From positions 6,519,001 through 6,583,000 of the forward strand of contig NZ_JAVDYC010000001.1 in assembly GCF_031458255.1 (NCBI RefSeq): a stretch of 64,000 nt of DNA, written 5' to 3'. How positions within the stretch are numbered: the stretch's first letter is position 1; every line of letters begins with the position of its first letter. The stretch comes from Catenuloplanes niger (GTDB lineage: Bacteria; Actinomycetota; Actinomycetes; Mycobacteriales; Micromonosporaceae). Under the pieces are notes generated by a model. It saw only the letters and a program-made list of their open reading frames with translations, searched no databases and was not told where the DNA came from. A program made the translations under genes and the position numbers. Of this stretch, positions 1-64,000 are shown piece by piece.

Positions 1-374
1 ACCCGCACGTCCCAGGTCCGGTCGCGGAAGTAGCGCTTGATCTCGCCGATGATGGTCGGGATCGCGTAGCCGGCGAAGTCGACGCCACGCTCGGGGTCGA
101 ACTTGTCGATCGCCTTGATCAGGCCGATCGTCGCGGTCTGCTCCAGGTCGTCCATCGGCTCGCCGCGGCCGGAGAAGCGCAGCGCCAGGTGGCGGGCGAG
201 CGGCAGCCATGCCTCGATCGCCCGGTCGCGGAGTGTCTCGCGGGACGGATGCCCGGCCGGCATCGCACACAGCGTCTGAAGAAGCTCGGTCGCCTTGTCC
301 GCCTGCGCGGCACGGGCGATCGGCTGCGGCTTGGTATCGGCCGCGGCCATGTCCTGGGTCGTCGTCGTGGTCAT
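1..374 (-). CDS. SigB/SigF-type RNA polymerase sigma factor, N-terminal part (cut by window edge)
   Basis: Reading leftward from an ATG at 374, about 124 residues are visible before the window ends. The start is backed by a Shine-Dalgarno GGGAGGAC six bases upstream. After a Thr-rich leader of about 45 residues comes a region 2 typical of stress/sporulation sigma factors: [15 protein letters not shown], then [19 protein letters not shown], then [19 protein letters not shown]. The family directs RNA polymerase to general-stress or sporulation promoters, usually under anti-sigma control. A promoter resembling this family's own consensus lies upstream, which suggests autoregulation. Regions 3 and 4 lie outside the window, so the exact subclass is uncertain. 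Confidence 0.9.
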
Positions 375-468
375 GGTGGTCCTCCCGGCACCTCGATGTC
401 CTCCGGGCCCCGGGGGCGCGAGTCGATGGTTGGTGCACGACATCGACCGGGGGCTCGGCGCACCCTTG

Positions 469-494
469 ATAGCCGCTGGCCTTCCGGCTCAAAC
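469..494 (-). promoter_or_regulatory. putative SigB/SigF-type promoter of the sigma factor gene
   Basis: On the minus strand GTTT (494-491), a 16-base spacer and GGCTAT (474-469) match the GTTT-N14-16-GGGTAT pattern of this sigma class with one mismatch in the -10. It lies about 95 bases upstream of the sigma gene start, in an AT-richer divergent intergenic region (375-625). Inference from pattern only. Confidence 0.4.
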
Positions 495-625
495 CACTTT
501 TCTTCAAGAATATTTGCTGTCCACCAATCGAGTTGGGCTACCATGTCTCTCCGTAGTGAATCAACTACTAGAAGTGACATTCTTCCGACTCTGCGGTGGA
601 GCGACGGTTGTCTATGATATGAGCC

Positions 626-1159
626 GTGGCACGGATACTTCTCGTACCCGGGCGCAGCGCCGCCTCACCGGATCACTGGCAGTCCCGCTGGGCCGCCGCG
701 AACCCGGACTACCAGTGGGTGCCCCGCCCCAGCGGCCCGCTCTTCGACCTCGAGCTGCGTGTCGCCGCGCTGCACCGGGCGATCACCGCCGCGCGCACCC
801 CCGTGGTGCTGGTCGCGCACAGCGCCGGCTGCATCACCACGGTCGTCTGGGCGAGCCGGCACGCCGGGCCGGTGCGCGGCGCGCTGCTGGTCGCGCCGCC
901 GTACATCGATCCGGAGTGGCGGCCCGGCCCGGACGATCCCGACGAACCGGCCATCGACGTGCCGCGCACCGCGCTGCCGTTCCCGGCGATCGTGGTCGCC
1001 AGCCGCACCGATCCATACGCCGAGTTCGAGGAGTCCCGCGACTACGCCCTGGACTGGGGCGCCCAGCTGATCGACGCGGGGGACGCGGGCCACCTGCACA
1101 GCGCGGCCGGCTACGGCCCGTGGCCGGCCGGGGAGCAGCTGCTGAAGAACCTGCTGTGA
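626..1159 (+). CDS. RBBP9/YdeN-family serine hydrolase
   Basis: This 177-residue protein has the small alpha/beta-hydrolase layout of the RBBP9/YdeN family. The N-terminus contains the DHWQSRW segment (residues 16-22) seen in the family. The nucleophile elbow is VAHSAG with Ser66, the likely catalytic Asp is Asp129 in SRTDPY, and the likely His is His156 or His158 in AGHLH. Length matches the family (about 180-190). The start is GTG at 626. Physiological substrates of bacterial members are mostly unknown, so no specific reaction is assigned. It is divergent from the sigma gene, with a 250-bp AT-rich gap between them. Confidence 0.85.
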   Translation: MARILLVPGRSAASPDHWQSRWAAANPDYQWVPRPSGPLFDLELRVAALHRAITAARTPVVLVAHSAGCITTVVWASRHAGPVRGALLVAPPYIDPEWRPGPDDPDEPAIDVPRTALPFPAIVVASRTDPYAEFEESRDYALDWGAQLIDAGDAGHLHSAAGYGPWPAGEQLLKNLL

Positions 1160-1248
1160 GCCGCGCCCGCGTCCGGCGGTCGCGATCCGCGTGCCGCCGG
1201 GGGCGAAACGTTTGGCCGTCCGGGACGTCGGTTGGCTAGGGTCGGTGC

Positions 1249-1749
1249 ATGATCACGGTACGGCGAGCGAACCCATCGGACGCGGCGGAACTGGTGCGGC
1301 TGCGGGCCGTGATGATCCGGGACGCGTTCGACGGCGAGGAGCCACCGCCGGGGGAGTGGCGCGAGATCGCGGAGCGGCAGTTCCGCGCCCGGCTCGCCGA
1401 CTCGGCCGGGCTGCTCGCCGCGTTCGTGGTCGACCGGCCGGACGACCCGGGACGGCTGGCCGCGTGCGCGGTCGGCAGCGTGGACACCCGGATCGCCAGC
1501 CCCAACTCGCTGAGCGGCGAGTCCGGCTACATCTTCAACGTGGCGACCGACCCGGCGTACCGGCGCAAGGGTTTCTCGCGCGCGTGCATGGAGGACCTGA
1601 TCGAGTGGTTCGCCAAGCGCGGCGTGTCCCGGGTGTCGCTGCACGCGTCGCCGGGCGGCGAGGCCGGTTACCGCGCGCTCGGCTTCGTCCCGCCCCGGCA
1701 CACCGCGCTGCAGCTCGACCTGTGGAACCGTTCGGCTCAGGACGGGTGA
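1249..1749 (+). CDS. GNAT-family N-acetyltransferase
   Basis: A 166-residue protein with a complete GNAT fold. The acetyl-CoA pyrophosphate-binding motif is DPAYRRKGFSRA (residues 101-112, the R-R-x-G-x-S/A variant). Motif B follows as EAGYRALGF (138-146). The N-terminus MITVRRANPSDAAEL is a typical beta1-alpha1 of the family. It transfers an acetyl group from acetyl-CoA to an amine, but the acceptor cannot be read from sequence. It stands as a single gene between the hydrolase and a lipoprotein gene. Confidence 0.85.
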   Translation: MITVRRANPSDAAELVRLRAVMIRDAFDGEEPPPGEWREIAERQFRARLADSAGLLAAFVVDRPDDPGRLAACAVGSVDTRIASPNSLSGESGYIFNVATDPAYRRKGFSRACMEDLIEWFAKRGVSRVSLHASPGGEAGYRALGFVPPRHTALQLDLWNRSAQDG

Positions 1750-1816
1750 GGGCCGGCCGATCCGTGAGTCACGACCGCCACGGACGGCGGTGTGCCGACC
1801 ACGGAAGGGCCGGACG

Positions 1817-2431
1817 ATGAACCGCACCCCACGGGCCACCGGCCTCGGCATCGCCGGGGTCGCGCTGCTGCTGGCGCTCTCCGGCTGCAGCATGCTCGGG
1901 CTGACCACGGAGAGCACCACGGCCGGTGCCGGCTCGGGCGAGGCCGGCGCGGCCGGCGACTGGACCACGCGGGTGCTCGACGGGCCGCGCGCGGCCAGCC
2001 CGACCCCGGGCGCGCCGATCGCCAGCCCCACCCCGACCGGCGTGCTCACGCTCGACCCGCTGCCCTCGGCGTCGGTCAGCCCGCTGCCGCCGGAATGCCG
2101 GGGCAACCTGCGGCCGAACGTGCTGAACGGGCTCACCGTCACGCCCGCCGCCGGCCAGGCCACGGTCACCTGGGTCAACGTGGGCGACCCGGCCGTGCAG
2201 TCGTACCGGCTGGCCGCGATCCCGCAGACGATCTACTACGGCGAGCAGGCCCCGGCGGACTGGATGGACGTCCCGGCCGGTGAGGGCTGCACCACCATCA
2301 CGCGGACCGTGACGGGGCTGAAGAAGGGCGAGCCGTACATCTTCTGGCTGGACGCGATCGTCAACTCGTACGAGTACGGCCAGGGCCGCGACATCCAGAT
2401 CGCCCGCTCGACGCCGGTCATCATTCCGTGA
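1817..2431 (+). CDS. secreted lipoprotein with fibronectin-III-like domain
   Basis: The ATG at 1817 was chosen because it immediately precedes a lipoprotein signal peptide: basic MNRTPR, a hydrophobic run, then the lipobox LSGC with Cys24 as the lipidated residue. A Ser/Thr/Pro/Ala-rich linker (about residues 35-95) leads to a C-terminal domain whose spacing (LTVTPAAGQATVTW ... YRLAA ... TRTVTGLKKGEPYIF) resembles a fibronectin type III fold. The mature protein is 181 residues and should be anchored on the outer face of the membrane. Function unknown. Its last 11 bases overlap the 3' end of the convergent Usp gene. Confidence 0.75.
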   Translation: MNRTPRATGLGIAGVALLLALSGCSMLGLTTESTTAGAGSGEAGAAGDWTTRVLDGPRAASPTPGAPIASPTPTGVLTLDPLPSASVSPLPPECRGNLRPNVLNGLTVTPAAGQATVTWVNVGDPAVQSYRLAAIPQTIYYGEQAPADWMDVPAGEGCTTITRTVTGLKKGEPYIFWLDAIVNSYEYGQGRDIQIARSTPVIIP

Positions 2432-2798
2432 CGGGTGCCGCCACGGTCGTCGTCCGGGTCCGCGGCATCCGCTGACCGGGCGCGAGCACCAGCAGCGCCG
2501 CGTTCGCGGCCGCGTGCGCCAGCGCGAACTCGGGCTCGCCCAGGATCAGCTCACGCATGACCGGCGGACGCGACGGCAGGCCACGCACGGCCCGGTCGAT
2601 CGCGTCCGCCTGCGCGCGCTGCAGCCGCTCCCGCTCGACCGGCAGCGTCCCGGCCGCGCGCGCCGCGTCCCGGTCCCGGGCCGGCCAGGCGGTCACCACC
2701 CGCAGCGCGCCGTGTCGCCGCGCCGCGGTCCGGGCCGCCCAGCGCAGCGCCGCCTCCGACTCCGGTGTGCCGTCGTAACCGATCGCGATCCGTTCCAT
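2421..2798 (-). CDS. universal stress protein family (UspA) protein
   Basis: A 125-residue single-domain Usp. The ATG at 2798 follows a strong Shine-Dalgarno (GAGGAG). The N-terminus MERIAIGYDGTPESEAALRW matches the family start (I-x-V-G-x-D-G-S-x-x-S). The C-terminal nucleotide-binding segment appears as LILGEP followed by ALLVLAPGQR, which departs from the G-2x-G-9x-G(S/T) ATP-binding pattern, so ATP binding is doubtful. Usp proteins generally act in stress and dormancy responses. The gene is divergent from the SpoIIE-like phosphatase gene, and they share a 122-bp gap. Confidence 0.8.
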   Translation of the reverse strand: MERIAIGYDGTPESEAALRWAARTAARRHGALRVVTAWPARDRDAARAAGTLPVERERLQRAQADAIDRAVRGLPSRPPVMRELILGEPEFALAHAAANAALLVLAPGQRMPRTRTTTVAAPVTE

Positions 2799-2920
2799 GG
2801 CAGCCTCCTCGGGGTCCAACCGAGTCTTGCAATCCCGCGTGTCTGGGTAACAGGGCCGTTGGTCCCGGGACGGGGCCTGGACCGGCGGCGGGACCGCTGG
2901 CAAGGTGTGTGGCGGGGGTG

Positions 2921-4063
2921 ATGTCGATGGCAGCGGACGACGACTTCGGTGCGCTGCTGCGGGCGACCGCCCCGGACCGGCTGGTCGAGGCCGCCGACGA
3001 ATACCTCCGTGAGTGGTACGGCGTCGCGCGCGTGGACGTGCTGATCGCCGACTACCGCATCTCCGGGCTCTGGCCGGTGCTGGACGGACACGAGGACCCG
3101 GTCGGCGGCGTGCTGCGCGACCGCGGCGCCTCCGCCCGCTGTTTCGCCGGCCAGCAGCTGATCATCGAGGACGGCCGGGTGTTCCTGCCGCTCACGGTGT
3201 GGGGTGAGCGCGTCGGCGTGCTCGTGCTGGACGGCGACGACCTCGACCTCGACCGGCTCGCCGAGACCGCGGACGAGCTGGCGATCGCGATCCGCGCCGC
3301 GGACCGGGACACCGACCGCTACCGCCGGGCCCGCCGCCGGGAGCGGCTCACCATGGCCGCGGAGATGCAGTGGGACCTGCTGCCCGGCCGCAGCCTCAGC
3401 CACCCGCGCTTCGAACTGGCCGGCCAGCTGGAACCGGCCTACCAGGTGGCCGGCGACCACTTCGACTGGGCGGTCACCGACGAGAAACTGACGATCACTG
3501 TCCTCAACGGGTACGGCGGGGGCCTGGCCGCGTCCGCGCTGGCCGGGCTCGCGGTCAACGCGATGCGCAACGCGCGCCGGTCCGGCGGCGACATCGTCGA
3601 GCAGGCCGAGCTCGCCTCCGACACGGTCTTCGCACACCACGGCGGCGAGAAGCACGTGGCCACGCTGCTGCTGGAGGCGGACCTGCGCACCGGCCGGGTC
3701 TCCGCCGTCGACGCCGGGTCGCCGCGCGCGTTCCGCATCCGCGGCGCGAAGCTGTCGCCGATCACGCTCGACCAGCAACTGCCGCTCGGCATGTTCGGCG
3801 AGGCCCGCTACTCGATCCAGTCCTTCATGCTGGAACCCGGCGACCGGCTGTTCATCGTCAGCGACGGCGTGCACGCGGCCGCGCCCGGCGATCGGGAGCC
3901 GTTCGGCGAGGCATCGATGCTGGCCGCGGTGCGGGCCACCCGGCTGCAGCCGCCGGCCGAGGCGGTCGGCTCCGTGATGCGCGGACTGCAGGACTACCAC
4001 GACGACGCGGACCCGGACGACGACGCCGTCATCGTCTGCCTCGATTGGCACGGCACGGACTGA
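2921..4063 (+). CDS. SpoIIE/PP2C-type protein phosphatase-like regulator (atypical metal site)
   Basis: A protein of about 380 residues. The N-terminal 150 residues look like a GAF-type sensory domain (IADYRISGLWPVLDG ... VFLPLTVWGERVGVLVLDG). It is followed by a short linker (AEMQWDLLPG, the usual entry into SpoIIE-like phosphatases) and a C-terminal PPM fold. Phosphatases of this type dephosphorylate anti-anti-sigma factors. The DG of the metal site (LFIVSDGVHAA) and the terminal DDDAVIV are kept. The central D-x-S-G-H/K-G motif is instead NGYGGG, losing the Asp, so activity may be weak or absent. ATG 2921 is used; ATG 2927 is equally possible because the GGCGGGGG ribosome site lies directly upstream. 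Confidence 0.8.
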   Translation: MSMAADDDFGALLRATAPDRLVEAADEYLREWYGVARVDVLIADYRISGLWPVLDGHEDPVGGVLRDRGASARCFAGQQLIIEDGRVFLPLTVWGERVGVLVLDGDDLDLDRLAETADELAIAIRAADRDTDRYRRARRRERLTMAAEMQWDLLPGRSLSHPRFELAGQLEPAYQVAGDHFDWAVTDEKLTITVLNGYGGGLAASALAGLAVNAMRNARRSGGDIVEQAELASDTVFAHHGGEKHVATLLLEADLRTGRVSAVDAGSPRAFRIRGAKLSPITLDQQLPLGMFGEARYSIQSFMLEPGDRLFIVSDGVHAAAPGDREPFGEASMLAAVRATRLQPPAEAVGSVMRGLQDYHDDADPDDDAVIVCLDWHGTD

Positions 4064-4076
4064 TTCGTTTTCACCG

Positions 4077-4101
4077 GGTTGAATCCGTGGGACGTGGGTA
4101 T
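4077..4101 (+). promoter_or_regulatory. putative SigB/SigF-type promoter
   Basis: GGTT, a 15-base spacer and a perfect GGGTAT at 4096-4101 lie just upstream of the MarR gene start at 4113, which would make its transcript nearly leaderless. The -10 fits the stress-sigma consensus, while the -35 (GGTT instead of GTTT) is imperfect. Confidence 0.35.
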
Positions 4102-4112
4102 GCGCTCGGGTT

Positions 4113-4703
4113 ATGAAGAGCGTGGCAGACTTGGCCGTCGCCGTGGAGGCGGCCGTCGGGCCGCTGCTCGACGTGCTCGACTCGGCACGGAACGATCCTC
4201 GGCTACCGGTCTCGGCCACCCAGTTCCGGGTCCTGACCATCCTCGCCCGGCGCCCCGGACTCAACCTCGGCGGCCTCGCGGAAGCGCTCGACGTGGTGCC
4301 GTCCTCCGCCAGCCGGCTGTGCGACCGGCTCGCCGCGACCGGCCTGCTCACCCGCGCCCCCGACCGGCACGACCGGCGCGAGGTGCACCTGACGCTGACG
4401 TCCACGGCCGTGAACCTGCTGGAGGACCTGCGACAGCAGCGGGTGGTGGCGATAGAGACGGTGCTGACCAAGATGCCGGCCGGCTCCCGGCGGGCGCTGC
4501 TGCGCTCGCTCACCGCGTTCGCGCTGGCGTCCGAGGGCCTGATGGCCGAGGCCGCCAAGGCGGTCGAGGCGATCCCCCAGGAGCCCGCGCCGGTAACCGA
4601 GGATCTCCCGCTCCAGCCCGGCCCCGCGCCGACTCCGGCGGACGGCCTGCCACGTCACCCCGGCCCCGCCCCGACATCAGCGGACGGCCTCGGCGTCGCA
4701 TAG
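4113..4703 (+). CDS. MarR-family transcriptional regulator
   Basis: A 196-residue winged-helix regulator. The DNA-binding domain spans about residues 33-100: ATQFRVLTILARRPG, LGGLAEALDVVPSSASRLCDRL (recognition helix), then the wing TRAPDRHDRREVHLTLT. C-terminal to the dimerisation helices is an extra 40-residue Pro-rich tail with a near-duplicated PGPAPT(P/S)ADGL unit, not usual for MarR proteins (about 140-160 residues). Ligand and target are unknown. It is convergent with the last gene of the Ole-like operon, 29 bases apart, so a role there is possible but unproven. Confidence 0.85.
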   Translation: MKSVADLAVAVEAAVGPLLDVLDSARNDPRLPVSATQFRVLTILARRPGLNLGGLAEALDVVPSSASRLCDRLAATGLLTRAPDRHDRREVHLTLTSTAVNLLEDLRQQRVVAIETVLTKMPAGSRRALLRSLTAFALASEGLMAEAAKAVEAIPQEPAPVTEDLPLQPGPAPTPADGLPRHPGPAPTSADGLGVA

Positions 4704-4732
4704 CACCCGCGCGTTCCGCGCCGACACCGGCG

Positions 4733-5614
4733 TCAGCCGGCGGTCTCGGTGGCACGCAGGAAGTCGCCGAGGTCGCGCACCGGCTCCCAGCCCCGCGCCC
4801 GGGCCCGCCCGATGTCCAGCACCAGGCCGTAGGCCAGCTGCTCCACCGCATAGCGGGTCACGCCACGCGCCCGCAGCGCCGCCGCGGTCAGCGCGACCGG
4901 CAGCGGAACCGTCCGCACCCGCACCCGCGGCAGCACCCGGGCGAGCGTCTCGTTCCGCGGGTACGGGCGGGCGTCCGCGACGTTGTACGGCCCGGCCGGC
5001 CACGCGTGCGCCCGCAGGCACGCGTCCGCCAGGTTCTCCACCGCGGTGAGGCTCAGCATCGTGTCCGGCCCGGGCAGCCGGATCACGCCCCGCCGGACCG
5101 CCCGCCGCAGCCGGGGCAGCAGGTGCGGGTCACCGTGCCCGTAGACCGCCCGCGGCCGCAGCACCACCGCGCCCGCGTCCAGCGCCAGCCGCTCCCCGGC
5201 CGCCTTCGTCCGCCCGTAAGCGGTGCGCTGCCGGTCCACCGGATGATCCTCGGTGACCACGCCGTCATGCGCCCGGTACACACTGCCGCTGCTCACCCAC
5301 ACCACCGGCCGTCCACCGGCCGCGTCGAGCAACCGCCGGGCACCGTCCACGTTGACCGCGTGGAACGCCCGCTCCGCCCGCCGCCCCGGCGCCGGATCGC
5401 CGACCGCGGCCGCGAGATGGACCACGACGTCCGCACCCCTCAGGTCCGGCGGCCCGGCGGTCGCGTCCCACCGCACGTGCCGCGTCCCGTCCGGCCCGGG
5501 CCGCCGCCCGAGACACCACACGTCGGCGCCCGCGGCCCGCGCGGCCCGGGCCACGTAACCCCCGCAGAAGCCACTACCTCCGGTCACCGCCACCCGCACC
5601 CCCGGCCCGATCAC
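4733..5614 (-). CDS. NAD(P)-dependent epimerase/dehydratase-type reductase, OleD-like
   Basis: A 293-residue extended short-chain dehydrogenase. The nucleotide-binding motif is TGGSGFCGG (residues 11-19), and the active site is Ser108-110 with Tyr133 and Lys137 (YGRTK). Last gene of the five-gene operon. Its GTG start overlaps the stop of the P450 gene (GTGA), implying translational coupling. In OleABCD pathways the equivalent enzyme, OleD, reduces the 2-alkyl-3-ketoacid made by OleA to the beta-hydroxy acid. Assignment to that step is inferred from the neighbouring OleA- and OleC-like genes; sugar or steroid epimerase relatives share the same motifs. Confidence 0.8.
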   Translation of the reverse strand: MIGPGVRVAVTGGSGFCGGYVARAARAAGADVWCLGRRPGPDGTRHVRWDATAGPPDLRGADVVVHLAAAVGDPAPGRRAERAFHAVNVDGARRLLDAAGGRPVVWVSSGSVYRAHDGVVTEDHPVDRQRTAYGRTKAAGERLALDAGAVVLRPRAVYGHGDPHLLPRLRRAVRRGVIRLPGPDTMLSLTAVENLADACLRAHAWPAGPYNVADARPYPRNETLARVLPRVRVRTVPLPVALTAAALRARGVTRYAVEQLAYGLVLDIGRARARGWEPVRDLGDFLRATETAG

Positions 5615-7503
5615 CGTCCCTCACCCGCTCCGGCCGCCCCGCCACCCGCCGCCAAGCCGTCGGACCGGGCCGGGCCGTTGCCCGTGGCCGGGCCGTTGCC
5701 CGTGGCCGGACCACTGCTGTCGATCGGGCCGCCGTTCGAAGCCGGGCCGCCGTTCGCAGCCGGCCCGCTGGGTCCGGTCGAGCCGCCGGGCCCGGTGGGG
5801 CTGCCGGATCCGGCGGGGCCGGCAGTCCCGGTGGGGCCGCCGGGGGCGGTGAGCCTTGCGGGCGCCACGACGAGCGGGTGCCACGGGACCAGGCCTTGGC
5901 GCTGTGCCGGGTCGCCGGGTGAAGCCGGGTCGCCGGGTGCGGGCGGGCTGGTTGCCTCGACGGTGAGAACGCGCCAGCCGGGGAGGGCGGCCCCGCGGTC
6001 CGGGCGGGCGGTGACGACCGACGGGCGCAGCGGGGCGAGGGCCGCCAGCACGTCCCGCAGCTGCGCGCGGGCCAGACCGGCGCCCGGGCAGGCGTGCGGG
6101 CCGGTACCGAAGACGAGCTGCGCCACGTGCGGCAGCGCCGGATCCGCCGGGTCCGGGTCGCGGTGGTGTGCGCCGGTGGCGTGCCGGGTCACCAGGATCA
6201 GGCGATCGCCGTGCGCCACCGGGCAGCCGCCGATCACACCCGCGCCGCCCGCGGCCCTCGGTAGCAGCGGCGTCGGCGCGACGACCCGCAGCAACTCCGC
6301 GACCAGTGCGTCCAGTCGCTCTCCGCCCGCCTCGGCGTGCTCCCACAGCCCGTCGTCGGCACACCAGGCCACGGCCCGTGGGATCGCCGCGACCGTGGTG
6401 TTGATCGCTGCCACCGCCAACATCGCCGCCAGTCCGGCCCCCATCTCCGGCCCGGCTTCCGCCGGTGCGCCGCCGCCACCGTTCGGCCCGCCGCCACCGT
6501 TCGGCCCGGCGTCACCGTTCGGCCCGGCGCCGCTTTCCGACCGGGTGCCGGTGTCGTGCCGGGCGTCGCCCTCGTGCCGGGCGTCGCCCTCGTGCCGGGC
6601 GTCGCCCTCGTGCCGGGCGTCGCCCTCGTGCCGGGCGTCGCCCTCGTGCCGGGCGTCGCCCTCGTGCCGGGCGTCGCCCTCGTGCCGGGCGTCGCCCTCG
6701 TGCCGGGCGTCGCCCTCGTGCCGGGCGTTGTCGTCGTGCCCCGTGTTGCCGGTGTGCCCGGTGTCGGAGTCGGGCCGCGTGTTGCCGTCGTACCGGGAGA
6801 GATCAGTGGCCGGGGAGCCGGCCGGTCTTTCCCTGGTCGGGCGCCGGGCTCCGGCCGACGGCGCGTGCGCTTCCGGGCAGTCGCTCGCCGGCAGGCCGGT
6901 GGCCGGCGGCGCGACGCGAGGCGCGTTCGCGAGCAGCGTGGTGAGCCGCTTCGCCGTGGTGGCCGGGTCGTGGCCGCGCCGGGTCGGCAGGCGGAGGCCC
7001 GGCAGATGGGCGCGGGCCGCCGCAGCCGCCGCCGCGGCGCGCGCGGCCCGGGAGAGCTCGTGGGGGTCGGCGTCGATGCCGAGCAGTGCCGCGGCCGTGC
7101 TGCCGGCCAGCTCCGCGGTCAGGTCCACGAGATCGATCCGGCCGCCGTCACGCAGCACGCCGAGCCGCCGGTCCAGCACCGCGCGCCACACCGGCCGCAG
7201 CCGCTCCACTCCCGCGCTGCTCAGCCGCGCCGCCAGGTCACGCCGCGCGTTCCGGTGCGCCGCGCCCTCCTGGTCGAAGAGCAGATCCGCGTCGGCGAGG
7301 TCGCGGGCGATCGCCCCGGTCGTGCCGTCCGCCCGCCGGTCCAGCGGGACCCGCGTCATCGCCTCGATGAACTCCTCGGTGCCGTTGACCAGTAGCGTCC
7401 CGCCCAGCCGTGTCACCGGCCGCCGCCGCACCGCCGCCAACAGCGCGAACAGGACCGGATGCCCGCTCAGATATACCCGGCGATCCCGCACCCGCGCCTT
7501 CAC
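5611..7503 (-). CDS. cytochrome P450 with a large low-complexity insertion and tail
   Basis: A 630-residue P450 (family members are about 400-450). The haem signature FGTGPHACPGAG places the thiolate ligand at Cys472. The ExxR of helix K is ELLR in the segment VAELLRVV. Helix I reads AVAAINTTVAAI, with Asn where the acid of the acid-alcohol pair normally sits. Between the F/G region and helix I lies an insertion of about 120 residues with nine perfect HEGDAR repeats and degenerate flanks (DTGHTGNTGHDD). A Gly/Pro/Ser-rich collagen-like tail of about 75 residues ends the protein. GTG 7503 overlaps the stop of the upstream ORF (GTGA), and the C-terminus overlaps the reductase gene. It probably oxidises the pathway's lipid product; the substrate is unknown. 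Confidence 0.8.
   Translation of the reverse strand: MKARVRDRRVYLSGHPVLFALLAAVRRRPVTRLGGTLLVNGTEEFIEAMTRVPLDRRADGTTGAIARDLADADLLFDQEGAAHRNARRDLAARLSSAGVERLRPVWRAVLDRRLGVLRDGGRIDLVDLTAELAGSTAAALLGIDADPHELSRAARAAAAAAAARAHLPGLRLPTRRGHDPATTAKRLTTLLANAPRVAPPATGLPASDCPEAHAPSAGARRPTRERPAGSPATDLSRYDGNTRPDSDTGHTGNTGHDDNARHEGDARHEGDARHEGDARHEGDARHEGDARHEGDARHEGDARHEGDARHEGDARHDTGTRSESGAGPNGDAGPNGGGGPNGGGGAPAEAGPEMGAGLAAMLAVAAINTTVAAIPRAVAWCADDGLWEHAEAGGERLDALVAELLRVVAPTPLLPRAAGGAGVIGGCPVAHGDRLILVTRHATGAHHRDPDPADPALPHVAQLVFGTGPHACPGAGLARAQLRDVLAALAPLRPSVVTARPDRGAALPGWRVLTVEATSPPAPGDPASPGDPAQRQGLVPWHPLVVAPARLTAPGGPTGTAGPAGSGSPTGPGGSTGPSGPAANGGPASNGGPIDSSGPATGNGPATGNGPARSDGLAAGGGAAGAGEGR
6554..6715 (-). 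repeat. 9 x 18-bp perfect tandem repeat inside the P450 gene
   Basis: Nine identical 18-bp units (plus-strand unit TCGTGCCGGGCGTCGCCC) run without a base difference. A tenth, degenerate copy follows at 6716-6733. Translated on the minus strand, each unit gives HEGDAR. The unit length is a multiple of three, so copy-number change would not break the reading frame. Confidence 0.97.
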
Positions 7504-7931
7504 CGGACACCCCCGCGTCCCGCACCGGTCCGGGCCACGCTGTTCCCGCTGGTCCGGGCCGGGGCGTTCCCGCTGGTCCAGGCCGGGGCGTTTCGGCTGG
7601 TCCGGGCCACGCTGTTTCCGCCGGTCCGGCGCATGCCGTCTCGGCCGGACCGGCGCATGGCGTCGCGGCGGATGTGGTCTCCGCCGGTGATACCCATGCC
7701 CTGCCTGCCCGCGCCGGACGCCGGGATGTGTCGCACCGGGACGCGGGCCGCCGGACCCGGGTTCCACGCCGCTTCGCTCTGCTTACCGGCGCGGACCGTC
7801 CCGCCGCGTGGCCCTGCGGCGAGCGCCGACCGGGGCACATCCGCGCCGGCCTGCCGCCGCTCGCCCGGGCGCAGCGGCGCGTGGGCGGACGCTGCGCCCG
7901 GTCCCGGGCCGGCGGAGGCGCCCGGGCTCAT
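7500..7931 (-). CDS. hypothetical low-complexity protein between ligase and P450 genes
   Basis: A 143-codon ORF whose ATG overlaps the stop of the ligase gene (ATGA) and whose own TGA overlaps the GTG of the P450 gene (GTGA). That double coupling is the main reason to think it is translated. The product is Gly/Ala/Arg/Ser-rich, has no recognisable domain, signal peptide or membrane segment, and ends in imperfect repeats (ARTSGNAPA, ARTSGNSVA). In related operons an alpha/beta hydrolase (OleB) would be expected, but nothing resembling its catalytic motifs is present. It may be a real small protein, or a spacer generated by repeat expansion. Confidence 0.4.
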   Translation of the reverse strand: MSPGASAGPGPGAASAHAPLRPGERRQAGADVPRSALAAGPRGGTVRAGKQSEAAWNPGPAARVPVRHIPASGAGRQGMGITGGDHIRRDAMRRSGRDGMRRTGGNSVARTSRNAPAWTSGNAPARTSGNSVARTGAGRGGVR

Positions 7932-9406
7932 CGGCGCCGGCCGGGGATGGTGCGGGCGGCCAGCGCGGAGGCGGCCGCGCGGTCGGGTTTGCGGGAGCGG
8001 CCGGATACCGGGACCGGGGCGAAGACCAGGTGGTCGGGGCGGGCCTCGCCCATCCGGGCGAGCGGTCCGCGCAGCGCGCCACGGACCGCGGACTCGGACG
8101 CTCCGGGCTCCAGTTCGATGACCGCGGCCACGGCCTCGTCCTGGTCGAACGCCGGCACGCCGACGATCAGCGCCAGCGCCACGCCGGGCACGTGCAGCGA
8201 CGGCTCGTACAGGCCGGGGTAGATGTTCTCGGCCGCGCGCAGGATCATGTCCTTCGCCCGCCCGGAGAGGATCACCCGGCCGGCCTCGAGTCGCGCGAGG
8301 TCGCCGGTGGAGACCCAGTCGTGCGGGGGCCGGCCGAGGTAGCGGTGGCACATCTGTGGCGCCCGCAGTTCCAGCACGCCGCCCGCGTCCTTGCGCGCGG
8401 AGACGCCGGGCAGCAGCGCGCCGAGCAGGTCGCCGTCCTCGGCGGCGGCGAAGGCGATCTTCTCGCGCGACTCGACCGCGGCGGCCGGGAAGACCTCGGT
8501 CAGCGCGTAGACGCCCCAGGCCTCGTCCGCGCCGGCCTGCCGCACCCGGGACATCAGCGCGGCCGACACCGGCGCGGACCCGCTGTAGACCCGCCCGGTG
8601 AAGCGCGCGCCCGCGTCCAGCGCGGCCCGCAGCTCCGGCGGCGTCAGGTAGGTGGCCTGCGGCGCCAGCCGGGCGAGCTGCCGGGCCAGCGTGGCGGGCC
8701 GGCTCGCGGGCATGGCGACCGGCGCGCCCTCGGCCAGCGCGGGCGCGAGCACGAAGAACGTGCCGCCGGCGACCGGCGTGCCGGGCACCGGCCGGACCAG
8801 GTCGGTGACCGCGCGCATGCCCGCGTCCAGGCCGGCCCGGCCGTGCACGACCGCGCGGGGGCTGCTGGTGGTGCCGGACGTGAACACGATGACCGCGTCG
8901 CCGTCCCCGTCGAACACCGGCGGCGGCGTACCCCCGGACGGGATCTCCAGGGCGGGCGCGGAGCCGGGCCAGCGGCGGCCGAGCGTGACGACCGGGGCCA
9001 GGTCGCCGAGCGCGGGCAGTGCGAGCTGGACGCGCCGGGCGAGCGGCGCGGCCCAGGACGCGAGTGCCTGCGCGGCGCCGTCCGCGACGATGAGCGCGGG
9101 TGACGCGAGCCGGAGGCGGGCGAGCAGCACGTCCGGTCCGGCGGCCGGGTCGAGGATCGCGGTGCAGACGCCGAGGCGGTGCGCGGCCAGCATCAGCGCG
9201 AGCGCGGCCGGGCCGGGGACGACCGCGACGCCGAGCGTGTCACCGGCGCGCAGGCCGCGGTGGTGCAGCGCCCGCGCGTACCCCTCGGTCAGGTCGTGGA
9301 GGTCGCCGCGCGTGGCGCGGACGCGGGGCCGGCCGGTGAGCGTGGTCCCGAGCACGGCCGGGCGGTCGGTGTCGCGGGCCAGTGCGACGCGCAGCCGGTC
9401 GAGCAT
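7928..9406 (-). CDS. AMP-dependent acyl ligase, OleC-like (candidate beta-lactone synthetase)
   Basis: A 492-residue ANL-superfamily enzyme. The AMP-binding loop is VFTSGTTSSPRAVVHG. The A8/hinge region is VSTGDLARLEAGRVILSGRAKDM followed by RAAENIYPG. The likely catalytic lysine is in SGRSRKPD near the C-terminus. It is somewhat shorter than long-chain acyl-CoA ligases. The ATG at 9406 overlaps the stop of the thiolase gene (TGATG). OleC enzymes adenylate 2-alkyl-3-hydroxy acids and close them to beta-lactones. That role is suggested by the partner genes, and simple fatty acid activation is the alternative. Confidence 0.8.
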   Translation of the reverse strand: MLDRLRVALARDTDRPAVLGTTLTGRPRVRATRGDLHDLTEGYARALHHRGLRAGDTLGVAVVPGPAALALMLAAHRLGVCTAILDPAAGPDVLLARLRLASPALIVADGAAQALASWAAPLARRVQLALPALGDLAPVVTLGRRWPGSAPALEIPSGGTPPPVFDGDGDAVIVFTSGTTSSPRAVVHGRAGLDAGMRAVTDLVRPVPGTPVAGGTFFVLAPALAEGAPVAMPASRPATLARQLARLAPQATYLTPPELRAALDAGARFTGRVYSGSAPVSAALMSRVRQAGADEAWGVYALTEVFPAAAVESREKIAFAAAEDGDLLGALLPGVSARKDAGGVLELRAPQMCHRYLGRPPHDWVSTGDLARLEAGRVILSGRAKDMILRAAENIYPGLYEPSLHVPGVALALIVGVPAFDQDEAVAAVIELEPGASESAVRGALRGPLARMGEARPDHLVFAPVPVSGRSRKPDRAAASALAARTIPGRRR

Positions 9407-10410
9407 CAGGCCTTCTCCCAGACCATGGTCATCATGCTGATGCCGCCGCCGAGGCCGGCCAGCAGCACCCGGTCGCCGGGGCGAAGGCCGGGGAAGACGC
9501 GGGTCAGCTGTACGCCGAGGCTCGCGCTGGCCAGGTTGCCCATCGTCGGCAGCGTCGGCACCAGCTTGGCCGTGGGTACGCCGGTGATCTCCACGAACCG
9601 CTCCAGGTACGGCCCGGTGACCTGGTGGACGAGCACGTGCCGGTAGTCGTCCCAGTCCAGGCCGGTGCGGGCGGCGACGCGTTCGAAGATGCCGGCGCCG
9701 ACCTTCTCGAAGACCGCGCGCAGCGTGTGCCCCTCGCCGCTGAAGTACGTGTGTTCGTCGCCGCGCGGCAGCCGCGAGCCGCCACCGGGAATGCCACCGA
9801 CCCGCCAGTGCTCGGAGTGGGTATCCGTGTCGATGTCCAGGATGCCGCCGCTGGGCACGGTCTCGACCAGCACCGCGGCGCCGCCGTCCCCGAACGTGTA
9901 GCCGGCGAACGCGTCCCGTAGCTCGTGCATGCCGGTGAGCGTGGGCCGCATCGCGCGGGTCGGGGTCTCGCCGGTGACCACCAGCACGCGCCCGGCCCGC
10001 CCCGCGATGATCAGCGACCGGGCCAGGTCGATGCCGTTGATGAAGCTGTTGCACGCGTTCGTCACGTCCAGAGCGTGCGCCCGCGAGCCGAGCGCGGCCT
10101 GCACGATGTGCGCGGTGGCCGGCTCGGCCATGTCCCGGCTGGCGGACGCGAAGAGCAGCACGTCGACGTCGAGCGGGTCGAGGCCGGCGTCGTCGAGCAC
10201 CCGCCGGGCGGCGGTCACCGCGAGCGTGGACGCGTACTCGTCGTCGCCCGCGATCCGGCGTCGCCGTACGCCGGTGAGCTGTTCGAACATGCCGTCCGGC
10301 AGGCGCAGGCCGCTGGCGTCGGAGACCTGCCGTTGCAGGTCCGCGGTCGCCACCTCGCGTTCCGGCAGCGCGGAGGCCGCGGCCGTGATGCCCACCCGAG
10401 TCATGATCAT
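9406..10410 (-). CDS. 3-oxoacyl-ACP synthase III family thiolase, OleA-like
   Basis: A 334-residue KAS III-type condensing enzyme with the full catalytic triad Cys120 (DVTNACNSF), His262 (VLVHQVTGP) and Asn292 (TMGNLASAS). The C-terminal loop LAGLGGGISMMTMVWEKA fits the family. First gene of the operon. ATG 10410 is preceded by GGGAGG nine bases upstream, so it is preferred over the ATG six bases further in. OleA condenses two fatty acyl-CoAs head-to-head. Ordinary fatty acid FabH is less likely, since no fab genes are nearby while ligase, P450 and reductase genes follow with overlapping ends. Confidence 0.85.
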   Translation of the reverse strand: MIMTRVGITAAASALPEREVATADLQRQVSDASGLRLPDGMFEQLTGVRRRRIAGDDEYASTLAVTAARRVLDDAGLDPLDVDVLLFASASRDMAEPATAHIVQAALGSRAHALDVTNACNSFINGIDLARSLIIAGRAGRVLVVTGETPTRAMRPTLTGMHELRDAFAGYTFGDGGAAVLVETVPSGGILDIDTDTHSEHWRVGGIPGGGSRLPRGDEHTYFSGEGHTLRAVFEKVGAGIFERVAARTGLDWDDYRHVLVHQVTGPYLERFVEITGVPTAKLVPTLPTMGNLASASLGVQLTRVFPGLRPGDRVLLAGLGGGISMMTMVWEKA

Positions 10411-10511
10411 GCGCCGTAGCCTCCCGCAGCCCGCGCCCCCGCCGGATGAGTAGGGGCACTCAAATATCGACCGCGTGGCCGGGCCGCGAAACCGGGGATC
10501 GGACAGATCAA

Positions 10512-10539
10512 GGCGCCGTCCGGATGATCGGACGGCGCC
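10512..10539 (-). terminator. intrinsic terminator of the debranching-enzyme gene
   Basis: A perfect 11-bp stem (GGCGCCGTCCG / CGGACGGCGCC) closes a 6-base loop, 13 bases after the stop codon at 10553. No U-tract follows, as is common in high-GC actinomycetes. Confidence 0.8.
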
Positions 10540-10552
10540 TCGGAAACGCAGG

Positions 10553-12607
10553 TCAGAGACGGTGGCGAATGCGGTTCAGTTCGGCGACGGAACGGGCCGA
10601 GAACGGGCAGCCGGTGGCCGCGTGCGGCGCGTCACCCTCCGCGGTCTCGCTGACCGAGCCGAGCCCCCACTCGCCCAGGTGCGCCTCCAGGCCGGTGAGC
10701 ACACCGTCGGTGGGCAGCCCGGCCGCGATGCACGCGTCCAGGTAGGGGCCGATCAGCCAGGGCCAGACCACACCCTGGTGGTACGCGGCGTCCCGGACGA
10801 TCCGGTTGCCCCGGTGCGTGCCCATGTAGCCGAACTCACCCGGTGCGAGCGAGCGCACGCCCATCGGCGTGAGCAGCGCGGACCCGGCCACGTTGATCGG
10901 CTGGGGCTCGGCCTCGCCGCGCAGCGGCGCGTGCGGGAGGCTGAACGCGAGCAGCTGGTTGGGCCGCAGGCAGGCGTCGTCGTGAGCGGTGCCGCCGAGC
11001 GGGTAGAGCGCGGGCGGCGCGTCGACCACGTCGTAGAGCCAGCCCTCCTCCGCGACGAACCGCTGCTGGAACGAGGCCAGCGCGGTCTCGTGCGCCTTGC
11101 TGAGGTCCGCGTTCTCCCGGCCGACCGCGCGGAGCATCCCGGTGAGACCGGCGAGCGCGTTGACCCAGAGCGCGTTCACCTCGACCGGCTTGCCGGTGCG
11201 CGGCGTCACCGCGACGCCGTTGAGCCGCGCGTTCATCCAGGTCAGCGCGTTGCGCTCGGAGTCGTGCCGGAGCAGGCCGTCGCTCTCGTTGACCAGCAGC
11301 ACCGGCGCCTGCCGCTGGGCGGGCCGGATCGGCGTGAGTGCCTGGGTCGGCGTCTGCAGCATCGCGGCCAGCGCGGACCGCGCCTCCTCCGGCCGCTGCT
11401 CGCGCGGTGCCGGGCGGGTGGCCGGGCCGAGCCCGACGTGCCGGAGCAGCAGGTCGGTGAGCGGGTCGACGAGCGCGGCCGCGAGGTCGGTGTCGCCGAG
11501 CCGGGTCACGTGCCGCTCGACCGCGTGCACCAGCCAGAGCGGCCCGTCCACCGGGTCGTGCTGCAGGCCGGCGTCGGCGGCCTCGACCGCGGCGGTGACA
11601 CGCGCCTGGAGCAGCGCGGCGCCCTCCGAGCCCCGGCCGGTGTCCAGGAACAGTCCCTCGTACGCCGTCATGGTGTCGCCGAGGTAGGCGTTGAACCACG
11701 GGTAGCCGGCGACCACGTCCGGGCCGCTCGCGGTGTCCACGATGAACGCGTCCGCGGCGAGCGCGAGCACGGCCGCGGTCGAGTCGGCCGGGTCCGCGCC
11801 GGTGACCAGCTTGTGCGCGCGGTCGTGCGCGGCCGCGACTATGGTGGCGGCCGGCGGCGGGCGCTCGCCGAGGTCGCCGGCCCAGGCCGACACCTCCAGC
11901 GCCTGACCGACCTCGAGCGTGGCGGTGAACGAGCCGGCGTGCCACAGGTCCTCGACCGGGTTCAGCCCGCGCTCGGCCTCGGCGCGCGCGAACGCGTCCA
12001 GGTGCCACTGTCCGGCGGCCGTCCACCCGGGACCGGCCAGCCGGTACGCGTTCTCGACCACGACACCGTCGGACACGGTCTCCACGGCCAGCGGGGCGCC
12101 GTCGGCCCGGCGCTCGCCGTGCGCGTCGCGCCAGGTGCACATCGCGGCCAGCGACAGTTTCACCGGGCCGGGCGCGGAGATGAGGCGGTGCACCACGCCG
12201 AGCGACGGCTGGCCGTGCGCCATCGCCAGCTCGCGTTCCAGCACCACGTCGCCGATCCGCCAGCGCCAGCGCGGCAGCCCGTCGGCGAGCTCGAACAGCT
12301 CCAGGTACGAGTGGCCGGCCGGCGCGATCGCACCGGACGCCCACTCGTGCGTGTACAGCTGGACCCGGGCTCCGGACGGGAGTGTCACGGTGGCGTCCAG
12401 CGCGGCCAGTGCGACGTGTCGTTCGGTGAGCGCGGTGTCGGCCACCGCGAGCAGCGCGTGGTACCGCCGGGTGCGCAGGCCGGAGACCGTGCCCATGGCG
12501 TAACCCCCGACGCCGTCAGGCACCAGCCATTCGCGGGACGCGCCGGCTCCCTCCGACAGGGAGGCGCACACCTGGGGACCGAAGATCAGCGGTGCGTTCA
12601 ACAGCAC
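10553..12607 (-). CDS. amylo-alpha-1,6-glucosidase (archaeal-type glycogen debranching enzyme)
   Basis: About 684 residues from a GTG at 12607. The N-terminal domain begins LIFGPQVCASL and continues REWLVPDGVGGYAMGTVSG and LRTRRYHALLAV, the hallmark of this family. The C-terminal (alpha/alpha)6 domain has TWMNARLNGVAVTPRTGKPVEV with NALWVNAL and DACLRPNQLLAFSLP. It removes alpha-1,6 branch glucose from limit dextrins in the cytoplasm. The GTG is preferred to an in-frame ATG at 12736 because codons between them lack the GC third-position bias of the gene, and AGAGGG lies just before the GTG. It is divergent from the TreX-TreY-TreZ operon, consistent with shared glycogen turnover. Confidence 0.85.
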   Translation of the reverse strand: MLLNAPLIFGPQVCASLSEGAGASREWLVPDGVGGYAMGTVSGLRTRRYHALLAVADTALTERHVALAALDATVTLPSGARVQLYTHEWASGAIAPAGHSYLELFELADGLPRWRWRIGDVVLERELAMAHGQPSLGVVHRLISAPGPVKLSLAAMCTWRDAHGERRADGAPLAVETVSDGVVVENAYRLAGPGWTAAGQWHLDAFARAEAERGLNPVEDLWHAGSFTATLEVGQALEVSAWAGDLGERPPPAATIVAAAHDRAHKLVTGADPADSTAAVLALAADAFIVDTASGPDVVAGYPWFNAYLGDTMTAYEGLFLDTGRGSEGAALLQARVTAAVEAADAGLQHDPVDGPLWLVHAVERHVTRLGDTDLAAALVDPLTDLLLRHVGLGPATRPAPREQRPEEARSALAAMLQTPTQALTPIRPAQRQAPVLLVNESDGLLRHDSERNALTWMNARLNGVAVTPRTGKPVEVNALWVNALAGLTGMLRAVGRENADLSKAHETALASFQQRFVAEEGWLYDVVDAPPALYPLGGTAHDDACLRPNQLLAFSLPHAPLRGEAEPQPINVAGSALLTPMGVRSLAPGEFGYMGTHRGNRIVRDAAYHQGVVWPWLIGPYLDACIAAGLPTDGVLTGLEAHLGEWGLGSVSETAEGDAPHAATGCPFSARSVAELNRIRHRL

Positions 12608-12959
12608 GAGCCCTCTGTGATCGATTGGATCGCGACACGACCCATCGGGGTCTTCACTGGCAGGTGAGGACCCAATGTTGGCAGGCGATGCGCTCGACGT
12701 TAGCAGCTTCTCGGCAAGATTTTGGCTCCCGTCCATGAGGAACTTCAGTGGTACGGCGCGCGAAATCCGCTCGTTGCAACTGGGTGGATTAACGCGGTGA
12801 CTCTCGGGGCATAAGCGCCTCGCCCTTCGGCACGCGCACACGCGCGGGCCGGGGGTACGGGTGTCCGGAATCACCGTCGCGTGGCGTCGCGGCGGTGCGG
12901 GTCCGATCCGGCGAGGATGGGTTCGCGGGCGTCCGCGACGGCGAGGGGGAGCAGCACAG
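12608..12959. other. 352-bp divergent intergenic region
   Basis: It separates the debranching-enzyme gene (minus) from the TreX-like gene (plus) and must hold both promoters. The left half is AT-richer with non-coding codon statistics. No clear palindromic operator or RNA structure was found. GAGGGGGA at 12942-12949 is the ribosome site of the TreX-like gene. Confidence 0.6.
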
Positions 12960-15080
12960 ATGCAGACATGGCCAGGACGTCGTTATCCCCTGGGTGCAAC
13001 GTACGACGGCACCGGCACCAACTTCGCGATCTTCTCCGAGGTCGCCGAGTCAGTGGAGCTGTGCCTGTTCGACGAGTGGGACATCGGGGCGGAGCAGCGG
13101 ATCGAGCTGCAGGAGGTGGACGCGTTCGTCTGGCACGCCTACCTGCCGGGCGTGCAGCCGGGCCAGCGGTACGGGTACCGCGTCTACGGCCCGTACGACC
13201 CGTCCGGCAGCGGCGCCCGCTGCAACCCGCACAAGTTGCTGCTCGACCCGTACGCCAAGGCGGTCGACGGCGACGTGCAGTGGCACCCCGCGCTCTACGG
13301 CTACCAGCTCGACGACCCGAGCCGGATGTCGGAGATCAACTCGGCGCCGTACATGCCCAAGGGCGTGGTGGTGAACCCGTACTTCGACTGGGGCAACGAC
13401 CGGCCGCCGCGCACGCCGTACCACCACTCGGTGATCTACGAGGCGCACGTGAAGGGCCTGACGAAGCGGCACCCGGACATCCCGGTGGAGCTGCGCGGCA
13501 CGTACGCCGGCATCGCGCACCCGGCCATGATCGAACACCTGCTCAAGCTCGGCATCACCGCGATCGAGCTGATGCCGGTGCACCAGTTCGTGCACGACCA
13601 CCGGCTGCACGACCTGAACCTGCGCAACTACTGGGGCTACAACACGATCAGCTTCTTCGCCCCGTACCACGGGTACTCCGCCCTCGGCTATCTCGGCCAG
13701 CAGGTGCAGGAGTTTCGCGGGATGGTGAAGGCGCTGCACACCGCGGGCATCGAGGTCATCCTCGACGTGGTCTACAACCACACCGCGGAGGGCAACCACC
13801 TCGGCCCGACCATGTCGATGAAGGGCGTGGACAACGCGGCCTACTACCGGCTCTCCGAGGAGGACCGGCAGTACTACGTCGACTTCACCGGCACCGGCAA
13901 CAGCATGAACATGCGCGGCCCGACGACGCTCCAACTGATCATGGACTCGTTGCGGTACTGGGTGCAGGAGATGCACGTCGACGGGTTCCGCTTCGACCTC
14001 GCCGCCACGCTGGCCCGCGAGTTCTACGAGGTGGACCGGCTCTCCACGTTCTTCGAGGTGGTGCAGCAGGACCCGGTGATCAGCCAGGTCAAGCTGATCG
14101 CCGAGCCGTGGGACGTGGGCCCGGGCGGCTACCAGGTCGGCAACTTCCCGCCGGTGTGGACGGAGTGGAACGGCAAGTTCCGGGACACCGCGCGGGACTT
14201 CTGGCGCGGCGAGCCGGCCACGCTGGCCGAGTTCGCGTCCCGGCTGTCCGGCTCCGCCGACCTCTACCAGGACGACGGCCGCCGCCCGTTCCACAGCATC
14301 AACTTCGTCACCTGCCACGACGGGTTCACGCTGCACGACCTGGTGGCGTACAACGACAAGCACAACGAGGCGAACGGCGAGGACAACCGGGACGGCGAGA
14401 GCCACAACCGGTCGTGGAACTCGGGCGTCGAGGGCCCGACCGACGACCCGGGCGTGCTCGAGCTGCGCGCGAAGCAGCGGCGCAACTTCCTGGCCACGCT
14501 GATGCTGTCGCAGGGCGTGCCGATGATCGGGCACGGTGACGAGCTGGGCCGCACCCAGCAGGGCAACAACAACGCGTACTGCCAGGACAACGAGATCGCC
14601 TGGATCGACTGGGAGAACGTCGACGAGCAACTGCTCGACTTCACCCGTACGCTGGTGGCGTTCCGGAAGAAGCACCAGGTGTTCCGGCGGCGGCGGTTCT
14701 TCACCGGCCTGCCGGTCGGCGGCCGCGGCAGCGGCGAGGCGCTGCCGGACCTGGCCTGGTTCACGCCGGACGGGCGCGAGATGAACGACGGCGACTGGGG
14801 CAACGACTTCGGCCGGGCGGTCGCGCTGTTCGTCAACGGCGAGGGCATCAAGGAGCGCGGCCAGTACGGCCAGCGGCACTCCGACCAGTCGTTCCTGCTC
14901 TGCTTCAACGCGCACGACGCACCCCTGGAATTCACGCTTCCGCCCACCGAGTACGGGCAGAAGTGGGAGAAGGTCATAGAGACCGCTGACCCGTCACCCG
15001 ACAACCCCGTCGTCGCCGAGGCCGGCGGCCGGTTCTGGGTGCCGGATCGTTCGCTCGTCGTGCTGGACAGGACGGTCTGA
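12960..15080 (+). CDS. treX: glycogen debranching enzyme GlgX/TreX
   Basis: A 706-residue GH13 enzyme. An N-terminal CBM48-like domain (YPLGATYDGTGTNFAIFSE) is followed by the catalytic barrel. The nucleophile is Asp346 (DGFRFDLAA), the acid/base Glu382 (LIAEPWDVG) and the third carboxylate Asp454 (TCHDG). The linker PYFDWGNDRPP is typical of GlgX. It hydrolyses alpha-1,6 links in glycogen, releasing malto-oligosaccharides. TreY begins two bases after its stop and TreZ follows, so it most likely serves trehalose synthesis. ATG 12960 sits ten bases after GAGGGGGA. Confidence 0.95.
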   Translation: MQTWPGRRYPLGATYDGTGTNFAIFSEVAESVELCLFDEWDIGAEQRIELQEVDAFVWHAYLPGVQPGQRYGYRVYGPYDPSGSGARCNPHKLLLDPYAKAVDGDVQWHPALYGYQLDDPSRMSEINSAPYMPKGVVVNPYFDWGNDRPPRTPYHHSVIYEAHVKGLTKRHPDIPVELRGTYAGIAHPAMIEHLLKLGITAIELMPVHQFVHDHRLHDLNLRNYWGYNTISFFAPYHGYSALGYLGQQVQEFRGMVKALHTAGIEVILDVVYNHTAEGNHLGPTMSMKGVDNAAYYRLSEEDRQYYVDFTGTGNSMNMRGPTTLQLIMDSLRYWVQEMHVDGFRFDLAATLAREFYEVDRLSTFFEVVQQDPVISQVKLIAEPWDVGPGGYQVGNFPPVWTEWNGKFRDTARDFWRGEPATLAEFASRLSGSADLYQDDGRRPFHSINFVTCHDGFTLHDLVAYNDKHNEANGEDNRDGESHNRSWNSGVEGPTDDPGVLELRAKQRRNFLATLMLSQGVPMIGHGDELGRTQQGNNNAYCQDNEIAWIDWENVDEQLLDFTRTLVAFRKKHQVFRRRRFFTGLPVGGRGSGEALPDLAWFTPDGREMNDGDWGNDFGRAVALFVNGEGIKERGQYGQRHSDQSFLLCFNAHDAPLEFTLPPTEYGQKWEKVIETADPSPDNPVVAEAGGRFWVPDRSLVVLDRTV

Positions 15081-15082
15081 CA

Positions 15083-17347
15083 ATGAAAACGCCCGCAGCC
15101 ACGTACCGGGTCCAGGTCCGGCCCGGATTCGACCTGCACGCCACCGCCGACATCGCCGGTTACCTCGCCGACCTCGGGGTCACGCACTGCTACACCGCAC
15201 CGCTGCTGGCCGCCGTGCCCGGCTCCGCGCACGGCTACGACGTCGCCGACCACACCCGGGTCAACCCGGAGCTGGGCGGCGAGGAGGGCCGCCGGCGGCT
15301 GGTCGACGCGCTGCGCGCGGCCGGGCTCGGGCTGGTCGTCGACATCGTCCCGAACCACGCCGGCATCGCCGACCCGCCGAGCAACCCGGCCTGGTGGGAC
15401 GTGCTCCGGCTGGGCCGCGACTCGCCGTACGCGAGCTGGTTCGACATCGACTGGACCCGGGGCCGGCTGGTGGTGCCGGTGCTGGCCGACACCGGCGAGC
15501 CGCTGGCGGACCTGGAGTTCAAGGACGGCGACCTGCACTACTTCGAGCACCGGTTCCCGGTCGCGCCGGGCACCGGCGAGGGCACGCCGCAGGAGATCCA
15601 CGACCGGCAGCACTACGAGCTGGTCGACTGGCGGCGCGGCGACACCGACCTCAACTACCGGCGGTTCTTCGCGATCACCACGCTGGCCGGGCTGCGGGTG
15701 GAGGAGCCGGCCGTCTTCGACGCCACCCACGCGGAGATCCTGCGCTGGTACAACGACGGCGAGCTGGACGGCATCCGGGTCGACCACCCGGACGGCCTGC
15801 GCGACCCGGCCGACTACCTGCGCCGGCTGCGCCGGGCCGCGCCGGACGCGTGGATCGTGATCGAGAAGATCCTGGAGACCGGCGAGAAGCTGCCCGACTG
15901 GCCGATCGGGGGCACCACCGGGTACGACGCGATGCGCGAGGTCTGCGGCCTGTTCATCGACCCGGCCGCCGCCCCCGCGTTCACCGGGCTCGACCACCAC
16001 CTGACCGGCAAGCGCGTCTCCTGGGCGGAGCTGACCCACGGCACCAAGTACGCGGCCGCCACCCGCATGCTGGCCGCGGAGCTGAACCGGCTGGCCCGGC
16101 TGGCCGGTGAGGTGTCCGGTGCCCGCCAGGGGCTGGCCGAGCTGGCCGCGGACTTCCCGGTCTACCGGTCCTACCTGCCGGACGGCGCCCGGCACCTGGC
16201 CAAGGCGCGCTCCGAGGCCGGTCGCCGCCGCCCCGGCATGGGCCGCAGCCTGGACGCGCTCACCGCGCGCCTGCGCAACCCGGTGGACGAGCTGGCCGTC
16301 CGATTCCAGCAGTTCACCGGCGCGGTGATGGCGAAGGGCGTGGAGGACACCGCGTACTACCGCTGGACCCGGTTCGTCGCGCTGAACGAGGTCGGCGGCG
16401 ACCCGGACCGGTTCGGCGTGCGGCCGGCGGAGTTCCACGCGGCCGCGGCGGCCCGCACGGAGACCGGGATGACGAGCCTCTCCACGCACGACACCAAGCG
16501 CTCGGAGGACGTGCGGGCGCGGCTGGCCGTGCTCTCCGAGGTGCCGCGCGAGTGGGCCGAGATGGCGACCCGGTGGACCGAGGCGTCCGGTTTCGGCGAC
16601 CCGTCGCTGGCGCACCTGCTGTGGCAGACCGCGGTCGGCGCGTGGCCGATCGAGCGGGAACGACTGAAGGCGTACGTGGAGAAAGCGGCCCGCGAGGCTG
16701 GAACTTCCACGAGCTGGACCGATCCGAACACCGATTTCGAACGCGCGCTGGCCAATCTGGTCGACCGGGTCTACGACGATTCCGAACTGTGCCGGGAGAT
16801 CTCCGAGTTCGCCGAATCGATCACTTTCTCCGGGTGGGTCAACTCGCTCGGCCAGAAGGTCGTACAGCTCGCCATGCCCGGGATTCCCGACGTCTATCAG
16901 GGCACCGAGCTGTGGGACAACTCGCTGGTCGACCCGGACAACCGCCGGCCCGTCGACTTCACGGCCCGGCGCGAGATGCTGGAGCGCATCGACGGCGGCG
17001 AGCTGCCCGGGATCGACTCCTCGGGTGCCGCGAAACTGCTGGTCACCAGCCGTACGCTGCGTGCACGCCGGGACCGCCCGGAACTGTTCACCGGCTACAC
17101 GCCGCTGGAGGTGGAGGGCCCGGCCGCGGCGCACGCGATCGCGTTCGACCGCGGCGGAGCCTGCGTCGTCGCGACCAGGCTCCCGATGGGACTCGCACGT
17201 CAAGGCGGTTGGGGTGAAACATCGCTGAAACTTCCCGACCGTGAATACATCGATTCGTTCACGGGACGCGACTACAGTGGTTCTCGGTTGACGCTCGCCG
17301 AGGTGCTGGACACATATCCCGTGGCTCTTCTGATCAGGCGCGGATAG
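15083..17347 (+). CDS. treY: maltooligosyl trehalose synthase TreY
   Basis: A 754-residue GH13 enzyme that converts the reducing-end alpha-1,4 bond of malto-oligosaccharides to an alpha,alpha-1,1 bond. The start ATYRVQVRPGFDLHATADI and GYLADLGVTHCYTAPLL are diagnostic. Catalytic segments are GIRVDHPDGLRDP (nucleophile Asp), WIVIEKILE (acid/base Glu) and LSTHDTKRSEDVRAR. MAKGVEDTAYYR is a TreY signature. Middle gene of TreX-TreY-TreZ, two bases after TreX, so co-transcribed. Length is usual for the family. Confidence 0.96.
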   Translation: MKTPAATYRVQVRPGFDLHATADIAGYLADLGVTHCYTAPLLAAVPGSAHGYDVADHTRVNPELGGEEGRRRLVDALRAAGLGLVVDIVPNHAGIADPPSNPAWWDVLRLGRDSPYASWFDIDWTRGRLVVPVLADTGEPLADLEFKDGDLHYFEHRFPVAPGTGEGTPQEIHDRQHYELVDWRRGDTDLNYRRFFAITTLAGLRVEEPAVFDATHAEILRWYNDGELDGIRVDHPDGLRDPADYLRRLRRAAPDAWIVIEKILETGEKLPDWPIGGTTGYDAMREVCGLFIDPAAAPAFTGLDHHLTGKRVSWAELTHGTKYAAATRMLAAELNRLARLAGEVSGARQGLAELAADFPVYRSYLPDGARHLAKARSEAGRRRPGMGRSLDALTARLRNPVDELAVRFQQFTGAVMAKGVEDTAYYRWTRFVALNEVGGDPDRFGVRPAEFHAAAAARTETGMTSLSTHDTKRSEDVRARLAVLSEVPREWAEMATRWTEASGFGDPSLAHLLWQTAVGAWPIERERLKAYVEKAAREAGTSTSWTDPNTDFERALANLVDRVYDDSELCREISEFAESITFSGWVNSLGQKVVQLAMPGIPDVYQGTELWDNSLVDPDNRRPVDFTARREMLERIDGGELPGIDSSGAAKLLVTSRTLRARRDRPELFTGYTPLEVEGPAAAHAIAFDRGGACVVATRLPMGLARQGGWGETSLKLPDREYIDSFTGRDYSGSRLTLAEVLDTYPVALLIRRG

Positions 17348-17370
17348 CGGCCGGAAAGCGTGTTGATTCG

Positions 17371-19116
17371 ATGACGAATTTCGCCGTGTGGGCCCCCGAC
17401 TCACGCGTCCGGCTCCGCCTCGGCGGCGGTGACGTCGGGGACGTGCGGGAGATGAAGCGCGCCGAGGACGGCTGGTGGCGGCTCGAGGTGCCGGAGGCCG
17501 GCCCGGGCACCGACTACGCCTTCCTGCTCGACGGCGACGACGACCGGCCGCTGCCCGACCCGCGCAGCCCGTGGCAGCCGGCCGGCGTGCACGGGCCCAG
17601 CCGGGTCTACGACCACGCCGCGTTCGGCTGGACCGACAGCGGCTGGACGGGGCGGCAGCTGCCCGGCAGCGTCCTCTACGAGCTGCACGTCGGCACGTTC
17701 ACGCCGGAGGGCACGTTCGACGCCGCGATCGCCCGCCTCGACCACCTGGTCGAGCTGGGCGTCGACATGGTCGAGCTGCTCCCGGTGGCCGCGTTCAACG
17801 GTGAGTACAACTGGGGTTACGACGGCGTCTGCTGGTTCGCGCCGCAGGAGAGCTACGGCGGGCCGGACGGGCTGAAGCGGTTCGTCGACGCCGCCCACGC
17901 GCGCGGGCTGGGGGTGGTCCTCGACGTCGTGTACAACCATTTCGGCCCGTCCGGGGCGTACGCGCCGATGTTCGCGCCGTACCTGCTGGAGGGCACGCAG
18001 ACGCCGTGGGGCAGCTCCGTCAACATCGACGGCCCGCGCTCCGACGAGGTCCGCCGCTACATCATCGACAGCGTGCTGATGTGGCTGCGCGACTACCACG
18101 TCGACGGCCTGCGGCTGGACGCGGTGCACGCGCTCGCCGACCGCGGCGCCGTGCACCTGCTGGAGGAGATGGCCGCGGAGGTGGAGGCGCTCTCCACCCA
18201 CCTCCGGCGCCCGCTCTCGCTGATCGCCGAGTCCGACCTGAACGACCCGCGCCTGATCACCCCGCGCGAGGCCGGGGGGTACGGGCTGCACGCGCAGTGG
18301 GACGACGACGTCCACCACGCGCTGCACACGCTGCTCACCGGCGAGCGGCAGGGCTACTACGCGGACTTCGGCTCGCTGGACTGCCTGGCCACCGTGCTCA
18401 CCGGCGCGTTCTTCCACGCGGGCACGTTCTCCAGCTTCCGGCAGCGGCGGCACGGACGGCAGATCGACCGCTCGCTCGTGCCCGGCCACCGGTTCGTCGC
18501 CTACCTGCAGAACCACGACCAGATCGGCAACCGGGCGATCGGCGACCGGCTCTCCAGCACGCTCTCCCCGGGCCTGCTCAAGGTCGGCGCGACGCTGCTG
18601 CTCACCTCGCCGTACACGCCGATGCTCTTCATGGGTGAGGAGTGGGCCGCGACCGCGCCCTGGCAGTACTTCACCAGCCACCCCGAGCCGGAGCTGGCGG
18701 CGGCGGTGGCGAACGGCCGGCGGCGCGAGTTCGCCAGTCATGGCTGGGCGGAGAGCGACATCCCGGACCCGCAGGACCCGGAGACGTTCCAGCGTTCCAA
18801 GCTCGACTGGGCCGAGCCGGGCAAGCCCGCGCACGCGGCCATGCTGGAGATCTACCGCAAGCTGATCGCGCTGCGGAAGTCGCGGCCCGACCTGTCCGAG
18901 CCGCGGCTCGACCGGGTGCAGGTGTGGCACGGCAACCAGTACGTGGTGATGCGCCGCGGCGACTGCGTGGTCGCGGCGAACCTGGCGCCGGCCACGCAGC
19001 GGATCAGCCTGCGCGCGGTGCCCCGGTCCGTGCTGCTCGCCACCGAGCCGGGCACCGTCCTCACCCGCGACGTGGTCGAGCTGCCGCCGGAGAGCGCGGT
19101 CGTCGTCTCGCTGTAG
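17371..19116 (+). CDS. treZ: malto-oligosyltrehalose trehalohydrolase TreZ
   Basis: A 581-residue GH13 enzyme that releases trehalose from maltooligosyl trehalose. The N-terminal beta-domain starts NFAVWAPDSRVRLRLGG. The catalytic residues lie in GLRLDAVHAL (Asp), LIAESDLNDPR (Glu) and LQNHDQIGN (Asp). Motifs GTFTPEGTFDAAI and SPYTPMLFMGEEWAA are characteristic. Last gene of the trehalose operon, 23 bases after TreY, and closed by a strong terminator. The product protects against osmotic and desiccation stress and may be a carbon reserve in spores. Confidence 0.96.
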   Translation: MTNFAVWAPDSRVRLRLGGGDVGDVREMKRAEDGWWRLEVPEAGPGTDYAFLLDGDDDRPLPDPRSPWQPAGVHGPSRVYDHAAFGWTDSGWTGRQLPGSVLYELHVGTFTPEGTFDAAIARLDHLVELGVDMVELLPVAAFNGEYNWGYDGVCWFAPQESYGGPDGLKRFVDAAHARGLGVVLDVVYNHFGPSGAYAPMFAPYLLEGTQTPWGSSVNIDGPRSDEVRRYIIDSVLMWLRDYHVDGLRLDAVHALADRGAVHLLEEMAAEVEALSTHLRRPLSLIAESDLNDPRLITPREAGGYGLHAQWDDDVHHALHTLLTGERQGYYADFGSLDCLATVLTGAFFHAGTFSSFRQRRHGRQIDRSLVPGHRFVAYLQNHDQIGNRAIGDRLSSTLSPGLLKVGATLLLTSPYTPMLFMGEEWAATAPWQYFTSHPEPELAAAVANGRRREFASHGWAESDIPDPQDPETFQRSKLDWAEPGKPAHAAMLEIYRKLIALRKSRPDLSEPRLDRVQVWHGNQYVVMRRGDCVVAANLAPATQRISLRAVPRSVLLATEPGTVLTRDVVELPPESAVVVSL

Positions 19117-19136
19117 GACGGAAGCCGTAGGACGGA

Positions 19137-19166
19137 AACGGCCGCCCGGGTCTCCGGGCGGCCGTT
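19137..19166. terminator. bidirectional terminator between treZ and the convergent gene
   Basis: A perfect 13-bp stem (AACGGCCGCCCGG / CCGGGCGGCCGTT) with a GTCT tetraloop lies 20 bases after treZ and 17 bases after the stop of the minus-strand gene at 19184. T residues flank both ends weakly. Confidence 0.85.
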
Positions 19167-19183
19167 CGCGTTCCGTGCCGGCG

Positions 19184-20896
19184 TCAGCGCGAGGCCATCG
19201 CCGGGATCGTGGTGTTCGTCGGGTCGTCGTCGTCCGAGTCGGCGGCCGGCTCGCCCTTCTCCTTCGCACCGACCACCGCGACCACGCGCGGCGTCACCAC
19301 GGCGGCGCGCCCGGCCACCACGGCACCCGGAGCGGTCACCGCGGCCCGCGCGGACACGGTCGGGGCGTCACCGGACCGCGCGTCCGCGGCGCGCGGCGCC
19401 GGGATGCCCGGCTTCGGCGTGGCCGGCAGCGGGATGCCCGGCACCGTGCGCAGCGGCACCCGGGCGATGCCCATCACCGGCAGCGAGGCCGGCGCGAGCG
19501 CGGCCGCGTCCTCCGGCGAGGCGTCCTCGGTGCGCGACGCGGCCGCCTCGATCTCGGCCTGCGCGGCCGCGACGACCGCGCTCGCCTCGATCTCCCACTC
19601 GACGGTCGCGTCCAGGTCCGCGGTCGTCGCGGACACGGCCTCGGCCGGCCCGGTCCCGGCGAGATCCCGGTTCTCCGCGCCGGCGTCGTTCTGCGCGCCG
19701 GACGAGGCCGTCGTAGCGGCCGTGGAATCCGCGACCACCGTGGCGTCCGTGGCCGGGCTGGTCTCCACGACCTCCGTGACGTCCGTGGTGGACGCGGCCA
19801 CCTCGGCCGCGATCGCGGTCAGGTCGCTGGTCGCCTCGACGTCCTCGGACCGGGCCGGTTCCGCGGTGGTGAGCGACGACAGGTCCGTGGTCACCTCGAT
19901 GTCCTCGGCGGCCACCGGCTGCGCGGCCGGCAGCACGGTCTCCACCGTCTCCACGGTCCTGACCGGCGCGGCCGGGATCACCATGCGGCGGATCCGGCCG
20001 TCGCCACCCGGCCTCGGCAGGCGCACCGCGCCGACCTTGGCCAGCATCGCCGCGAGCCCCTTCGGCGCGGCGGCCTCGGCGGCGGCCAGCGACGCCGTCA
20101 GCTCCGCCTCGGTCGCCTCCCGGGCCAGGCTGGTCTTGGCGGCGGACGCGGTCGCGGCCACCTCCCACGCGCGGCGCTCGACCCGGGTCGCCTCCTGGTA
20201 GGCCGCGGCCAGCCGCTCCTGCGCCAGGCGCAGCAGCGACCGCTCGTGCTCCAGCGGGGACAGGCTCGGCGACCACTCGCCCTCGAACGAGAGCACGGCG
20301 CTGAGCTGGTCGTAGCGGATCTCTCCACGGTGGAACGCGCGGGTCGCCGCGCGCCGCAGGTGCCGGCGCCGCTCCTCCAGCTCCGCCGCGGTCGGCTCCG
20401 CACTGGACTGCTCGATCTCGTCCACCACGGACGGGAACACGGACGCCTTGTTCGCCCGCTCGGCGGCGTCGGTGGCGTGCTGGAGCGCACGCCAGGCGGA
20501 CTGCTGGATGCGCTCGGCCGCCTCCCACTCGGTGCGGCAGCGGGCCGCGGTCTGCTCCGCGTGCAGGGCCGCGGTGGCGATCTCGTTCGCGTACCGCTGG
20601 AGTTCGTCGAGTGTCGACACCCGCGCCTCGCCGGGCAGCGGCGTGGAGACCACGGCCGCGGTCGGGACGCCGGCGCGGGCCGCGACGGCACGCGCGGCAC
20701 GCAGCCGCTGGCGGTGCCGGCGACGGTGCCGCCGGTACTCGCGCTGTTCCGCGACCGCTTCCCGGTCGCGGCTGAGCAGGGACAGGCCGTAGAGCGCAAG
20801 CATCGCGAACGCGAAGAAGGCCAGCCAGGTCAGCGTGGCCGTGCGACCCAGCCCGAGGACCTCGTCGATGTTGGCCTGCTGGAAGAAGCCGTCCAT
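19184..20896 (-). CDS. membrane-anchored coiled-coil protein of unknown function
   Basis: 570 residues from the ATG at 20896. A short N-terminus (MDGFFQQANIDEVLGLGRTA) leads to one membrane helix (about residues 20-41, TLTWLAFFAFAMLALYGLSLL). Next comes a strongly charged Arg-rich patch (EYRRHRRRHRQRLRAARA) and a long Ala/Glu/Arg-rich helical region up to about residue 300. The last 250 residues are acidic, Val/Thr/Ala/Asp-rich and probably disordered, with repeated VE(V/A)T(T/S)DL blocks. The layout suggests a cytoplasmic, membrane-tethered scaffold. No enzyme motif is visible and I do not recognise a family. Convergent with treZ. Confidence 0.7.
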   Translation of the reverse strand: MDGFFQQANIDEVLGLGRTATLTWLAFFAFAMLALYGLSLLSRDREAVAEQREYRRHRRRHRQRLRAARAVAARAGVPTAAVVSTPLPGEARVSTLDELQRYANEIATAALHAEQTAARCRTEWEAAERIQQSAWRALQHATDAAERANKASVFPSVVDEIEQSSAEPTAAELEERRRHLRRAATRAFHRGEIRYDQLSAVLSFEGEWSPSLSPLEHERSLLRLAQERLAAAYQEATRVERRAWEVAATASAAKTSLAREATEAELTASLAAAEAAAPKGLAAMLAKVGAVRLPRPGGDGRIRRMVIPAAPVRTVETVETVLPAAQPVAAEDIEVTTDLSSLTTAEPARSEDVEATSDLTAIAAEVAASTTDVTEVVETSPATDATVVADSTAATTASSGAQNDAGAENRDLAGTGPAEAVSATTADLDATVEWEIEASAVVAAAQAEIEAAASRTEDASPEDAAALAPASLPVMGIARVPLRTVPGIPLPATPKPGIPAPRAADARSGDAPTVSARAAVTAPGAVVAGRAAVVTPRVVAVVGAKEKGEPAADSDDDDPTNTTIPAMASR

Positions 20897-21030
20897 GTGA
20901 TGAACCTCATCAGTGAGGAATGGCGGTGGAGCCCGGGGGGACCGGGAAGGCAGGGTGGCATCACCGCGTGGCGGTGACACGATCATGTGAGAGTGCGGAG
21001 CTGATCACGCCCGGTGACCTCAGCGAGGGG

Positions 21031-21438
21031 TCAGGCCGGACATAACGGCGGCGCCCGGTCGCCGCGCGGCCCGTCAAGGGCGGTGCGGACGACGGTTCCG
21101 CGACACTCCGGAAGCGTGACCAGCAGCAGTGCCGCGACCGCGAGCAGCGGCAGCGAGCCCGGCAGCGCCGGTTGCCGGTCGGCCGGCAGCGGTGCCTGAA
21201 CGAGGTCGACGGCCGAGCCGGCCGGGGTGATGCCCCCGGTCGTGGCGGCTCCGGCCGGCACCAGGTCGATGCCGCCCACCGGAGCGGTGGCGACGACCCG
21301 AGGGGCCGCGGATGCGTCCGTGGTGGTGGATGGCCACCCGCCGGCGAAGGCGAGCACGAACAGTGCGAACGCCCCGGCCAGACGCAGCGTTCGCCGGGTC
21401 ACCCAGGTGAGGCGTCCGGAGCGGCTGGCAACTGGCAC
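21031..21438 (-). CDS. small secreted or membrane protein, hypothetical
   Basis: 135 residues from a GTG at 21438. The start is uncertain, because no good ribosome site precedes it and a GTG at WVTRR is an alternative. An N-terminal hydrophobic stretch (LRLAGAFALFVLAFAGGW) ending near DASAAP looks like a signal peptide. A second hydrophobic stretch (LPLLAVAALLLVTL) lies near the C-terminus after a Pro/Ala/Gly/Thr-rich middle. No family is recognised. The layout (signal peptide, low-complexity stem, C-terminal hydrophobic segment, basic tail) resembles small cell-surface anchored proteins. Confidence 0.5.
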   Translation of the reverse strand: MPVASRSGRLTWVTRRTLRLAGAFALFVLAFAGGWPSTTTDASAAPRVVATAPVGGIDLVPAGAATTGGITPAGSAVDLVQAPLPADRQPALPGSLPLLAVAALLLVTLPECRGTVVRTALDGPRGDRAPPLCPA

Positions 21439-21597
21439 GAAACAACGGTACCGCCGGTTCCCGCCGCTCGCAGAGTTCGTGACCGCCGGGGTGACGACCA
21501 GCACTCCGGCGTGTTGCTCTTGGCGCCGTCGCCGGCCGCTGATAAAGGCATAACCGCACAAGCATGATCAAAAACCTTCGCGGGTACGGAGGGGGGC

Positions 21598-22554
21598 GTG
21601 ACGGTATACGGCATCCACAACTCGCACGAGCAGATCGGGCCCGCTGCTCTCCTCGACTACGTGACCAGGGCGGAGTCGGCCGGTTTCGCGGCCGCCATGT
21701 CCTCCGACCACTTCTCGCCCTGGAGCTCCCGCCAGGGGCAGTCCGCGTTCGCCTGGACGTGGCTGGGCGCCGCGATGCAGGCCACCTCGCTGCCGTTCGG
21801 CGTCGTGAACGCGCCCGGCCAGCGCTACCACCCGGCGATCATCGCGCAGGCGATCGGCACGCTGGGCGCGATGTACCCGGGCCGGTTCTGGGCCGCGCTC
21901 GGCACCGGCGAGGCCAGCAACGAGCACATCACCGGCGACCCGTGGCCGCGCAAGGACGTGCGCACCGCCCGGCTGCGCGAGTGCGTGGACGTGATCCGCG
22001 CGCTGCTGGCCGGCGAGGAGGTCAGCCACGACGGCCTGGTGAAGGTCGACCGGGCCCGCCTGTGGTCGCGCCCGGAGGTCGCGCCGCAGCTGGTCGGTGC
22101 CGCGGTGAGCGTGGAGACCGCGCGCTGGTGCGCCGAGTGGGCGGACGGCCTGATCACCGTGAACGCGCCGGTCGAGCACCTGCGCCGCATGATCGACGCG
22201 TACCGGGAGGCCGGCGGCCGCGGCAAGCTGCACCTCCAGGTGCACCTCTCGTGGGACCCGTCGCTGGAGAAGGCCGAGGCGATCGCGCTCGACCAGTGGC
22301 GCAGCAATGTGTTCCAGCCGCCGGTCTGCTGGGACCTGGACACCGCGGAGGCGTTCGACGTCGTCTCCGAGAAGGTCGGCATCGACCAGGTGCGCGAGGT
22401 CGTCAACATCTCCACGGACCTGGGCGAGCACACCGACCGCCTCCGGGGGTACGCGGACCTGGGCTTCGACGAGATCTACCTGCACCACGTGGGCCAGGAT
22501 CTCGGCGAGTTCATCGATACGTTCGGCGCGAAGGTGCTTCCGCAGCTCGATTAG
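21598..22554 (+). CDS. luciferase-like (LLM) flavin-dependent oxidoreductase
   Basis: A 318-residue TIM-barrel enzyme of the bacterial luciferase / F420-dependent superfamily. Visible features are the SDHFSPW segment (residues 36-42), FGVVNAPGQRYHPAIIAQAIGTL, the GRFWAALGTGEASNEHITG loop and RLRECVDVIRALLAGEEV. The SDH-FSPWSSRQGQSAFAW start resembles the G6PD-like subgroup that is predicted not to bind F420. The cofactor (FMN versus F420) and substrate are therefore open. GTG 21598 follows a very strong GGAGGGGGG site. Monocistronic, divergent from the small membrane protein gene. Confidence 0.85.
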   Translation: MTVYGIHNSHEQIGPAALLDYVTRAESAGFAAAMSSDHFSPWSSRQGQSAFAWTWLGAAMQATSLPFGVVNAPGQRYHPAIIAQAIGTLGAMYPGRFWAALGTGEASNEHITGDPWPRKDVRTARLRECVDVIRALLAGEEVSHDGLVKVDRARLWSRPEVAPQLVGAAVSVETARWCAEWADGLITVNAPVEHLRRMIDAYREAGGRGKLHLQVHLSWDPSLEKAEAIALDQWRSNVFQPPVCWDLDTAEAFDVVSEKVGIDQVREVVNISTDLGEHTDRLRGYADLGFDEIYLHHVGQDLGEFIDTFGAKVLPQLD

Positions 22555-22706
22555 TCACCTTTGCGACTTCGGATTCACCGGTACGGGGCGTCTTGGCGAT
22601 ATGACCCGATGTGTCGGTTGCGTGGTGCTTTCCCATTAGTTAGGAATACCGGGCGCAATGACGCGACTCCACTCCGCGTCTTCCCCCCACGCGAAGGAAT
22701 CCGCCG

Positions 22707-25502
22707 ATGAGCCGCTCCGACTCGCCAGCCACCGACCCGGCCGGGGTGCCGCCGCCCCGCCGGATCGGTGGTGCCTACGCGCTGCAGGAGGAGATCGGTG
22801 GCGGCGCCACCGGCACGGTCTGGCGCGCACTCGAGTCCTCCACCGGCGAACAGGTCGCGATCAAGCTGCTCCGCGACGACCTGGCCGGCGAACCGAAGAT
22901 CGTCATGCGCTTCGTGCAGGAGCGCGCGATCCTGCGCATGCTCCGGCACCCGCACATCGTCGGCGTCCGCGAGCTGCTCACCGTCGGCTCGTCACTCGGA
23001 CTGGTGATGGACCTCATCCCGGGCGGCAGCCTGCGCCGGCGGCTCCGCACCGCCGGCACGCTGCCACCCGCGGAGGCCGCCGTGATCCTCGGCCAGACCG
23101 CGGCCGCGCTCAGCCACGCGCACCGGCGCGGCGTCGTGCACCGCGACCTCAAGCCGGACAACATCCTGCTCACCAGCCCCGGTGCGGCCGACCCGACGGT
23201 CCGGCTCACCGACTTCGGCGTGGCCCGGGTGCTGGACGGTGCCCGGCTCACCACGACCGGCGCGGTGATCGGCACGGCCGGGTACCTCGCGCCCGAGGTG
23301 ATCGCGGGTGGCCGCCCGATGCCGGCGGCGGACGTCTACGCGCTCGGCATCGTGCTGTTCGAACTGCTGCTGGGCCGGCCGCCGTTCGCGGGCGCCACCC
23401 CGTACGCCGCACTCCACGGCTTCACGCTGCCGCGCCCCGCGTCGGTGCCGGAACCGGCCTGGCACATCATCGAATCCTGCCTCGCGTCCGATCCCACGCA
23501 CCGCCCTACCGCCGCCGAGCTGATCGACCGCTTCCGCGCGCTCGCCGACGCCACCGCGGGCCTCCCCGCCCTCGACGCGCTCCACGACTCGCTCACCGAC
23601 GGCGCCCTGCCGATCCTGCCGCGCCAGAAGCCCGTCCCGGCCCCGCCGATCCCGCACGCCGCCGCACCGGTGCCGGACGCCGCCGCACCGGTGCCGCAGG
23701 CCGCTGCGCCGGGTTCGGAGGCCGCTGCGGCGGTCCCGCACGCTGCCGTGCCGGGCTCGCACGCCGCTGCGGCGGTCCCGCACGCCGCTGCGGCGGTCCC
23801 GCACGCCGCTGCGGCGGTCCCGCACGCCGCTGCGGCGGTCCCGCACGCCGCTGCGCCGGGCTCGGAGGCCGCGCCGGGTTCGGCGGCCCCGCCGGTCCCG
23901 GAAGCCGCATCGGGCTCGGGGGACACGCCGGGCTCGGAGGGCGCTCCGGACCGGAGTGCCGCGCCCGGTGGGAGCGCCGTGCCCGGCCCGGAGGCCGAGC
24001 CTCCGGTCGCGCCGGGTCACTCCGCCGTGTCCCCGGCCGTGGCAGGCCGGCGCGCCGCGTCATCGGAATCTCCGGTTGAGGACACGGTGCCGGTCGCGCC
24101 GGGCGCCGGCGCGACGCCGGCCGGCGGGGGAGACGCCAGAATTCCGGTGCAGGGCCGGAAGTCCGGTTCGACCGAGCCGCTACCGCCCGCTGCCGCCTCG
24201 GGTCCGGAGACGACAGCCGATCCGTCGTGCGGCACCACGGGCGGCGAGAACCGGCCGGCCGATGCCGGCGGTCGTGCAGCCGAGCGGGCGGACGACACCG
24301 ACGGCCGTGCCGGTCGCGGCGGCAACGCCGGCGGCACCGGCGACGGCAGTGACAACACCGGCGGCACCGGCGACGGCAGTGACAGCACCGGCGGCAGCCG
24401 CAGCGGTGCGCACGGCACCGGCGGCACCGGCGACGGCAGTGACAACGCCGGGGGCAGCCGCAGCGGTGCGCACGGCACCGGCGGCACCGGCGGCGGCAGT
24501 GCCGCCGGTGGCAGCGGTGACCACGGCAGCGGCGGCGACAACAGCGGCGCCGAAAGCGGTGCCGCCGGCCGCGGCGGCGCCCACGGAAGCGACGGCAGCG
24601 TCGCCGGCGGCAGTAGCGGTGGTGTCGGCGGCAGTGCCGCCGGTGCGAGCGGTAGCCACGGCGGCGGCAGTCACGGCGGCGCCGAGGACGATGGCGCCGA
24701 GGGCAGGGCCGCCGAGGGCAGGGCCGCCGAGGGCGGCGGCGGGGACGGGCGGCGCCGGGCGCGTGGGCGGCGGCGGAGCGCGACGGCCGGGGCCGGTGGG
24801 ACGTTGCGGCGGCGGGTGGCGGCGCCGCTGGCCGGGCTGGCCGCGATCGCGGTGCTGGGCGGCGCGGTCGCGCTCGCGATCCGGCACAACGCGGCGGAGC
24901 ACCACGCGGCCGCGGCACCGCACGCGACCACGGCCGCGCCGACCCCGGTCGCCGCGCCGGAACGCAGCCCGGTCCCGGCCGTGCACGCGCCGAAGCCGCC
25001 GCCCGCCACGTCCGCCGCGCAGCCCACGCCGACCGGCGCGCCGACCAGCGTGCCGGCCAGGCCGGTCGCGCGCACGTCCGCGCCGGCGGCCGCCACCAGC
25101 GCGGCCGCCACGCCGGAGGCGGTCAGCTACACGTGGGGTGCGACGCGCTGCGACTCCGTGATGCAGTGGGCGACCACCCGCCCGGCCGTGATCCAGACCT
25201 GTTACGCGATCGGCCCGGCCGTCCGGCTCAGCGGCGTGATCTCCGCGCTTCCGGGCACGTCCGTCGTCGTCTCGCTGCACCTGGTCGAGGAGTCCTCCGG
25301 CCGTACCGTGGCGGGCCCGTTCACCTGCCCGAAGGCGACCTTCACCCGGGATGACGTCCAGCAGGCGTGCGGCGGGTTCGACGCGTCCGTGCCGCGCGGC
25401 CGCCGTTACGCCGTGGTCCAGACGTGGCGGTCCACCGCGCAGTCCGAGTCCCGGCTCGCCCCCGGCACCGCCCGCACCCAGTTCTTCACCGTCCCCGCCT
25501 GA
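22707..25502 (+). CDS. receptor-type Ser/Thr protein kinase (PknB-like) with long repetitive linker
   Basis: 931 residues. The kinase domain is about residues 22-285: GGGATGTVW glycine loop, VAIKLL lysine, HRDLKPDN catalytic loop, DFGVAR and APEVI. Residues 290-700 are low complexity, with HAAAAVP repeats and a long Gly/Ser/Thr/Asp region of TGGTGDGSDN-type repeats. One membrane helix (about 705-725, PLAGLAAIAVLGGAVALAI) puts the C-terminal 200 residues outside. This part is a Pro/Ala stem followed by a small folded domain with Cys residues (TRCDSVMQW, IQTCYAIGP, GPFTCPKAT, QQACGGF). The outer domain presumably senses a ligand, but it is not a PASTA domain. No phosphatase gene is adjacent. 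Confidence 0.92.
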   Translation: MSRSDSPATDPAGVPPPRRIGGAYALQEEIGGGATGTVWRALESSTGEQVAIKLLRDDLAGEPKIVMRFVQERAILRMLRHPHIVGVRELLTVGSSLGLVMDLIPGGSLRRRLRTAGTLPPAEAAVILGQTAAALSHAHRRGVVHRDLKPDNILLTSPGAADPTVRLTDFGVARVLDGARLTTTGAVIGTAGYLAPEVIAGGRPMPAADVYALGIVLFELLLGRPPFAGATPYAALHGFTLPRPASVPEPAWHIIESCLASDPTHRPTAAELIDRFRALADATAGLPALDALHDSLTDGALPILPRQKPVPAPPIPHAAAPVPDAAAPVPQAAAPGSEAAAAVPHAAVPGSHAAAAVPHAAAAVPHAAAAVPHAAAAVPHAAAPGSEAAPGSAAPPVPEAASGSGDTPGSEGAPDRSAAPGGSAVPGPEAEPPVAPGHSAVSPAVAGRRAASSESPVEDTVPVAPGAGATPAGGGDARIPVQGRKSGSTEPLPPAAASGPETTADPSCGTTGGENRPADAGGRAAERADDTDGRAGRGGNAGGTGDGSDNTGGTGDGSDSTGGSRSGAHGTGGTGDGSDNAGGSRSGAHGTGGTGGGSAAGGSGDHGSGGDNSGAESGAAGRGGAHGSDGSVAGGSSGGVGGSAAGASGSHGGGSHGGAEDDGAEGRAAEGRAAEGGGGDGRRRARGRRRSATAGAGGTLRRRVAAPLAGLAAIAVLGGAVALAIRHNAAEHHAAAAPHATTAAPTPVAAPERSPVPAVHAPKPPPATSAAQPTPTGAPTSVPARPVARTSAPAAATSAAATPEAVSYTWGATRCDSVMQWATTRPAVIQTCYAIGPAVRLSGVISALPGTSVVVSLHLVEESSGRTVAGPFTCPKATFTRDDVQQACGGFDASVPRGRRYAVVQTWRSTAQSESRLAPGTARTQFFTVPA
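23760..23865 (+). repeat. 21-bp tandem repeat in the kinase gene (HAAAAVP units)
   Basis: About five near-identical 21-bp units (GCTGCGGCGGTCCCGCACGC plus C) encode HAAAAVP. Diverged copies extend on both sides (23650-23900). The unit keeps the reading frame. Confidence 0.9.
24328..24500 (+). repeat. Gly-rich in-frame repeats in the kinase gene
   Basis: Alternating 30-bp units encode GGTGDGSDNT-like and GGSRSGAHGT-like decapeptides. Two long copies (TGGTGDGSDN ... GGSRSGAHG) are almost identical in DNA, implying recent duplication. Confidence 0.85.
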
Positions 25503-25507
25503 TGCGC

Positions 25508-25525
25508 GTGCCCGGGGCGGGGCAC
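25508..25525. terminator. short hairpin between convergent kinase and LacI genes
   Basis: GTGCCC (25508-25513) and GGGCAC (25520-25525) form a 6-bp GC-rich stem in the 25-bp gap between the two convergent stops. Weak but well placed. Confidence 0.35.
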
Positions 25526-25527
25526 GG

Positions 25528-26562
25528 TCAGGCGGAGTCGCGGACGACCAGCGTGGGCTGGAAGATGACCGAGCGGGGGAGCCGGCCGGGTTCGTCGATC
25601 GTGGCGAGCAGCAGGCGGGCCATCTCGGCGGACATCTCCTCGACCGGTTGCCGGACCGTGGTCAGTCGCGGGCGGCAGGCCAGCGCCGCGCTGCTGTCGT
25701 CGAAGCCGACCACCGCGATGTCGCCCGGCACCCGCCGGCCGCGCTCGTGCAGCGCGGCCAGCACGCCCTCGGCCATCACGTCGCTGGCCACGAACAGCCC
25801 GTCCAGGTCCGGGTGCGCGGCCAGCAGGTCGTGCGTGACGCGTTCGGCCCGGGCGCGGGTGAAGTCGCCCTCCACGAACGGCGCGCCGGGCCCGGCCGCG
25901 GCGAGGAAGCCGTCGTGCCGGTCGTGCCCGGCCTGGGTGTCCAGCGGCCCGCTGACCGTGCCGATTCGGGTCCGGCCGAGCGACCGCAGGTGCGCGACCG
26001 CGAGCCGCGCGCCGGCCCGCTGGTCGACGTCGGTGTGGCTGAGCGGCACCGGATAGCCCGGCCGGGCGGACATCACGGTGGGGATGGAGAGGTCGGCGAG
26101 CTGCCGCGGGATCGGGTCCTCGCTGTGGCTGGAGATCAGCAGTACGCCGTCCACGTGCCCCTGCCGCAGGTAGCGCACGACCAGGTGATGCGCGGGCGGG
26201 TCGGCCGGGATGATCACCAGGTGGATGCCGCGCGGCCGGAGCACCTCCTGCGCGCCCGCGGTCACCCGGCCGAAGAACGGGTCCGTGAAGACCCGGTTCA
26301 GGAACGGCGCCTCGTACTCACGGTCGGGTTCGGAGATGACCAGCGCGATCGAGTTCGTGCTGCGGGTGACGAGCGAGCGCGCGGCCAGGTTCGGCACGTA
26401 CCCGATCTCGGCGATCGCGCGTTCGACCGCGGCCCGGATCCGCGGGTCCACCGTGGGCACCGCGTTGATCACCCGGGACACCGTGGCCCGGGACACGCCG
26501 GCCACCTCCGCGACAGCCTCCAATGTGGGCGGACGGGACTCGGGTGACGGCCGGGGTGACAT
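25528..26562 (-). CDS. LacI-family transcriptional repressor
   Basis: A 344-residue LacI/GalR regulator. The N-terminal HTH (residues 12-36) is PTLEAVAEVAGVSRATVSRVIN, followed by the hinge helix YVPNLAARSLVT. The rest is a periplasmic-binding-protein fold: DGVLLISSHSED, TVSGPLDTQAGHDRHDGF, DGLFVASDVMAEG, VGFDDSSAA. The family binds a sugar and releases DNA. It lies downstream of the GH16/DUF1996 operon on the same strand, after a large hairpin. CebR-like palindromes (core GAGCGCTC) occur upstream of the GH16 gene, so this repressor most likely controls beta-glucan use. The ATG follows AAAAGG. Confidence 0.92.
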   Translation of the reverse strand: MSPRPSPESRPPTLEAVAEVAGVSRATVSRVINAVPTVDPRIRAAVERAIAEIGYVPNLAARSLVTRSTNSIALVISEPDREYEAPFLNRVFTDPFFGRVTAGAQEVLRPRGIHLVIIPADPPAHHLVVRYLRQGHVDGVLLISSHSEDPIPRQLADLSIPTVMSARPGYPVPLSHTDVDQRAGARLAVAHLRSLGRTRIGTVSGPLDTQAGHDRHDGFLAAAGPGAPFVEGDFTRARAERVTHDLLAAHPDLDGLFVASDVMAEGVLAALHERGRRVPGDIAVVGFDDSSAALACRPRLTTVRQPVEEMSAEMARLLLATIDEPGRLPRSVIFQPTLVVRDSA

Positions 26563-26590
26563 GAAGCCTTTTATACAACGGCGACGCGCG

Positions 26591-26642
26591 GCGTTCGTAC
26601 CCTCGGCGGGCCTTCGGAAGGTCCTTTCGAGGGTACGGACGC
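26591..26642 (-). terminator. large nested hairpin terminator between DUF1996 and lacI-type genes
   Basis: Outer 15-base arms (26591-26605 and 26628-26642) pair with one mismatch. The 22-base interior forms a second stem (GGGCCTT / AAGGTCC). It starts 17 bases past the stop at 26659, so it should end the glucanase operon transcript and insulate the repressor gene. Confidence 0.7.
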
Positions 26643-26658
26643 CGTGCGCCGGATCCGG

Positions 26659-27921
26659 TCAGGGACGGCCGTCGGCACCGCACTTGATGATCGGGCGGAT
26701 GCAGTCGTTGACACGCCGCGCCATCTCCGCCTCGGGCCAGGCGTTGAAGAAGTCGCCGTGCATCGTGAACCCGCCGCCGGACGCGAGCCGCAGCCGTGCC
26801 GGGTCACCGTTGACCGGGTAGCGCAGCACCTGCCGGAGTTTCGGCACCGCGACCGGGTGCGTCGGCGGGCAGGCCTGGTTCACCGGGTAGGCCATGTGCG
26901 ACTTGTGGTCGGCCGAGTCGAGGTCCCGGCCGTTCCAGCACTGCGGGAAGTCCAGGTACGACTCGAGCATCGTGCCGGACGGGCAGTTCACGAAGTCGTG
27001 CGACGAGCCCACGTGCCCGGCGTGCAGGCAGGACCAGCGCGAGATCGTGTTGTCGTTCGGCCCGGTCGCCCGCGCGTTCCCGGCCACGATCCGCAGCCCG
27101 AGCGGGATCGGCTGGGTGTTCGCGATGATGTCGTTCCGCACGCCCTCACCCAGGTAGTAGAACGTGACGATGGTCGGCTCGACCGGCACGTTGTCCTGGT
27201 AGAGCGTCGGCACCCAGTACGAGCTCTTGTCCTCGCGCGGGTTGCAGGTGGTCTGCGAGTTGAGCAGGTCGGCCAGGTTCGTCATCGCGTTCGTCACGGT
27301 GGCGCCGAAGAAGCTGTGCATGTGCGACGCGCCGGGCAGCCCGGGGAAGATGATCGGGTCGTCCGGCAGCCGGTGCGAGTACGGGCAGTCGGCCAGGAAC
27401 TCCGCGACCCGCACCACGTTCGGCGGCAGTGACGTGGCCGGTGCGCCGCCCGCGCCGAACACCTCGAACTCCCAGAGCGAGACGCCGTACGCGGTGCCGC
27501 GCGCGGTGGTGTACACCCGCACGTACCGCCCGGTGCCGTTGACCGTGATGCTCTGGTTCCCGCCGGTCGCGTTCGCGGTGGTGTGCACCGTGGTCCACGC
27601 GGCGCCGTCCGTGCTGGTCTGGATCTGGAAGCCGCGGGCGTACGCGGCCTCCCAGGTCAGCGAGACGCGGGTGATCGTGGCGGACGCGCCCAGGTCGACG
27701 CGCAGCCACTGCGGGTCGGCGGCCGCGGACGACCAGCGGGTGCCGCCGTTGCCGTCCACGGCCGCGCTCGCCGGGAAGGCCGCGGACTCCGTGGACGAGG
27801 CCGCGGCGGTACGCCCCTGGGAGAGCAGTGCCTCGGCCGCGCTCGCGGTGGTGGTGGTGACGATCAGGTAGGTGCTCAGCAGGCCCAGCAACGCGACCCC
27901 GAGCGTGAGCGGACGTTTCAT
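26659..27921 (-). CDS. secreted DUF1996 protein with N-terminal F5/8-type (discoidin-like) domain
   Basis: 420 residues with a signal peptide (MKRPLTLGVALLGLLSTYLIV ... TASAAE). Residues about 30-155 form an F5/8 type C / CBM32-like domain: AVDGNGGTRWSSAAADPQW, LRVDLGASATITRVSL, QTSTDGAAWTTV, YVRVYTTAR. The remaining part is DUF1996: VAEFLADCPYSHRLPDDPI, PGASHMHSFFGA, DFPQCWNGRDLDSADHKSHMAY, with conserved His and Cys residues. DUF1996 proteins are secreted and associated with carbohydrate degradation in fungi and actinomycetes, but their chemistry is not settled. It begins 14 bases after the GH16 gene, hence the same operon. Confidence 0.88.
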   Translation of the reverse strand: MKRPLTLGVALLGLLSTYLIVTTTTASAAEALLSQGRTAAASSTESAAFPASAAVDGNGGTRWSSAAADPQWLRVDLGASATITRVSLTWEAAYARGFQIQTSTDGAAWTTVHTTANATGGNQSITVNGTGRYVRVYTTARGTAYGVSLWEFEVFGAGGAPATSLPPNVVRVAEFLADCPYSHRLPDDPIIFPGLPGASHMHSFFGATVTNAMTNLADLLNSQTTCNPREDKSSYWVPTLYQDNVPVEPTIVTFYYLGEGVRNDIIANTQPIPLGLRIVAGNARATGPNDNTISRWSCLHAGHVGSSHDFVNCPSGTMLESYLDFPQCWNGRDLDSADHKSHMAYPVNQACPPTHPVAVPKLRQVLRYPVNGDPARLRLASGGGFTMHGDFFNAWPEAEMARRVNDCIRPIIKCGADGRP

Positions 27922-27935
27922 GGCGGTGCCCTCCG

Positions 27936-29612
27936 TTACTGGTAGACGCGGACGTAGTCGACGTACATCCGGGACGGGAACGGTGTGGTGGCGTCCACCG
28001 GGCCGGGGAAGTCACCGCCGACCGCGAGGTTGAGGATCAGGTAGAACTGGTGGTCGAAGATCCACGGGCCACGAGTGGACTCGACCGTCGCCTTGTCGGC
28101 CGTGAAGACCAGCCGGCCGTCGAGGAAGAAGCGGATGCCCTTGCTGTCCCACTCCGCGGCCCAGACGTGGAAGTCCTGCGACAGGTCCACCGTGGCGTAC
28201 TTCAGCCCGTACCCGGCGGCACCGTTGTAGGCGGGGGCGTGCAGCGTGGAGTACGCCTCGGAGGTGTTGCGGCCGAGGACCTCCATGATGTCGATCTCGC
28301 CGTTGTACGGCCACGGCCGCCCGGTGAGGAAGTCCGCGCCCATCATCCAGAACGCCGGCCACAGCCCGTTGCCCTTCGGCACCTTGACCCGGGCCTCGAT
28401 CCGGCCGTACTGCACGTGGAACGTGTTGCCGGTGTTCATCCGGTGCGACGTGTAGTCGCGGCCGCCCGCGGTCTGCCGCCGTGCTTCGAGGACGAGCACG
28501 CCGTTGCCGTCGAGCGACACGTTCTCGTTGTTCGTGTAGTACTGGACCTCGTTGTTCTGCCCGGTGCCCGGGTCGACCCGCCACTTCGCCGGGTCCGGCT
28601 TGCCCCCCGCCGCGCCGGAGAACTCGTCGCTCCAGACCAGCCGGGTCGCGGGGAAGACCGGGTCGGCCGGCTGCGGCGGCAGCGGCGTCGGGTTGCCGCC
28701 GGTGCCGTACACCTGAAACTCGTAGATCGAGTAGCCGTAGCCGTTCGACCGCGCGGTGCCGTACATCCGCACGTACCGCCCGGTGCCGCTGACGGTCAGC
28801 GTCTCCTTGAAGCCGCGCCCGGCCGTGGTCGAGTAGATGCTGGTCCAGGCGTTGCCGTCGGCCGAGACCTGGATCTGGTACGCGGTGGCGTACGCCGGGT
28901 CCCACTGGAGCACGACGCGCTGGATCCGGGCGGTGGCGCCCAGGTCGACCGCGATCCAGCCGGGGTCCACCCAGCCGTTCGTGGTGCTGGTCGCCCACCG
29001 GCTGGCCGGGTCGTTGTCGAACGCCTTGTCCGGCGTGCACTCCCAGCAGCTGCCGTCGCTCTGACTGGTCGACGCGGTGCCCGGCTTCCGGTACGACAGC
29101 AGCGTGGGCGTGCCCGGCGCGGTGCCGCCCTCGCCGAACGCCTGGAACTCCCACAGCGAGACACCCCACGGCGTGGCCCGGGCCGTGGCGTGCAGTCGCA
29201 GGTAGCGCCCGGTGCCGGTGACCGCGATGCTCTGGTCGCCGCCGGCCGCGTTCGCCGCGCTGTGGATCGTGGTCCACGCGGTGCCGTCGGTGCTGGTCTG
29301 GAGCTGGAACGCGGTCGCGTACGCCGCCTCCCAGCGCAGCACGACCCGGCTGATCGCGACGGGTGTGCCGAGGTCGACGCGCAGCCACTGCGGGTCGGCC
29401 GCCGCGGACGACCAGCGGGTGCCGCCGTCACCGTCCACCGCGGAACTCGCGGGGAACGCCGCGGACTCGGTGGACGAGGCGGTGACCGGCCGTCCCTGGG
29501 ACAGCAGCGTCTCCGCGGCCTGGGCGGGCGGGCCGGTCACGACGAGGAAGCCGCCGAGCAGGGCGGCGACGGCGGCGGCGATCCCGGCCACGCGCCATCG
29601 GGGTGGGGACAT
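27936..29612 (-). CDS. secreted GH16 endo-beta-1,3-glucanase (laminarinase-like) with two F5/8-type domains
   Basis: 558 residues. After a signal peptide (MSPPRWRVAGIAAAVAALLG ... AQAAE) come two F5/8 type C-like carbohydrate-binding domains (about 33-165 and 165-300; each has a DGDGGTRW or FDNDPASRW block and YVRMYGTAR-type ends). A C-terminal GH16 domain follows (about 315-558). The catalytic motif is GEIDIMEVLG (nucleophile and acid Glu spaced E-I-D-I-M-E, the laminarinase pattern). Other GH16 segments are GRIEARVKVPKGNGLWPAFWMMG and WPYNGEIDIM. The first discoidin-like domain is nearly identical to that of the downstream DUF1996 protein, suggesting duplication. ATG 29612 follows GGAGGAG. 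Confidence 0.93.
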   Translation of the reverse strand: MSPPRWRVAGIAAAVAALLGGFLVVTGPPAQAAETLLSQGRPVTASSTESAAFPASSAVDGDGGTRWSSAAADPQWLRVDLGTPVAISRVVLRWEAAYATAFQLQTSTDGTAWTTIHSAANAAGGDQSIAVTGTGRYLRLHATARATPWGVSLWEFQAFGEGGTAPGTPTLLSYRKPGTASTSQSDGSCWECTPDKAFDNDPASRWATSTTNGWVDPGWIAVDLGATARIQRVVLQWDPAYATAYQIQVSADGNAWTSIYSTTAGRGFKETLTVSGTGRYVRMYGTARSNGYGYSIYEFQVYGTGGNPTPLPPQPADPVFPATRLVWSDEFSGAAGGKPDPAKWRVDPGTGQNNEVQYYTNNENVSLDGNGVLVLEARRQTAGGRDYTSHRMNTGNTFHVQYGRIEARVKVPKGNGLWPAFWMMGADFLTGRPWPYNGEIDIMEVLGRNTSEAYSTLHAPAYNGAAGYGLKYATVDLSQDFHVWAAEWDSKGIRFFLDGRLVFTADKATVESTRGPWIFDHQFYLILNLAVGGDFPGPVDATTPFPSRMYVDYVRVYQ

Positions 29613-29663
29613 GAGAACTCCTCCGGGGGCTACGGATGTCAACGGTGTTTCGGGCGTGTGTCG

Positions 29664-29675
29664 GAGAGCGCTCTC
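29664..29675. promoter_or_regulatory. LacI-type operator 1 upstream of the GH16 operon
   Basis: Perfect 12-bp palindrome GAGAGCGCTCTC, 52 bases upstream of the GH16 start codon. The core GAGCGCTC matches operators of CebR/BglR-like LacI repressors of actinomycetes. Confidence 0.65.
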
Positions 29676-29731
29676 TTGTTGAGTACTGTGACGCCGCACA
29701 CCGATCGTGTCAATAGTTGTAAGTCGATATC

Positions 29732-29745
29732 GGGGAGCGCTCTCC
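29732..29745. promoter_or_regulatory. LacI-type operator 2 upstream of the GH16 operon
   Basis: GGGGAGCGCTCTCC contains the 8-bp palindrome GAGCGCTC with nearly symmetric flanks, close to the CebR box TGGGAGCGCTCCCA. Centres of the two operators are about 69 bp apart, and looping or two promoters are possible. Confidence 0.65.
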
Positions 29746-29814
29746 CGTGCCCGTGCCGATGGGCTCGTGTCGATCGCGCTGCCGCCGGTCCGCTGGGCAG
29801 GCATCATTGCAGGC

Positions 29815-30846
29815 ATGGCTACCGAGTCGCAGCAGGGCGTCTACGTCAACCCCAAGGGCGAGTTCGACCGCGACCAGCGGTACATCACCACCCGGATCAC
29901 CCGCGACGGCCGCGAGGGCTGGCCGGTCGAAGCCGGCCGCTACCGCCTCGTCGTGAGCCGCGCCTGCCCGTGGGCGAACCGGTCGATCATCGTGCGCCGC
30001 CTCCTCGGCCTGGAGAACGTCATCTCGATGGGCGTCGCCGGCCCCACCCACGACGCGCGCAGCTGGACGTTCGACCTCGACCCGGGCGGCGTCGACCCGG
30101 TCCTCAAGATCGAGCGGTTGCAGGAGGCGTTCTTCGCGCGCGAGCCCGGCTACTCGCGCGGCATCACGGTCCCGGCCATCGTGGACGTCCCCACCGGTCA
30201 GGTCGTCACGAACGACTTCGCCCAGATCACGCTGGACATGTCACTGGAGTGGGCGGAGTTCCACCGGCCCGGTGCGCCGGCGCTCTACCCGGAGGACCTG
30301 CGCGCGGAGATCGACGAGGTCAACCGCCGGGTCTTCACGGAGGTCAACAACGGCGTCTACCGATGTGGCTTCGCCGGCACCCAGGAGGCGTACGAGTCCG
30401 CCTACACCCGGCTCTTCGACGCGCTCGACTGGCTGTCCGGCCGGCTGGAGTCCCAGCGCTTCCTGGTCGGCGACACGATCACCGAGGCCGACGTCCGGCT
30501 CTTCACCACGCTGGCCCGCTTCGACGCCGTCTACCACGGCCACTTCAAGTGCAACCGGGGCAAGCTCACCGAGATGCCGGTCCTGTGGGCCTACGCCCGC
30601 GACCTCTTCCAGACCCCCGGGTTCGGCGACACCACCGACTTCGTGCACATCAAGCGCCACTACTACGAGGTCCACCGCGACATCAACCCCACCGGCATCG
30701 TCCCCGCCGGCCCCGACCTCACCAACTGGCTCACCCCGCACGGCCGCGAGTCGCTGGGCGGTCGCCCCTTCGGCGACGGCACCCCGCCCGGCCCGCCCGC
30801 CCCGGCCGAGACGGTCCCGGCGGGCCACAACCCGCTGTCCGCCTGA
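29815..30846 (+). CDS. glutathionyl-hydroquinone reductase-like GST family protein (Xi class)
   Basis: 343 residues. The thioredoxin-fold active site is VVSRACPWANRSII (Cys in CPWA), diagnostic of Xi-class GSTs (YqjG/PcpF-like) that reduce thiol-conjugated hydroquinones. Further family marks are WTFD, GITVPAIVDVPTGQVVTNDF and the C-terminal helical part RLFTTLARFDAVYHGHFKCNR with HIKRHYYEVHRDINPTGIVP. Actinomycetes use mycothiol instead of glutathione, so the thiol partner is likely different. ATG 29815 was selected because homology starts there; upstream codons run through the operator region. Confidence 0.88.
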   Translation: MATESQQGVYVNPKGEFDRDQRYITTRITRDGREGWPVEAGRYRLVVSRACPWANRSIIVRRLLGLENVISMGVAGPTHDARSWTFDLDPGGVDPVLKIERLQEAFFAREPGYSRGITVPAIVDVPTGQVVTNDFAQITLDMSLEWAEFHRPGAPALYPEDLRAEIDEVNRRVFTEVNNGVYRCGFAGTQEAYESAYTRLFDALDWLSGRLESQRFLVGDTITEADVRLFTTLARFDAVYHGHFKCNRGKLTEMPVLWAYARDLFQTPGFGDTTDFVHIKRHYYEVHRDINPTGIVPAGPDLTNWLTPHGRESLGGRPFGDGTPPGPPAPAETVPAGHNPLSA

Positions 30847-30895
30847 CCGGCGTCGCGTCAAGGCTTCGGGCCGAACGGCTGCCGCCGGGACGCGG

Positions 30896-30936
30896 GCGGC
30901 TCCCGTGCCGCCGCTCCGGGGCGGCACGGGAGCCGC
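30896..30936. terminator. strong intrinsic terminator after the GST-like gene
   Basis: A perfect 17-bp stem (30896-30912 with 30920-30936) closes a 7-base loop GCTCCGG, 50 bases after the stop. It lies between convergent genes and could serve both. Confidence 0.85.
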
Positions 30937-30945
30937 GGTCCACGC

Positions 30946-31030
30946 CGGAACCCGCAGGGAGGAGCGCCGGCGACGACCGGTGCCCGCGGGAGCACGCCCG
31001 GAGCGGCCACGCCGGAAGCGGGAAATGGGA
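30946..31030 (+). repeat. dispersed intergenic repeat, copy A
   Basis: A segment of about 80 bp with the blocks GCAGGGAGGAGCGCC, GCGACGACCGGTGCCCGCGG, GAGCA and CGCCGGAAGCGGGAAA. The same blocks in the same order recur at 51581-51661, 33301-33385 (inverted) and 43606-43705 (inverted). This copy lies between the convergent GST-like and DUF3307 genes. Confidence 0.85.
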
Positions 31031-31070
31031 CTCGCTCGTGGCATCGGTATCCACGCGGGCGGCCCGGACG

Positions 31071-31511
31071 CTAGAGCCGGGCCATCAGCAGCGCGGAGAT
31101 CAGCAGGCAGGCCCAGTGCAGCGACTGGTCCGCGACGTACATGCCGCACACCGGCGTGGTCTGATCCGCGAACTCCCGCGAGCCGGTGTGCTGCAGCACC
31201 AGCCGCACCACCGCCCGTCGATCGAGAACCGCGTGCGTGACCACGCTGAACAGCAGCCCCGCGGTGACCCCCAGCCAGGTGAGCTGAAGCTGCAGCGCCC
31301 ATGCGGTCACGAACAGGACCGCACCGACCGTGACGTGGTACGCGGCCAGGTGGCCGAGCATGGCCGTGACCGCGGCCCGGCCCCGGCCCGCCTTGTTGGA
31401 CGCCTGGTGGTCGGTCTGCATCACGTGATCGCCTAGCTGGTGACCCACGATCAACGCCAGCAACGTGACCACGAACGTCAGCTGCTGCGCGACTAGCGGG
31501 TACTCGATCAT
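31071..31511 (-). CDS. DUF3307-like integral membrane protein
   Basis: 146 residues with about four membrane helices. The motif LIVGHQLGDHVMQTDHQASNK and the downstream LGHLAAYHVTV and VTHAVLDRR segments match the DUF3307 pattern (G-H-x-x-x-D-x-x-x-Q-T-D). Conserved His and Asp residues within or near the membrane suggest a metal or catalytic site, but no reaction is known. The ATG at 31511 begins MIEYPLVAQQ. Convergent with the GST-like gene across the terminator and repeat copy A. Confidence 0.65.
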   Translation of the reverse strand: MIEYPLVAQQLTFVVTLLALIVGHQLGDHVMQTDHQASNKAGRGRAAVTAMLGHLAAYHVTVGAVLFVTAWALQLQLTWLGVTAGLLFSVVTHAVLDRRAVVRLVLQHTGSREFADQTTPVCGMYVADQSLHWACLLISALLMARL

Positions 31512-31702
31512 GAAAGGGGGCCCTTCCGCCGGGTGAGCACATCGTCCGCGCTCCGGCTCGACAGTGCTGCGCACCATCCGACACTCGTTACAAATGTGGC
31601 GAACATCGCGTAATGCCCGAGATCAAGACACCGCTACGTTTCGGCCGGATTTCGTCGAGGGTATAGAGGGCGACCCATTCCCGCAGCGCGAAAGGGACCG
31701 CC

Positions 31703-33124
31703 GTGACCGAGACCGCAGCCGGTCGATTTCCGGCACGCCACCTGCCCCCGGTCGTAGTCAGGGAGCTGCCGCCACCACCCTCGTCGGCCCGGCGGGTGAT
31801 CGGGCCCGGAGTAGTAGCCGCGGGCGTCGGCCTCGCATCGGGCGAGTTCGTGCTCTTCCCATATATAGCCTCGCAGGTCGGGCTCGTCTTCCTGTGGGCC
31901 GCCGCTGTCGGCATCGTGACGCAGTGGTTCCTCAACATGGAGATCGAGCGGTACACCCTGGCCACCGGGGAGACCGCCCTCACCGGATTCTCCCGCTTCT
32001 GGCGGCACTGGGGCCTGGTCTTCGCGATCATGGTGTACTTCGCGAACCTCTGGCCCGGCTGGGCGACCAGCTCCGCCACGATGATCACCTACCTGTTCGG
32101 CGGCCGGGCCAGCTGGATAGCGATCGGCATGCTGGTGCTGATCGGCGTCACGCTCACGCTCGCGCCGGTCATCTACACGGCGCTGGAACGGATCGAAGGC
32201 CTCAAGGTCATCCTGGTCGGACTGTTCATCGTGGTGGCGATCGTCTTCGCGATCACCGCGGACGCCTGGGCCGAACTGCCGTCCACCGTCACCTCACCCG
32301 AGTTCCCGACCGAGCTCGGGTTCGCGCTGATGCTCTCCGCGCTGGTCTTCGCGGGCGCCGGCGGCGGTCAGAACCTGTGCCAGTCGAACTGGATCCGGGA
32401 CAAGCGCTACGGCATGGGCTCCTACGTCCCCCGCCTGGTCAGCCCGCTCACCGGCGCCGAGGAGGCCGCACCGTCCACCGGGTTCATCTTCGAGCCCACC
32501 GACGAGAACATGACCCGCTGGCGCCGCTGGTGGAAACTGGCCAACCAGGAGCAGGCGCTCACGTTCGGTCTCATCTCGTTCGTCACGATCACGCTGATGT
32601 CGCTGCTGGCGTACTCGACGGTGTACGGGACGCCGGGGCTGGCGAACAGCGTGGAGTTCCTCAGGATCGAGGGTGAGGCGCTCAAGTCCACGGTCGGCGG
32701 ATGGTTCGGGACGCTGTTCTGGGCGATCGGCGCGCTGTCGCTGTTCGCCGCGGCCATGGGCATCGTCGACTACACCAGCCGGCTGGCGGCCGACGTGCTC
32801 AAGACGTCCTACCTGCGCGGCCGGTCGGAGAACCGGATCTACTTCGCGCTGGTCTGGGGCCTGGTCGCGATCGGCATCGTCATCCTGCTCGCCGGCCTCG
32901 ACCAGCCGCTGCCGCTCCTGGTGATCGCGGCGTGCGTGGGCGGGCTGATGATGTTCGTGTACTCGATGCTGCTGTTGCTGCTCAACCGCCGCGTCCTGCC
33001 GCCGGAGATCCGCCCGCGGGCGGTGCGGGTGGCGGCGCTGATCTGGTCGGTCCTGCTCTTCGGCGTCTTCTCCGCCCTGACGCTGTGGCAGCAGGGCAGC
33101 CGACTGATCGAGTGGCTCTCCTAG
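31703..33124 (+). CDS. Nramp-like divalent metal transporter homologue
   Basis: 473 residues and about 11 membrane helices. The start of helix 1 is IGPGVVAAGVGLASGEFVL, so the DPGN metal-binding motif of true Nramp proteins is replaced by ASGEF. Helix 6 (ALMLSALVFAGAGGGQNLC) also lacks the usual MPHN. The fold and topology still match Nramp/APC proteins, so it may move another ion, Mg2+ (as NRMT proteins do), or an organic solute. GTG 31703 follows GAAAGGGA. The final TAG forms the first bases of a 164-bp element with terminal inverted repeats. Confidence 0.75.
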   Translation: MTETAAGRFPARHLPPVVVRELPPPPSSARRVIGPGVVAAGVGLASGEFVLFPYIASQVGLVFLWAAAVGIVTQWFLNMEIERYTLATGETALTGFSRFWRHWGLVFAIMVYFANLWPGWATSSATMITYLFGGRASWIAIGMLVLIGVTLTLAPVIYTALERIEGLKVILVGLFIVVAIVFAITADAWAELPSTVTSPEFPTELGFALMLSALVFAGAGGGQNLCQSNWIRDKRYGMGSYVPRLVSPLTGAEEAAPSTGFIFEPTDENMTRWRRWWKLANQEQALTFGLISFVTITLMSLLAYSTVYGTPGLANSVEFLRIEGEALKSTVGGWFGTLFWAIGALSLFAAAMGIVDYTSRLAADVLKTSYLRGRSENRIYFALVWGLVAIGIVILLAGLDQPLPLLVIAACVGGLMMFVYSMLLLLLNRRVLPPEIRPRAVRVAALIWSVLLFGVFSALTLWQQGSRLIEWLS

Positions 33125-33287
33125 GCCCTGTATCGACGTGGATGGCCGGGCTGCGGCGAGGCCCAGGCGCCGCCCGGCCGCACGTCACAAAAGCCCACAT
33201 ACAACACCGGTATGAGGGCTTCCGCGCCGCGCACCCGGACGACACCTGGACCGCGCCTCGCTCCGACCCCCACTTCGATACAGGGCC
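33124..33287. repeat. 164-bp MITE-like element with 18-bp terminal inverted repeats
   Basis: Left arm GGCCCTGTATCGACGTGG (33124-33141) and right arm CCACTTCGATACAGGGCC (33270-33287) pair at 17 of 18 positions. Inside is a GC-rich hairpin (33146-33179). No ORF of substance and no clear target duplication. It abuts the stop codon of the transporter gene. It could be a non-autonomous mobile element or an oversized termination structure. Confidence 0.6.
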
Positions 33288-33300
33288 TGGAACCAATTGA

Positions 33301-33385
33301 TGGTCCCGCTCCCGGCGACCCCGGTCCCGCATGCTCCCGCGGGCCACGGTCGTCGCTGGCGCTCCTCCCTGCCGGTCCCGGCCCG
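33301..33385 (-). repeat. dispersed intergenic repeat, copy C (inverted)
   Basis: Reverse complement contains GCAGGGAGGAGCGCC, AGCGACGACCG, GCCCGCGGGAGCATG and CCGGGAGCGGGA, in the order of copies A and B. It lies in the 439-bp gap between the convergent Nramp-like and YggT genes (33125-33563). That gap also holds the MITE-like element and a terminator but no gene. Confidence 0.8.
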
Positions 33386-33507
33386 GCTCTCCCGGCTCCC
33401 TCGCCGCCCGAACGGCGGCGGGGGAGCCGGCGCCGTCCACGGGCGGCAGTCGCCGTGGTGAAGCGGGATCGGTCGTGTCCGGCGACGGGGAACCGCAGCA
33501 CGACAAT

Positions 33508-33540
33508 GGCCCGGGGCGGAGACGGCCTCCGCCCCGGGCC
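33508..33540 (-). terminator. intrinsic terminator of the YggT gene
   Basis: A perfect 14-bp stem (GGCCCGGGGCGGAG / CTCCGCCCCGGGCC) with loop ACGGC, 23 bases past the stop at 33564. Confidence 0.8.
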
Positions 33541-33563
33541 GACCCGACCCCGGGGAACGTCCG

Positions 33564-33830
33564 TCAGATGATGGCCTGGAGCAGGACGACGACGGCGAAG
33601 ACCACGATGAACGACAGGTCGATGCCGACGGCGCCGAAGCGGACCGGCGGGAGGAGCTTGCGGACCGGCGCCAGGACCGGCTCGGTGACCGTGTGCACGA
33701 CGCGGGTGGCGCGGTCACGGAAGGAACCAGGCATCGACGGTCCGGCCAGCACGGTGCTCCAGTCGAGCAGGGCGCGCGCGATGAGCAGGAACTGGAACAG
33801 CAGCAGAACGGTGCTGATCAGGGCGAGCAT
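33564..33830 (-). CDS. YggT family membrane protein
   Basis: 88 residues with two membrane helices (LISTVLLLFQFLLIARALLDW and IDLSFIVVFAVVVLLQAII). Between them is the conserved segment RVVHTVTEPVLAPVRKLLPP, which is the YggT signature. YggT proteins in Gram-positives are usually encoded near sepF/divIVA and are linked to cell division or osmotic tolerance. Here the gene stands alone. The ATG follows GGAGGT. Upstream on the same strand is the 29-bp tandem array. Confidence 0.88.
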   Translation of the reverse strand: MLALISTVLLLFQFLLIARALLDWSTVLAGPSMPGSFRDRATRVVHTVTEPVLAPVRKLLPPVRFGAVGIDLSFIVVFAVVVLLQAII

Positions 33831-33935
33831 GGTGACCTCCTGGGTGCGTCACCCAAGAGTGCGGTAATTTCCTGAAGGTCGGCTGTGTGCCGGGCTGAGC
33901 ATGCGCTGTGAGCTGCGCACACACCCGAATCGCGC

Positions 33936-34109
33936 GGACCGCGCGCGCCCGGGAAGCCCAGCGCGGACCGCGCGTGCCCGGGAAGCCCAGCGCGGACCGC
34001 GCGCGCCCGGGAAGCCCAGCGCGGACCGCGCGCGCCCGGGAAGCCCAGCGCGGACCGCGCGCGCCCGGGAAGCCCAGCGCGGACCGCGCACGCCCGGGAA
34101 GCCCCGCGC
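33936..34109. repeat. 6 x 29-bp tandem repeat array
   Basis: The period of exactly 29 is shown by GGACC at 33936, 33965, 33994, 34023, 34052 and 34081. The unit is GGACCGCGCGCGCCCGGGAA followed by GCCCAGCGC. Copies differ at one or two bases (GCGTGCC, GCACGCC). It lies between two minus-strand genes (PemK-like and YggT). There are no spacers, so it is a minisatellite and not a CRISPR array. The remainder of 33831-34122 holds nothing else recognisable. Confidence 0.95.
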
Positions 34110-34122
34110 GGCGCCGGGTGGG

Positions 34123-34689
34123 TCAGCCCCAGCTGTAGGTGTGGCGGAGCACGTCGGCTATCCGGTCGAAGCGCTGACGGTCGAGGATCGCGCCCTCGCG
34201 GCGGATGCCGTCCTCGCGGACCTGGATGACGCGGTCGAGGCGGACGAAGCTGGGACGCTTGTCGCGGTCCCAGTCGCCGGGGCCGAGCGCGAGCCAGTGC
34301 CGCTGGCCCTGGCGTTCGCTCTGGCTGGAGAGCATCAGGCCGAGCAGCACGCGCCCGTCGCGGCCGACGACCAGCACCGGGCGGTCCTTGCCCTGCGACG
34401 CGTCGTCCTCGTAGGCGACCCAGGTCCAGACGATCTCGCCGGGGTCGGCCCGGCCGTCCAGTTCGGGTGCGTAGGCGAGCTGGCGACCCCGGCGGATGCG
34501 GGCGGTGGCGGGCGTGGGACGCGCGGGACGGCCCTCGCGGCCGGTGCCGGGCGGGGCGGTCGGACGGCCGGTGAGGCGCCGGCCCAGGTGCGCGGCGCCC
34601 TCGCGCAGGCCGCCGGTGCGCTGCGCCGGCACGGGCGCGGAGGTCCGGCCGGTGAGCTTGTCCGCGATGCCCCTCAAGATTCCCGCCAT
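34123..34689 (-). CDS. PemK/MazF-like protein
   Basis: 188 residues from the ATG at 34689. The first 80 residues are basic and low complexity (TGRTSAPVPAQRTGG, REGRPARPTPATARIRRG). The C-terminal 110 residues match the PemK/MazF barrel: PGEIVWTWVAYEDD, KDRPVLVVGRDG, VLLGLMLSSQSER, then SFVRLDRVIQVRED and HT. MazF toxins are ribonucleases paired with an antitoxin. No antitoxin gene overlaps here, and the sequence is longer than MazF (about 115), so this is more likely a housekeeping actinobacterial homologue than an active toxin-antitoxin pair. Confidence 0.7.
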   Translation of the reverse strand: MAGILRGIADKLTGRTSAPVPAQRTGGLREGAAHLGRRLTGRPTAPPGTGREGRPARPTPATARIRRGRQLAYAPELDGRADPGEIVWTWVAYEDDASQGKDRPVLVVGRDGRVLLGLMLSSQSERQGQRHWLALGPGDWDRDKRPSFVRLDRVIQVREDGIRREGAILDRQRFDRIADVLRHTYSWG

Positions 34690-34738
34690 GCCGGGCACCT
34701 TACGGCCCGGTGGCAAGATCCGCGCGGCCCGGTCCGGC

Positions 34739-35518
34739 CTACTTCGCGGAGTAACCGGTGACGGACGGCGTGTAGGTGGCGATCGAGGTCTGGCCGTACG
34801 CGTCGGTGACCCGGTAGCGGATCGGCGGCACCGGCCCGGTCGCGGCGCCGCGGGTGGGCGTGAAGATGACGAAGCCGGCCGCGGAGATGAGCGTCGGGTC
34901 GAACGGCCGGCCCTCCTCGGCCGCGACGCCGGAGATGGCGGCCATCGAGAACTCGCCCCGCGGGGTGGTCGTGCCGGGCGGGAGTTCCTTGCCGTCCGCG
35001 TCGACGTAGCCGATCCCGCCGCCGGCCGGCAGCGGCACCTGCACGCGCTGCTCCTCGCCGGCCCGGCCGGAGCTGCGCAGGTCGTGCACGGCCGGCGGGG
35101 CCGGGCGGGTGACGGTCGGCGTGTACGTGGTGGTGTGCTTCTCGCCGGCCGGGTCGGTGAGCTCGATCGTGACCGGGTCCGCGGTGCCGAGGAAGCCGAG
35201 CGTGGGCGTGTAGCTGACGGTGGTCGCGGACTCGCGCGCGTAGAAGCCGTTCGGCACGACCACGCAGTCGGTGTAGTCCGGGTGCCGGTTCGCCAGCTGC
35301 ATCGACCAGCCGGCCGGGAGCGCGAGCGTGACCTGCTGTTTGACCAGGCCGGCCGCGGCGGAGGTGAGCGGCGCCCAGACCGGTGCCAGCTCGGGGGCCC
35401 CGGTGACCTCGGCGGCCGGCGCGGCGGCCGCGGGGGAGGCGGCGAGCAGCGGCAGCGCGAGTGCGGGCGCGGCGAGCACGGCGGCGGTGGCGAACGTCAG
35501 CGATCTTGGAGTCGGCAC
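34739..35518 (-). CDS. secreted protein with CshA-like repeat segments
   Basis: 259 residues from a GTG at 35518 (VPTPRSLTFATAAVLA). The signal peptide is a long Ala/Leu-rich stretch ending near SPAAAAPAA. Two copies of a beta-rich motif end in TYTPTVT and TYTPSVTGYSAK, preceded by DPVTIELTDPAGEKHTTT and RYRVTDAYGQTSIAT. These resemble the CshA/G-domain repeats of surface proteins (T-V-T-D-x-x-G-Q-T-x-x-x-Y-T-P). No catalytic residues or LPxTG anchor are visible, so it is probably released or wall-associated. Function unknown. Confidence 0.72.
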   Translation of the reverse strand: MPTPRSLTFATAAVLAAPALALPLLAASPAAAAPAAEVTGAPELAPVWAPLTSAAAGLVKQQVTLALPAGWSMQLANRHPDYTDCVVVPNGFYARESATTVSYTPTLGFLGTADPVTIELTDPAGEKHTTTYTPTVTRPAPPAVHDLRSSGRAGEEQRVQVPLPAGGGIGYVDADGKELPPGTTTPRGEFSMAAISGVAAEEGRPFDPTLISAAGFVIFTPTRGAATGPVPPIRYRVTDAYGQTSIATYTPSVTGYSAK

Positions 35519-35582
35519 AGGCCCAGGATAAACGCCTATAAGCCGCCTACCCGGGCAAACGCCAGCGGAGTGGGCCCATAAA

Positions 35583-35627
35583 ACCCGTCCGGGGGTACGC
35601 CGTGGCACGGCGTACCCCCGAACGGGT
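35583..35627 (-). terminator. long hairpin terminator of the PBP gene
   Basis: Arms 35583-35604 and 35606-35627 pair over 22 bases with one mismatch (ACCCGTCCGGGGGTACGCCG against its complement). It starts 17 bases past the PBP stop at 35645. In practice the apical bases form the loop. Confidence 0.85.
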
Positions 35628-35644
35628 CTTGATCTTCGGATGTG

Positions 35645-37918
35645 TCAGCGCGGGCCGTTGTTGTTGGTCCCGCGCCCGCTGCCCGGCCGGCCGGACGACT
35701 GCGGCGCGGGCGCCTGCTCGGGCCGGGAGGCGGACCCGGACCGGAACGCGATCTTCTCGCTCGGCGCCGGGAAGTTGGCCACCTTCTGGCCCTTGAGCGT
35801 ATCGCGCAGCGTGCGGGCGACCGCGGCGATGATCTCCTTCTGGACCGGCTCGCCGACCGCGTCACGCGGGTTGTCCGGGTTCACCGCGATGCCGGCGATG
35901 GCCAGCTTCGTGGTGACGCCGATGAACGACTCGGTCTCGTTGCCGGAGGAGCTGCCGGTCTTGCCGGTGACCGGGATGTTGCCGACGATGCCGGCCACCT
36001 GGGTCGACGTGCCGTTGCTGCAGTTGCCCTGCTGCGGGCGCTGGCCGACCGGGCAGCGGCCCGCGTCCGCGGCGGCCCGGGCCACGTCCTTGTCGATCGC
36101 CTGGGTGCAGTCCGGCTGGGAGACCTTCGCGGCCGCCTCGCTGGACGTGCCGGTGGTGTCCGTGATCGAGACGACCGGCGTCGGCTTGCAGAACTTGCCG
36201 TCGGCCGCGATCGTCGCGTACGCGTTCGCCATGTCCAGCGGGGTGGTGCTGGTGACGCCGAGCGTGAACGTGCCCCAGCTCTTCGCCGCCTCCGGCTCCG
36301 CGTACTGCGCGTCGCCGCCGCGGAACTTGATGCCGAGCCGCTTCGCCATCTCCACGGCCTTGTCCGCGCCGACCGTCTCCTCCAGCTTCACGAAGTACGT
36401 GTTGGAGGACTTGCCGAAGCCGGTCCACATGTTCTGGTAGCCGTCCTGGTAGCTCGGCGCCGCGTTGACCGGGCACCAGAAGCCGCCGCAGTTCGGCGTG
36501 CCGCTGATCGGGTAGATCGACTTGTACGGCGTCTTCGTGGTGAAGCCCCGGTCCAGCGCGATGCCGTTCTCCAGCGCGGCCAGCATGACGAACATCTTGA
36601 ACGTCGAGCCGAACTGGTAGCCGGCCGAGTCCTCGCTGCCCGCGATCAGCTGGTTCACCGTGTTCGGGTACTTCTTGCCGCCCGGGTTGTCCTCGATGCT
36701 GTAGTGCCGGTTGATCGCCAGCGCCTTGACCTTGCCGGTGCCCGGCTCGATCGCGGCGAACGGCGCGGCCTTCGGGTTGTCGAAGCCGTAGATGCTCTTC
36801 GACTCCGCGGCCAGCTTGTTCTGGACCGCCGGGTCCATCGAGGTGACGATCCGGAAACCGCCGGTCTTCAGCGCGGCCAGGCGCGCGGACGGCGTGGACC
36901 CGAACTCCTCCTGCTCGGACCACCACTGCGTGAAGTAGTCGCAGAAGAAGCCCCAGCTGTTGTTCGCCTCGGAGACCGCGGTGCAGTTGCCGGGCGCGCG
37001 GCTCGGCTTGAGACCGAGCGGCTCGGCCATCGCCTTGTCCGCGTCCGCCTGGGTGATCGCGCCGGTGCCGACCATCGCGCCGAGCACGTAGTTGCGGCGG
37101 TTGGTCGCCTCCGTCTCGTCGTTGTTGACCGGGTCGTACAGGTCCGGGGACTGCACCAGACCGGCGATCATGGCGGCCTGGCCGAGCGTCAGCTTGTCCG
37201 CGGTGGTGGAGAAGTACGCGTTCGCGGCCGCGGAGATGCCGTACGCCTGGTTGCCGAAGTACGCGATGTTCAGGTACCGGCGGAGGATCTCCTCCTTGTC
37301 GAGCGAGTCCTCGATCGTGACCGCGTACCGGATCTCCTGGAGCTTGCGACCGGTGGTCTGCTCGGTCGCGGCGAGGCGCTCCTCCTGGGTGATCGTCGGG
37401 TCGTTCTTCAGCACGTTCCGGACGTACTGCATGGTGAGCGTGGACGCGCCCTGGGAGACCTCACCGCCCTGCGCGTTCGACACGAACGCGCGCACCAGGC
37501 CCTTGAGGTCGACGCCGCCGTGCACGTAGAACCGGGTGTCCTCGGCCGCGACGATCGCGTCCTTCATCGTCTTGGCGATGTCCTCGCTCTCGACGTCGGT
37601 CCGGTTCTCCTCGTAGAACTGCGTGATCTGCGTCTTGCCGTCGTTCGCGTACAGGTACGACGTCTGCGCGGTCGGCGGGGTCTGCAACGCGCTCGGCAGG
37701 TCCTCGAACGAGTCGCTGGCCAGCTTCGCCGCGAGTCCGGCCGTGGCGCTGGCCGGCAGTGCGGCCCCCGCGACCACGGCGCCGCCCACCAGGCCGAGCA
37801 TGCCGAGGGTGAGGACCTTGCGGGTGATGGACAGGGTGGTGCGCACCCTGCCCGGAGCCGCGGGGGTTATCGCCACGGTCTCCTCGCCGGGGGCGGGCGT
37901 TCTTGCCGGTACCTGCAT
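35645..37918 (-). CDS. class A penicillin-binding protein (GT51 transglycosylase / transpeptidase)
   Basis: 757 residues. A short cytoplasmic tail and one membrane helix (VLTLGMLGLVGGAVVAGAAL) precede the GT51 domain, with catalytic EDTRFYVHGGVD, GASTLTMQYVRN, RKLQEIRYA and EEILRRYLNIAYFG. The transpeptidase domain has STFK (FGSTFKM), SSN (GKSSNTYF) and KTG (VTGKTGSS). A Gly/Pro/Ser/Asn-rich tail ends the protein. It polymerises lipid II and cross-links peptidoglycan outside the membrane. Cys-containing loops (NCGGFWC, CTQAI, GRCPVGQ, GNCSNG) in the transpeptidase domain suggest disulfides. Divergent from the solute-binding sensor operon. Confidence 0.95.
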   Translation of the reverse strand: MQVPARTPAPGEETVAITPAAPGRVRTTLSITRKVLTLGMLGLVGGAVVAGAALPASATAGLAAKLASDSFEDLPSALQTPPTAQTSYLYANDGKTQITQFYEENRTDVESEDIAKTMKDAIVAAEDTRFYVHGGVDLKGLVRAFVSNAQGGEVSQGASTLTMQYVRNVLKNDPTITQEERLAATEQTTGRKLQEIRYAVTIEDSLDKEEILRRYLNIAYFGNQAYGISAAANAYFSTTADKLTLGQAAMIAGLVQSPDLYDPVNNDETEATNRRNYVLGAMVGTGAITQADADKAMAEPLGLKPSRAPGNCTAVSEANNSWGFFCDYFTQWWSEQEEFGSTPSARLAALKTGGFRIVTSMDPAVQNKLAAESKSIYGFDNPKAAPFAAIEPGTGKVKALAINRHYSIEDNPGGKKYPNTVNQLIAGSEDSAGYQFGSTFKMFVMLAALENGIALDRGFTTKTPYKSIYPISGTPNCGGFWCPVNAAPSYQDGYQNMWTGFGKSSNTYFVKLEETVGADKAVEMAKRLGIKFRGGDAQYAEPEAAKSWGTFTLGVTSTTPLDMANAYATIAADGKFCKPTPVVSITDTTGTSSEAAAKVSQPDCTQAIDKDVARAAADAGRCPVGQRPQQGNCSNGTSTQVAGIVGNIPVTGKTGSSSGNETESFIGVTTKLAIAGIAVNPDNPRDAVGEPVQKEIIAAVARTLRDTLKGQKVANFPAPSEKIAFRSGSASRPEQAPAPQSSGRPGSGRGTNNNGPR

Positions 37919-38202
37919 TGCGGGAAGGATCCCCTCGTAAGTCGAAGTGGGCCGTCTTCAAGAGTCGCGCCGTGAAGCGTAGAAGGCCACTCCACGGGCG
38001 GAAGTCACAGGCTGCTACCGGTGACTGATCGCTTCACAGCACGTACATTCCTGTATGCGTGCCGTGATCATTCCTGTCCTTGGTGATCCGGTGCGGGGAC
38101 ACTCGTCCGAATTGTGGTCTGTCCTCGTGCGGTGTCTTAGGAGAACATGAACGCTTCCGTGATTTGTCGCGGGGTGCGGTGTCGTACGGGGGGTGGGATC
38201 AC

Positions 38203-39210
38203 GTGTCCGACCAGGATGAGTTCGGAACCGGCGGGGAGGATGCGGAACCCGCTGACGGGAAGCTGACACACCGTTCCCGCGAGCTGGTGATGCGCTTTCG
38301 TTTCGTGTTGCTGGTCGGACTCTGCGTGCTGGCCGTGGCGATCGCGATGACTCTGGTCTTCGTCGGACGTACCCCCTCCGTGGAGGAGTTACGCGAGGAG
38401 GCCGGACTCAACCGGAAGGACTCTCTCAAGATCGGGGTAAAGGACGACCAGCCCGGTCTCGCGGAACGGCGGGACGGCAGTTTCGCCGGATTCGACATAG
38501 ACATCGCGTACATGGTGGCGGAGGATCTCGGTTTCGGCCGGGGCGAGGTCAAGTTCTACTCCATCGAGAGCGAGGACCGCGAGCGCATGCAGGCGAAGTC
38601 CGCCGACGGGACGGAGATCGTCGACCTGGTGGTGGCGAGCTTCAGCATCACGCGCGAGCGGGAGGACACGCCGGGCGTCCGGTTCTCCGCGCCGTACCTG
38701 ATGACCGAGCAGTCGGTGCTGACCCGCGACGGCGAGTTCCAGGAGGTCGCCACGCTGGCGGCGCTGCGCGGCAGGCGGGTGTGCACGCTGGCCACCGCGA
38801 CCAGCGAGGGCCCGCTCTACGACGCCGGCGTCGTCGTCCAGGCCGAGCTGACCATCTCGAAGTGCGTGGACGCGCTGAAGGCCCGCACGGTCGACGCGAT
38901 CAGCACGGACGCGACGATCCTGGCCGGCATCAAGGCGCGCAACCCGGGCCTGACGCACTGGGACATCGGTCTCAAGGACGTCGAGGCGTACGGGATCAAC
39001 GTGGGGCAGAACGACGCGCTGCTCCAGCTGGTGAACCTCAGCCTCTGGCACTCCCGCGAGGACTCGGACGACTCCCGGTGGGAGGAGGCGTTCGAGCGGC
39101 ACCTGAAGACCGTCGCCGTCCTCACGCCGGACGTGCCGATCGCCCAGCCGAATCAGCCGGAGGTGGAGAAGCCCGCCGTGCGTGAGTGGTTCTCCGGCGG
39201 TCCCGGGTGA
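38203..39210 (+). CDS. membrane-anchored family 3 solute-binding protein (GlnH-like)
   Basis: 335 residues from a GTG at 38203. A cytoplasmic N-terminus of about 30 residues is followed by one membrane helix (FVLLVGLCVLAVAIAMTLVFV). The rest is an SBP_bac_3 domain: LKIGVKDDQPGLAERRDGSFAGFDIDIAYMVAEDL, SITREREDTPGVRFSAPYL, and DAISTDATILAGIKARN. This is the amino-acid (glutamate/aspartate/glutamine) binding family. There is no ABC permease or ATPase gene beside it. The next gene overlaps by GTGA and encodes a membrane protein, then a PP2C phosphatase. This points to a sensor role like GlnH in the GlnH-GlnX-PknG system rather than uptake. Confidence 0.82.
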   Translation: MSDQDEFGTGGEDAEPADGKLTHRSRELVMRFRFVLLVGLCVLAVAIAMTLVFVGRTPSVEELREEAGLNRKDSLKIGVKDDQPGLAERRDGSFAGFDIDIAYMVAEDLGFGRGEVKFYSIESEDRERMQAKSADGTEIVDLVVASFSITREREDTPGVRFSAPYLMTEQSVLTRDGEFQEVATLAALRGRRVCTLATATSEGPLYDAGVVVQAELTISKCVDALKARTVDAISTDATILAGIKARNPGLTHWDIGLKDVEAYGINVGQNDALLQLVNLSLWHSREDSDDSRWEEAFERHLKTVAVLTPDVPIAQPNQPEVEKPAVREWFSGGPG

Positions 39211-40262
39211 CCGCTCCGGCGGCCGGTGACGCCGAGCGGCCGATGGGCACCCGTGCGCAACAACAGTGGCTGCTGACGCTGCTGCCCGCGTTCCCGCTGG
39301 TCCTGCTGGTGCTGCGGTTGTGGTACCTGAGCCGGCAGGACCTCGCCACGATGCTGCTGCTCGTCCAGTACGTGAGCCCGCTGGGGCTGCTCACCTCGCT
39401 CACCATCGCGCTGGTCTGGGTGCTGCCCACCGTCGTCCTGCTGATCTCCGCGTTCGGCACGCTGCTGCTGGTCAGCGCGCGCAGCGAGGAGGACGCGTGC
39501 CGGTCGCTGCTCGCCGTGATCGCCAAGCGCATGCCGGGCTGGACCGTCGTGATCGCGGTGCTGCTGGCCGCGATCACCTGGGAGATGCGCTTCCTGCCCA
39601 CGCTGCTCCTGCTGGTCCTGATGATCGCCGGGCTGAACACCTGGCGGTTCCGCGGTGACGACCGGATCGTGCTGCTGTGCATGGGAACCGCGCTGCCGAT
39701 CGCGGTGGCGATCCTCGCGTACGTATGGCTCGGGCCCGCGATCGCGGCGGCGTGGCGGGCCGACGAACTGGTCAACGTGGTCCTGCTCGGGCTGCCGCCC
39801 GCGGTCGCGCCCGCGCTGACCGGCCCGGTCCCGGCGACCGTGGCGCGGCTCGGCACGCACTGGGTCGCGGTCGCGGTGTCGATCGTGGCGCCGTTCGCGG
39901 TCGGCGTGCTCTTCATGCGCGTGCCGGTCCTGCCGGACACCGCGATCGAGACCAGGGCCGGTGTGGTGTTCGCGCCCGATCGGGACGAGCCGGAGGGCGA
40001 CATCGACGTGTGGCGCGGCCGGCTGATCACGGTCGACGACAGCATGGTCACGCTGATGGACGCGGACGGCCGGGTCCGCTTCATCCCGTCGTCGGAAGTG
40101 CTGTCCCGTACGCTGTGTCCCGAGGCGGAGCAGGTGCCATCCAGCGCGGTCTACGTGCAGGGGTGGTACGCGGAGGACACCGCGCTGGAGTGGATGGCAC
40201 CGAAACAGCGACTGACCGAGCCCGACCCACGGTGTCTGGGGAGACCCGTGCGGGCGGAGTGA
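39207..40262 (+). CDS. polytopic membrane protein, unknown function
   Basis: 351 residues from a GTG overlapping the previous stop. About six membrane helices (LLTLLPAFPLVLLVLRLW; LLTSLTIALVWVLPTVVLLISAF; VVIAVLLAAITW; FLPTLLLLVLMIAGL; IALPIAVAILAYVWL-like; VAVAVSIVAPFAVGVLFM) are followed by a soluble C-terminal region of about 100 residues. This region contains GRLITVDDSMVTLMDADGRVRFIPSSEVLSR, which resembles a small beta-barrel. Not a recognised transporter. Its coupling to the solute-binding protein gene and the PP2C gene suggests it relays the binding signal across the membrane. Confidence 0.75.
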   Translation: MTAPAAGDAERPMGTRAQQQWLLTLLPAFPLVLLVLRLWYLSRQDLATMLLLVQYVSPLGLLTSLTIALVWVLPTVVLLISAFGTLLLVSARSEEDACRSLLAVIAKRMPGWTVVIAVLLAAITWEMRFLPTLLLLVLMIAGLNTWRFRGDDRIVLLCMGTALPIAVAILAYVWLGPAIAAAWRADELVNVVLLGLPPAVAPALTGPVPATVARLGTHWVAVAVSIVAPFAVGVLFMRVPVLPDTAIETRAGVVFAPDRDEPEGDIDVWRGRLITVDDSMVTLMDADGRVRFIPSSEVLSRTLCPEAEQVPSSAVYVQGWYAEDTALEWMAPKQRLTEPDPRCLGRPVRAE

Positions 40263-40362
40263 TTCTCCCGCCGAACCCGGCGCGCGACGTGACCGGTTGG
40301 CGGACCATGATGGGATACCACCGCCTGGAGACAGGCCGACGACGATTTGGCAGGCTTCCGCC

Positions 40363-41151
40363 ATGACCTTGCAGCTGCGATCCGCGGCCATGACCGACCG
40401 CGGCCTCATCCGGAGCGGTAACCAGGACTGTGCCTACGCCGGGCGCTACCTGGCGGCCGTCGCCGACGGCATGGGTGGCATGGCCGCCGGCGAGGTGGCC
40501 AGCCAGCTCACCATCGAGGCAGTGCAACCCTTCGACGCGCTCATCGCCGACGAGCAGCAGGTCGAGGCACTGCACGCGATGGTGGAGGCGGCGAACGCGC
40601 GCATCCACGAGCACGTCTCCGAGAACCCGACCCTCCAGGGCATGGGCACCACGCTCACCGCACTGCTCTTCTCCGGCACCCAGTTCGCGCTGGTGCACGT
40701 GGGCGACTCCCGGGCCTACCTGCTGCGCGACGGCAAGCTGGTGCAGCTCACCCGCGACGACACGTACGTGCAGATGCTGGTGGACGAGGGCGTGATCACC
40801 GAGGACGAGGCGACGGTGCACCCGCGCCGCTCCGTGGTCACCCAGGCGCTGCAGGGCGAGGCGGTCGCCCCGGCGTACGCGAAGATTCCGCCGCAGGCCG
40901 GTGACCGCTGGCTGCTCTGCTCCGACGGACTCTCCGGCGTGGTGTCCGCGGAGACGATGGCACAGACCATGTCCGACTTCCCGGACATGCAGGACTGCGC
41001 GAAGCGGCTCATCGATCTCGCGCTGCGGGCCGGCGGGCCGGACAACATCACCGTGGTGCTGGCCGAGCTGGTCGACGACACCGCCGACCCGGACCCGCAG
41101 GGAGCCACCTGTGCGTCGGAGCCGGCGAACACCGCGGAAGCGGTCGGCTGA
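40363..41151 (+). CDS. PP2C-family Ser/Thr protein phosphatase (PstP-like)
   Basis: 262 residues with all bacterial PP2C motifs: TDRGLIRSGNQD, VADGMGGMAAGEVAS, GMGTTLTALL, HVGDSRAYLLRDGKL, LTRDDTYVQMLVDEG, LCSDGLSGVV and GGPDNITVVL. The metal-binding Asp residues are all present. It is soluble, with no membrane helix, unlike PstP. It would dephosphorylate Ser/Thr in proteins. Third gene of the operon with the solute-binding sensor and membrane protein, 100 bases downstream. No kinase gene is adjacent, so the opposing kinase must be elsewhere. Confidence 0.93.
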   Translation: MTLQLRSAAMTDRGLIRSGNQDCAYAGRYLAAVADGMGGMAAGEVASQLTIEAVQPFDALIADEQQVEALHAMVEAANARIHEHVSENPTLQGMGTTLTALLFSGTQFALVHVGDSRAYLLRDGKLVQLTRDDTYVQMLVDEGVITEDEATVHPRRSVVTQALQGEAVAPAYAKIPPQAGDRWLLCSDGLSGVVSAETMAQTMSDFPDMQDCAKRLIDLALRAGGPDNITVVLAELVDDTADPDPQGATCASEPANTAEAVG

Positions 41152-41232
41152 CGCCGAATCGCGCGGCGGCGCGACCTGCGGTAGGTTACTGACCGGTCGC
41201 GGGAAACCCCGCGCTGCCCCCGGTGAGTGGTG

Positions 41233-43560
41233 ATGACCTCTACGCGCCTCGCGACGGCGATGCTGCCCCTCGGCGACGCCGCACCCACCCGCCCGCGGAC
41301 CCGGTTCGGCGTCGTCGCCGCCGGCATGCTCCTCGCCGTCGCGCTCGTCGTCACGGTGAACAGCCTCGGCGTGCTGCCCGGCCGCGCCGGTGTCGCGCTC
41401 GACAACCTGGCACAGCTCGCGGCCGGCACCGTCGCCGCGGTCTGCTGCCTGATCACCGCGCGCGGCACGACCGGCGCGGGCCGGGCCTGGCGCCGGCTGA
41501 TCGGCGCCGGCATGATCGGCTGGTCGCTCGGCCAGGTCGTCTGGACCGTGCACCAGCTGTTCGGCGGCGGGTACCTGCCCGGCCCGGCCCCGGCCGAGCT
41601 CGGCTACATGGCGCTGCCGGTCTTCGCGCTCTGGGCGCTGCTGACCGTCACCGCGGTCTCGCCGCGCCGTGTGGTCGGCCGCTCCCGGCACACCCGCGTG
41701 GTCGCGATGCTCGACGTGGTGATCGTGCTCGGATCCGTGGTGATGCTGTCCTGGGCACCGATCCGCGCGGTGGTCCAGGGCGAGGGCCCGCCCGGCGCGA
41801 TGGTCGCCGGCGTCGCCCACCTGGTGGTCGACGCGCTGCTCGGCGCGTTGCTCGGACTGCTGCTGGTGCTCCGCCGGCCGCCGCGCGCGCTGCGGACGCA
41901 ACTGCTGCTGCTCGGCGGCGGGCTGCTCGCGCTGACCGTCTCGGACGGCTTCTACGCCTACCTGGTCGCCACCGACGCGGAGCGGATGACGCCGCTGCAC
42001 AGCGCGGGCTGGGTGCTCGGCCCGGCCCTGATCGCGCTGGCCGCACTGGCCCGCGCCCCGGAGGAGCCGGCGGCGGAACGGGACGACCTCGACCCGGTCC
42101 TGCTGCTGCTCCCGGTGCTGCCGGTCGTCGCCACCGGCGTGACCATCGCGATCCGGACGCTGATCGGCCACCCGCTGACCTGGCCGGAGGTCGGGCTCGG
42201 CTGGCTCGGGCTGCTGCTGGTGATCGTGCGGCAGCTGGTGACCATCGTGGACAACCGGGCGCTGCTGCTGTCCGTCGCCGAGGCGCGGCGCCGGCTCGCG
42301 CACCAGGCCACGCACGACCCGCTGACCGGGCTGGCCAACCGCGAGCTGTTCGGCAAGCGGCTGAGCGCGGCTGTGGACGCGCACCGCGAGCAGGGCCGGC
42401 CGGTCGCGCTGCTCTTCGTGGACCTGGACGACTTCAAGTTCGTCAACGACAGCTTCGGGCACGCGGCCGGCGACCGGATGCTCCAGGAGATCGCGGCCCG
42501 GCTGCAGCGCTGCGTGCGCCGCGACGACATGGTGGCCCGGCTCGGCGGCGACGAGTTCGCGGTGCTGCTCGAGGCCGACCCGGGCGCGCCCGGCCTGGTC
42601 GGCGAGCGGATCCTGGCCGCGGTCCGGGAACCGGTGCTGATCGACGGCAAGCAGGTGTCGGTCGCGGCGAGCGTGGGTGTGGTCGCGCCGGAGCCGTACG
42701 ACATCGGCCTCACCGGCGACGCGCTGCTGCGGCGCGCCGACGCCGCGATGTACGCCGGCAAGCGGCGCGGCAAGAACATCATGGTGCGGTACGCCGGGAC
42801 GCGCGACGGCGGCGGCGACGCCGACCTGCCCGGCCTGCTCGCCGAGGCGCTGGCCGCCGGCCCGGCCGACTCCGGGTTCACGGTCCACTACCAGCCGATC
42901 GTGGACCTGCACGGCGACGCCGTGCTGGCCGTCGAGGCACTCGCCCGCTGGACCCACCCGGACCTCGGCGTGATCGGCCCGGACGTCTTCGTCGCGGTCG
43001 CGGAACGGGCCGGCCTGGTCGCCGCGCTGGACGACTTCGTGCTGGACACCGCGGCCCGCGACGCCCGCGCCCTGGCCGAGCTGCACGGCCGCGACGTGGC
43101 CCTGCACGTGAACGTCTCGGCCGGCCGGCTCGGCCGTCCCGAGCTGGAGATCGCGGTCGCCGACGCGCTGCGCCGCCACCGGCTCCCACCGGAACGCCTC
43201 ATCCTGGAGATCACCGAAACCCGCCGGATCGCCGACCTGGGCGCCGCCGTCGCCGCGGCGGGCCGGCTGGCCGAGATGGGCGTCCGCCTGGCGCTGGACG
43301 ACTTCGGCACCGGCTTCAACTCGCTGGCCCAGCTGCACGCGCTGCCGGTCGCCATCGTGAAGCTCGACGCCACCCTGACCACCGCGGACGACCGCTCCCG
43401 CGCGCTGGTCCGCTCCGTGCTGTCGATCTGCCGCGACATGGGCGCGTCGGTGATAGCCGAGGGCATCGAGGATCCACCGCAGGCCGCCGCCCTCGCCGGG
43501 CTCGGCTGCCCCCTCGGCCAGGGCTACCTCTACGGCGCCCCGGTCCCGCTGCCTTCCTAG
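41233..43560 (+). CDS. membrane GGDEF-EAL protein (cyclic di-GMP synthesis/degradation)
   Basis: 775 residues. About eight to nine membrane helices fill residues 20-345. A GGDEF domain follows: DPLTGLANRELF, FVDLDDFKFVNDSFGHAAGD, and an intact active site GGDEF at 438-442. The C-terminal EAL domain begins with FTVHYQPIVDL, carries EAL at 568-570, ILEITET, DDFGTGFNSLAQL, VKLDATL and AEGIED. Both catalytic signatures are complete, so it could be bifunctional. The membrane part may sense an unknown signal. ATG 41233 was chosen; two GTG codons lie just before it. Single gene, followed by the repeat-rich region. Confidence 0.93.
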   Translation: MTSTRLATAMLPLGDAAPTRPRTRFGVVAAGMLLAVALVVTVNSLGVLPGRAGVALDNLAQLAAGTVAAVCCLITARGTTGAGRAWRRLIGAGMIGWSLGQVVWTVHQLFGGGYLPGPAPAELGYMALPVFALWALLTVTAVSPRRVVGRSRHTRVVAMLDVVIVLGSVVMLSWAPIRAVVQGEGPPGAMVAGVAHLVVDALLGALLGLLLVLRRPPRALRTQLLLLGGGLLALTVSDGFYAYLVATDAERMTPLHSAGWVLGPALIALAALARAPEEPAAERDDLDPVLLLLPVLPVVATGVTIAIRTLIGHPLTWPEVGLGWLGLLLVIVRQLVTIVDNRALLLSVAEARRRLAHQATHDPLTGLANRELFGKRLSAAVDAHREQGRPVALLFVDLDDFKFVNDSFGHAAGDRMLQEIAARLQRCVRRDDMVARLGGDEFAVLLEADPGAPGLVGERILAAVREPVLIDGKQVSVAASVGVVAPEPYDIGLTGDALLRRADAAMYAGKRRGKNIMVRYAGTRDGGGDADLPGLLAEALAAGPADSGFTVHYQPIVDLHGDAVLAVEALARWTHPDLGVIGPDVFVAVAERAGLVAALDDFVLDTAARDARALAELHGRDVALHVNVSAGRLGRPELEIAVADALRRHRLPPERLILEITETRRIADLGAAVAAAGRLAEMGVRLALDDFGTGFNSLAQLHALPVAIVKLDATLTTADDRSRALVRSVLSICRDMGASVIAEGIEDPPQAAALAGLGCPLGQGYLYGAPVPLPS

Positions 43561-43605
43561 ATCGACACCCGCACCATCAGGACCACAAGACCCTTCTTCC
43601 CGTTC

Positions 43606-43705
43606 CCGGTCTTCCCGTTCCCGGTCTTCCCGCTTCCGGCGTGGCCGCGCATCGGTGCTCCCGCGGGCACCGGTCGGCCGCGGGCGGCCTCCCTGCCACT
43701 TCCGC
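43606..43705 (-). repeat. dispersed intergenic repeat, copy D (inverted, with extra tandem units)
   Basis: Reverse complement reads GGCAGGGAGG, GACCGGTGCCCGCGGGAGCA and CGCCGGAAGCGGGAAGA in the same order as copies A-C. The edge at 43598-43630 is a direct repeat of a 15-bp unit (CCCGTTCCCGGTCTT). The copy lies in the 1.34-kb gap 43561-44902 between the convergent GGDEF-EAL and Ohr genes. Confidence 0.8.
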
Positions 43706-43886
43706 GGTGGCTGAGCGGTTGCTCAAGAACGGCGGTTCGTCCTGGCGGTCCCGCGGTGGCCGAGCCGAAGTCATTCGGTAGAGGCCGGGCCCGGGCACCC
43801 GGTGCCCGAAATTTCATGTTATTTACCCGGGCGGTTGATGCGTCGTCGGCCGACGTGCGGGTACGGCGCGGAGCGCCGACGCTCAA

Positions 43887-43957
43887 GGATCATTGACCGA
43901 TGCGAAAAGTGGCCAGGAGGCCGACATCGACCTCCTTTTCGCATCGGTCAATGATCC
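43887..43957. repeat. 23-bp perfect inverted repeat
   Basis: Left arm 43887-43909 (GGATCATTGACCGATGCGAA plus AAG) is exactly complementary to 43935-43957, with a 25-base spacer. Its base composition (about 45 percent GC) contrasts with the surroundings. No gene lies within 300 bases on either side. It could be a transposon end pair, a terminator or a protein-binding structure. Confidence 0.9.
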
Positions 43958-44055
43958 GCAGCATGATCGCGCAGGTGGCCGGTCGCCGCACGTAGGTCGG
44001 TCTCCGCTTGCGTAACGGATCACCGTTCCGTCAGCGTGGCGGTGACGTCCGGCGG

Positions 44056-44545
44056 CGTTGCCGCCGTTTGCTGCGCGGGCGCCGTTTGCTGCGCAGGCTC
44101 TGTTTGCTGCCGTGCCGCGTTGCCGCTGTTTGCCGCGCGGGCGCTGTTTGCCGCGCAGGTGCCCTCTGCTGCGCAGGCGCTGTTTGCTGCCGTGCCGCGG
44201 AGGCGCTGTTTGCCGCCCAGGCGCTGTTTGCCGCCCAGGCGCTGTTTGCTGCCGTGCGGCGGAGGCGCTGTTTGCCGCCCAGGCGCTGTTTGCTGCCGTG
44301 CGGCGGAGGCGCTGTTTGCCGCCCAGGCGCTGTTTGCCGCCCAGGCGCTGTTTGCTGCCGTGCGGCGGAGGCGCTGTTTGCCGCCCAGGCGCATTGCCGC
44401 CCAGGCGCTGTTTGCTGTGCAGGCGCCGTCTGCTGTGCAGGCGCTGTTTGCTGCGCAGCGCAGTTTGCCGCGTTGCCGCTGTTTGGCGCGTTGCCGCCGT
44501 CTGCCGCGCAGGCGCTGTTTGCCGCCGTGCGCGCAGGCGCAGTTT
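44056..44545. repeat. 18-bp minisatellite, about 0.5 kb
   Basis: Variants of GCGCTGTTTGCCGCCCAG recur about 25 times. They are most regular at 44209-44420 and diverged towards both ends (GCTGCGCAGGCGCTGTTT and similar). All frames are open on both strands because the unit lacks stops. The long ORFs here are artefacts of the repeat and are not called as genes. Confidence 0.85.
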
Positions 44546-44767
44546 GGCGCGTTAACGCAGCTTCCCGCGGAAAGAGCCGCGTGGGGGAGCTTGCAGTGTC
44601 GCCGCAGCTCGCCACGTGGGAAGGCCCGCGTGCGGAAGGCCTGCCGTGCGGAAGGCCCGCTGTGCGGGAGGGCCCGCCGCGCGGCCGCGACTCGCCGCGT
44701 CGGCATTCGCCGCTCCGGAAGAAGCGACCCGCGACAAGGCGGGACCGGCGCCGGAGAGGCACCCGCC

Positions 44768-44863
44768 ATGACCGAAATATCGCACAAAGACGACGTCGGC
44801 CAGGCGTGCGTCCATCGCGACCGCGGTGGACGGCCGGCATCCGTCAGCTGCACGCCTCCCTGA
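44768..44863 (+). CDS. possible 31-residue peptide
   Basis: A short ORF (MTEISHKDDVGQACVHRDRG ... SCTPP) starts eight bases after GGAGAGG, a good ribosome site, and ends just before the Ohr terminator. It has two Cys residues and no signal peptide. The presence of AT-rich codons (ATA, AAA) argues against ordinary coding use in this genome. No family is recognised and there are no modification genes nearby. May not be real. Confidence 0.2.
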   Translation: MTEISHKDDVGQACVHRDRGGRPASVSCTPP

Positions 44864-44864
44864 C

Positions 44865-44896
44865 GCGTCCTCCCCCGCCGTGGCGGGGGAGGACGC
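44865..44896 (-). terminator. intrinsic terminator of the ohr gene
   Basis: A perfect 15-bp inverted repeat (GCGTCCTCCCCCGCC / GGCGGGGGAGGACGC) with a minimal loop, 7 bases past the stop at 44903. Confidence 0.85.
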
Positions 44897-44902
44897 CGCG
44901 CG

Positions 44903-45322
44903 TCAGACGTGGACGATCTCGACCGGGATGTTGCCGCGGACCGCGTTGGAGTAGGGGCAGAGCTGCTCGGCGGCGTCGGTGAGGGTCTTGGCGGCGGTGG
45001 CGTCGAGCGTCGGCAGCGACACCTCGAGCGTGACCGTCAGGTCGAGGGCGGGGCGGTCGGTCGCGCGGACCAGGCCGACCTTCGCGTTGACCGTGGACGC
45101 GCCCAGGTCGAGCTTGTCCTTCCGGGCGACCGCCCGCATCGCGGAGTGGAAGCAGGCCGCGAACCCGGCGGCGAACAGCTGCTCCGGGTTGGTGGCGCCG
45201 CCGGCGCCGCCCAGCTCCTTCGGCGCGGCGACCGGGAAGTCGATCAGACCGTCGGTGGACGCGACCGCACCGTTGCGCCCGTCGCCGGACGAGGTGACCT
45301 CGGCGGTGTAGATGGCCGACAT
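44903..45322 (-). CDS. ohr: organic hydroperoxide resistance protein Ohr (OsmC family)
   Basis: 139 residues starting MSAIYTAEVTSSGDGRNG, with ATG preceded by AAGGAG. The two redox cysteines are in FAACFHSAM and LCPYSNAVRGN, and the segment TNPEQLFAAGFAACF is the Ohr signature. It reduces organic and fatty acid hydroperoxides in the cytoplasm, using lipoyl or other dithiols as electron donor. Encoded directly downstream of its MarR-type regulator with a 5-base gap, so co-transcribed. Confidence 0.95.
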   Translation of the reverse strand: MSAIYTAEVTSSGDGRNGAVASTDGLIDFPVAAPKELGGAGGATNPEQLFAAGFAACFHSAMRAVARKDKLDLGASTVNAKVGLVRATDRPALDLTVTLEVSLPTLDATAAKTLTDAAEQLCPYSNAVRGNIPVEIVHV

Positions 45323-45327
45323 GTGCC

Positions 45328-45783
45328 TCACTCCTTCGTACCGTTGATGGTGTTCGTGATCTTTTCGAGGGTCCGGTGCAGCTGGACGTACTCGTCGAGC
45401 GAGATGCCGAGGCCGCCGGCGATCGTCATCGGGACGGCCGCGCACTCGGTGCGCAGCTCGCGGCCGGCGTCGGTGAGCCGGACCTCGACCACCCGCTCGT
45501 CGGTGGCGCGGCGGGCACGGTGGATGAGCCCGGCCGCCTCGACGCGCTTGAGCATCGGCGAGAGCGTGCCGGAGTCGAGCCGCAGCGCCTCGCCCAGTTC
45601 CTTGACCGTGACGGCGTCGTCCGGCCGCTCCCAGAGCACCAGCAGCACCAGGTACTGCGGGTAGGTCAGGCCGACGCGGTCGAGCAGCGGCCGGTAGAGG
45701 TCGGTCACCGCGCGCGACGCCGAGTAGAGCGCGAAGCAGAGCTGGTAGCGCAGGCCCATGCCGATCGCCAGATCATCCGTCAC
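45328..45783 (-). CDS. ohrR: OhrR, peroxide-sensing MarR-family repressor
   Basis: 151 residues from a GTG at 45783. The sensor cysteine lies in the family signature LRYQLCFALYSASRA. The winged helix spans YPQYLVLLVLWERPDDAVTVKELGEALRLDSGTLSPMLKRVEAAGLI, followed by the wing RATDERVVEVRLT. Oxidation of the Cys by organic peroxides releases DNA and derepresses ohr. A perfect 11-bp palindrome sits just upstream of the start, so autoregulation is likely. The ribosome site is weak; a start at the internal ATG is less likely because it would remove the beginning of helix 1. Confidence 0.93.
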   Translation of the reverse strand: MTDDLAIGMGLRYQLCFALYSASRAVTDLYRPLLDRVGLTYPQYLVLLVLWERPDDAVTVKELGEALRLDSGTLSPMLKRVEAAGLIHRARRATDERVVEVRLTDAGRELRTECAAVPMTIAGGLGISLDEYVQLHRTLEKITNTINGTKE

Positions 45784-45801
45784 CCGGCAAAGGCTAGTAC
45801 C

Positions 45802-45812
45802 CAATTAAATTG
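45802..45812. promoter_or_regulatory. putative OhrR operator
   Basis: CAATTAAATTG is a perfect palindrome around a central A, in an otherwise GC-rich stretch, 19 bases upstream of the ohrR start codon. It resembles the AT-rich inverted repeats bound by OhrR/MarR proteins. It may also affect the divergent nucleotidyltransferase gene. Confidence 0.6.
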
Positions 45813-45851
45813 CGCACAACCTAAAACACCGCCGCGGGTACGCTGACGCGG

Positions 45852-46454
45852 GTGAGCCACGTCGCAGGACTCCTGCTCGCCGCGGGCGCGGGCCGCCGCT
45901 ACGGCATGCCGAAGGCGCTCGTCACGCTCGACGGCGAGCTGCTCGCCGACCGCGCCGTCCGCACGCTCGCCGGCGGCGGCTGCGACTCCGTGCTGGTCGT
46001 GCTCGGTGCGGCCGCGGCCGAGGTGCGCGCCCGGGCCGCGCTGACCGGCGCGGACGTGATCGTCAACGACGACTGGCCGGCCGGCATGGGCTCGTCGCTG
46101 CGCGCCGGGCTGACCGCCCTGGCCGCCCGGCCCGCGGTGGACGCGGCGCTGGTGCTGCTGGTCGATCTGCCGGGCATGACCGCGGCCGCGGTCCGCCGGC
46201 TGGTCGCGGTCGCCGGCCGGGACGCGCTGGCGATGGGCGGCTACGGCGATCACCGCGGCCATCCGGTGCTGCTCGGCCGCGACCACTGGGACGGCGCGGC
46301 CGCGCTGGCGGACGGCGACGTCGGCGCCCGGCCCTACCTGCGCGCGCACCGGGACGCCGTGCGCGTGGTGCCGGTCGGCGACGTGGCGTCGGACGAGGAC
46401 CTGGACGTCCCCGTCGTTTCCGGCACGCAAAATGACGATCAAAGTGCTTCATGA
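45852..46454 (+). CDS. MobA-like NTP transferase (MocA/CoxI-type molybdenum cofactor nucleotidyltransferase)
   Basis: 200 residues with the nucleotidyltransferase signature LLLAAGAGRRYGMPKALV (residues 7-24), NDDWPAGMGSSLRAGL and VLLVDLPGMTAAAVRRL. This family adds CMP or GMP to molybdopterin, or processes it for xanthine/CO dehydrogenases. Position next to purine-degradation genes suggests it matures a xanthine dehydrogenase, although no xdh gene is in the window. The formate dehydrogenase 6 kb away also needs molybdopterin guanine dinucleotide. GTG start at 45852. Confidence 0.85.
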   Translation: MSHVAGLLLAAGAGRRYGMPKALVTLDGELLADRAVRTLAGGGCDSVLVVLGAAAAEVRARAALTGADVIVNDDWPAGMGSSLRAGLTALAARPAVDAALVLLVDLPGMTAAAVRRLVAVAGRDALAMGGYGDHRGHPVLLGRDHWDGAAALADGDVGARPYLRAHRDAVRVVPVGDVASDEDLDVPVVSGTQNDDQSAS

Positions 46455-46482
46455 TCGATGCCCGGGCTGATTGACTGTCCGG

Positions 46483-46977
46483 GTGACGCTCGCCGAACTC
46501 AACGCGCTGCCGGACGACCGGGCGCGCGCGGAGCTGCGCACCTGCTGTGCCTCCAGCCGGTGGGCGGCCGAGGTCGCCGCGCGCCGGCCGTACCCGCGGC
46601 TCGATGCGCTGCTGCACGTCAGCGACGCGGCGCTGGCCGTGCTCGGCTGGTCGGACGTGCTGGAGGCGCTGGCCGCGCACCCGCGGATCGGGCAGCGCGT
46701 CACCGGCGGCGACCGGGAGAGCGCCTGGTCGCGGCGCGAACAGTCCGGGATGGACACCGCACCCGAGGACGTGCGCGCCGCGCTGGCCGAGGCGAACGCG
46801 GCGTACGAGGAACGCTTCGGGCACGTGTTCCTGATCTTCGCGAGCGGCCGGTCCGACGTGGAGATGCTGGCCGCGGCGCGGGAGCGGCTCGGCAACGACG
46901 AGGCGGCCGAGCGCCGCGTGGTGCACGGCGAACTGACGAAGATCGTACGGCTGCGGCTGGAGAGGCTGTTCGGATGA
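46483..46977 (+). CDS. 2-oxo-4-hydroxy-4-carboxy-5-ureidoimidazoline (OHCU) decarboxylase
   Basis: 164 residues. Family features are the start LAELNALPDDRARAELRTCC, the active-site histidine in LAAHPRIGQ, FGHVFLIFASGRS and the C-terminal HGELTKIVRLRLERLFG. It decarboxylates OHCU to (S)-allantoin, the last of the three steps from urate. Its stop overlaps the ATG of the HIUase gene (ATGA) and uricase follows, so the three steps are encoded together. A GTG at 46483 is taken as the start; upstream in-frame TTG/GTG codons cannot be excluded. Confidence 0.93.
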   Translation: MTLAELNALPDDRARAELRTCCASSRWAAEVAARRPYPRLDALLHVSDAALAVLGWSDVLEALAAHPRIGQRVTGGDRESAWSRREQSGMDTAPEDVRAALAEANAAYEERFGHVFLIFASGRSDVEMLAAARERLGNDEAAERRVVHGELTKIVRLRLERLFG

Positions 46978-47312
46978 TCGAGTACGCGAGCATCTCCACG
47001 CACGTCCTGGACACCGTCTCCGGCGAGCCGGCCCGCGGCGTCTACGTGCGACTGGAGCGGCGCGACTCGGACGGCTGGGCGATGGTCGCGGAGGGGCACA
47101 CCGACGGCGACGGGCGGTTGCGCGAGTGGGCGCCGGTCAACGCGTGGCAGGCGGGCGGCTACCGGCTGGTCTTCTACGTCGATCCGTACCTGGGCGGGAA
47201 CGCGTTCTTCCCGGAGATCACGGTCGCGTTCCACGTCCACGACCCGAAGCGGCATTATCACGTGCCACTGCTGCTCAGCCCGTACGGATACACCACCTAC
47301 CGAGGGAGCTAG
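46974..47312 (+). CDS. 5-hydroxyisourate hydrolase (HIUase, transthyretin-like)
   Basis: 112 residues. N-terminus ISTHVLDTVSGEPARGVYVRLER carries the first active-site His. HYHVPLLLSPYGYTTYRGS at the end carries the other His and the YRGS C-terminal signature that distinguishes HIUase from transthyretin. It hydrolyses 5-hydroxyisourate to OHCU. ATG overlaps the previous stop, and the uricase gene starts two bases after its stop. A homotetramer is expected. Confidence 0.96.
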   Translation: MIEYASISTHVLDTVSGEPARGVYVRLERRDSDGWAMVAEGHTDGDGRLREWAPVNAWQAGGYRLVFYVDPYLGGNAFFPEITVAFHVHDPKRHYHVPLLLSPYGYTTYRGS

Positions 47313-47314
47313 AC

Positions 47315-48148
47315 GTGGCGATCGTGCTCGGGCCGAACCGGTACGGCAAGGCGGAGACCCGGGTCGTGCGGGTGACCCGCGCGGCGGACGGCACGCACGC
47401 GCTCACCGACCTGAACGTGAGCGTGGCGCTCTCCGGCGACCTGACGGACACGCACCTGACCGGCGACAACGCGCACGTGCTGCCGACCGACACGCAGAAG
47501 AACACGGTGTACGCGTTCGCGAAGCAGCACGGGATCGCGTCGCCGGAGGCGTTCGGGCTGCTACTGGCGCGGCACTTCACGTCGTCGCAGGAGACGATCA
47601 CGGGCGCGCGGGTGGACCTCGAGGAGTACCCGTGGAACCGGCTCGGGCCGCACTCGTTCTCCCGGGAGGGGTCGCTGGTCCGTACCGCGTCGGTGGAGGT
47701 CTCGGGGTCCGCGGAGACCGTCTTCGGCGGGCTGACCGGGCTGACGCTGCTCAACTCGACGGACTCGGAGTTCGCCGGCTTCATCCGGGACGACTACACC
47801 ACGCTGGCCGAGACGTCGGACCGGATCCTGGCCACGGCGGTGGACGCGCGGTGGCGCTTCCCGGCTGTCGACGCGGACTTCGACGCGGTCTTCGCGGCCG
47901 CCCGGGACGCCCTGATCGACGCGTTCACCGGCACCTACAGCTACTCGCTCCAGCAGACGCTCTTCGCGATGGGCAAGGCGGTGCTGGAGGCCTGCCCGGA
48001 CCTCTCGGAGGTCCGGCTGCGCCTGCCGAACAAGCATCACTTCGTGGTGGACTGCACGCCGTTCGGGCTGGACTCCGCGCCCGAGGTGTTCCACGCGGAC
48101 GACCGCCCGTACGGCCTGATCGAGGGCACGGTCGTCCGGGATGACTGA
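47315..48148 (+). CDS. urate oxidase (uricase)
   Basis: 277 residues from GTG 47315, preceded by GAGGGAGC. A cofactor-free oxidase that converts urate to 5-hydroxyisourate. The family marks are GPNRYGKAETRVVRV (with the catalytic Lys), LTDLNVSVALSGD, the catalytic Thr in LPTDTQKNTVYAFAK, TTLAETSDRILAT, and LPNKHHFVVD with the conserved His. Third gene of the OHCU decarboxylase-HIUase-uricase operon. The cluster lets the cell use urate as a nitrogen source. Confidence 0.96.
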   Translation: MAIVLGPNRYGKAETRVVRVTRAADGTHALTDLNVSVALSGDLTDTHLTGDNAHVLPTDTQKNTVYAFAKQHGIASPEAFGLLLARHFTSSQETITGARVDLEEYPWNRLGPHSFSREGSLVRTASVEVSGSAETVFGGLTGLTLLNSTDSEFAGFIRDDYTTLAETSDRILATAVDARWRFPAVDADFDAVFAAARDALIDAFTGTYSYSLQQTLFAMGKAVLEACPDLSEVRLRLPNKHHFVVDCTPFGLDSAPEVFHADDRPYGLIEGTVVRDD

Positions 48149-48260
48149 TTTAGGCTTTTCTTAAGTCTGCCACCCGGATCAAACCGGTGCCGGTCCCGCC
48201 GCGTGCGACATGACAGGACCGGGCATCGGTGGGATGGCCGGCGGACGCGGAGGCTTGACC

Positions 48261-49025
48261 ATGACGGGTGCAGTGCGGCGGAAGCTGGTCGTTGCGGCGG
48301 TGGCCGTGCTCGGGGTGGGCGCCGCGGTGGCGACCACGACGTTGGCCTCGGCGGAGACGCCACCGGCCACCGGCGAGCAGGTGGTGACCGAGTCCATCCA
48401 GGTCGACGGCGTGTTCGACGGCGAGAACCGGCGGTTCACCGGCGGCGGTGACCTCGGTGGCGGCGGCCAGGAGGAGGGCCAGGACGCGCTCTTCGAACTC
48501 GCCGACGGCGCCACGCTGACCAACGTGATCCTCGGCGACCCGGCCGCGGACGGTGTGCACTGCGCCGGGAGTTGCACCCTGCGCAACGTGTTCTGGGAGA
48601 ACGTGGGCGAGGACGCGGCCACGTTCCGCGGCGAGAACGCCACCGTGCTCATCGAGGGCGGCAGCGCCACGGGGGCGGACGACAAGGTGTTCCAGGACAA
48701 CCGGGGCGCGGGCGGGTCCGTCACGATCCGCGACTTCGAGGTGTCCGACTTCGGCAAGCTCTACCGTTCCTGCGGCAACTGCTCGACGCAGGCGCCGCGC
48801 ACCGTGACGATGGAGAACATCACCGCGACCGCGCCCGGTGACACGCTCGCCGGCGTCAACGCGAACCTCGGCGACCGGCTGACCATCGACGGGGCCACGA
48901 TCGTCGGCGGCGAGATCTCGCTGTGCGACCTGTTCGAGGGCAACGACACCGGCGACGAACCGACGAAGATCGGCGCGGGACCGGACGGCGAGACGTGTGT
49001 GGCCACCGGTGTCGTACAGCGGTGA
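48261..49025 (+). CDS. secreted pectate lyase, PL3 family
   Basis: 254 residues. ATG 48261 is seven bases after GGAGG. The signal peptide (VRRKLVVAAVAVLGVGAAVATTTLASAE) is followed by a right-handed beta-helix. PL3 signatures are DGVHCAGSCTLRNVFWENVGEDAATFRG, KVFQDNRGAGGSVTI, DFGKLYRSCGNCSTQ, and a C-terminal C-D-L-F-E-G block. Four Cys residues probably form disulfides. It cleaves polygalacturonate by Ca2+-dependent beta-elimination and may help the organism use plant material. Monocistronic. Confidence 0.94.
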   Translation: MTGAVRRKLVVAAVAVLGVGAAVATTTLASAETPPATGEQVVTESIQVDGVFDGENRRFTGGGDLGGGGQEEGQDALFELADGATLTNVILGDPAADGVHCAGSCTLRNVFWENVGEDAATFRGENATVLIEGGSATGADDKVFQDNRGAGGSVTIRDFEVSDFGKLYRSCGNCSTQAPRTVTMENITATAPGDTLAGVNANLGDRLTIDGATIVGGEISLCDLFEGNDTGDEPTKIGAGPDGETCVATGVVQR

Positions 49026-49081
49026 TATGACGCTCGTGTGATGCGTTTTCCCTGTTCACGGCGGGAATGAGCAGCATCTGA

Positions 49082-50797
<1,716 letters not shown>

Positions 50798-50824
50798 GCC
50801 GATTTACCGGTACGGTCGGAAGTC

Positions 50825-51433
50825 GTGCACGATCTCGTGGACTGGCTCTCGACGCTGCCGCCGCTGGCCGTCGCCGCCGTCGTCATGCTCATCATCGGCG
50901 GCGAGAGCATGGGCATCCCGCTGCCCGGTGAGATCGCCATGGTCTCCGCCGCGCTCCTGTCGGTCAGCGCCGGCTTCAGCCCCTGGTACGTCGCGGTCGG
51001 CGCCGCCATCGGCGCGATCGTCGGCGACTCCATCGGGTACGCCATCGGCCGTCGCGGCGGCCGGCCGCTGCTGGTCCGGCTCGGCCGCCGCTTCCCGAGA
51101 CATCTCGGCCCGCCCCACCTGGCCCGCGCGGAGAGCGTCTTCGCCACGTGGGGCGTCTGGGCGGTCTTCTTCGGCCGCTTCGTCGCGCTGCTGCGCATCC
51201 TGGCCGGGCCGCTGGCCGGCGCGCTGCACGTCCGCTACGGCAGGTTCCTGATCGCCAACGCCTCCGGTGGCCTGCTCTGGGCCTTCGGCACGGTCTTCCT
51301 GATCGTGTGGATCGGCGAGGCCGCCGAACGCTACCTCAAGGACTTCGCCTGGGGCGCGCTGCTCTCCGGCCTCATCATCACCCTCGCCACCACCGCCTGG
51401 ATCCGCCACCGCGCCGAACGCTCCCCGGCCTGA
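50825..51433 (+). CDS. DedA family membrane protein
   Basis: 202 residues with about five hydrophobic segments. Family motifs are ESMGIPLPGEIAMVSAALLS, GAAIGAIVGDSIGYAIGRRGG and FFGRFVALLRILAGPLAGA. DedA proteins are membrane transporters or scramblases involved in envelope homeostasis and undecaprenyl phosphate recycling. It starts with a GTG 27 bases after the peptidase stop, possibly co-transcribed. Confidence 0.9.
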   Translation: MHDLVDWLSTLPPLAVAAVVMLIIGGESMGIPLPGEIAMVSAALLSVSAGFSPWYVAVGAAIGAIVGDSIGYAIGRRGGRPLLVRLGRRFPRHLGPPHLARAESVFATWGVWAVFFGRFVALLRILAGPLAGALHVRYGRFLIANASGGLLWAFGTVFLIVWIGEAAERYLKDFAWGALLSGLIITLATTAWIRHRAERSPA

Positions 51434-51580
51434 CCCCCACGCATGCGCTGTCCGGGCACGGAGCGCCCGGGCGCGGGAACGGACAGCACCGCGGCGGTAC
51501 GCGCATCCGAGCGTCGCTGTCTCGCCCGCGGAGTGTGGCACCGCCGTACGTCGCGGGCCGGGGATCCGGCCCGGCCGCCG

Positions 51581-51661
51581 CGGAACCGGCAGGGAGGAGC
51601 GCCAGCGACGACCGGTGCCCGCGGGAGCACTCGGAAAGCGCCCACGCCGGAAGCGGGAAAA
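51581..51661 (+). repeat. dispersed intergenic repeat, copy B
   Basis: Best match to copy A: GGCAGGGAGGAGCGCC, GCGACGACCGGTGCCCGCGG, GAGCA, then CCACGCCGGAAGCGGGAAA. About 70 of 80 bases are identical to copy A by eye. It lies between the convergent DedA and FMN-binding protein genes. Confidence 0.85.
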
Positions 51662-51698
51662 CGATCCTTCGGGTCGGTGAACGGCGCCGTGCGGCGCG

Positions 51699-52199
51699 CT
51701 ACGCGAACGTGTAGCGCGTCTGGGAGTACGGCGCCTTGGTGAACGCGAGCACCTTGACCGGCGTGAGTTCGTAGACCGGGGCGGCGTTGCCGTGGCCGGG
51801 GTCGGAGAAGGCGCCGTCGCGGACGACGAACGTCCAGTCCAGCTTCGACTGCCAGAGCGTGACCAGGTGGGTGAGGAGTCGTTCGTCGCGGGTGACGGCG
51901 GCCGTGCCCTCGACGATCACGTCGATGCCGGAACGGTACGCGTTGGTGCCGGTGGTGAGCGCGCAGGCGGGGTTCCCGGCGAGATTGATGGCCTTCTGCT
52001 CGTGGGCGCCGGTGCAGAAGTAGGCGCGGCCGTCCACCCACATCGCGGGCAGCGGCGCCACGTGCGGACGGCCGTCGGCGCGGACCGTGGCGAGCCAGGA
52101 CATCTCGGACTCGACGAGCACGCGCTCGGCCTCGGGCCAGGGCAGCGGGGACGAGCCGGGCTCGCTGAACTCCGTGATGTGGGTGCCGGTGAGCGTCAT
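51699..52199 (-). CDS. pyridoxamine 5'-phosphate oxidase-fold flavin/F420-binding protein
   Basis: 166 residues of the PNPOx-like split-barrel fold: LVESEMSWLATVRADGRPHVAPLPAMWVDGRAYFCTGAHEQKA, NPACALTTG, IDVIVEGTAAVTRDE and ELTPVKVLAFTKAPYSQTRYTF. In actinomycetes many members bind F420 or FMN and reduce small molecules. The exact cofactor is not evident. ATG at 52199 is chosen over an upstream ATG lacking homology. Its start is 107 bases from the divergent formate dehydrogenase operon. Confidence 0.82.
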   Translation of the reverse strand: MTLTGTHITEFSEPGSSPLPWPEAERVLVESEMSWLATVRADGRPHVAPLPAMWVDGRAYFCTGAHEQKAINLAGNPACALTTGTNAYRSGIDVIVEGTAAVTRDERLLTHLVTLWQSKLDWTFVVRDGAFSDPGHGNAAPVYELTPVKVLAFTKAPYSQTRYTFA

Positions 52200-52306
52200 G
52201 CCTACCGTCCTACCGGACGGGTACGACATTCTCGGCCCGAAAGGGTGGTTGCGGCGCCAAGATCGGGGTAGACAGGACGGAACCGAGCGACCGGGAGGTG
52301 AGTGCC

Positions 52307-55300
52307 GTGGGCGTGAAGACCTTCATCGAGGGCTGGCCCGTGTGGCGGCAGCTCACCGGCACCGACCCGCTCGGGCGCGGGCTCGCGGCGCAGTCCAGGC
52401 GCTCCAAGGAGCTCACCTCGCGCACCGAGACCGCGGACTCCGTGGCCAAGTCGGTCTGTCCCTACTGCGCGGTCGGCTGCGGCCAGCGCGTGTTCGTCAA
52501 GGACGGGCAGGTCACCCAGATCGAGGGCGACCCGGACAGCCCGATCTCCCGCGGCCGTCTCTGCCCGAAGGGCTCGGCCAGCAAGAGCCTGGTCACGAAC
52601 CCGGACCGGCAGCGCACCGTGCTCTACCGCCGGCCGTTCGGCACGGACTGGGAAGAGCTCGACCTGGACACGGCGATGGAGATGATCGCCGACCGGGTCG
52701 TCGCGGCGCGCGAGCAGACCTGGGAGGACCGGGACGCGGCCGGCCGGCCGCTGAACCGCACGCTCGGCATCGCGAGCCTGGGCGGCGCCACGCTGGACAA
52801 CGAAGAGAACTATCTGATCAAGAAGCTCTTCACCGCGATGGGCGCGATCCAGATCGAGAACCAGGCGCGTATTTGACACTCCGCCACCGTTCCCGGTCTG
52901 GGAACTTCCTTCGGCCGTGGCGGGGCCACCGGGTTCCAGCAGGACCTGGCGAACGCGGACTGCATCATCATCCAGGGCTCGAACATGGCCGAGGCACACC
53001 CGGTCGGGTTCCAGTGGGTGATGGAGGCGAAGAAGCGCGGCGCGACGATCATCCACGTCGACCCGCGGTTCACCCGGACCAGCGCGCTCGCGCACAAGCA
53101 CGTGCCGATCCGGGCCGGTGCGGACATCGCGTTCCTCGGCGGCGTCGTGCGCTACATCCTGGACAACGAGCTCGACTTCCGGGAGTACGTGCTGGCGTAC
53201 ACGAACGCGGCCACGATCGTCTCCGGCGACTTCCAGGACACCGAGGACCTGGACGGGCTCTTCTCCGGCTACGACCCGGAGCACAACGTCTACGACCAGA
53301 CCACCTGGGCGTACGAGGGACAGCGCGCGCAGGCCGACACCGAGGGGGAGGAGCACTCGGAGCGGGAGACCGCGTCCGGACTGCAGCAGGAGTCGCACGG
53401 CGAGCCGATCCCCGGCGGGACGCGCCGGGACGAGACGCTCCAGGACCCGCGGTGCGTCTACCAGATCCTCAAGCGGCACTTCGCGCGCTACACACCGGAG
53501 GTCGTCGAGAGCCTCACCGGCGTACCCCAGGCCGACTTCCTGCGGGTCTGCGAGGCCTGGACGCGGAACTCCGGCCGGGAGCGGACCACGGCGCTGGTCT
53601 ACTCGGTCGGCTGGACCCAGCACAGCGTGGGCGTGCAGTACATCCGGACCGGCGCGATCATCCAGCTGCTGCTCGGCAACATGGGCCGGCCCGGCGGCGG
53701 GATCATGGCGCTGCGCGGGCACGCCAGCATCCAGGGGTCGACCGACATCCCCACGCTGTTCAACCTGCTGCCCGGCTACCTGCCGATGCCGGTCGCGGGC
53801 CGGCACGACACGTTCGACGAGTGGATCGACGGCATCCGGCACCCGGGCCAGAAGGGCTTCTGGGCGAACGCGCGCTCCTACGCGGTCAACCTGCTCAAGG
53901 CGTACTGGGGCGACGCGGCCACGGCGGAGAACGACTACGGGTACGGCTGGATGCCCCGGCTGACCGGCGACCACGGCACCTACCAGCAGGTCCTGAACAT
54001 GATCGACGGGAAGGTCAAGGGCTACTTCCTGCTCGGGCAGAACCCGGCGGTCGGCTCCGCGCACGGCAAGGCGCAGCGGCTCGGCATGGCGAACCTGGAC
54101 TGGCTGGTCGTCCGCGACCTGTACCAGATCGAGAGCGCCACGTTCTGGAGGAACGGGCCGGAGGTCGAGACCGGGGAGATCACGCCGGAGACCTGCCGGA
54201 CCGAGGTGTTCTTCATGCCGGCCGCCAGCCACGTGGAGAAGGAGGGCACGTTCACCCAGACGCAGCGCCTCCTGCAGTGGCGCGAGAAGGCGGTCGACCC
54301 ACCGCAGGACTGCCGCTCGGAGCTGTGGTTCTTCTACCACCTGGGCCGCATGGTCCGGGAGCGGCTGGCCGGCTCGACGCTGCCCCGGGACCGTGCGGTG
54401 CTGGAGCTGGCGTGGGACTACCCGGTGCACGGCGAGGAGCGGGAACCCAGCGCGCTCGACGTGCTCAAGGAGATCAACGGGTACGAGGTGGCGAGCGGCC
54501 GCCCGCTGTCCTCGTTCACCGAGATGAAGGACGACGGCAGCACGCTGGGCGGCTGCTGGATCTACACCGGCGTGTTCCGGGACGGGGTGAACCAGGCCGC
54601 CCGCCGCAAGCCGCGGTCCGCACAGGACGAGGTGGCCGCGGAGTGGGGCTGGGCCTGGCCGGCGAACCGGCGCACGCTCTACAACCGGGCCTCCGCGGAC
54701 CCGGCCGGTGTGCCGTGGTCCCCCCGGAAGGCGTACGTCTGGTGGGACCCGGAGAAGGGCGAGTGGACCGGGAAGGACGTGCCGGACTTCGAGCGGACCA
54801 AGCCGCCGTCCTACCGGCCGCCGGCCGGCGCCACCGGGGTGGACGCGATCGCGGGCGACGACGCCTTCATCATGCAGGGCGACGGGAAGGGCTGGCTGTT
54901 CGTGCCGAGCGGGCTGATCGACGGCCCGATGCCGACGCACTACGAGCCGGCCGAGTCGCCGATCCGCAACCCGCTCTACCGGCAGCAGGGCAACCCGACC
55001 CGGAAGATCTACGTGCGCGCGGACAACGTGATCAACCCGAGTCCGCCGGAGGCGCACAGCGAGGTCTTCCCGTACATCTTCACGGTCAGCCGGCTCACCG
55101 AGCACCACACGGCCGGCGGGATGAGCCGCACGCTGCCGTACCTGGCGGAGCTGCAACCGGGCCTGTTCGTCGAGGTGTCGCCGACGCTGGCCGCCTCGCT
55201 CGGCCTGGCGCACATGGACTGGGCGCACCTGGTGACCGGGCGGTCCGCGGTGGAGGCACGGGTGTTCGTCACCGACCGGCTGCGGCCGCTGCGCGTCGAG

Positions 55301-55567
55301 GGACGGACCGTGCACCAGATCTGGCTGCCGTACCACTTCGGCGCGAACGGCGTGGTCACCGGCGACTCGACGAACGACCTGTTCGGCATCACGCTCGACC
55401 CGAACACGCTGATCCAGGAGAGCAAGATCGGCACGTGTGATCTGGTGCCGGGGCGGCGACCGACGGGTAAGGAATTGCTGGAGTACGTCGCCGACTACCG
55501 GCGCCGGGCCGGCCTGACCGATGACCACGTGACGCCGATCCAGACGACCGGGGATGACGATGGATAG
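52307..55567 (+). CDS. fdhA: selenocysteine-containing formate dehydrogenase alpha subunit
   Basis: 1086 residues, read through an in-frame TGA at 52874-52876 as selenocysteine 190. The context NQARI-U-HSATVPGLGTSFG is the classical active site of Mo/W-bis-MGD formate dehydrogenases, with Sec as the Mo ligand and His191 following. Upstream, CPYCAVGC (51, 54, 58) and LCPKG (86) bind a [4Fe-4S] cluster. Downstream are NADCIIIQGSNMAEAHP, GNMGRPGGGI, and the C-terminal MGD-binding domain (VSRLTEHHTAGGMSR ... TLDPNT). No Tat signal peptide is visible (a hydrophobic stretch is absent near the N-terminus). GTG 52307 is eight bases after GGGAGG; GTG 52298 and 52313 are alternatives. It oxidises formate to CO2 and passes electrons to FdhB. 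Confidence 0.95.
52874..52912 (+). promoter_or_regulatory. UGA-Sec codon with bacterial SECIS-like hairpin
   Basis: Twelve bases after the TGA, GTTCCC (52889-52894) and GGGAAC (52900-52905) form a 6-bp stem with apical loop GGTCT. Further pairing of the flanks is possible. E. coli fdhF has the same GGTCT in the loop of its SECIS at a comparable distance. The hairpin is also coding (residues 195-200), as bacterial SECIS elements must be. Confidence 0.85.
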
Positions 55568-56561
55568 CCTCTTGGGCCCCCAGGATGACAGCCTCTTGGG
55601 CCCCCGGGACGGCGGCCGCTCCGGCCGTATCGATGGTGGTGCTGCCGGTCCGGGGAGGAACAGTCTCTACGGTCCGCTGGATCCGGCGCCGGACGCCGGT
55701 TACGTCGACGCGCCGCCGCGGATGGGGTTCTTCACCGACACCAGCGTGTGCATCGGCTGCAAGGCGTGCGAGGTGGCCTGCAAGGAGTGGAACGGCGTGC
55801 CCGCGGACGGGTACGACCTGCTCGGCCAGTCCTTCGACAACACCGGCGGGCTGACCGCGAACTCGTGGCGGGCGGTGCACTTCATCGAGCAGCCGATGCC
55901 GGCCTCCGCTCCGGCCCCGGCCCCGGCTCCGGCCGCCGCGCCCGTCGCGCTGGGCATGCCGGGGCTCGGGCCGCCGGCCGGCACGGCACGGCCGGACTTC
56001 CGCTGGCTGATGATGTCCAACGTGTGCAAGCACTGCACGCACGCGGCCTGCCTGGACGTGTGCCCGACGGGCGCGCTGTTCCGCACCGAGTTCGGCACGG
56101 TCGTGGTGCAGGAGGACATCTGCAACGGCTGCGGCTACTGCATCCCGGCCTGCCCGTACGGCGTGGTCGACCAGCGCAAGGACGACGGCCGCGCGTGGAA
56201 GTGCACGCTCTGCTACGACCGGATCGGGGACGGGCTCACGCCCGCGTGCGCGCAGGCCTGCCCGACCGAGTCCATCCAGTACGGCGAGCTGTCCGAGCTG
56301 CGGCAGCGGGCCGCCGACCGGGTGGACGCGCTGCGGGCGGCGGGGGAGACCACCGCGCGGCTCTACGGGCACGACGAGAACGACGGTGTCGGCGGCGACG
56401 GCGCGTTCTTCCTGCTCCTCGACGAGCCGGAGGTGTACGGCCTGCCGCCGGACCCGGTCGTCACCACCCGCGACCTGCCTGCGATGTGGAAGCGCGCGGG
56501 CGTGGCCGCGCTGGCGATGGTGGGCGCGGCGATAGTGGCGTTCGCGGGGCGGTCCCGGTGA
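55554..56561 (+). CDS. fdhB: formate dehydrogenase iron-sulfur (beta) subunit
   Basis: 335 residues carrying sites for four [4Fe-4S] clusters: CIGCKACEVACKEW, CKHCTHAACLDVCPTG, CNGCGYCIPACPYG and CTLCYDRI ... ACAQACP. An Ala/Pro-rich linker (about 115-140) and a C-terminal membrane helix (GVAALAMVGAAIVAFAG) anchor it, as in FdhH/FdnH-like subunits. The N-terminus contains a tandem SLLGP(Q/R)D duplication with matching DNA. It overlaps the end of fdhA by 14 bases. It transfers electrons from the molybdenum site to the NrfD-like membrane subunit. Confidence 0.93.
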   Translation: MTMDSLLGPQDDSLLGPRDGGRSGRIDGGAAGPGRNSLYGPLDPAPDAGYVDAPPRMGFFTDTSVCIGCKACEVACKEWNGVPADGYDLLGQSFDNTGGLTANSWRAVHFIEQPMPASAPAPAPAPAAAPVALGMPGLGPPAGTARPDFRWLMMSNVCKHCTHAACLDVCPTGALFRTEFGTVVVQEDICNGCGYCIPACPYGVVDQRKDDGRAWKCTLCYDRIGDGLTPACAQACPTESIQYGELSELRQRAADRVDALRAAGETTARLYGHDENDGVGGDGAFFLLLDEPEVYGLPPDPVVTTRDLPAMWKRAGVAALAMVGAAIVAFAGRSR

Positions 56562-57865
56562 GCGCGGCTCCCGGCACGCCGGAGCGGGACGACGCGGCTC
56601 CGGGCACCGGCCAAGCCGCCGGTCCGGGCGCCGGTCAGCACGGTTCGAGCGTGGGTGCGGGCGGTTCGGGCGTGGGCAAGGCGGGGCAGGGCGTCGACCG
56701 GCGCGGTGAGCGGGACGTGGCCGGCCGGCCGGGACGCCGGGGTCGCTCGCGGTCCCGGGAAGAGATCATGGTGCCGGAGGCCGAGTTCCGGTCGTACTAC
56801 AACCGGCCGATCGTCAAGGCCGCGGTGTGGAAGCACGACATCGCCGCCTACCTGTTCACCGGCGGGCTAGCGGCCGGATCCGCGCTGCTCGGCGCGGGCG
56901 GGGACGTCACCGGGCGGCCCGCGCTGCGCCGCGCCGGACGCCTCGCCGCGCTCGGCGCCATCGGTGCCAGCACATACTTCCTGATCGCCGACCTCGGCCG
57001 CCCGGCCCGCTTCCACCACATGCTGCGGATCGCGCGGCCGACCTCGCCGATGTCGATGGGCACCTGGATCCTCTCCGCGTTCGGCGGCGCGGCCGGGGTC
57101 GCCGCCGCGGCCGAGCTCGCCCCGGCGCTGCTGCCGGAGCGGGGACCGCTCGGCCTGGTCCGGCGCGCGATGCCGGCCACCGGACGCGCGGCCGGGCTCG
57201 CCGCCGCGGCCGTCGCACCCGCGCTCGCCACCTACACCGCGGTGCTGCTCGCGGACACGGCCACGCCGTCCTGGCACGAGGCGTACCCGGAGCTGCCGTT
57301 CGTCTTCGGCGGCAGCGCACTGGCCAGCGGCGCCGCGGTCGGGCTGATCGCGGCGCCGGTGGAGCAGAACGGCCCGGCGGCCCGGCTCGCGGTCGCGGGC
57401 GCGGTCATCGAGCAGATCGCGGCGCACCGGGTCGAACACGGGATGGGGCTGCTCAGCGAGCCGTACCGGCAGGGCCGCGCCGGGACGCTGCTGACGGTGA
57501 GCCGGGCGCTGACCATCGCCGGTACGGTCGGCGCGGTGCTCGGGCGCCGCAGCCGGGTGGTGTCCGCGCTCTCCGGGGCCGCGCTGCTGGCGGCCTCGGC
57601 GGCCACCCGGTTCGGGATCTTCGACGGCGGCGTGGCCTCGGCGCGGGACCCGAAGTACACGGTGATCCCGCAGCGGGCCCGGCTCGCGGCCCGCTCCGGT
57701 GACGCCTCCGGCCCTGGTGAGGTTGCGGATCGTGGTGAGGTTGCGGATCCCGGTGGCGGTGCGGGTTCCGGTGGGACGCCAGCGTCCGGTGGCGTCGCGA
57801 TCACCGGCGGTGCGGTCCTCGGTGACCCCGGTAACGGTGCCGCCGACGACGACCCGCCGCGTTGA
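56558..57865 (+). CDS. NrfD/PsrC-type membrane quinone reductase subunit of formate dehydrogenase
   Basis: 435 residues. GTG overlaps the FdhB stop (GTGA). The first 70 residues are Gly/Ser/Arg-rich and unusual. Then follow MVPEAEFRSYYNRPIVKAAVWKHDIAAYLFTGGLAAGS and about eight to nine membrane helices, including FLIADLGRPARFHHMLRIARPTSPMSMGTW, which is the NrfD signature. It passes electrons to menaquinone in place of cytochrome b. The C-terminal 60 residues are Gly/Asp-rich and probably cytoplasmic. FdhA-FdhB-NrfD is a common actinobacterial arrangement. Confidence 0.9.
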   Translation: MSAAPGTPERDDAAPGTGQAAGPGAGQHGSSVGAGGSGVGKAGQGVDRRGERDVAGRPGRRGRSRSREEIMVPEAEFRSYYNRPIVKAAVWKHDIAAYLFTGGLAAGSALLGAGGDVTGRPALRRAGRLAALGAIGASTYFLIADLGRPARFHHMLRIARPTSPMSMGTWILSAFGGAAGVAAAAELAPALLPERGPLGLVRRAMPATGRAAGLAAAAVAPALATYTAVLLADTATPSWHEAYPELPFVFGGSALASGAAVGLIAAPVEQNGPAARLAVAGAVIEQIAAHRVEHGMGLLSEPYRQGRAGTLLTVSRALTIAGTVGAVLGRRSRVVSALSGAALLAASAATRFGIFDGGVASARDPKYTVIPQRARLAARSGDASGPGEVADRGEVADPGGGAGSGGTPASGGVAITGGAVLGDPGNGAADDDPPR

Positions 57866-58920
57866 CCACGACGTTCGCGCTGGTGGGGTTCGGTTTCCGG
57901 GCCGCCGCGCTGCATCGCGTCGCCGCCGCGCTCGACGGCCTGCACTGCGTCGGCGCGGTCGTCCGCTCGCCGCGCCCGCTGCCCGTACCCGCGTACGGGT
58001 CGCTGGACGAGTGCCTGACCGGCGCCCGGCCGGATTTCGTGATCACCGCGGTGCCGTCGCCGCGGAACCCGGACCTGATCACGGAATGTGTGGCGCGCGG
58101 CGTGCCGGTGCTGGCCGAGACGCCGCCCGCGCCCGACCCGGCCGGACTGCGCGCGCTCTGGGCCGCCGTGGGGCGGAGCGGCCTGGTGCAGGTCGCCGAG
58201 CAGTACCCGCTGATGCCCACGCACGCGGCCCGCGCCGCCGCGGTCCGGACCGGCGTCATCGGCACGCCCACCCAGGTGCACGTCTCCTCGACGCAGCTCT
58301 ACCACGCGGTCGCGCTGATCCGCGGCCTGCTCGGCGCCGGCCACGCGCCCGCGACGGTCCGGGCCAACCGGACCGAGGCGCCGCTGCTGCACCCGCTGGA
58401 CCGGGCCGGCTGGACCGGCGAGACCACGCCGCGCGCGGCCACCACCACGATCGCCACGCTGGACTTCGGCGACGGCCGGTCCGGGCTCTACGACTTCACC
58501 ACCGGGCAGACCCGCAACCTGCTGCGGTTCCGGCGCCTGCTGGTCCGGGGCACGCACGGCGAGCTGCACGACGACGAGATCGTGCACCTGACCGGCCCGC
58601 GGGGGCTCGCCCGGACCGCGCTGTCCCGCCGGCAGAGCGGCCACGAGCTGGACCTGAACGGCTTCGACACCGAGTCGATCACGCTGGGCACCGAGGTGCT
58701 CTGGACCAACCCGTACGCCAGGCGGCGCTGGAACGACGACGAGATCGCCACGGCCGCGCTGCTCGACGCGACCGCGGCCTGGGTGCGCGGCGCGGGCCCG
58801 CCGCCGTACCCGCTGGCGGAAGCGGCCCAGGACCACCTGATCGGGCTCGCGATCGAGGAGTCGGCCGCGTCGGACCGCCCGGTGACGACGACCGTCGAGG
58901 CCTGGACCGCCGACCCGTGA
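57862..58920 (+). CDS. Gfo/Idh/MocA-like oxidoreductase, fdh operon-coupled
   Basis: 352 residues starting with TTG that overlaps the stop of the NrfD-like gene (TTGA). The Rossmann start is FALVGFGFRAAALHRVAAAL, followed by PDFVITAVPSPRNPDLITEC. The EKP catalytic motif of the family is replaced by AETPPAP, so the usual lysine is missing. The C-terminal alpha/beta domain (TPTQVHVSSTQLYHAVALIR ... YDFTTGQTRNLLRF) looks intact. Family members are usually sugar dehydrogenases. Whether it has any part in formate metabolism is unclear, but the translational coupling suggests co-expression. Confidence 0.8.
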   Translation: MTTTFALVGFGFRAAALHRVAAALDGLHCVGAVVRSPRPLPVPAYGSLDECLTGARPDFVITAVPSPRNPDLITECVARGVPVLAETPPAPDPAGLRALWAAVGRSGLVQVAEQYPLMPTHAARAAAVRTGVIGTPTQVHVSSTQLYHAVALIRGLLGAGHAPATVRANRTEAPLLHPLDRAGWTGETTPRAATTTIATLDFGDGRSGLYDFTTGQTRNLLRFRRLLVRGTHGELHDDEIVHLTGPRGLARTALSRRQSGHELDLNGFDTESITLGTEVLWTNPYARRRWNDDEIATAALLDATAAWVRGAGPPPYPLAEAAQDHLIGLAIEESAASDRPVTTTVEAWTADP

Positions 58921-58966
58921 GCGGGGCGCCCGCCACGACGGTGTGCCGGACGCCCCCTTGCGATAC

Positions 58967-59686
58967 TCAGCGGCGACGGCGGTCCGGCAGGTCGGCCTCG
59001 ATGCGCTCCTTACGGACCCGCCCGCCGACCGTCTCCTCGTCCTCGACGGTCTCCGTGCCGAGGCGGACCCGCTCGACCGGCACCGCCTCCGTGCGCACGA
59101 CCGGGCGCTCCGCGTGCAGCGTCACCTCGTGCTCGGACTCGCTGATCGCCGGGCCGGCGAACGCGTCCTCCCGGTTCGCGTCCGTGATCGGCTCGCGTTC
59201 CAGCCGCACCTCCTCACGCTGCACCGGCACGGTGGTCCGCACATCCTCGGTGACCACGTACTTGCGCAGCCGCGCCGTGCCGGTCACGTGCCGTTCCGTA
59301 CCCACGTCGAGCCGCTCCTCGGAACGGGTCATCGCGTCGCGGCCGCCACGGTGCCGGCCGGTGTTCTCACCCCCGGCGTAGTACGCGTACAGGCGCTGCA
59401 CCTCGGCCTGGTCGAGCGGCTCGTCGGCGTCGCTCTCCACCCGCGGCGCCCCCTTGATCGTGGACTTGTCGAACGGCACGAACAGCTCCTCGCCGCGCAG
59501 CTCGGCCCCGCCGAGCGGGATCAGCGTGTCGCGCAGGCCGAACAGGCCGGTCCGCACGCTGACCCACTCGGCGCCGGTGCCGTCCGCCCCCGTCCACACC
59601 TGATCCACGGTGCCGACGCGGTCACCGTCCCGGTCGAAGACGGTGCGGCCAGGAAGGGAGTTCCAGTGCTCGGACGTGATGCTCAT
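58967..59686 (-). CDS. PRC-barrel / DUF2382 stress protein
   Basis: 239 residues. N-terminal PRC barrel (residues 8-85: SLPGRTVFDRDGDRVGTVDQVW ... ELFVPFDKSTIKGAP) and C-terminal DUF2382 (YsnF-like) with ERLDVGTERHVTGTARLRKYVVTEDV, VPVQREEVRLEREP and ETVEDEETVGGRVRKERIE. The pair is common in soil actinomycetes and associated with stress. The biochemical role is unknown. The ATG follows GAGGAGGAACC. It is convergent with the oxidoreductase gene. Confidence 0.9.
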   Translation of the reverse strand: MSITSEHWNSLPGRTVFDRDGDRVGTVDQVWTGADGTGAEWVSVRTGLFGLRDTLIPLGGAELRGEELFVPFDKSTIKGAPRVESDADEPLDQAEVQRLYAYYAGGENTGRHRGGRDAMTRSEERLDVGTERHVTGTARLRKYVVTEDVRTTVPVQREEVRLEREPITDANREDAFAGPAISESEHEVTLHAERPVVRTEAVPVERVRLGTETVEDEETVGGRVRKERIEADLPDRRRR

Positions 59687-59801
59687 GGTTCCTCCTCGTA
59701 TCGCCGTGCTCGTGTCCTCTCGGACGAACAGGCGATACCCGGGTTACACAGAGCGATTCAGTCGGACACGAAAGGTGACATGAGTGAGCGGTTCGCTCAT
59801 G

Positions 59802-60797
59802 TCAGCGGACGATCAGCGTGCGTCCGTGCTGGTCAGCCGCGCGCAGCTCGCCGATCACCGGGTGTCCCGGGACCTCGCCCGCGATCAGCAGACCGCCGGA
59901 CGTCTGCGCGTCCGCGAGCAGCAGCAGCTCGTCCTCGGGTACGCCGTCCGCGTCCAGGTGCGGCCGGACCCAGTCCAGGTTGCGCCGGGTGCCGCCGCTG
60001 ACGAACCCGTCCGCGAGCGCGGCCCGCGCACCGTCCAGGTAGGGCACCGCAGACGCGTCCACGAACGCGGTCACACCACTGGCCCGGGCGAGTTTGTGCA
60101 GATGCCCGAGGAGCCCGAAGCCGGTCACGTCGGTGGCCGCGACCGCGCCCGCCGCCACCGCCGCCTCGGCCGCGTCCCGGTTCAGCATGGTCATCGCGGC
60201 CACCGCGTGCGGGAACGCCTCGCCGGTCGCCTTGTGCCGGCTGTTCAGCACGCCGACGCCGAGCGGCTTGGTCAGCGTCAGCGGCACGCCGGGCCGCCCC
60301 GCGTCGTTGCGCAGCAGCCGGTCCGGGTCGACCAGGCCGGTCACGGCCATGCCGTACTTCGGCTCCGGGTCGTCGACGCTGTGCCCGCCCGCGACCGGGC
60401 AGCCGGCCGACCGGGCCACGTCCAGGCCGCCGCGCAGCACCTCCGCGGCCAGCTCCATCGGCAGCAGGTCACGCGGCCAGGCCAGCAGGTTGATCGCGAC
60501 GATCGGCGTGCCGCCCATGGCGTACACGTCGGACAGCGCGTTCGCGGCCGCGATCCGCCCCCAGTCGTACGCGTCGTCCACCACCGGCGTGAAGAAGTCC
60601 GCCGTGGACACCACCGCGCGATCCGCCCCGATCCGGACCACCGCCGCGTCGTCCCCGTCGTCCAGCCCCACGATCAGCTCACGCTCCGCGTCGTGCGGGG
60701 CGCCGCGCAGGCCCGCGACCACCGCTTCCACCTCACCCGGGGGAATCTTGCAGGCACAGCCACCGCCGTGCGCATAACCCGTCAGACGTACCGTCAT
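59802..60797 (-). CDS. selD: selenophosphate synthetase SelD
   Basis: 331 residues. The N-terminal active-site loop is GYAHGGGCACKIPP, with the catalytic Cys and Lys. Further signatures are STADFFTPVVDDAYDWGRIAAANALSDVYAMGG, VAGGHSVDDPEPKYG, ATDVTGFGLLGH and DAQTSGGLL. It makes selenophosphate from selenide and ATP, the selenium donor for tRNA-Sec charging by SelA. It uses Cys, not Sec, so it is not itself a selenoprotein. It is divergent from tRNA-Sec, 38 bases away. Confidence 0.97.
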   Translation of the reverse strand: MTVRLTGYAHGGGCACKIPPGEVEAVVAGLRGAPHDAERELIVGLDDGDDAAVVRIGADRAVVSTADFFTPVVDDAYDWGRIAAANALSDVYAMGGTPIVAINLLAWPRDLLPMELAAEVLRGGLDVARSAGCPVAGGHSVDDPEPKYGMAVTGLVDPDRLLRNDAGRPGVPLTLTKPLGVGVLNSRHKATGEAFPHAVAAMTMLNRDAAEAAVAAGAVAATDVTGFGLLGHLHKLARASGVTAFVDASAVPYLDGARAALADGFVSGGTRRNLDWVRPHLDADGVPEDELLLLADAQTSGGLLIAGEVPGHPVIGELRAADQHGRTLIVR

Positions 60798-60835
60798 GAT
60801 CCGACTCTCGCACGCCCCTTGCTACGCTGCTCGCC

Positions 60836-60931
60836 GAAGGCGATCGAGTGGCTGGTGCCCTCCCCGATCTTCAAAATCGGTGTGACCGAGTCTCTCGGTC
60901 AGGCGGGTTCGATTCCCGTCCGCCTTCGCCA
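60836..60931 (+). tRNA. selC: tRNA-Sec (anticodon UCA)
   Basis: 96 bases including an encoded CCA. Acceptor strands are GAAGGCG (60836-60842) and CGCCTTC (60921-60927), with discriminator G60928. The anticodon stem CCGAT/ATCGG flanks the loop CTTCAAA, with anticodon TCA at 60871-60873. The long variable arm GACCGAG...TCGGTC and T arm CGGGTTCGATTCCCG are clear. The extra-long variable arm and length are diagnostic of tRNA-Sec. It decodes the UGA in fdhA with SelB. Confidence 0.96.
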
Positions 60932-60954
60932 ACCCCCCTGGGGCGGCTCGCCCG

Positions 60955-61431
60955 TCAGCTGCGGACGCTGAAGACGTGCGGTCCGGTTTCGCCGGCTCGC
61001 ACCAGGCCGAGCGTGACGGCCGGCAGGCCCAACCGCACCGTCATCGTCTGCACGGCTTCGCGTACGAACGGAATCACCGAGATCACGGCGGTCTTCTCGA
61101 TGAATCGCTGCACGAGTTCGCCGCTCAACTCCGCGCCCGCGAGCGCCTCGGTGAAAGCGAAGGTCTGGACCAGCGTGAGCCCGAGGCGCGCCACGTCGAC
61201 GTCGCCGGTGGATCGCAGGACGGAGTCGAAGGACCACCGTAGCTGCATGGAGTCGTCATCTCGGCGGAAGTCGACATCGAGAACAGGGTCGAAGTCCCGG
61301 ATCGCGCTCGAGGCGTAGTCGAGTAGTTCGCTGTGCCATCGCACCACCCGAATGTCGATCAGCTCGACTCCCTGGATGACGGTCCAGAGGTCGGAGTCGG
61401 TCTCCACCGGGCGGCTCGTCGTCTCCGTCAT
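60955..61431 (-). CDS. SecB-like chaperone-domain protein
   Basis: 158 residues. The C-terminal segment VISVIPFVREAVQTMTVRLGLPAVTLGLVR aligns with the SecB pattern F-P-x-x-R-E-x-I-x-x-x-x-x-R-x-G-x-P-x-x-x-L-x-P-V, and the preceding beta-strand pattern fits. Its ATG overlaps the stop of the HTH gene (ATGA), so they are co-translated. SecB-like proteins beside HTH regulators act as the chaperone of toxin-antitoxin-chaperone (TAC) systems in mycobacteria. That assignment is inferred. Codon use is less GC-biased than in neighbouring genes. Confidence 0.6.
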   Translation of the reverse strand: MTETTSRPVETDSDLWTVIQGVELIDIRVVRWHSELLDYASSAIRDFDPVLDVDFRRDDDSMQLRWSFDSVLRSTGDVDVARLGLTLVQTFAFTEALAGAELSGELVQRFIEKTAVISVIPFVREAVQTMTVRLGLPAVTLGLVRAGETGPHVFSVRS

Positions 61432-62093
61432 GTCGCATCGCTCGCATTCACGGATCTGCGCTCATGCCACGCCATGGCGTCTCGGTACTCCGCTCGTACG
61501 CCGCTGATGTGGCCGTCGATCTCCGGGCCGGAGGTGCCGGGGCTGCGTTCGAGCATCCTCATGGGGACGTGCGCGCCTCTCGTAGCCCGTTGCCATTCAC
61601 GGTCGATCGGACCGATCACCCGGTGCAGAGACGCGTTGATCTCGGCGACCTGCGCGGCGGACAAGCTTTCCTCGTCGTCGTGCAGGTGGTATTGGCGGAG
61701 CCAATCGTTCACGACGGACCATGGCCACAGCCGCATCGAGCCACGCTCGCCGCCGCCGGCCGACCCGATCGGCGGCGGAAAGTCGCCGGGGCCGCGCCGC
61801 CCGTCGACCCACAGGCGAACGGCTTCTCTGGTGACCCCGACGCGCTTGGCGATATCGGACACGCCCACCACGTCCTGGTCCACCTCTGCCACGCGTGCGC
61901 CCGGAAGGCACGTAGCGATTTGTCGGGCGGCCTGCGAAGCGGCACCCACGGGATTGCCATTGGCGTGAATGATCGCCACGGTACGGCCGTCGACCTCGAT
62001 CCAGGTCAGATGGTTCAGGTGTGCGCTGATCACATCGAACACATCATCATCGTCAAGATCTACGCCAGTGACACGCAGGGCGATCCGGTGCAA
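61428..62093 (-). CDS. HTH (MerR/AlpA-like) DNA-binding regulator, possible antitoxin
   Basis: 221 residues from a TTG at 62093, chosen because GGGAGG sits six bases upstream. A longer ATG start at 62147 would have no ribosome site and would lie inside the palindromic operator. The HTH is VGVSDIAKRVGVTREAVRLWVDG (about residues 76-98), followed by a typical AlpA-like end (DFPPPIG ... RLWPWSVVNDWLRQY). The N-terminal 70 residues (LHRIALRVTGVDLDDDDVFDVIS) form a small alpha/beta domain also seen in phage-like and toxin-antitoxin regulators. The C-terminus is helical and charged. Probable autorepressor of the three-gene module. Confidence 0.65.
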   Translation of the reverse strand: MHRIALRVTGVDLDDDDVFDVISAHLNHLTWIEVDGRTVAIIHANGNPVGAASQAARQIATCLPGARVAEVDQDVVGVSDIAKRVGVTREAVRLWVDGRRGPGDFPPPIGSAGGGERGSMRLWPWSVVNDWLRQYHLHDDEESLSAAQVAEINASLHRVIGPIDREWQRATRGAHVPMRMLERSPGTSGPEIDGHISGVRAEYRDAMAWHERRSVNASDAT

Positions 62094-62133
62094 GGGTGTC
62101 CTCCCGGGTGCGTGGTCGTCTCGCGATGCTATA

Positions 62134-62154
62134 GCCAACGTTGGCATCTGCCAA
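62134..62154. promoter_or_regulatory. palindromic operator overlapping a putative promoter of the HTH gene
   Basis: GCCAACGTTGGC (62134-62145) is a perfect 12-bp palindrome, and TTGGCATCTGCCAA (62141-62154) adds a second inverted repeat sharing a half site. On the minus strand TTGGCA and TATAGC could be -35 and -10 (15-base spacer). Placement just upstream of the HTH gene suggests autoregulation. Confidence 0.6.
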
Positions 62155-62158
62155 CACG

Positions 62159-62884
62159 TTACGGCGTTCCGTGTCCGAGCCGCAGCCGGACATCGGCAAT
62201 ACGCGTTCGGGTATCGGAGAGTCGTTCCCGGAGTGTGCCGACGATGGGGTCTTCGTGGTCGATCGCCTCCGCGACGAGACTGGTCGCCTCGTCGGTCCGC
62301 TGCTCCGCTCCGGCTACGTACGTGTGCGGTGCGCCGTCCGGAATGCCGCTCTCCGCCCCTCGAATCCAGCCTTTCTCCGTCAGGTGCCGGGCTTCGTCGT
62401 CGAATTCCTGCGCGGTGGCCATCACCCGCGCGACCTCGTCGGCGTTCCCGGCGGCTGTGTCCAGCAGCTCTTGGGCGCGCTGCCAGGCATCGCCCGCGAT
62501 GCTCCGAGCCTCCTCGGCGTCCAGGAAATACTCCGCGGCGTCAAGAAGCCTGTCCGCGCCCGACAGGAGGTTGTCCGCGTAGGAAAGATCGACCGTGAGG
62601 TCGGCGAAGTGGTGCGGGCAGTCGCGGATCGCCCGAACGAGATCCTTCGCTCGTGCCTCGGGATTTCTCGGTGTGGTGTCAATTATGATCTTGCAAACCG
62701 CACCGCCTCGCTCTACGCGACGGCAGAACGCACGTCCGTAGCCGTGGCCGGCGGTCTCGCGCAGATGCCATCCGGCCAGCCGGGCATCTTTGAGCGCCTG
62801 CTTCATGGCCGGATGGAGGTCTCCGTCTCTGGGCCACCTGTCTTTCGGGCCGTGCCAGAGGTTGTCTCCGCCTCGTGGCGCCAC
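62159..62884 (-). CDS. hypothetical protein with HicA-like N-terminal segment
   Basis: 241 residues from a GTG at 62884 (start uncertain; an ATG at MKQALKD is possible). The segment LKDARLAGWHLRETAGHGYGRAFCRR ... CKIIIDTTPRNPEA with AKDLVRAIRDCPH resembles small HicA-like RNA-binding toxins (Gly-Trp, GH-x-x-x-R, C-x-I). The remaining 150 residues are Ala/Glu/Asp-rich and helical, with several Arg and Glu clusters and no known motif. It ends 66 bases before the HTH gene start, with the operator in between. It may be the toxin partner of the HTH/SecB-like pair, but that is inference. Confidence 0.5.
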   Translation of the reverse strand: MAPRGGDNLWHGPKDRWPRDGDLHPAMKQALKDARLAGWHLRETAGHGYGRAFCRRVERGGAVCKIIIDTTPRNPEARAKDLVRAIRDCPHHFADLTVDLSYADNLLSGADRLLDAAEYFLDAEEARSIAGDAWQRAQELLDTAAGNADEVARVMATAQEFDDEARHLTEKGWIRGAESGIPDGAPHTYVAGAEQRTDEATSLVAEAIDHEDPIVGTLRERLSDTRTRIADVRLRLGHGTP

Positions 62885-63206
62885 GCGTCGACCTCGATTC
62901 GGAGGAATTGGACCGAACTGATCATGCCCTGAGCTTGATCGAGAATTTTAGCGTCCGGTCGGAGCGGGGTCCACGTCAAACACGTGTGCGAACGGCCAGT
63001 GGCGAGCGTCTCTATAAAACGCATGCTTGTGAGTCATTGGCAAAACACGTTGAGTGCCGATTATGGCGTTTGAGTGTCGACGCCGACTCGATGCGCCCGA
63101 TTCCGCATCCGTCCGTGCAATTTGCATCAACGACATTCCCATCGGTGATTCGGATGTTGCCCCGGCGCCGTCGCGCGCAGCCGGTCCGCCACGATCGCGT
63201 CCGGCT
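62885..63206. other. 322-bp low-GC non-coding region
   Basis: Between the toxin-like gene and selB. Composition is clearly AT-richer than the rest (for example GAGAATTTTAGCG, TCTATAAAACGCATG). It may hold the promoter of the toxin-like gene. No repeat of the tRNA-Sec 3' end, integrase fragment or clear palindrome was found. Confidence 0.6.
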
Positions 63207-64000
63207 TCAGGACGCGATGACGCGGCTGTTGTCCGGCAGCCGGTGGGTGATGCCGGTGCGGTCGAGCAGTTCCAGCAGCGGGACCGCGACGCGGCGGCTG
63301 CACCCGAGGGTCTGGCGGGCCGCGCTCACGGTGAACGGGCTCGCCACCGTCGTCAGGCGGCGGCGGGCCTCGTCGAGTGCGTCCGGCAGCAGGAAGACGT
63401 TGTCGGCGACGCGGAGCAGCAGGCCGGCGCGGACCGCGGCGGCGGCCTCGCGCCGGCCGAGGCCGATCTCGGCCAGCCGGGCGGCCTCGGGGGCGGCGAA
63501 CGGGGCGTCGCGCAGGTCGTCGCGGATGGCGGCGACCATGCGGGCCAGCGCGGGCGGGACGCCGGAGTCGCCGGTGTGCACGCGGCCGTCGCGGTAGGAC
63601 AGTGGCGGCGTGACCAGGGCCTCGACCAGCGCGATGTCGGGCAGGCCGAGGCGGTGGCGGAGCGCCTCGGCGGGGGCGCCGGGCTCCAGCGGGTGATCCT
63701 TCGCGTACGCGGTGGCCGCGTCGACCAGCCCGGCGCGCAGCGCGGACCAGTGCGCGGGGTCGGCCAGCCAGTCGCCGGCGACCGGCGGGACCGTGACCGG
63801 GACCCCGGTCCGCCGCAGGTCACCGCGCCGGATCAGGCCGCGGCGGCGCAGCTCGTCGTGCTCGTCCGGGACGCCGGTCATGGTGGCCAGCACGGCGGCG
63901 CGGGCGGCGGCGGCACCCCGGCGGCCGAGCGCGGGCGGGGCGACGTCGAGCACGGTGGCGCCGCCCAGCACGCGCGGGCCGGAACGGCCGGGGTCGCGCA
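63207..64000 (-). CDS. selB: selenocysteine-specific elongation factor SelB, C-terminal part (cut by window edge)
   Basis: About 264 residues are visible, ending at 63207. The first residues (RDPGRSGPRVLGGATVLDVAPPAL) match domain 3 of SelB. The rest is a string of winged-helix domains (VPDEHDELRRRGLIRRGDL, EALRHRLGLPDIALVEALV, REAAAAVRAGLLLRVADNVFLLPD and FTVSAARQTLGCSRRVAVPLLELLDRTGITHRLPDNSRV). These C-terminal domains bind the SECIS hairpin; the GTPase part lies outside the window. selA is probably upstream of it. Same pathway as selD, tRNA-Sec and fdhA. Confidence 0.92.
   Translation of the reverse strand, partial: RDPGRSGPRVLGGATVLDVAPPALGRRGAAAARAAVLATMTGVPDEHDELRRRGLIRRGDLRRTGVPVTVPPVAGDWLADPAHWSALRAGLVDAATAYAKDHPLEPGAPAEALRHRLGLPDIALVEALVTPPLSYRDGRVHTGDSGVPPALARMVAAIRDDLRDAPFAAPEAARLAEIGLGRREAAAAVRAGLLLRVADNVFLLPDALDEARRRLTTVASPFTVSAARQTLGCSRRVAVPLLELLDRTGITHRLPDNSRVIAS

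Follow-up and report, generated by a model that had tools for sequence, protein, structure and literature searches.

Results

The fdhA gene and its neighbours

The window, i.e. the whole 64,000-nucleotide stretch of Catenuloplanes niger DNA that was analysed, carries on its forward strand a reading frame (52307-55567) whose sole interruption is an in-frame TGA at 52874-52876. The frame is opened by a GTG at 52307, 189 codons precede the TGA, and downstream it is open from 52877 to a TAG ending at 55567, as expected from the original prediction of one frame broken solely by a TGA without any frameshift. The second open reading frame that had been placed at 52985-55567 does lie in the same frame, but 52985 is merely the first ATG, GTG or TTG past the TGA. 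A likely ribosome binding site, GGGAGG (52293-52298, forward strand), ends eight bases upstream of the GTG at 52307, which appears to be the better start because the alternative in-frame GTG at 52298 overlaps this motif. Since the window holds other long open frames too, the open frame alone is little proof.

The joined product of fdhA, the alpha subunit of formate dehydrogenase, has 1086 residues, with selenocysteine (Sec) predicted at position 190. It matched the family model NF041513 (formate_DH_Act) with 1936.2 bits against a cut-off of 1400, over positions 2-1067 of 1067, and TIGR01553 with 934 bits (cut-off 814). The Fe4S4, molybdopterin and dinucleotide-binding domains (PF04879, PF00384 and PF01568) all scored above their cut-offs, and a single gene in the whole genome exceeded the NF041513 cut-off. 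Eleven of the 13 best sequences in a PDB search were labelled as selenocysteine-containing formate dehydrogenases, the top relatives there being E. coli FdnG (1kqf) and enzymes of the same function from further bacteria. The joined protein aligns through the Sec of 1kqf, over query residues 47-337 and 370-1026, and the iron-sulfur cysteines are in place as judged by eye. The stretch NQARI-U-HSAT, earlier recognised as a known Sec site, indeed has its Sec and the following His (U190-H191) at the same positions as NQARV-X-HGPT of FdnG. A difference from FdnG is that the FdhA N-terminus, also judged by eye, has no clear twin-arginine signal. The gene at 52307-55567 is an ordinary member of the known actinobacterial Sec formate dehydrogenase family, a kind already published.

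The end of fdhA is overlapped by the start of fdhB (55554-56561, forward strand), the iron-sulfur subunit gene, with 4Fe-4S domains over the Pfam cut-offs and a score of 171.6 bits against the formate dehydrogenase beta model TIGR01582, which is under the cut-off of 334.7. Further downstream, fdhC (56768-57865, forward strand, with a predicted start) encodes an NrfD-like membrane subunit (PF03916, 69.1 bits, cut-off 25.8), whereas the membrane subunit in E. coli, FdnI, is a cytochrome b.

Genes for Sec synthesis and insertion are close by. The selenophosphate synthetase gene selD (59802-60797, reverse strand; TIGR00476, 389.6 bits, cut-off 125) encodes the motif GGCACK with Cys and not Sec, this Cys occupying the position held by Sec in Sec-type SelD. 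A tRNA search located tRNA-Sec (selC) with anticodon TCA at 60836-60931 on the forward strand. The C-terminal part of selB, with winged-helix domains, is found at 63207-63998 on the reverse strand (PF09107 over cut-off; a weak match to positions 512-573 of 581 in TIGR00475), and the gene runs off the window; in E. coli SelB the winged-helix domains bind the SECIS element. The earlier statement that selD, tRNA-Sec and selB are all present in the window is thus right for the former two, but for selB it applies to the C-terminal part only. A whole-genome search showed that the GTPase part spans the window end and that selA then follows, placing tRNA-Sec, selD, selB and selA all within about 11 kb of the fdhA end. 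All of selA, selB, selC and selD are present in the genome, with each family match over its cut-off. Three likely genes on the reverse strand between tRNA-Sec and selB (60955-61431, 61428-62147 and 62159-62884) gave no Pfam match and may have been inserted into the sel cluster.

Conservation of the stop codon and its link to tRNA-Sec

A scan of genome contigs confirmed at least 587 relatives, and the best 80 loci were kept, with a few species giving two loci. All 80 of these best loci had TGA at the aligned site. The peptides used in the scan do not span the Sec site, and the scan therefore does not exclude Cys forms. Named relatives at 77-79% identity were mostly Micromonospora, together with Actinoplanes, Paractinoplanes, Plantactinospora, Dactylosporangium and others, which makes a place within the Micromonosporaceae likely.

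A sample of 394 genomes of the class was also searched, and 109 of these genomes matched with an E-value of 1e-100 or lower, 107 of them over the cut-off. The site could be read in 111 genes from 108 genomes (the remaining matching genome, G074, is outside the count) and was TGA in 88, TAG in one and Cys in 22. At a threshold of 60 bits, set after a gap between 64.2 and 55.2 had been seen in the scores, tRNA-Sec was found in 101 of the 394 genomes: in 84 of 88 stop-bearing genomes versus 2 of 20 with Cys genes only and 15 of 286 others. Hits below the threshold probably represent tRNAs of other kinds; ARAGORN classified one hit, of 51.5 bits, as tRNA-Ser. Two genomes (G131 and G323) carry both stop-bearing and Cys genes.

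In the other four stop-bearing genomes, G022, G058, G222 and G370, no tRNA-Sec reached 60 bits, even with laxer filters. All four are drafts; selB was over the cut-off in G022 and G058 and not in G222 and G370. G222 is rated 100% complete and has TGA at the site (L202), and since its gene sits 2.2 kb from a contig end, a gap in the assembly likely accounts for the missing sel genes. The G370 gene (L151), from a 63% complete draft, combines TGA at the Sec site with an additional in-frame stop, a TAG, in another part of the match. In another genome, G283, the gene has Cys at the Sec site, yet there is an in-frame TGA elsewhere in the match (L112/L209).

In a FastTree tree of 139 genes (two of 141 were left out by a length limit of 700 residues that we set ourselves) stop and Cys are separated by a single change. 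The contrast between them hence amounts to one evolutionary event, and an independent-pairs test yielded one pair only and was uninformative.

The SECIS hairpin

A predicted SECIS hairpin of six pairs, GTTCCC-GGTCT-GGGAAC with the loop GGUCU at 52895-52899, is located at 52889-52905 on the forward strand, i.e. 13 to 29 bases after the TGA, bearing out the GGTCT-loop hairpin originally described close behind it. The 18 bases between UGA and loop fit the range of 16-37 bases given for bacterial SECIS loops (PMC10778597). The combined pattern of TGA plus hairpin, written after the hairpin had been seen, had its sole match on both strands of the window here. In the class sample, all 89 stop genes had the hairpin core and none of the 22 Cys genes did, with a pattern that was chosen after seeing the stop genes.

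Among 103 distinct stop-bearing stretches, pairs 1-6 were standard in 103, 99, 101, 103, 103 and 103, compared with 19, 21, 8, 2, 22 and 10 of 22 Cys stretches. Both bases of the third pair are at synonymous positions, one being the third base of a Val codon and the other that of a Gly codon, and the pair is formed in 101 of 103 stretches by different base combinations (C-G 45, U-A 27, G-U 13, U-G 9 and G-C 7). The maximum in 10,000 shuffles of this pair was 72 of 103, albeit shuffling takes no account of relatedness. The same two bases had the highest mutual information among the 73 bases compared (0.834, with 0.45 for the next). The loop was GGUCU in 85, AGUCU in 12 and AGUUU in 6 of the 103 stop stretches, and GGUCU also occurred in 3 of the 22 Cys stretches. 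Of all blocks of 12 columns in the gene, the one at codons +1 to +13 shows the lowest synonymous variation.

Folding of 52874-52920 had been suggested as a check. The minimum-energy fold of these 47 bases does contain the hairpin, for the window gene and in 79 of 81 genes (the window gene and 80 named loci), but the energy is no better than that of shuffled sequences (z -0.52; 59 of 200 shuffles as good). When 57 bases were folded, the hairpin appeared in 33 of the 81 genes and was lost in the fold of the window gene. Folding energy was consequently rejected as evidence for a SECIS element, given the z-score and the dependence of the fold on the length supplied. An Rfam search gave no SECIS hit at the gathering score.

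Relatives with TAG

A genome of the class sample with TAG at the site, G390, has a tRNA with anticodon CTA that was called tRNA-Pyl by ARAGORN, but scores 64.2 bits against the tRNA-Sec model. In view of this tRNA and the TAG gene, we infer that G390 belongs to the Geodermatophilaceae. In the family of G390, 66 of 76 genomes gave 77 matches, and 76 of the matches, from 9 of 12 genera, show one in-frame TAG; the remaining match is partial and has two TGA. The site was read in 31 of the 77 (one of them also in the class sample), and the codon before TAG was ATA in 31 of 31. The hairpin core was found in 30 of these 31 sites, and in the other (L235) the pair adjacent to the loop is turned from C-G to G-C, so that the stem is kept.

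A tRNA-Sec with anticodon CUA has been described in three Geodermatophilaceae genomes by PMC5330540, which cites an earlier report. The family of G390 would appear to decode UAG as Sec in the manner found in those three genomes. The G390 relatives share the gene family and the hairpin core with the window gene and differ in combining TAG with a CTA anticodon (G390), as against TGA with TCA in the window.

The codon directly before the stop

The Sec codon is preceded by an Ile codon, ATT (52871-52873, forward strand), and every stop-bearing relative that was read has A or U as the third base at this position. In the first set, comprising the window gene and the 80 named loci, the codon was ATT in 78, ATA in 3 and ATC in none, although ATC makes up 95% of the Ile codons in these 81 genes and ATT and ATA are rare. 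By our own measure, this was the most unusual codon choice among 557 conserved columns of the 81 genes.

The class sample, which overlaps with the first set at least by the window gene, had ATT in 58, ATA in 28 (one of them before TAG) and GTT in 3 of its 89 stop genes. In contrast, the 22 Cys genes had GTC (11) or GTG (11), so that the third base was C or G in 22 of 22. Taking the stop genes from whole genomes together, the base was A or U in 119 of 119 (106 distinct stretches) and never C or G. It changed at least 20 times among stop genes on the 139-gene tree, always between U and A, whereas C is the gene-wide third-base preference in these genes.

Other formate dehydrogenases of the phylum were compared by means of TIGR01591. 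Among at least 87 stop-bearing genes listed, 69 were taken and 68 used; L274 was left out as its TAG is far from the site. The codons before TGA were TTG (25), TTA (25), ACT (5), CTT (4), GTT (4), ACC (3) and GCC (2). In the 45 of these 68 genes with GC3 above 0.75, A or U occurred in 29, compared with 6.8 expected from their own GC3. A strict A/U rule for all formate dehydrogenases was rejected, as E. coli fdnG has GTC before its UGA, in contrast to ATT here, and ACC or GCC was found in 5 of the 68 TIGR01591 genes.

Discussion

The locus at 52307-55567 is almost certainly a single gene, encoding the catalytic subunit of a membrane-linked formate dehydrogenase, and its UGA 52874 would be read as Sec. 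Read-through, as the original prediction had proposed, is supported by the family score, the alignment with FdnG, the linked sel genes, and the conserved stop with its covarying hairpin. The hairpin at 52889-52905 would recruit SelB with Sec-tRNA-Sec at the UGA, and Sec would be inserted as residue 190, where it is predicted to bind molybdenum or tungsten and to take part in formate oxidation. Electrons would then pass from FdhA to FdhB and on to the NrfD-like FdhC. That Sec is inserted in this organism is proposed here from sequence, as are the metal, the electron acceptor and the direction of the reaction. With less certainty, we suggest that the recoding signal also extends upstream and includes an A or U immediately ahead of the stop.

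A Cys clade does exist in the same family (22 of 111 genes in the class sample), and the TGA could in principle reflect a recent nonsense mutation in such a Cys gene or a mistake in sequencing. There is next to no likelihood of this, since the TGA recurs in all 80 of the best of at least 587 relatives, the hairpin core is absent from the Cys genes, whose codon before the site also differs, and the frame is maintained on both sides of the TGA; the joint conservation of TGA and hairpin rules out that the codon is really one for Cys, the error that the original prediction had itself raised. The in-frame ATG at 52985 could likewise let translation end at the TGA and restart there to give two proteins, which we regard as exceedingly improbable: the intervening 52877-52984 encodes the Sec-adjacent residues that align with FdnG, these residues are highly conserved in the 81 genes, and both codons and hairpin are constrained in this region.

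Returning to the single Sec-containing protein, we lean towards the view, though only slightly, that the Sec signal of the fdhA family extends upstream, such that the base before the stop must be A or U. Such a base may make the release factor less effective or delay the ribosome ahead of the stop. It is also quite conceivable, if not what we favour, that the rule works via codon rarity, which would slow the step preceding the stop, and not via the base itself. ATT and ATA are rare in the fdhA family genes, TTA or TTG precedes TGA in 50 of the 68 other formate dehydrogenase genes of the phylum, and the 45 genes with GC3 above 0.75 use a codon whose share of its synonymous set averages 0.106; against this, ACC or GCC stands before TGA in 5 of the 68, and base and codon rarity are not separable with the present data. 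The lower stem of the E. coli SECIS begins near the UGA, and a similar reach of the hairpin here could let the upstream base pair with a downstream one. Such pairing is improbable, as mutual information with any of the 55 bases past the TGA was at most 0.097 in 88 TGA genes; the sole clear partner of the base was the third base of the preceding codon (0.325). Descriptions of the Sec signal place it downstream of UGA (PMC10778597, PMC13188914). An upstream A/U rule may be a new detail: the available portions of PMC12013277, PMC13188914, PMC4513850 and PMC1242214 held no mention of it, which is a weak test covering few subscription journals, and neither did literature listings, again a weak test.

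Related systems are known in other actinobacteria. One is that of Actinomycetospora chiangmaiensis DSM 45062. Its membrane-bound Sec formate dehydrogenase FDH1, with an FdhA1 of 1078 residues, resembles the present system in having selA and selB in the same cluster; formate removal is selenium-dependent in this organism, and the subunits were detected by proteomics (PMC7176365). It has three Sec formate dehydrogenases (PMC7176365), compared by description, versus one NF041513 gene over the cut-off here. For Streptomyces incarnatus, a genome announcement reports a selenocysteine formate dehydrogenase-O, a SECIS element and a selABCD cluster (PMC4498112). The likeness, as far as it can be drawn from this description, lies in an actinobacterial in-frame UGA directly followed by a SECIS, with selABCD nearby, and no difference of kind was seen (PMC4498112).

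The original prediction also held that annotation pipelines would call such a locus two broken genes. As a general statement this goes too far, since E. coli fdnG is a single CDS in RefSeq and NCBIfam models the formate_DH_Act group. It does find some backing in PMC7176365, where the accession of two membrane-bound Sec FdhA is given as 'n.a.', and annotation errors of this sort are frequent according to a 2026 review (PMC13188914).

No selenoprotein family is more widely distributed in bacteria than formate dehydrogenase (PMC13188914), with FdhA present in 67 of 75 Sec-using organisms (PMC1794560), and fdhA of the window would be one more case of this family. The TAG-using relatives offer a natural comparison of two stop codons. 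The upstream base rule, if true, would add a simple and testable element to the signal for selenocysteine in bacteria, and could aid gene finders in GC-rich genomes as well as the design of selenoprotein expression.
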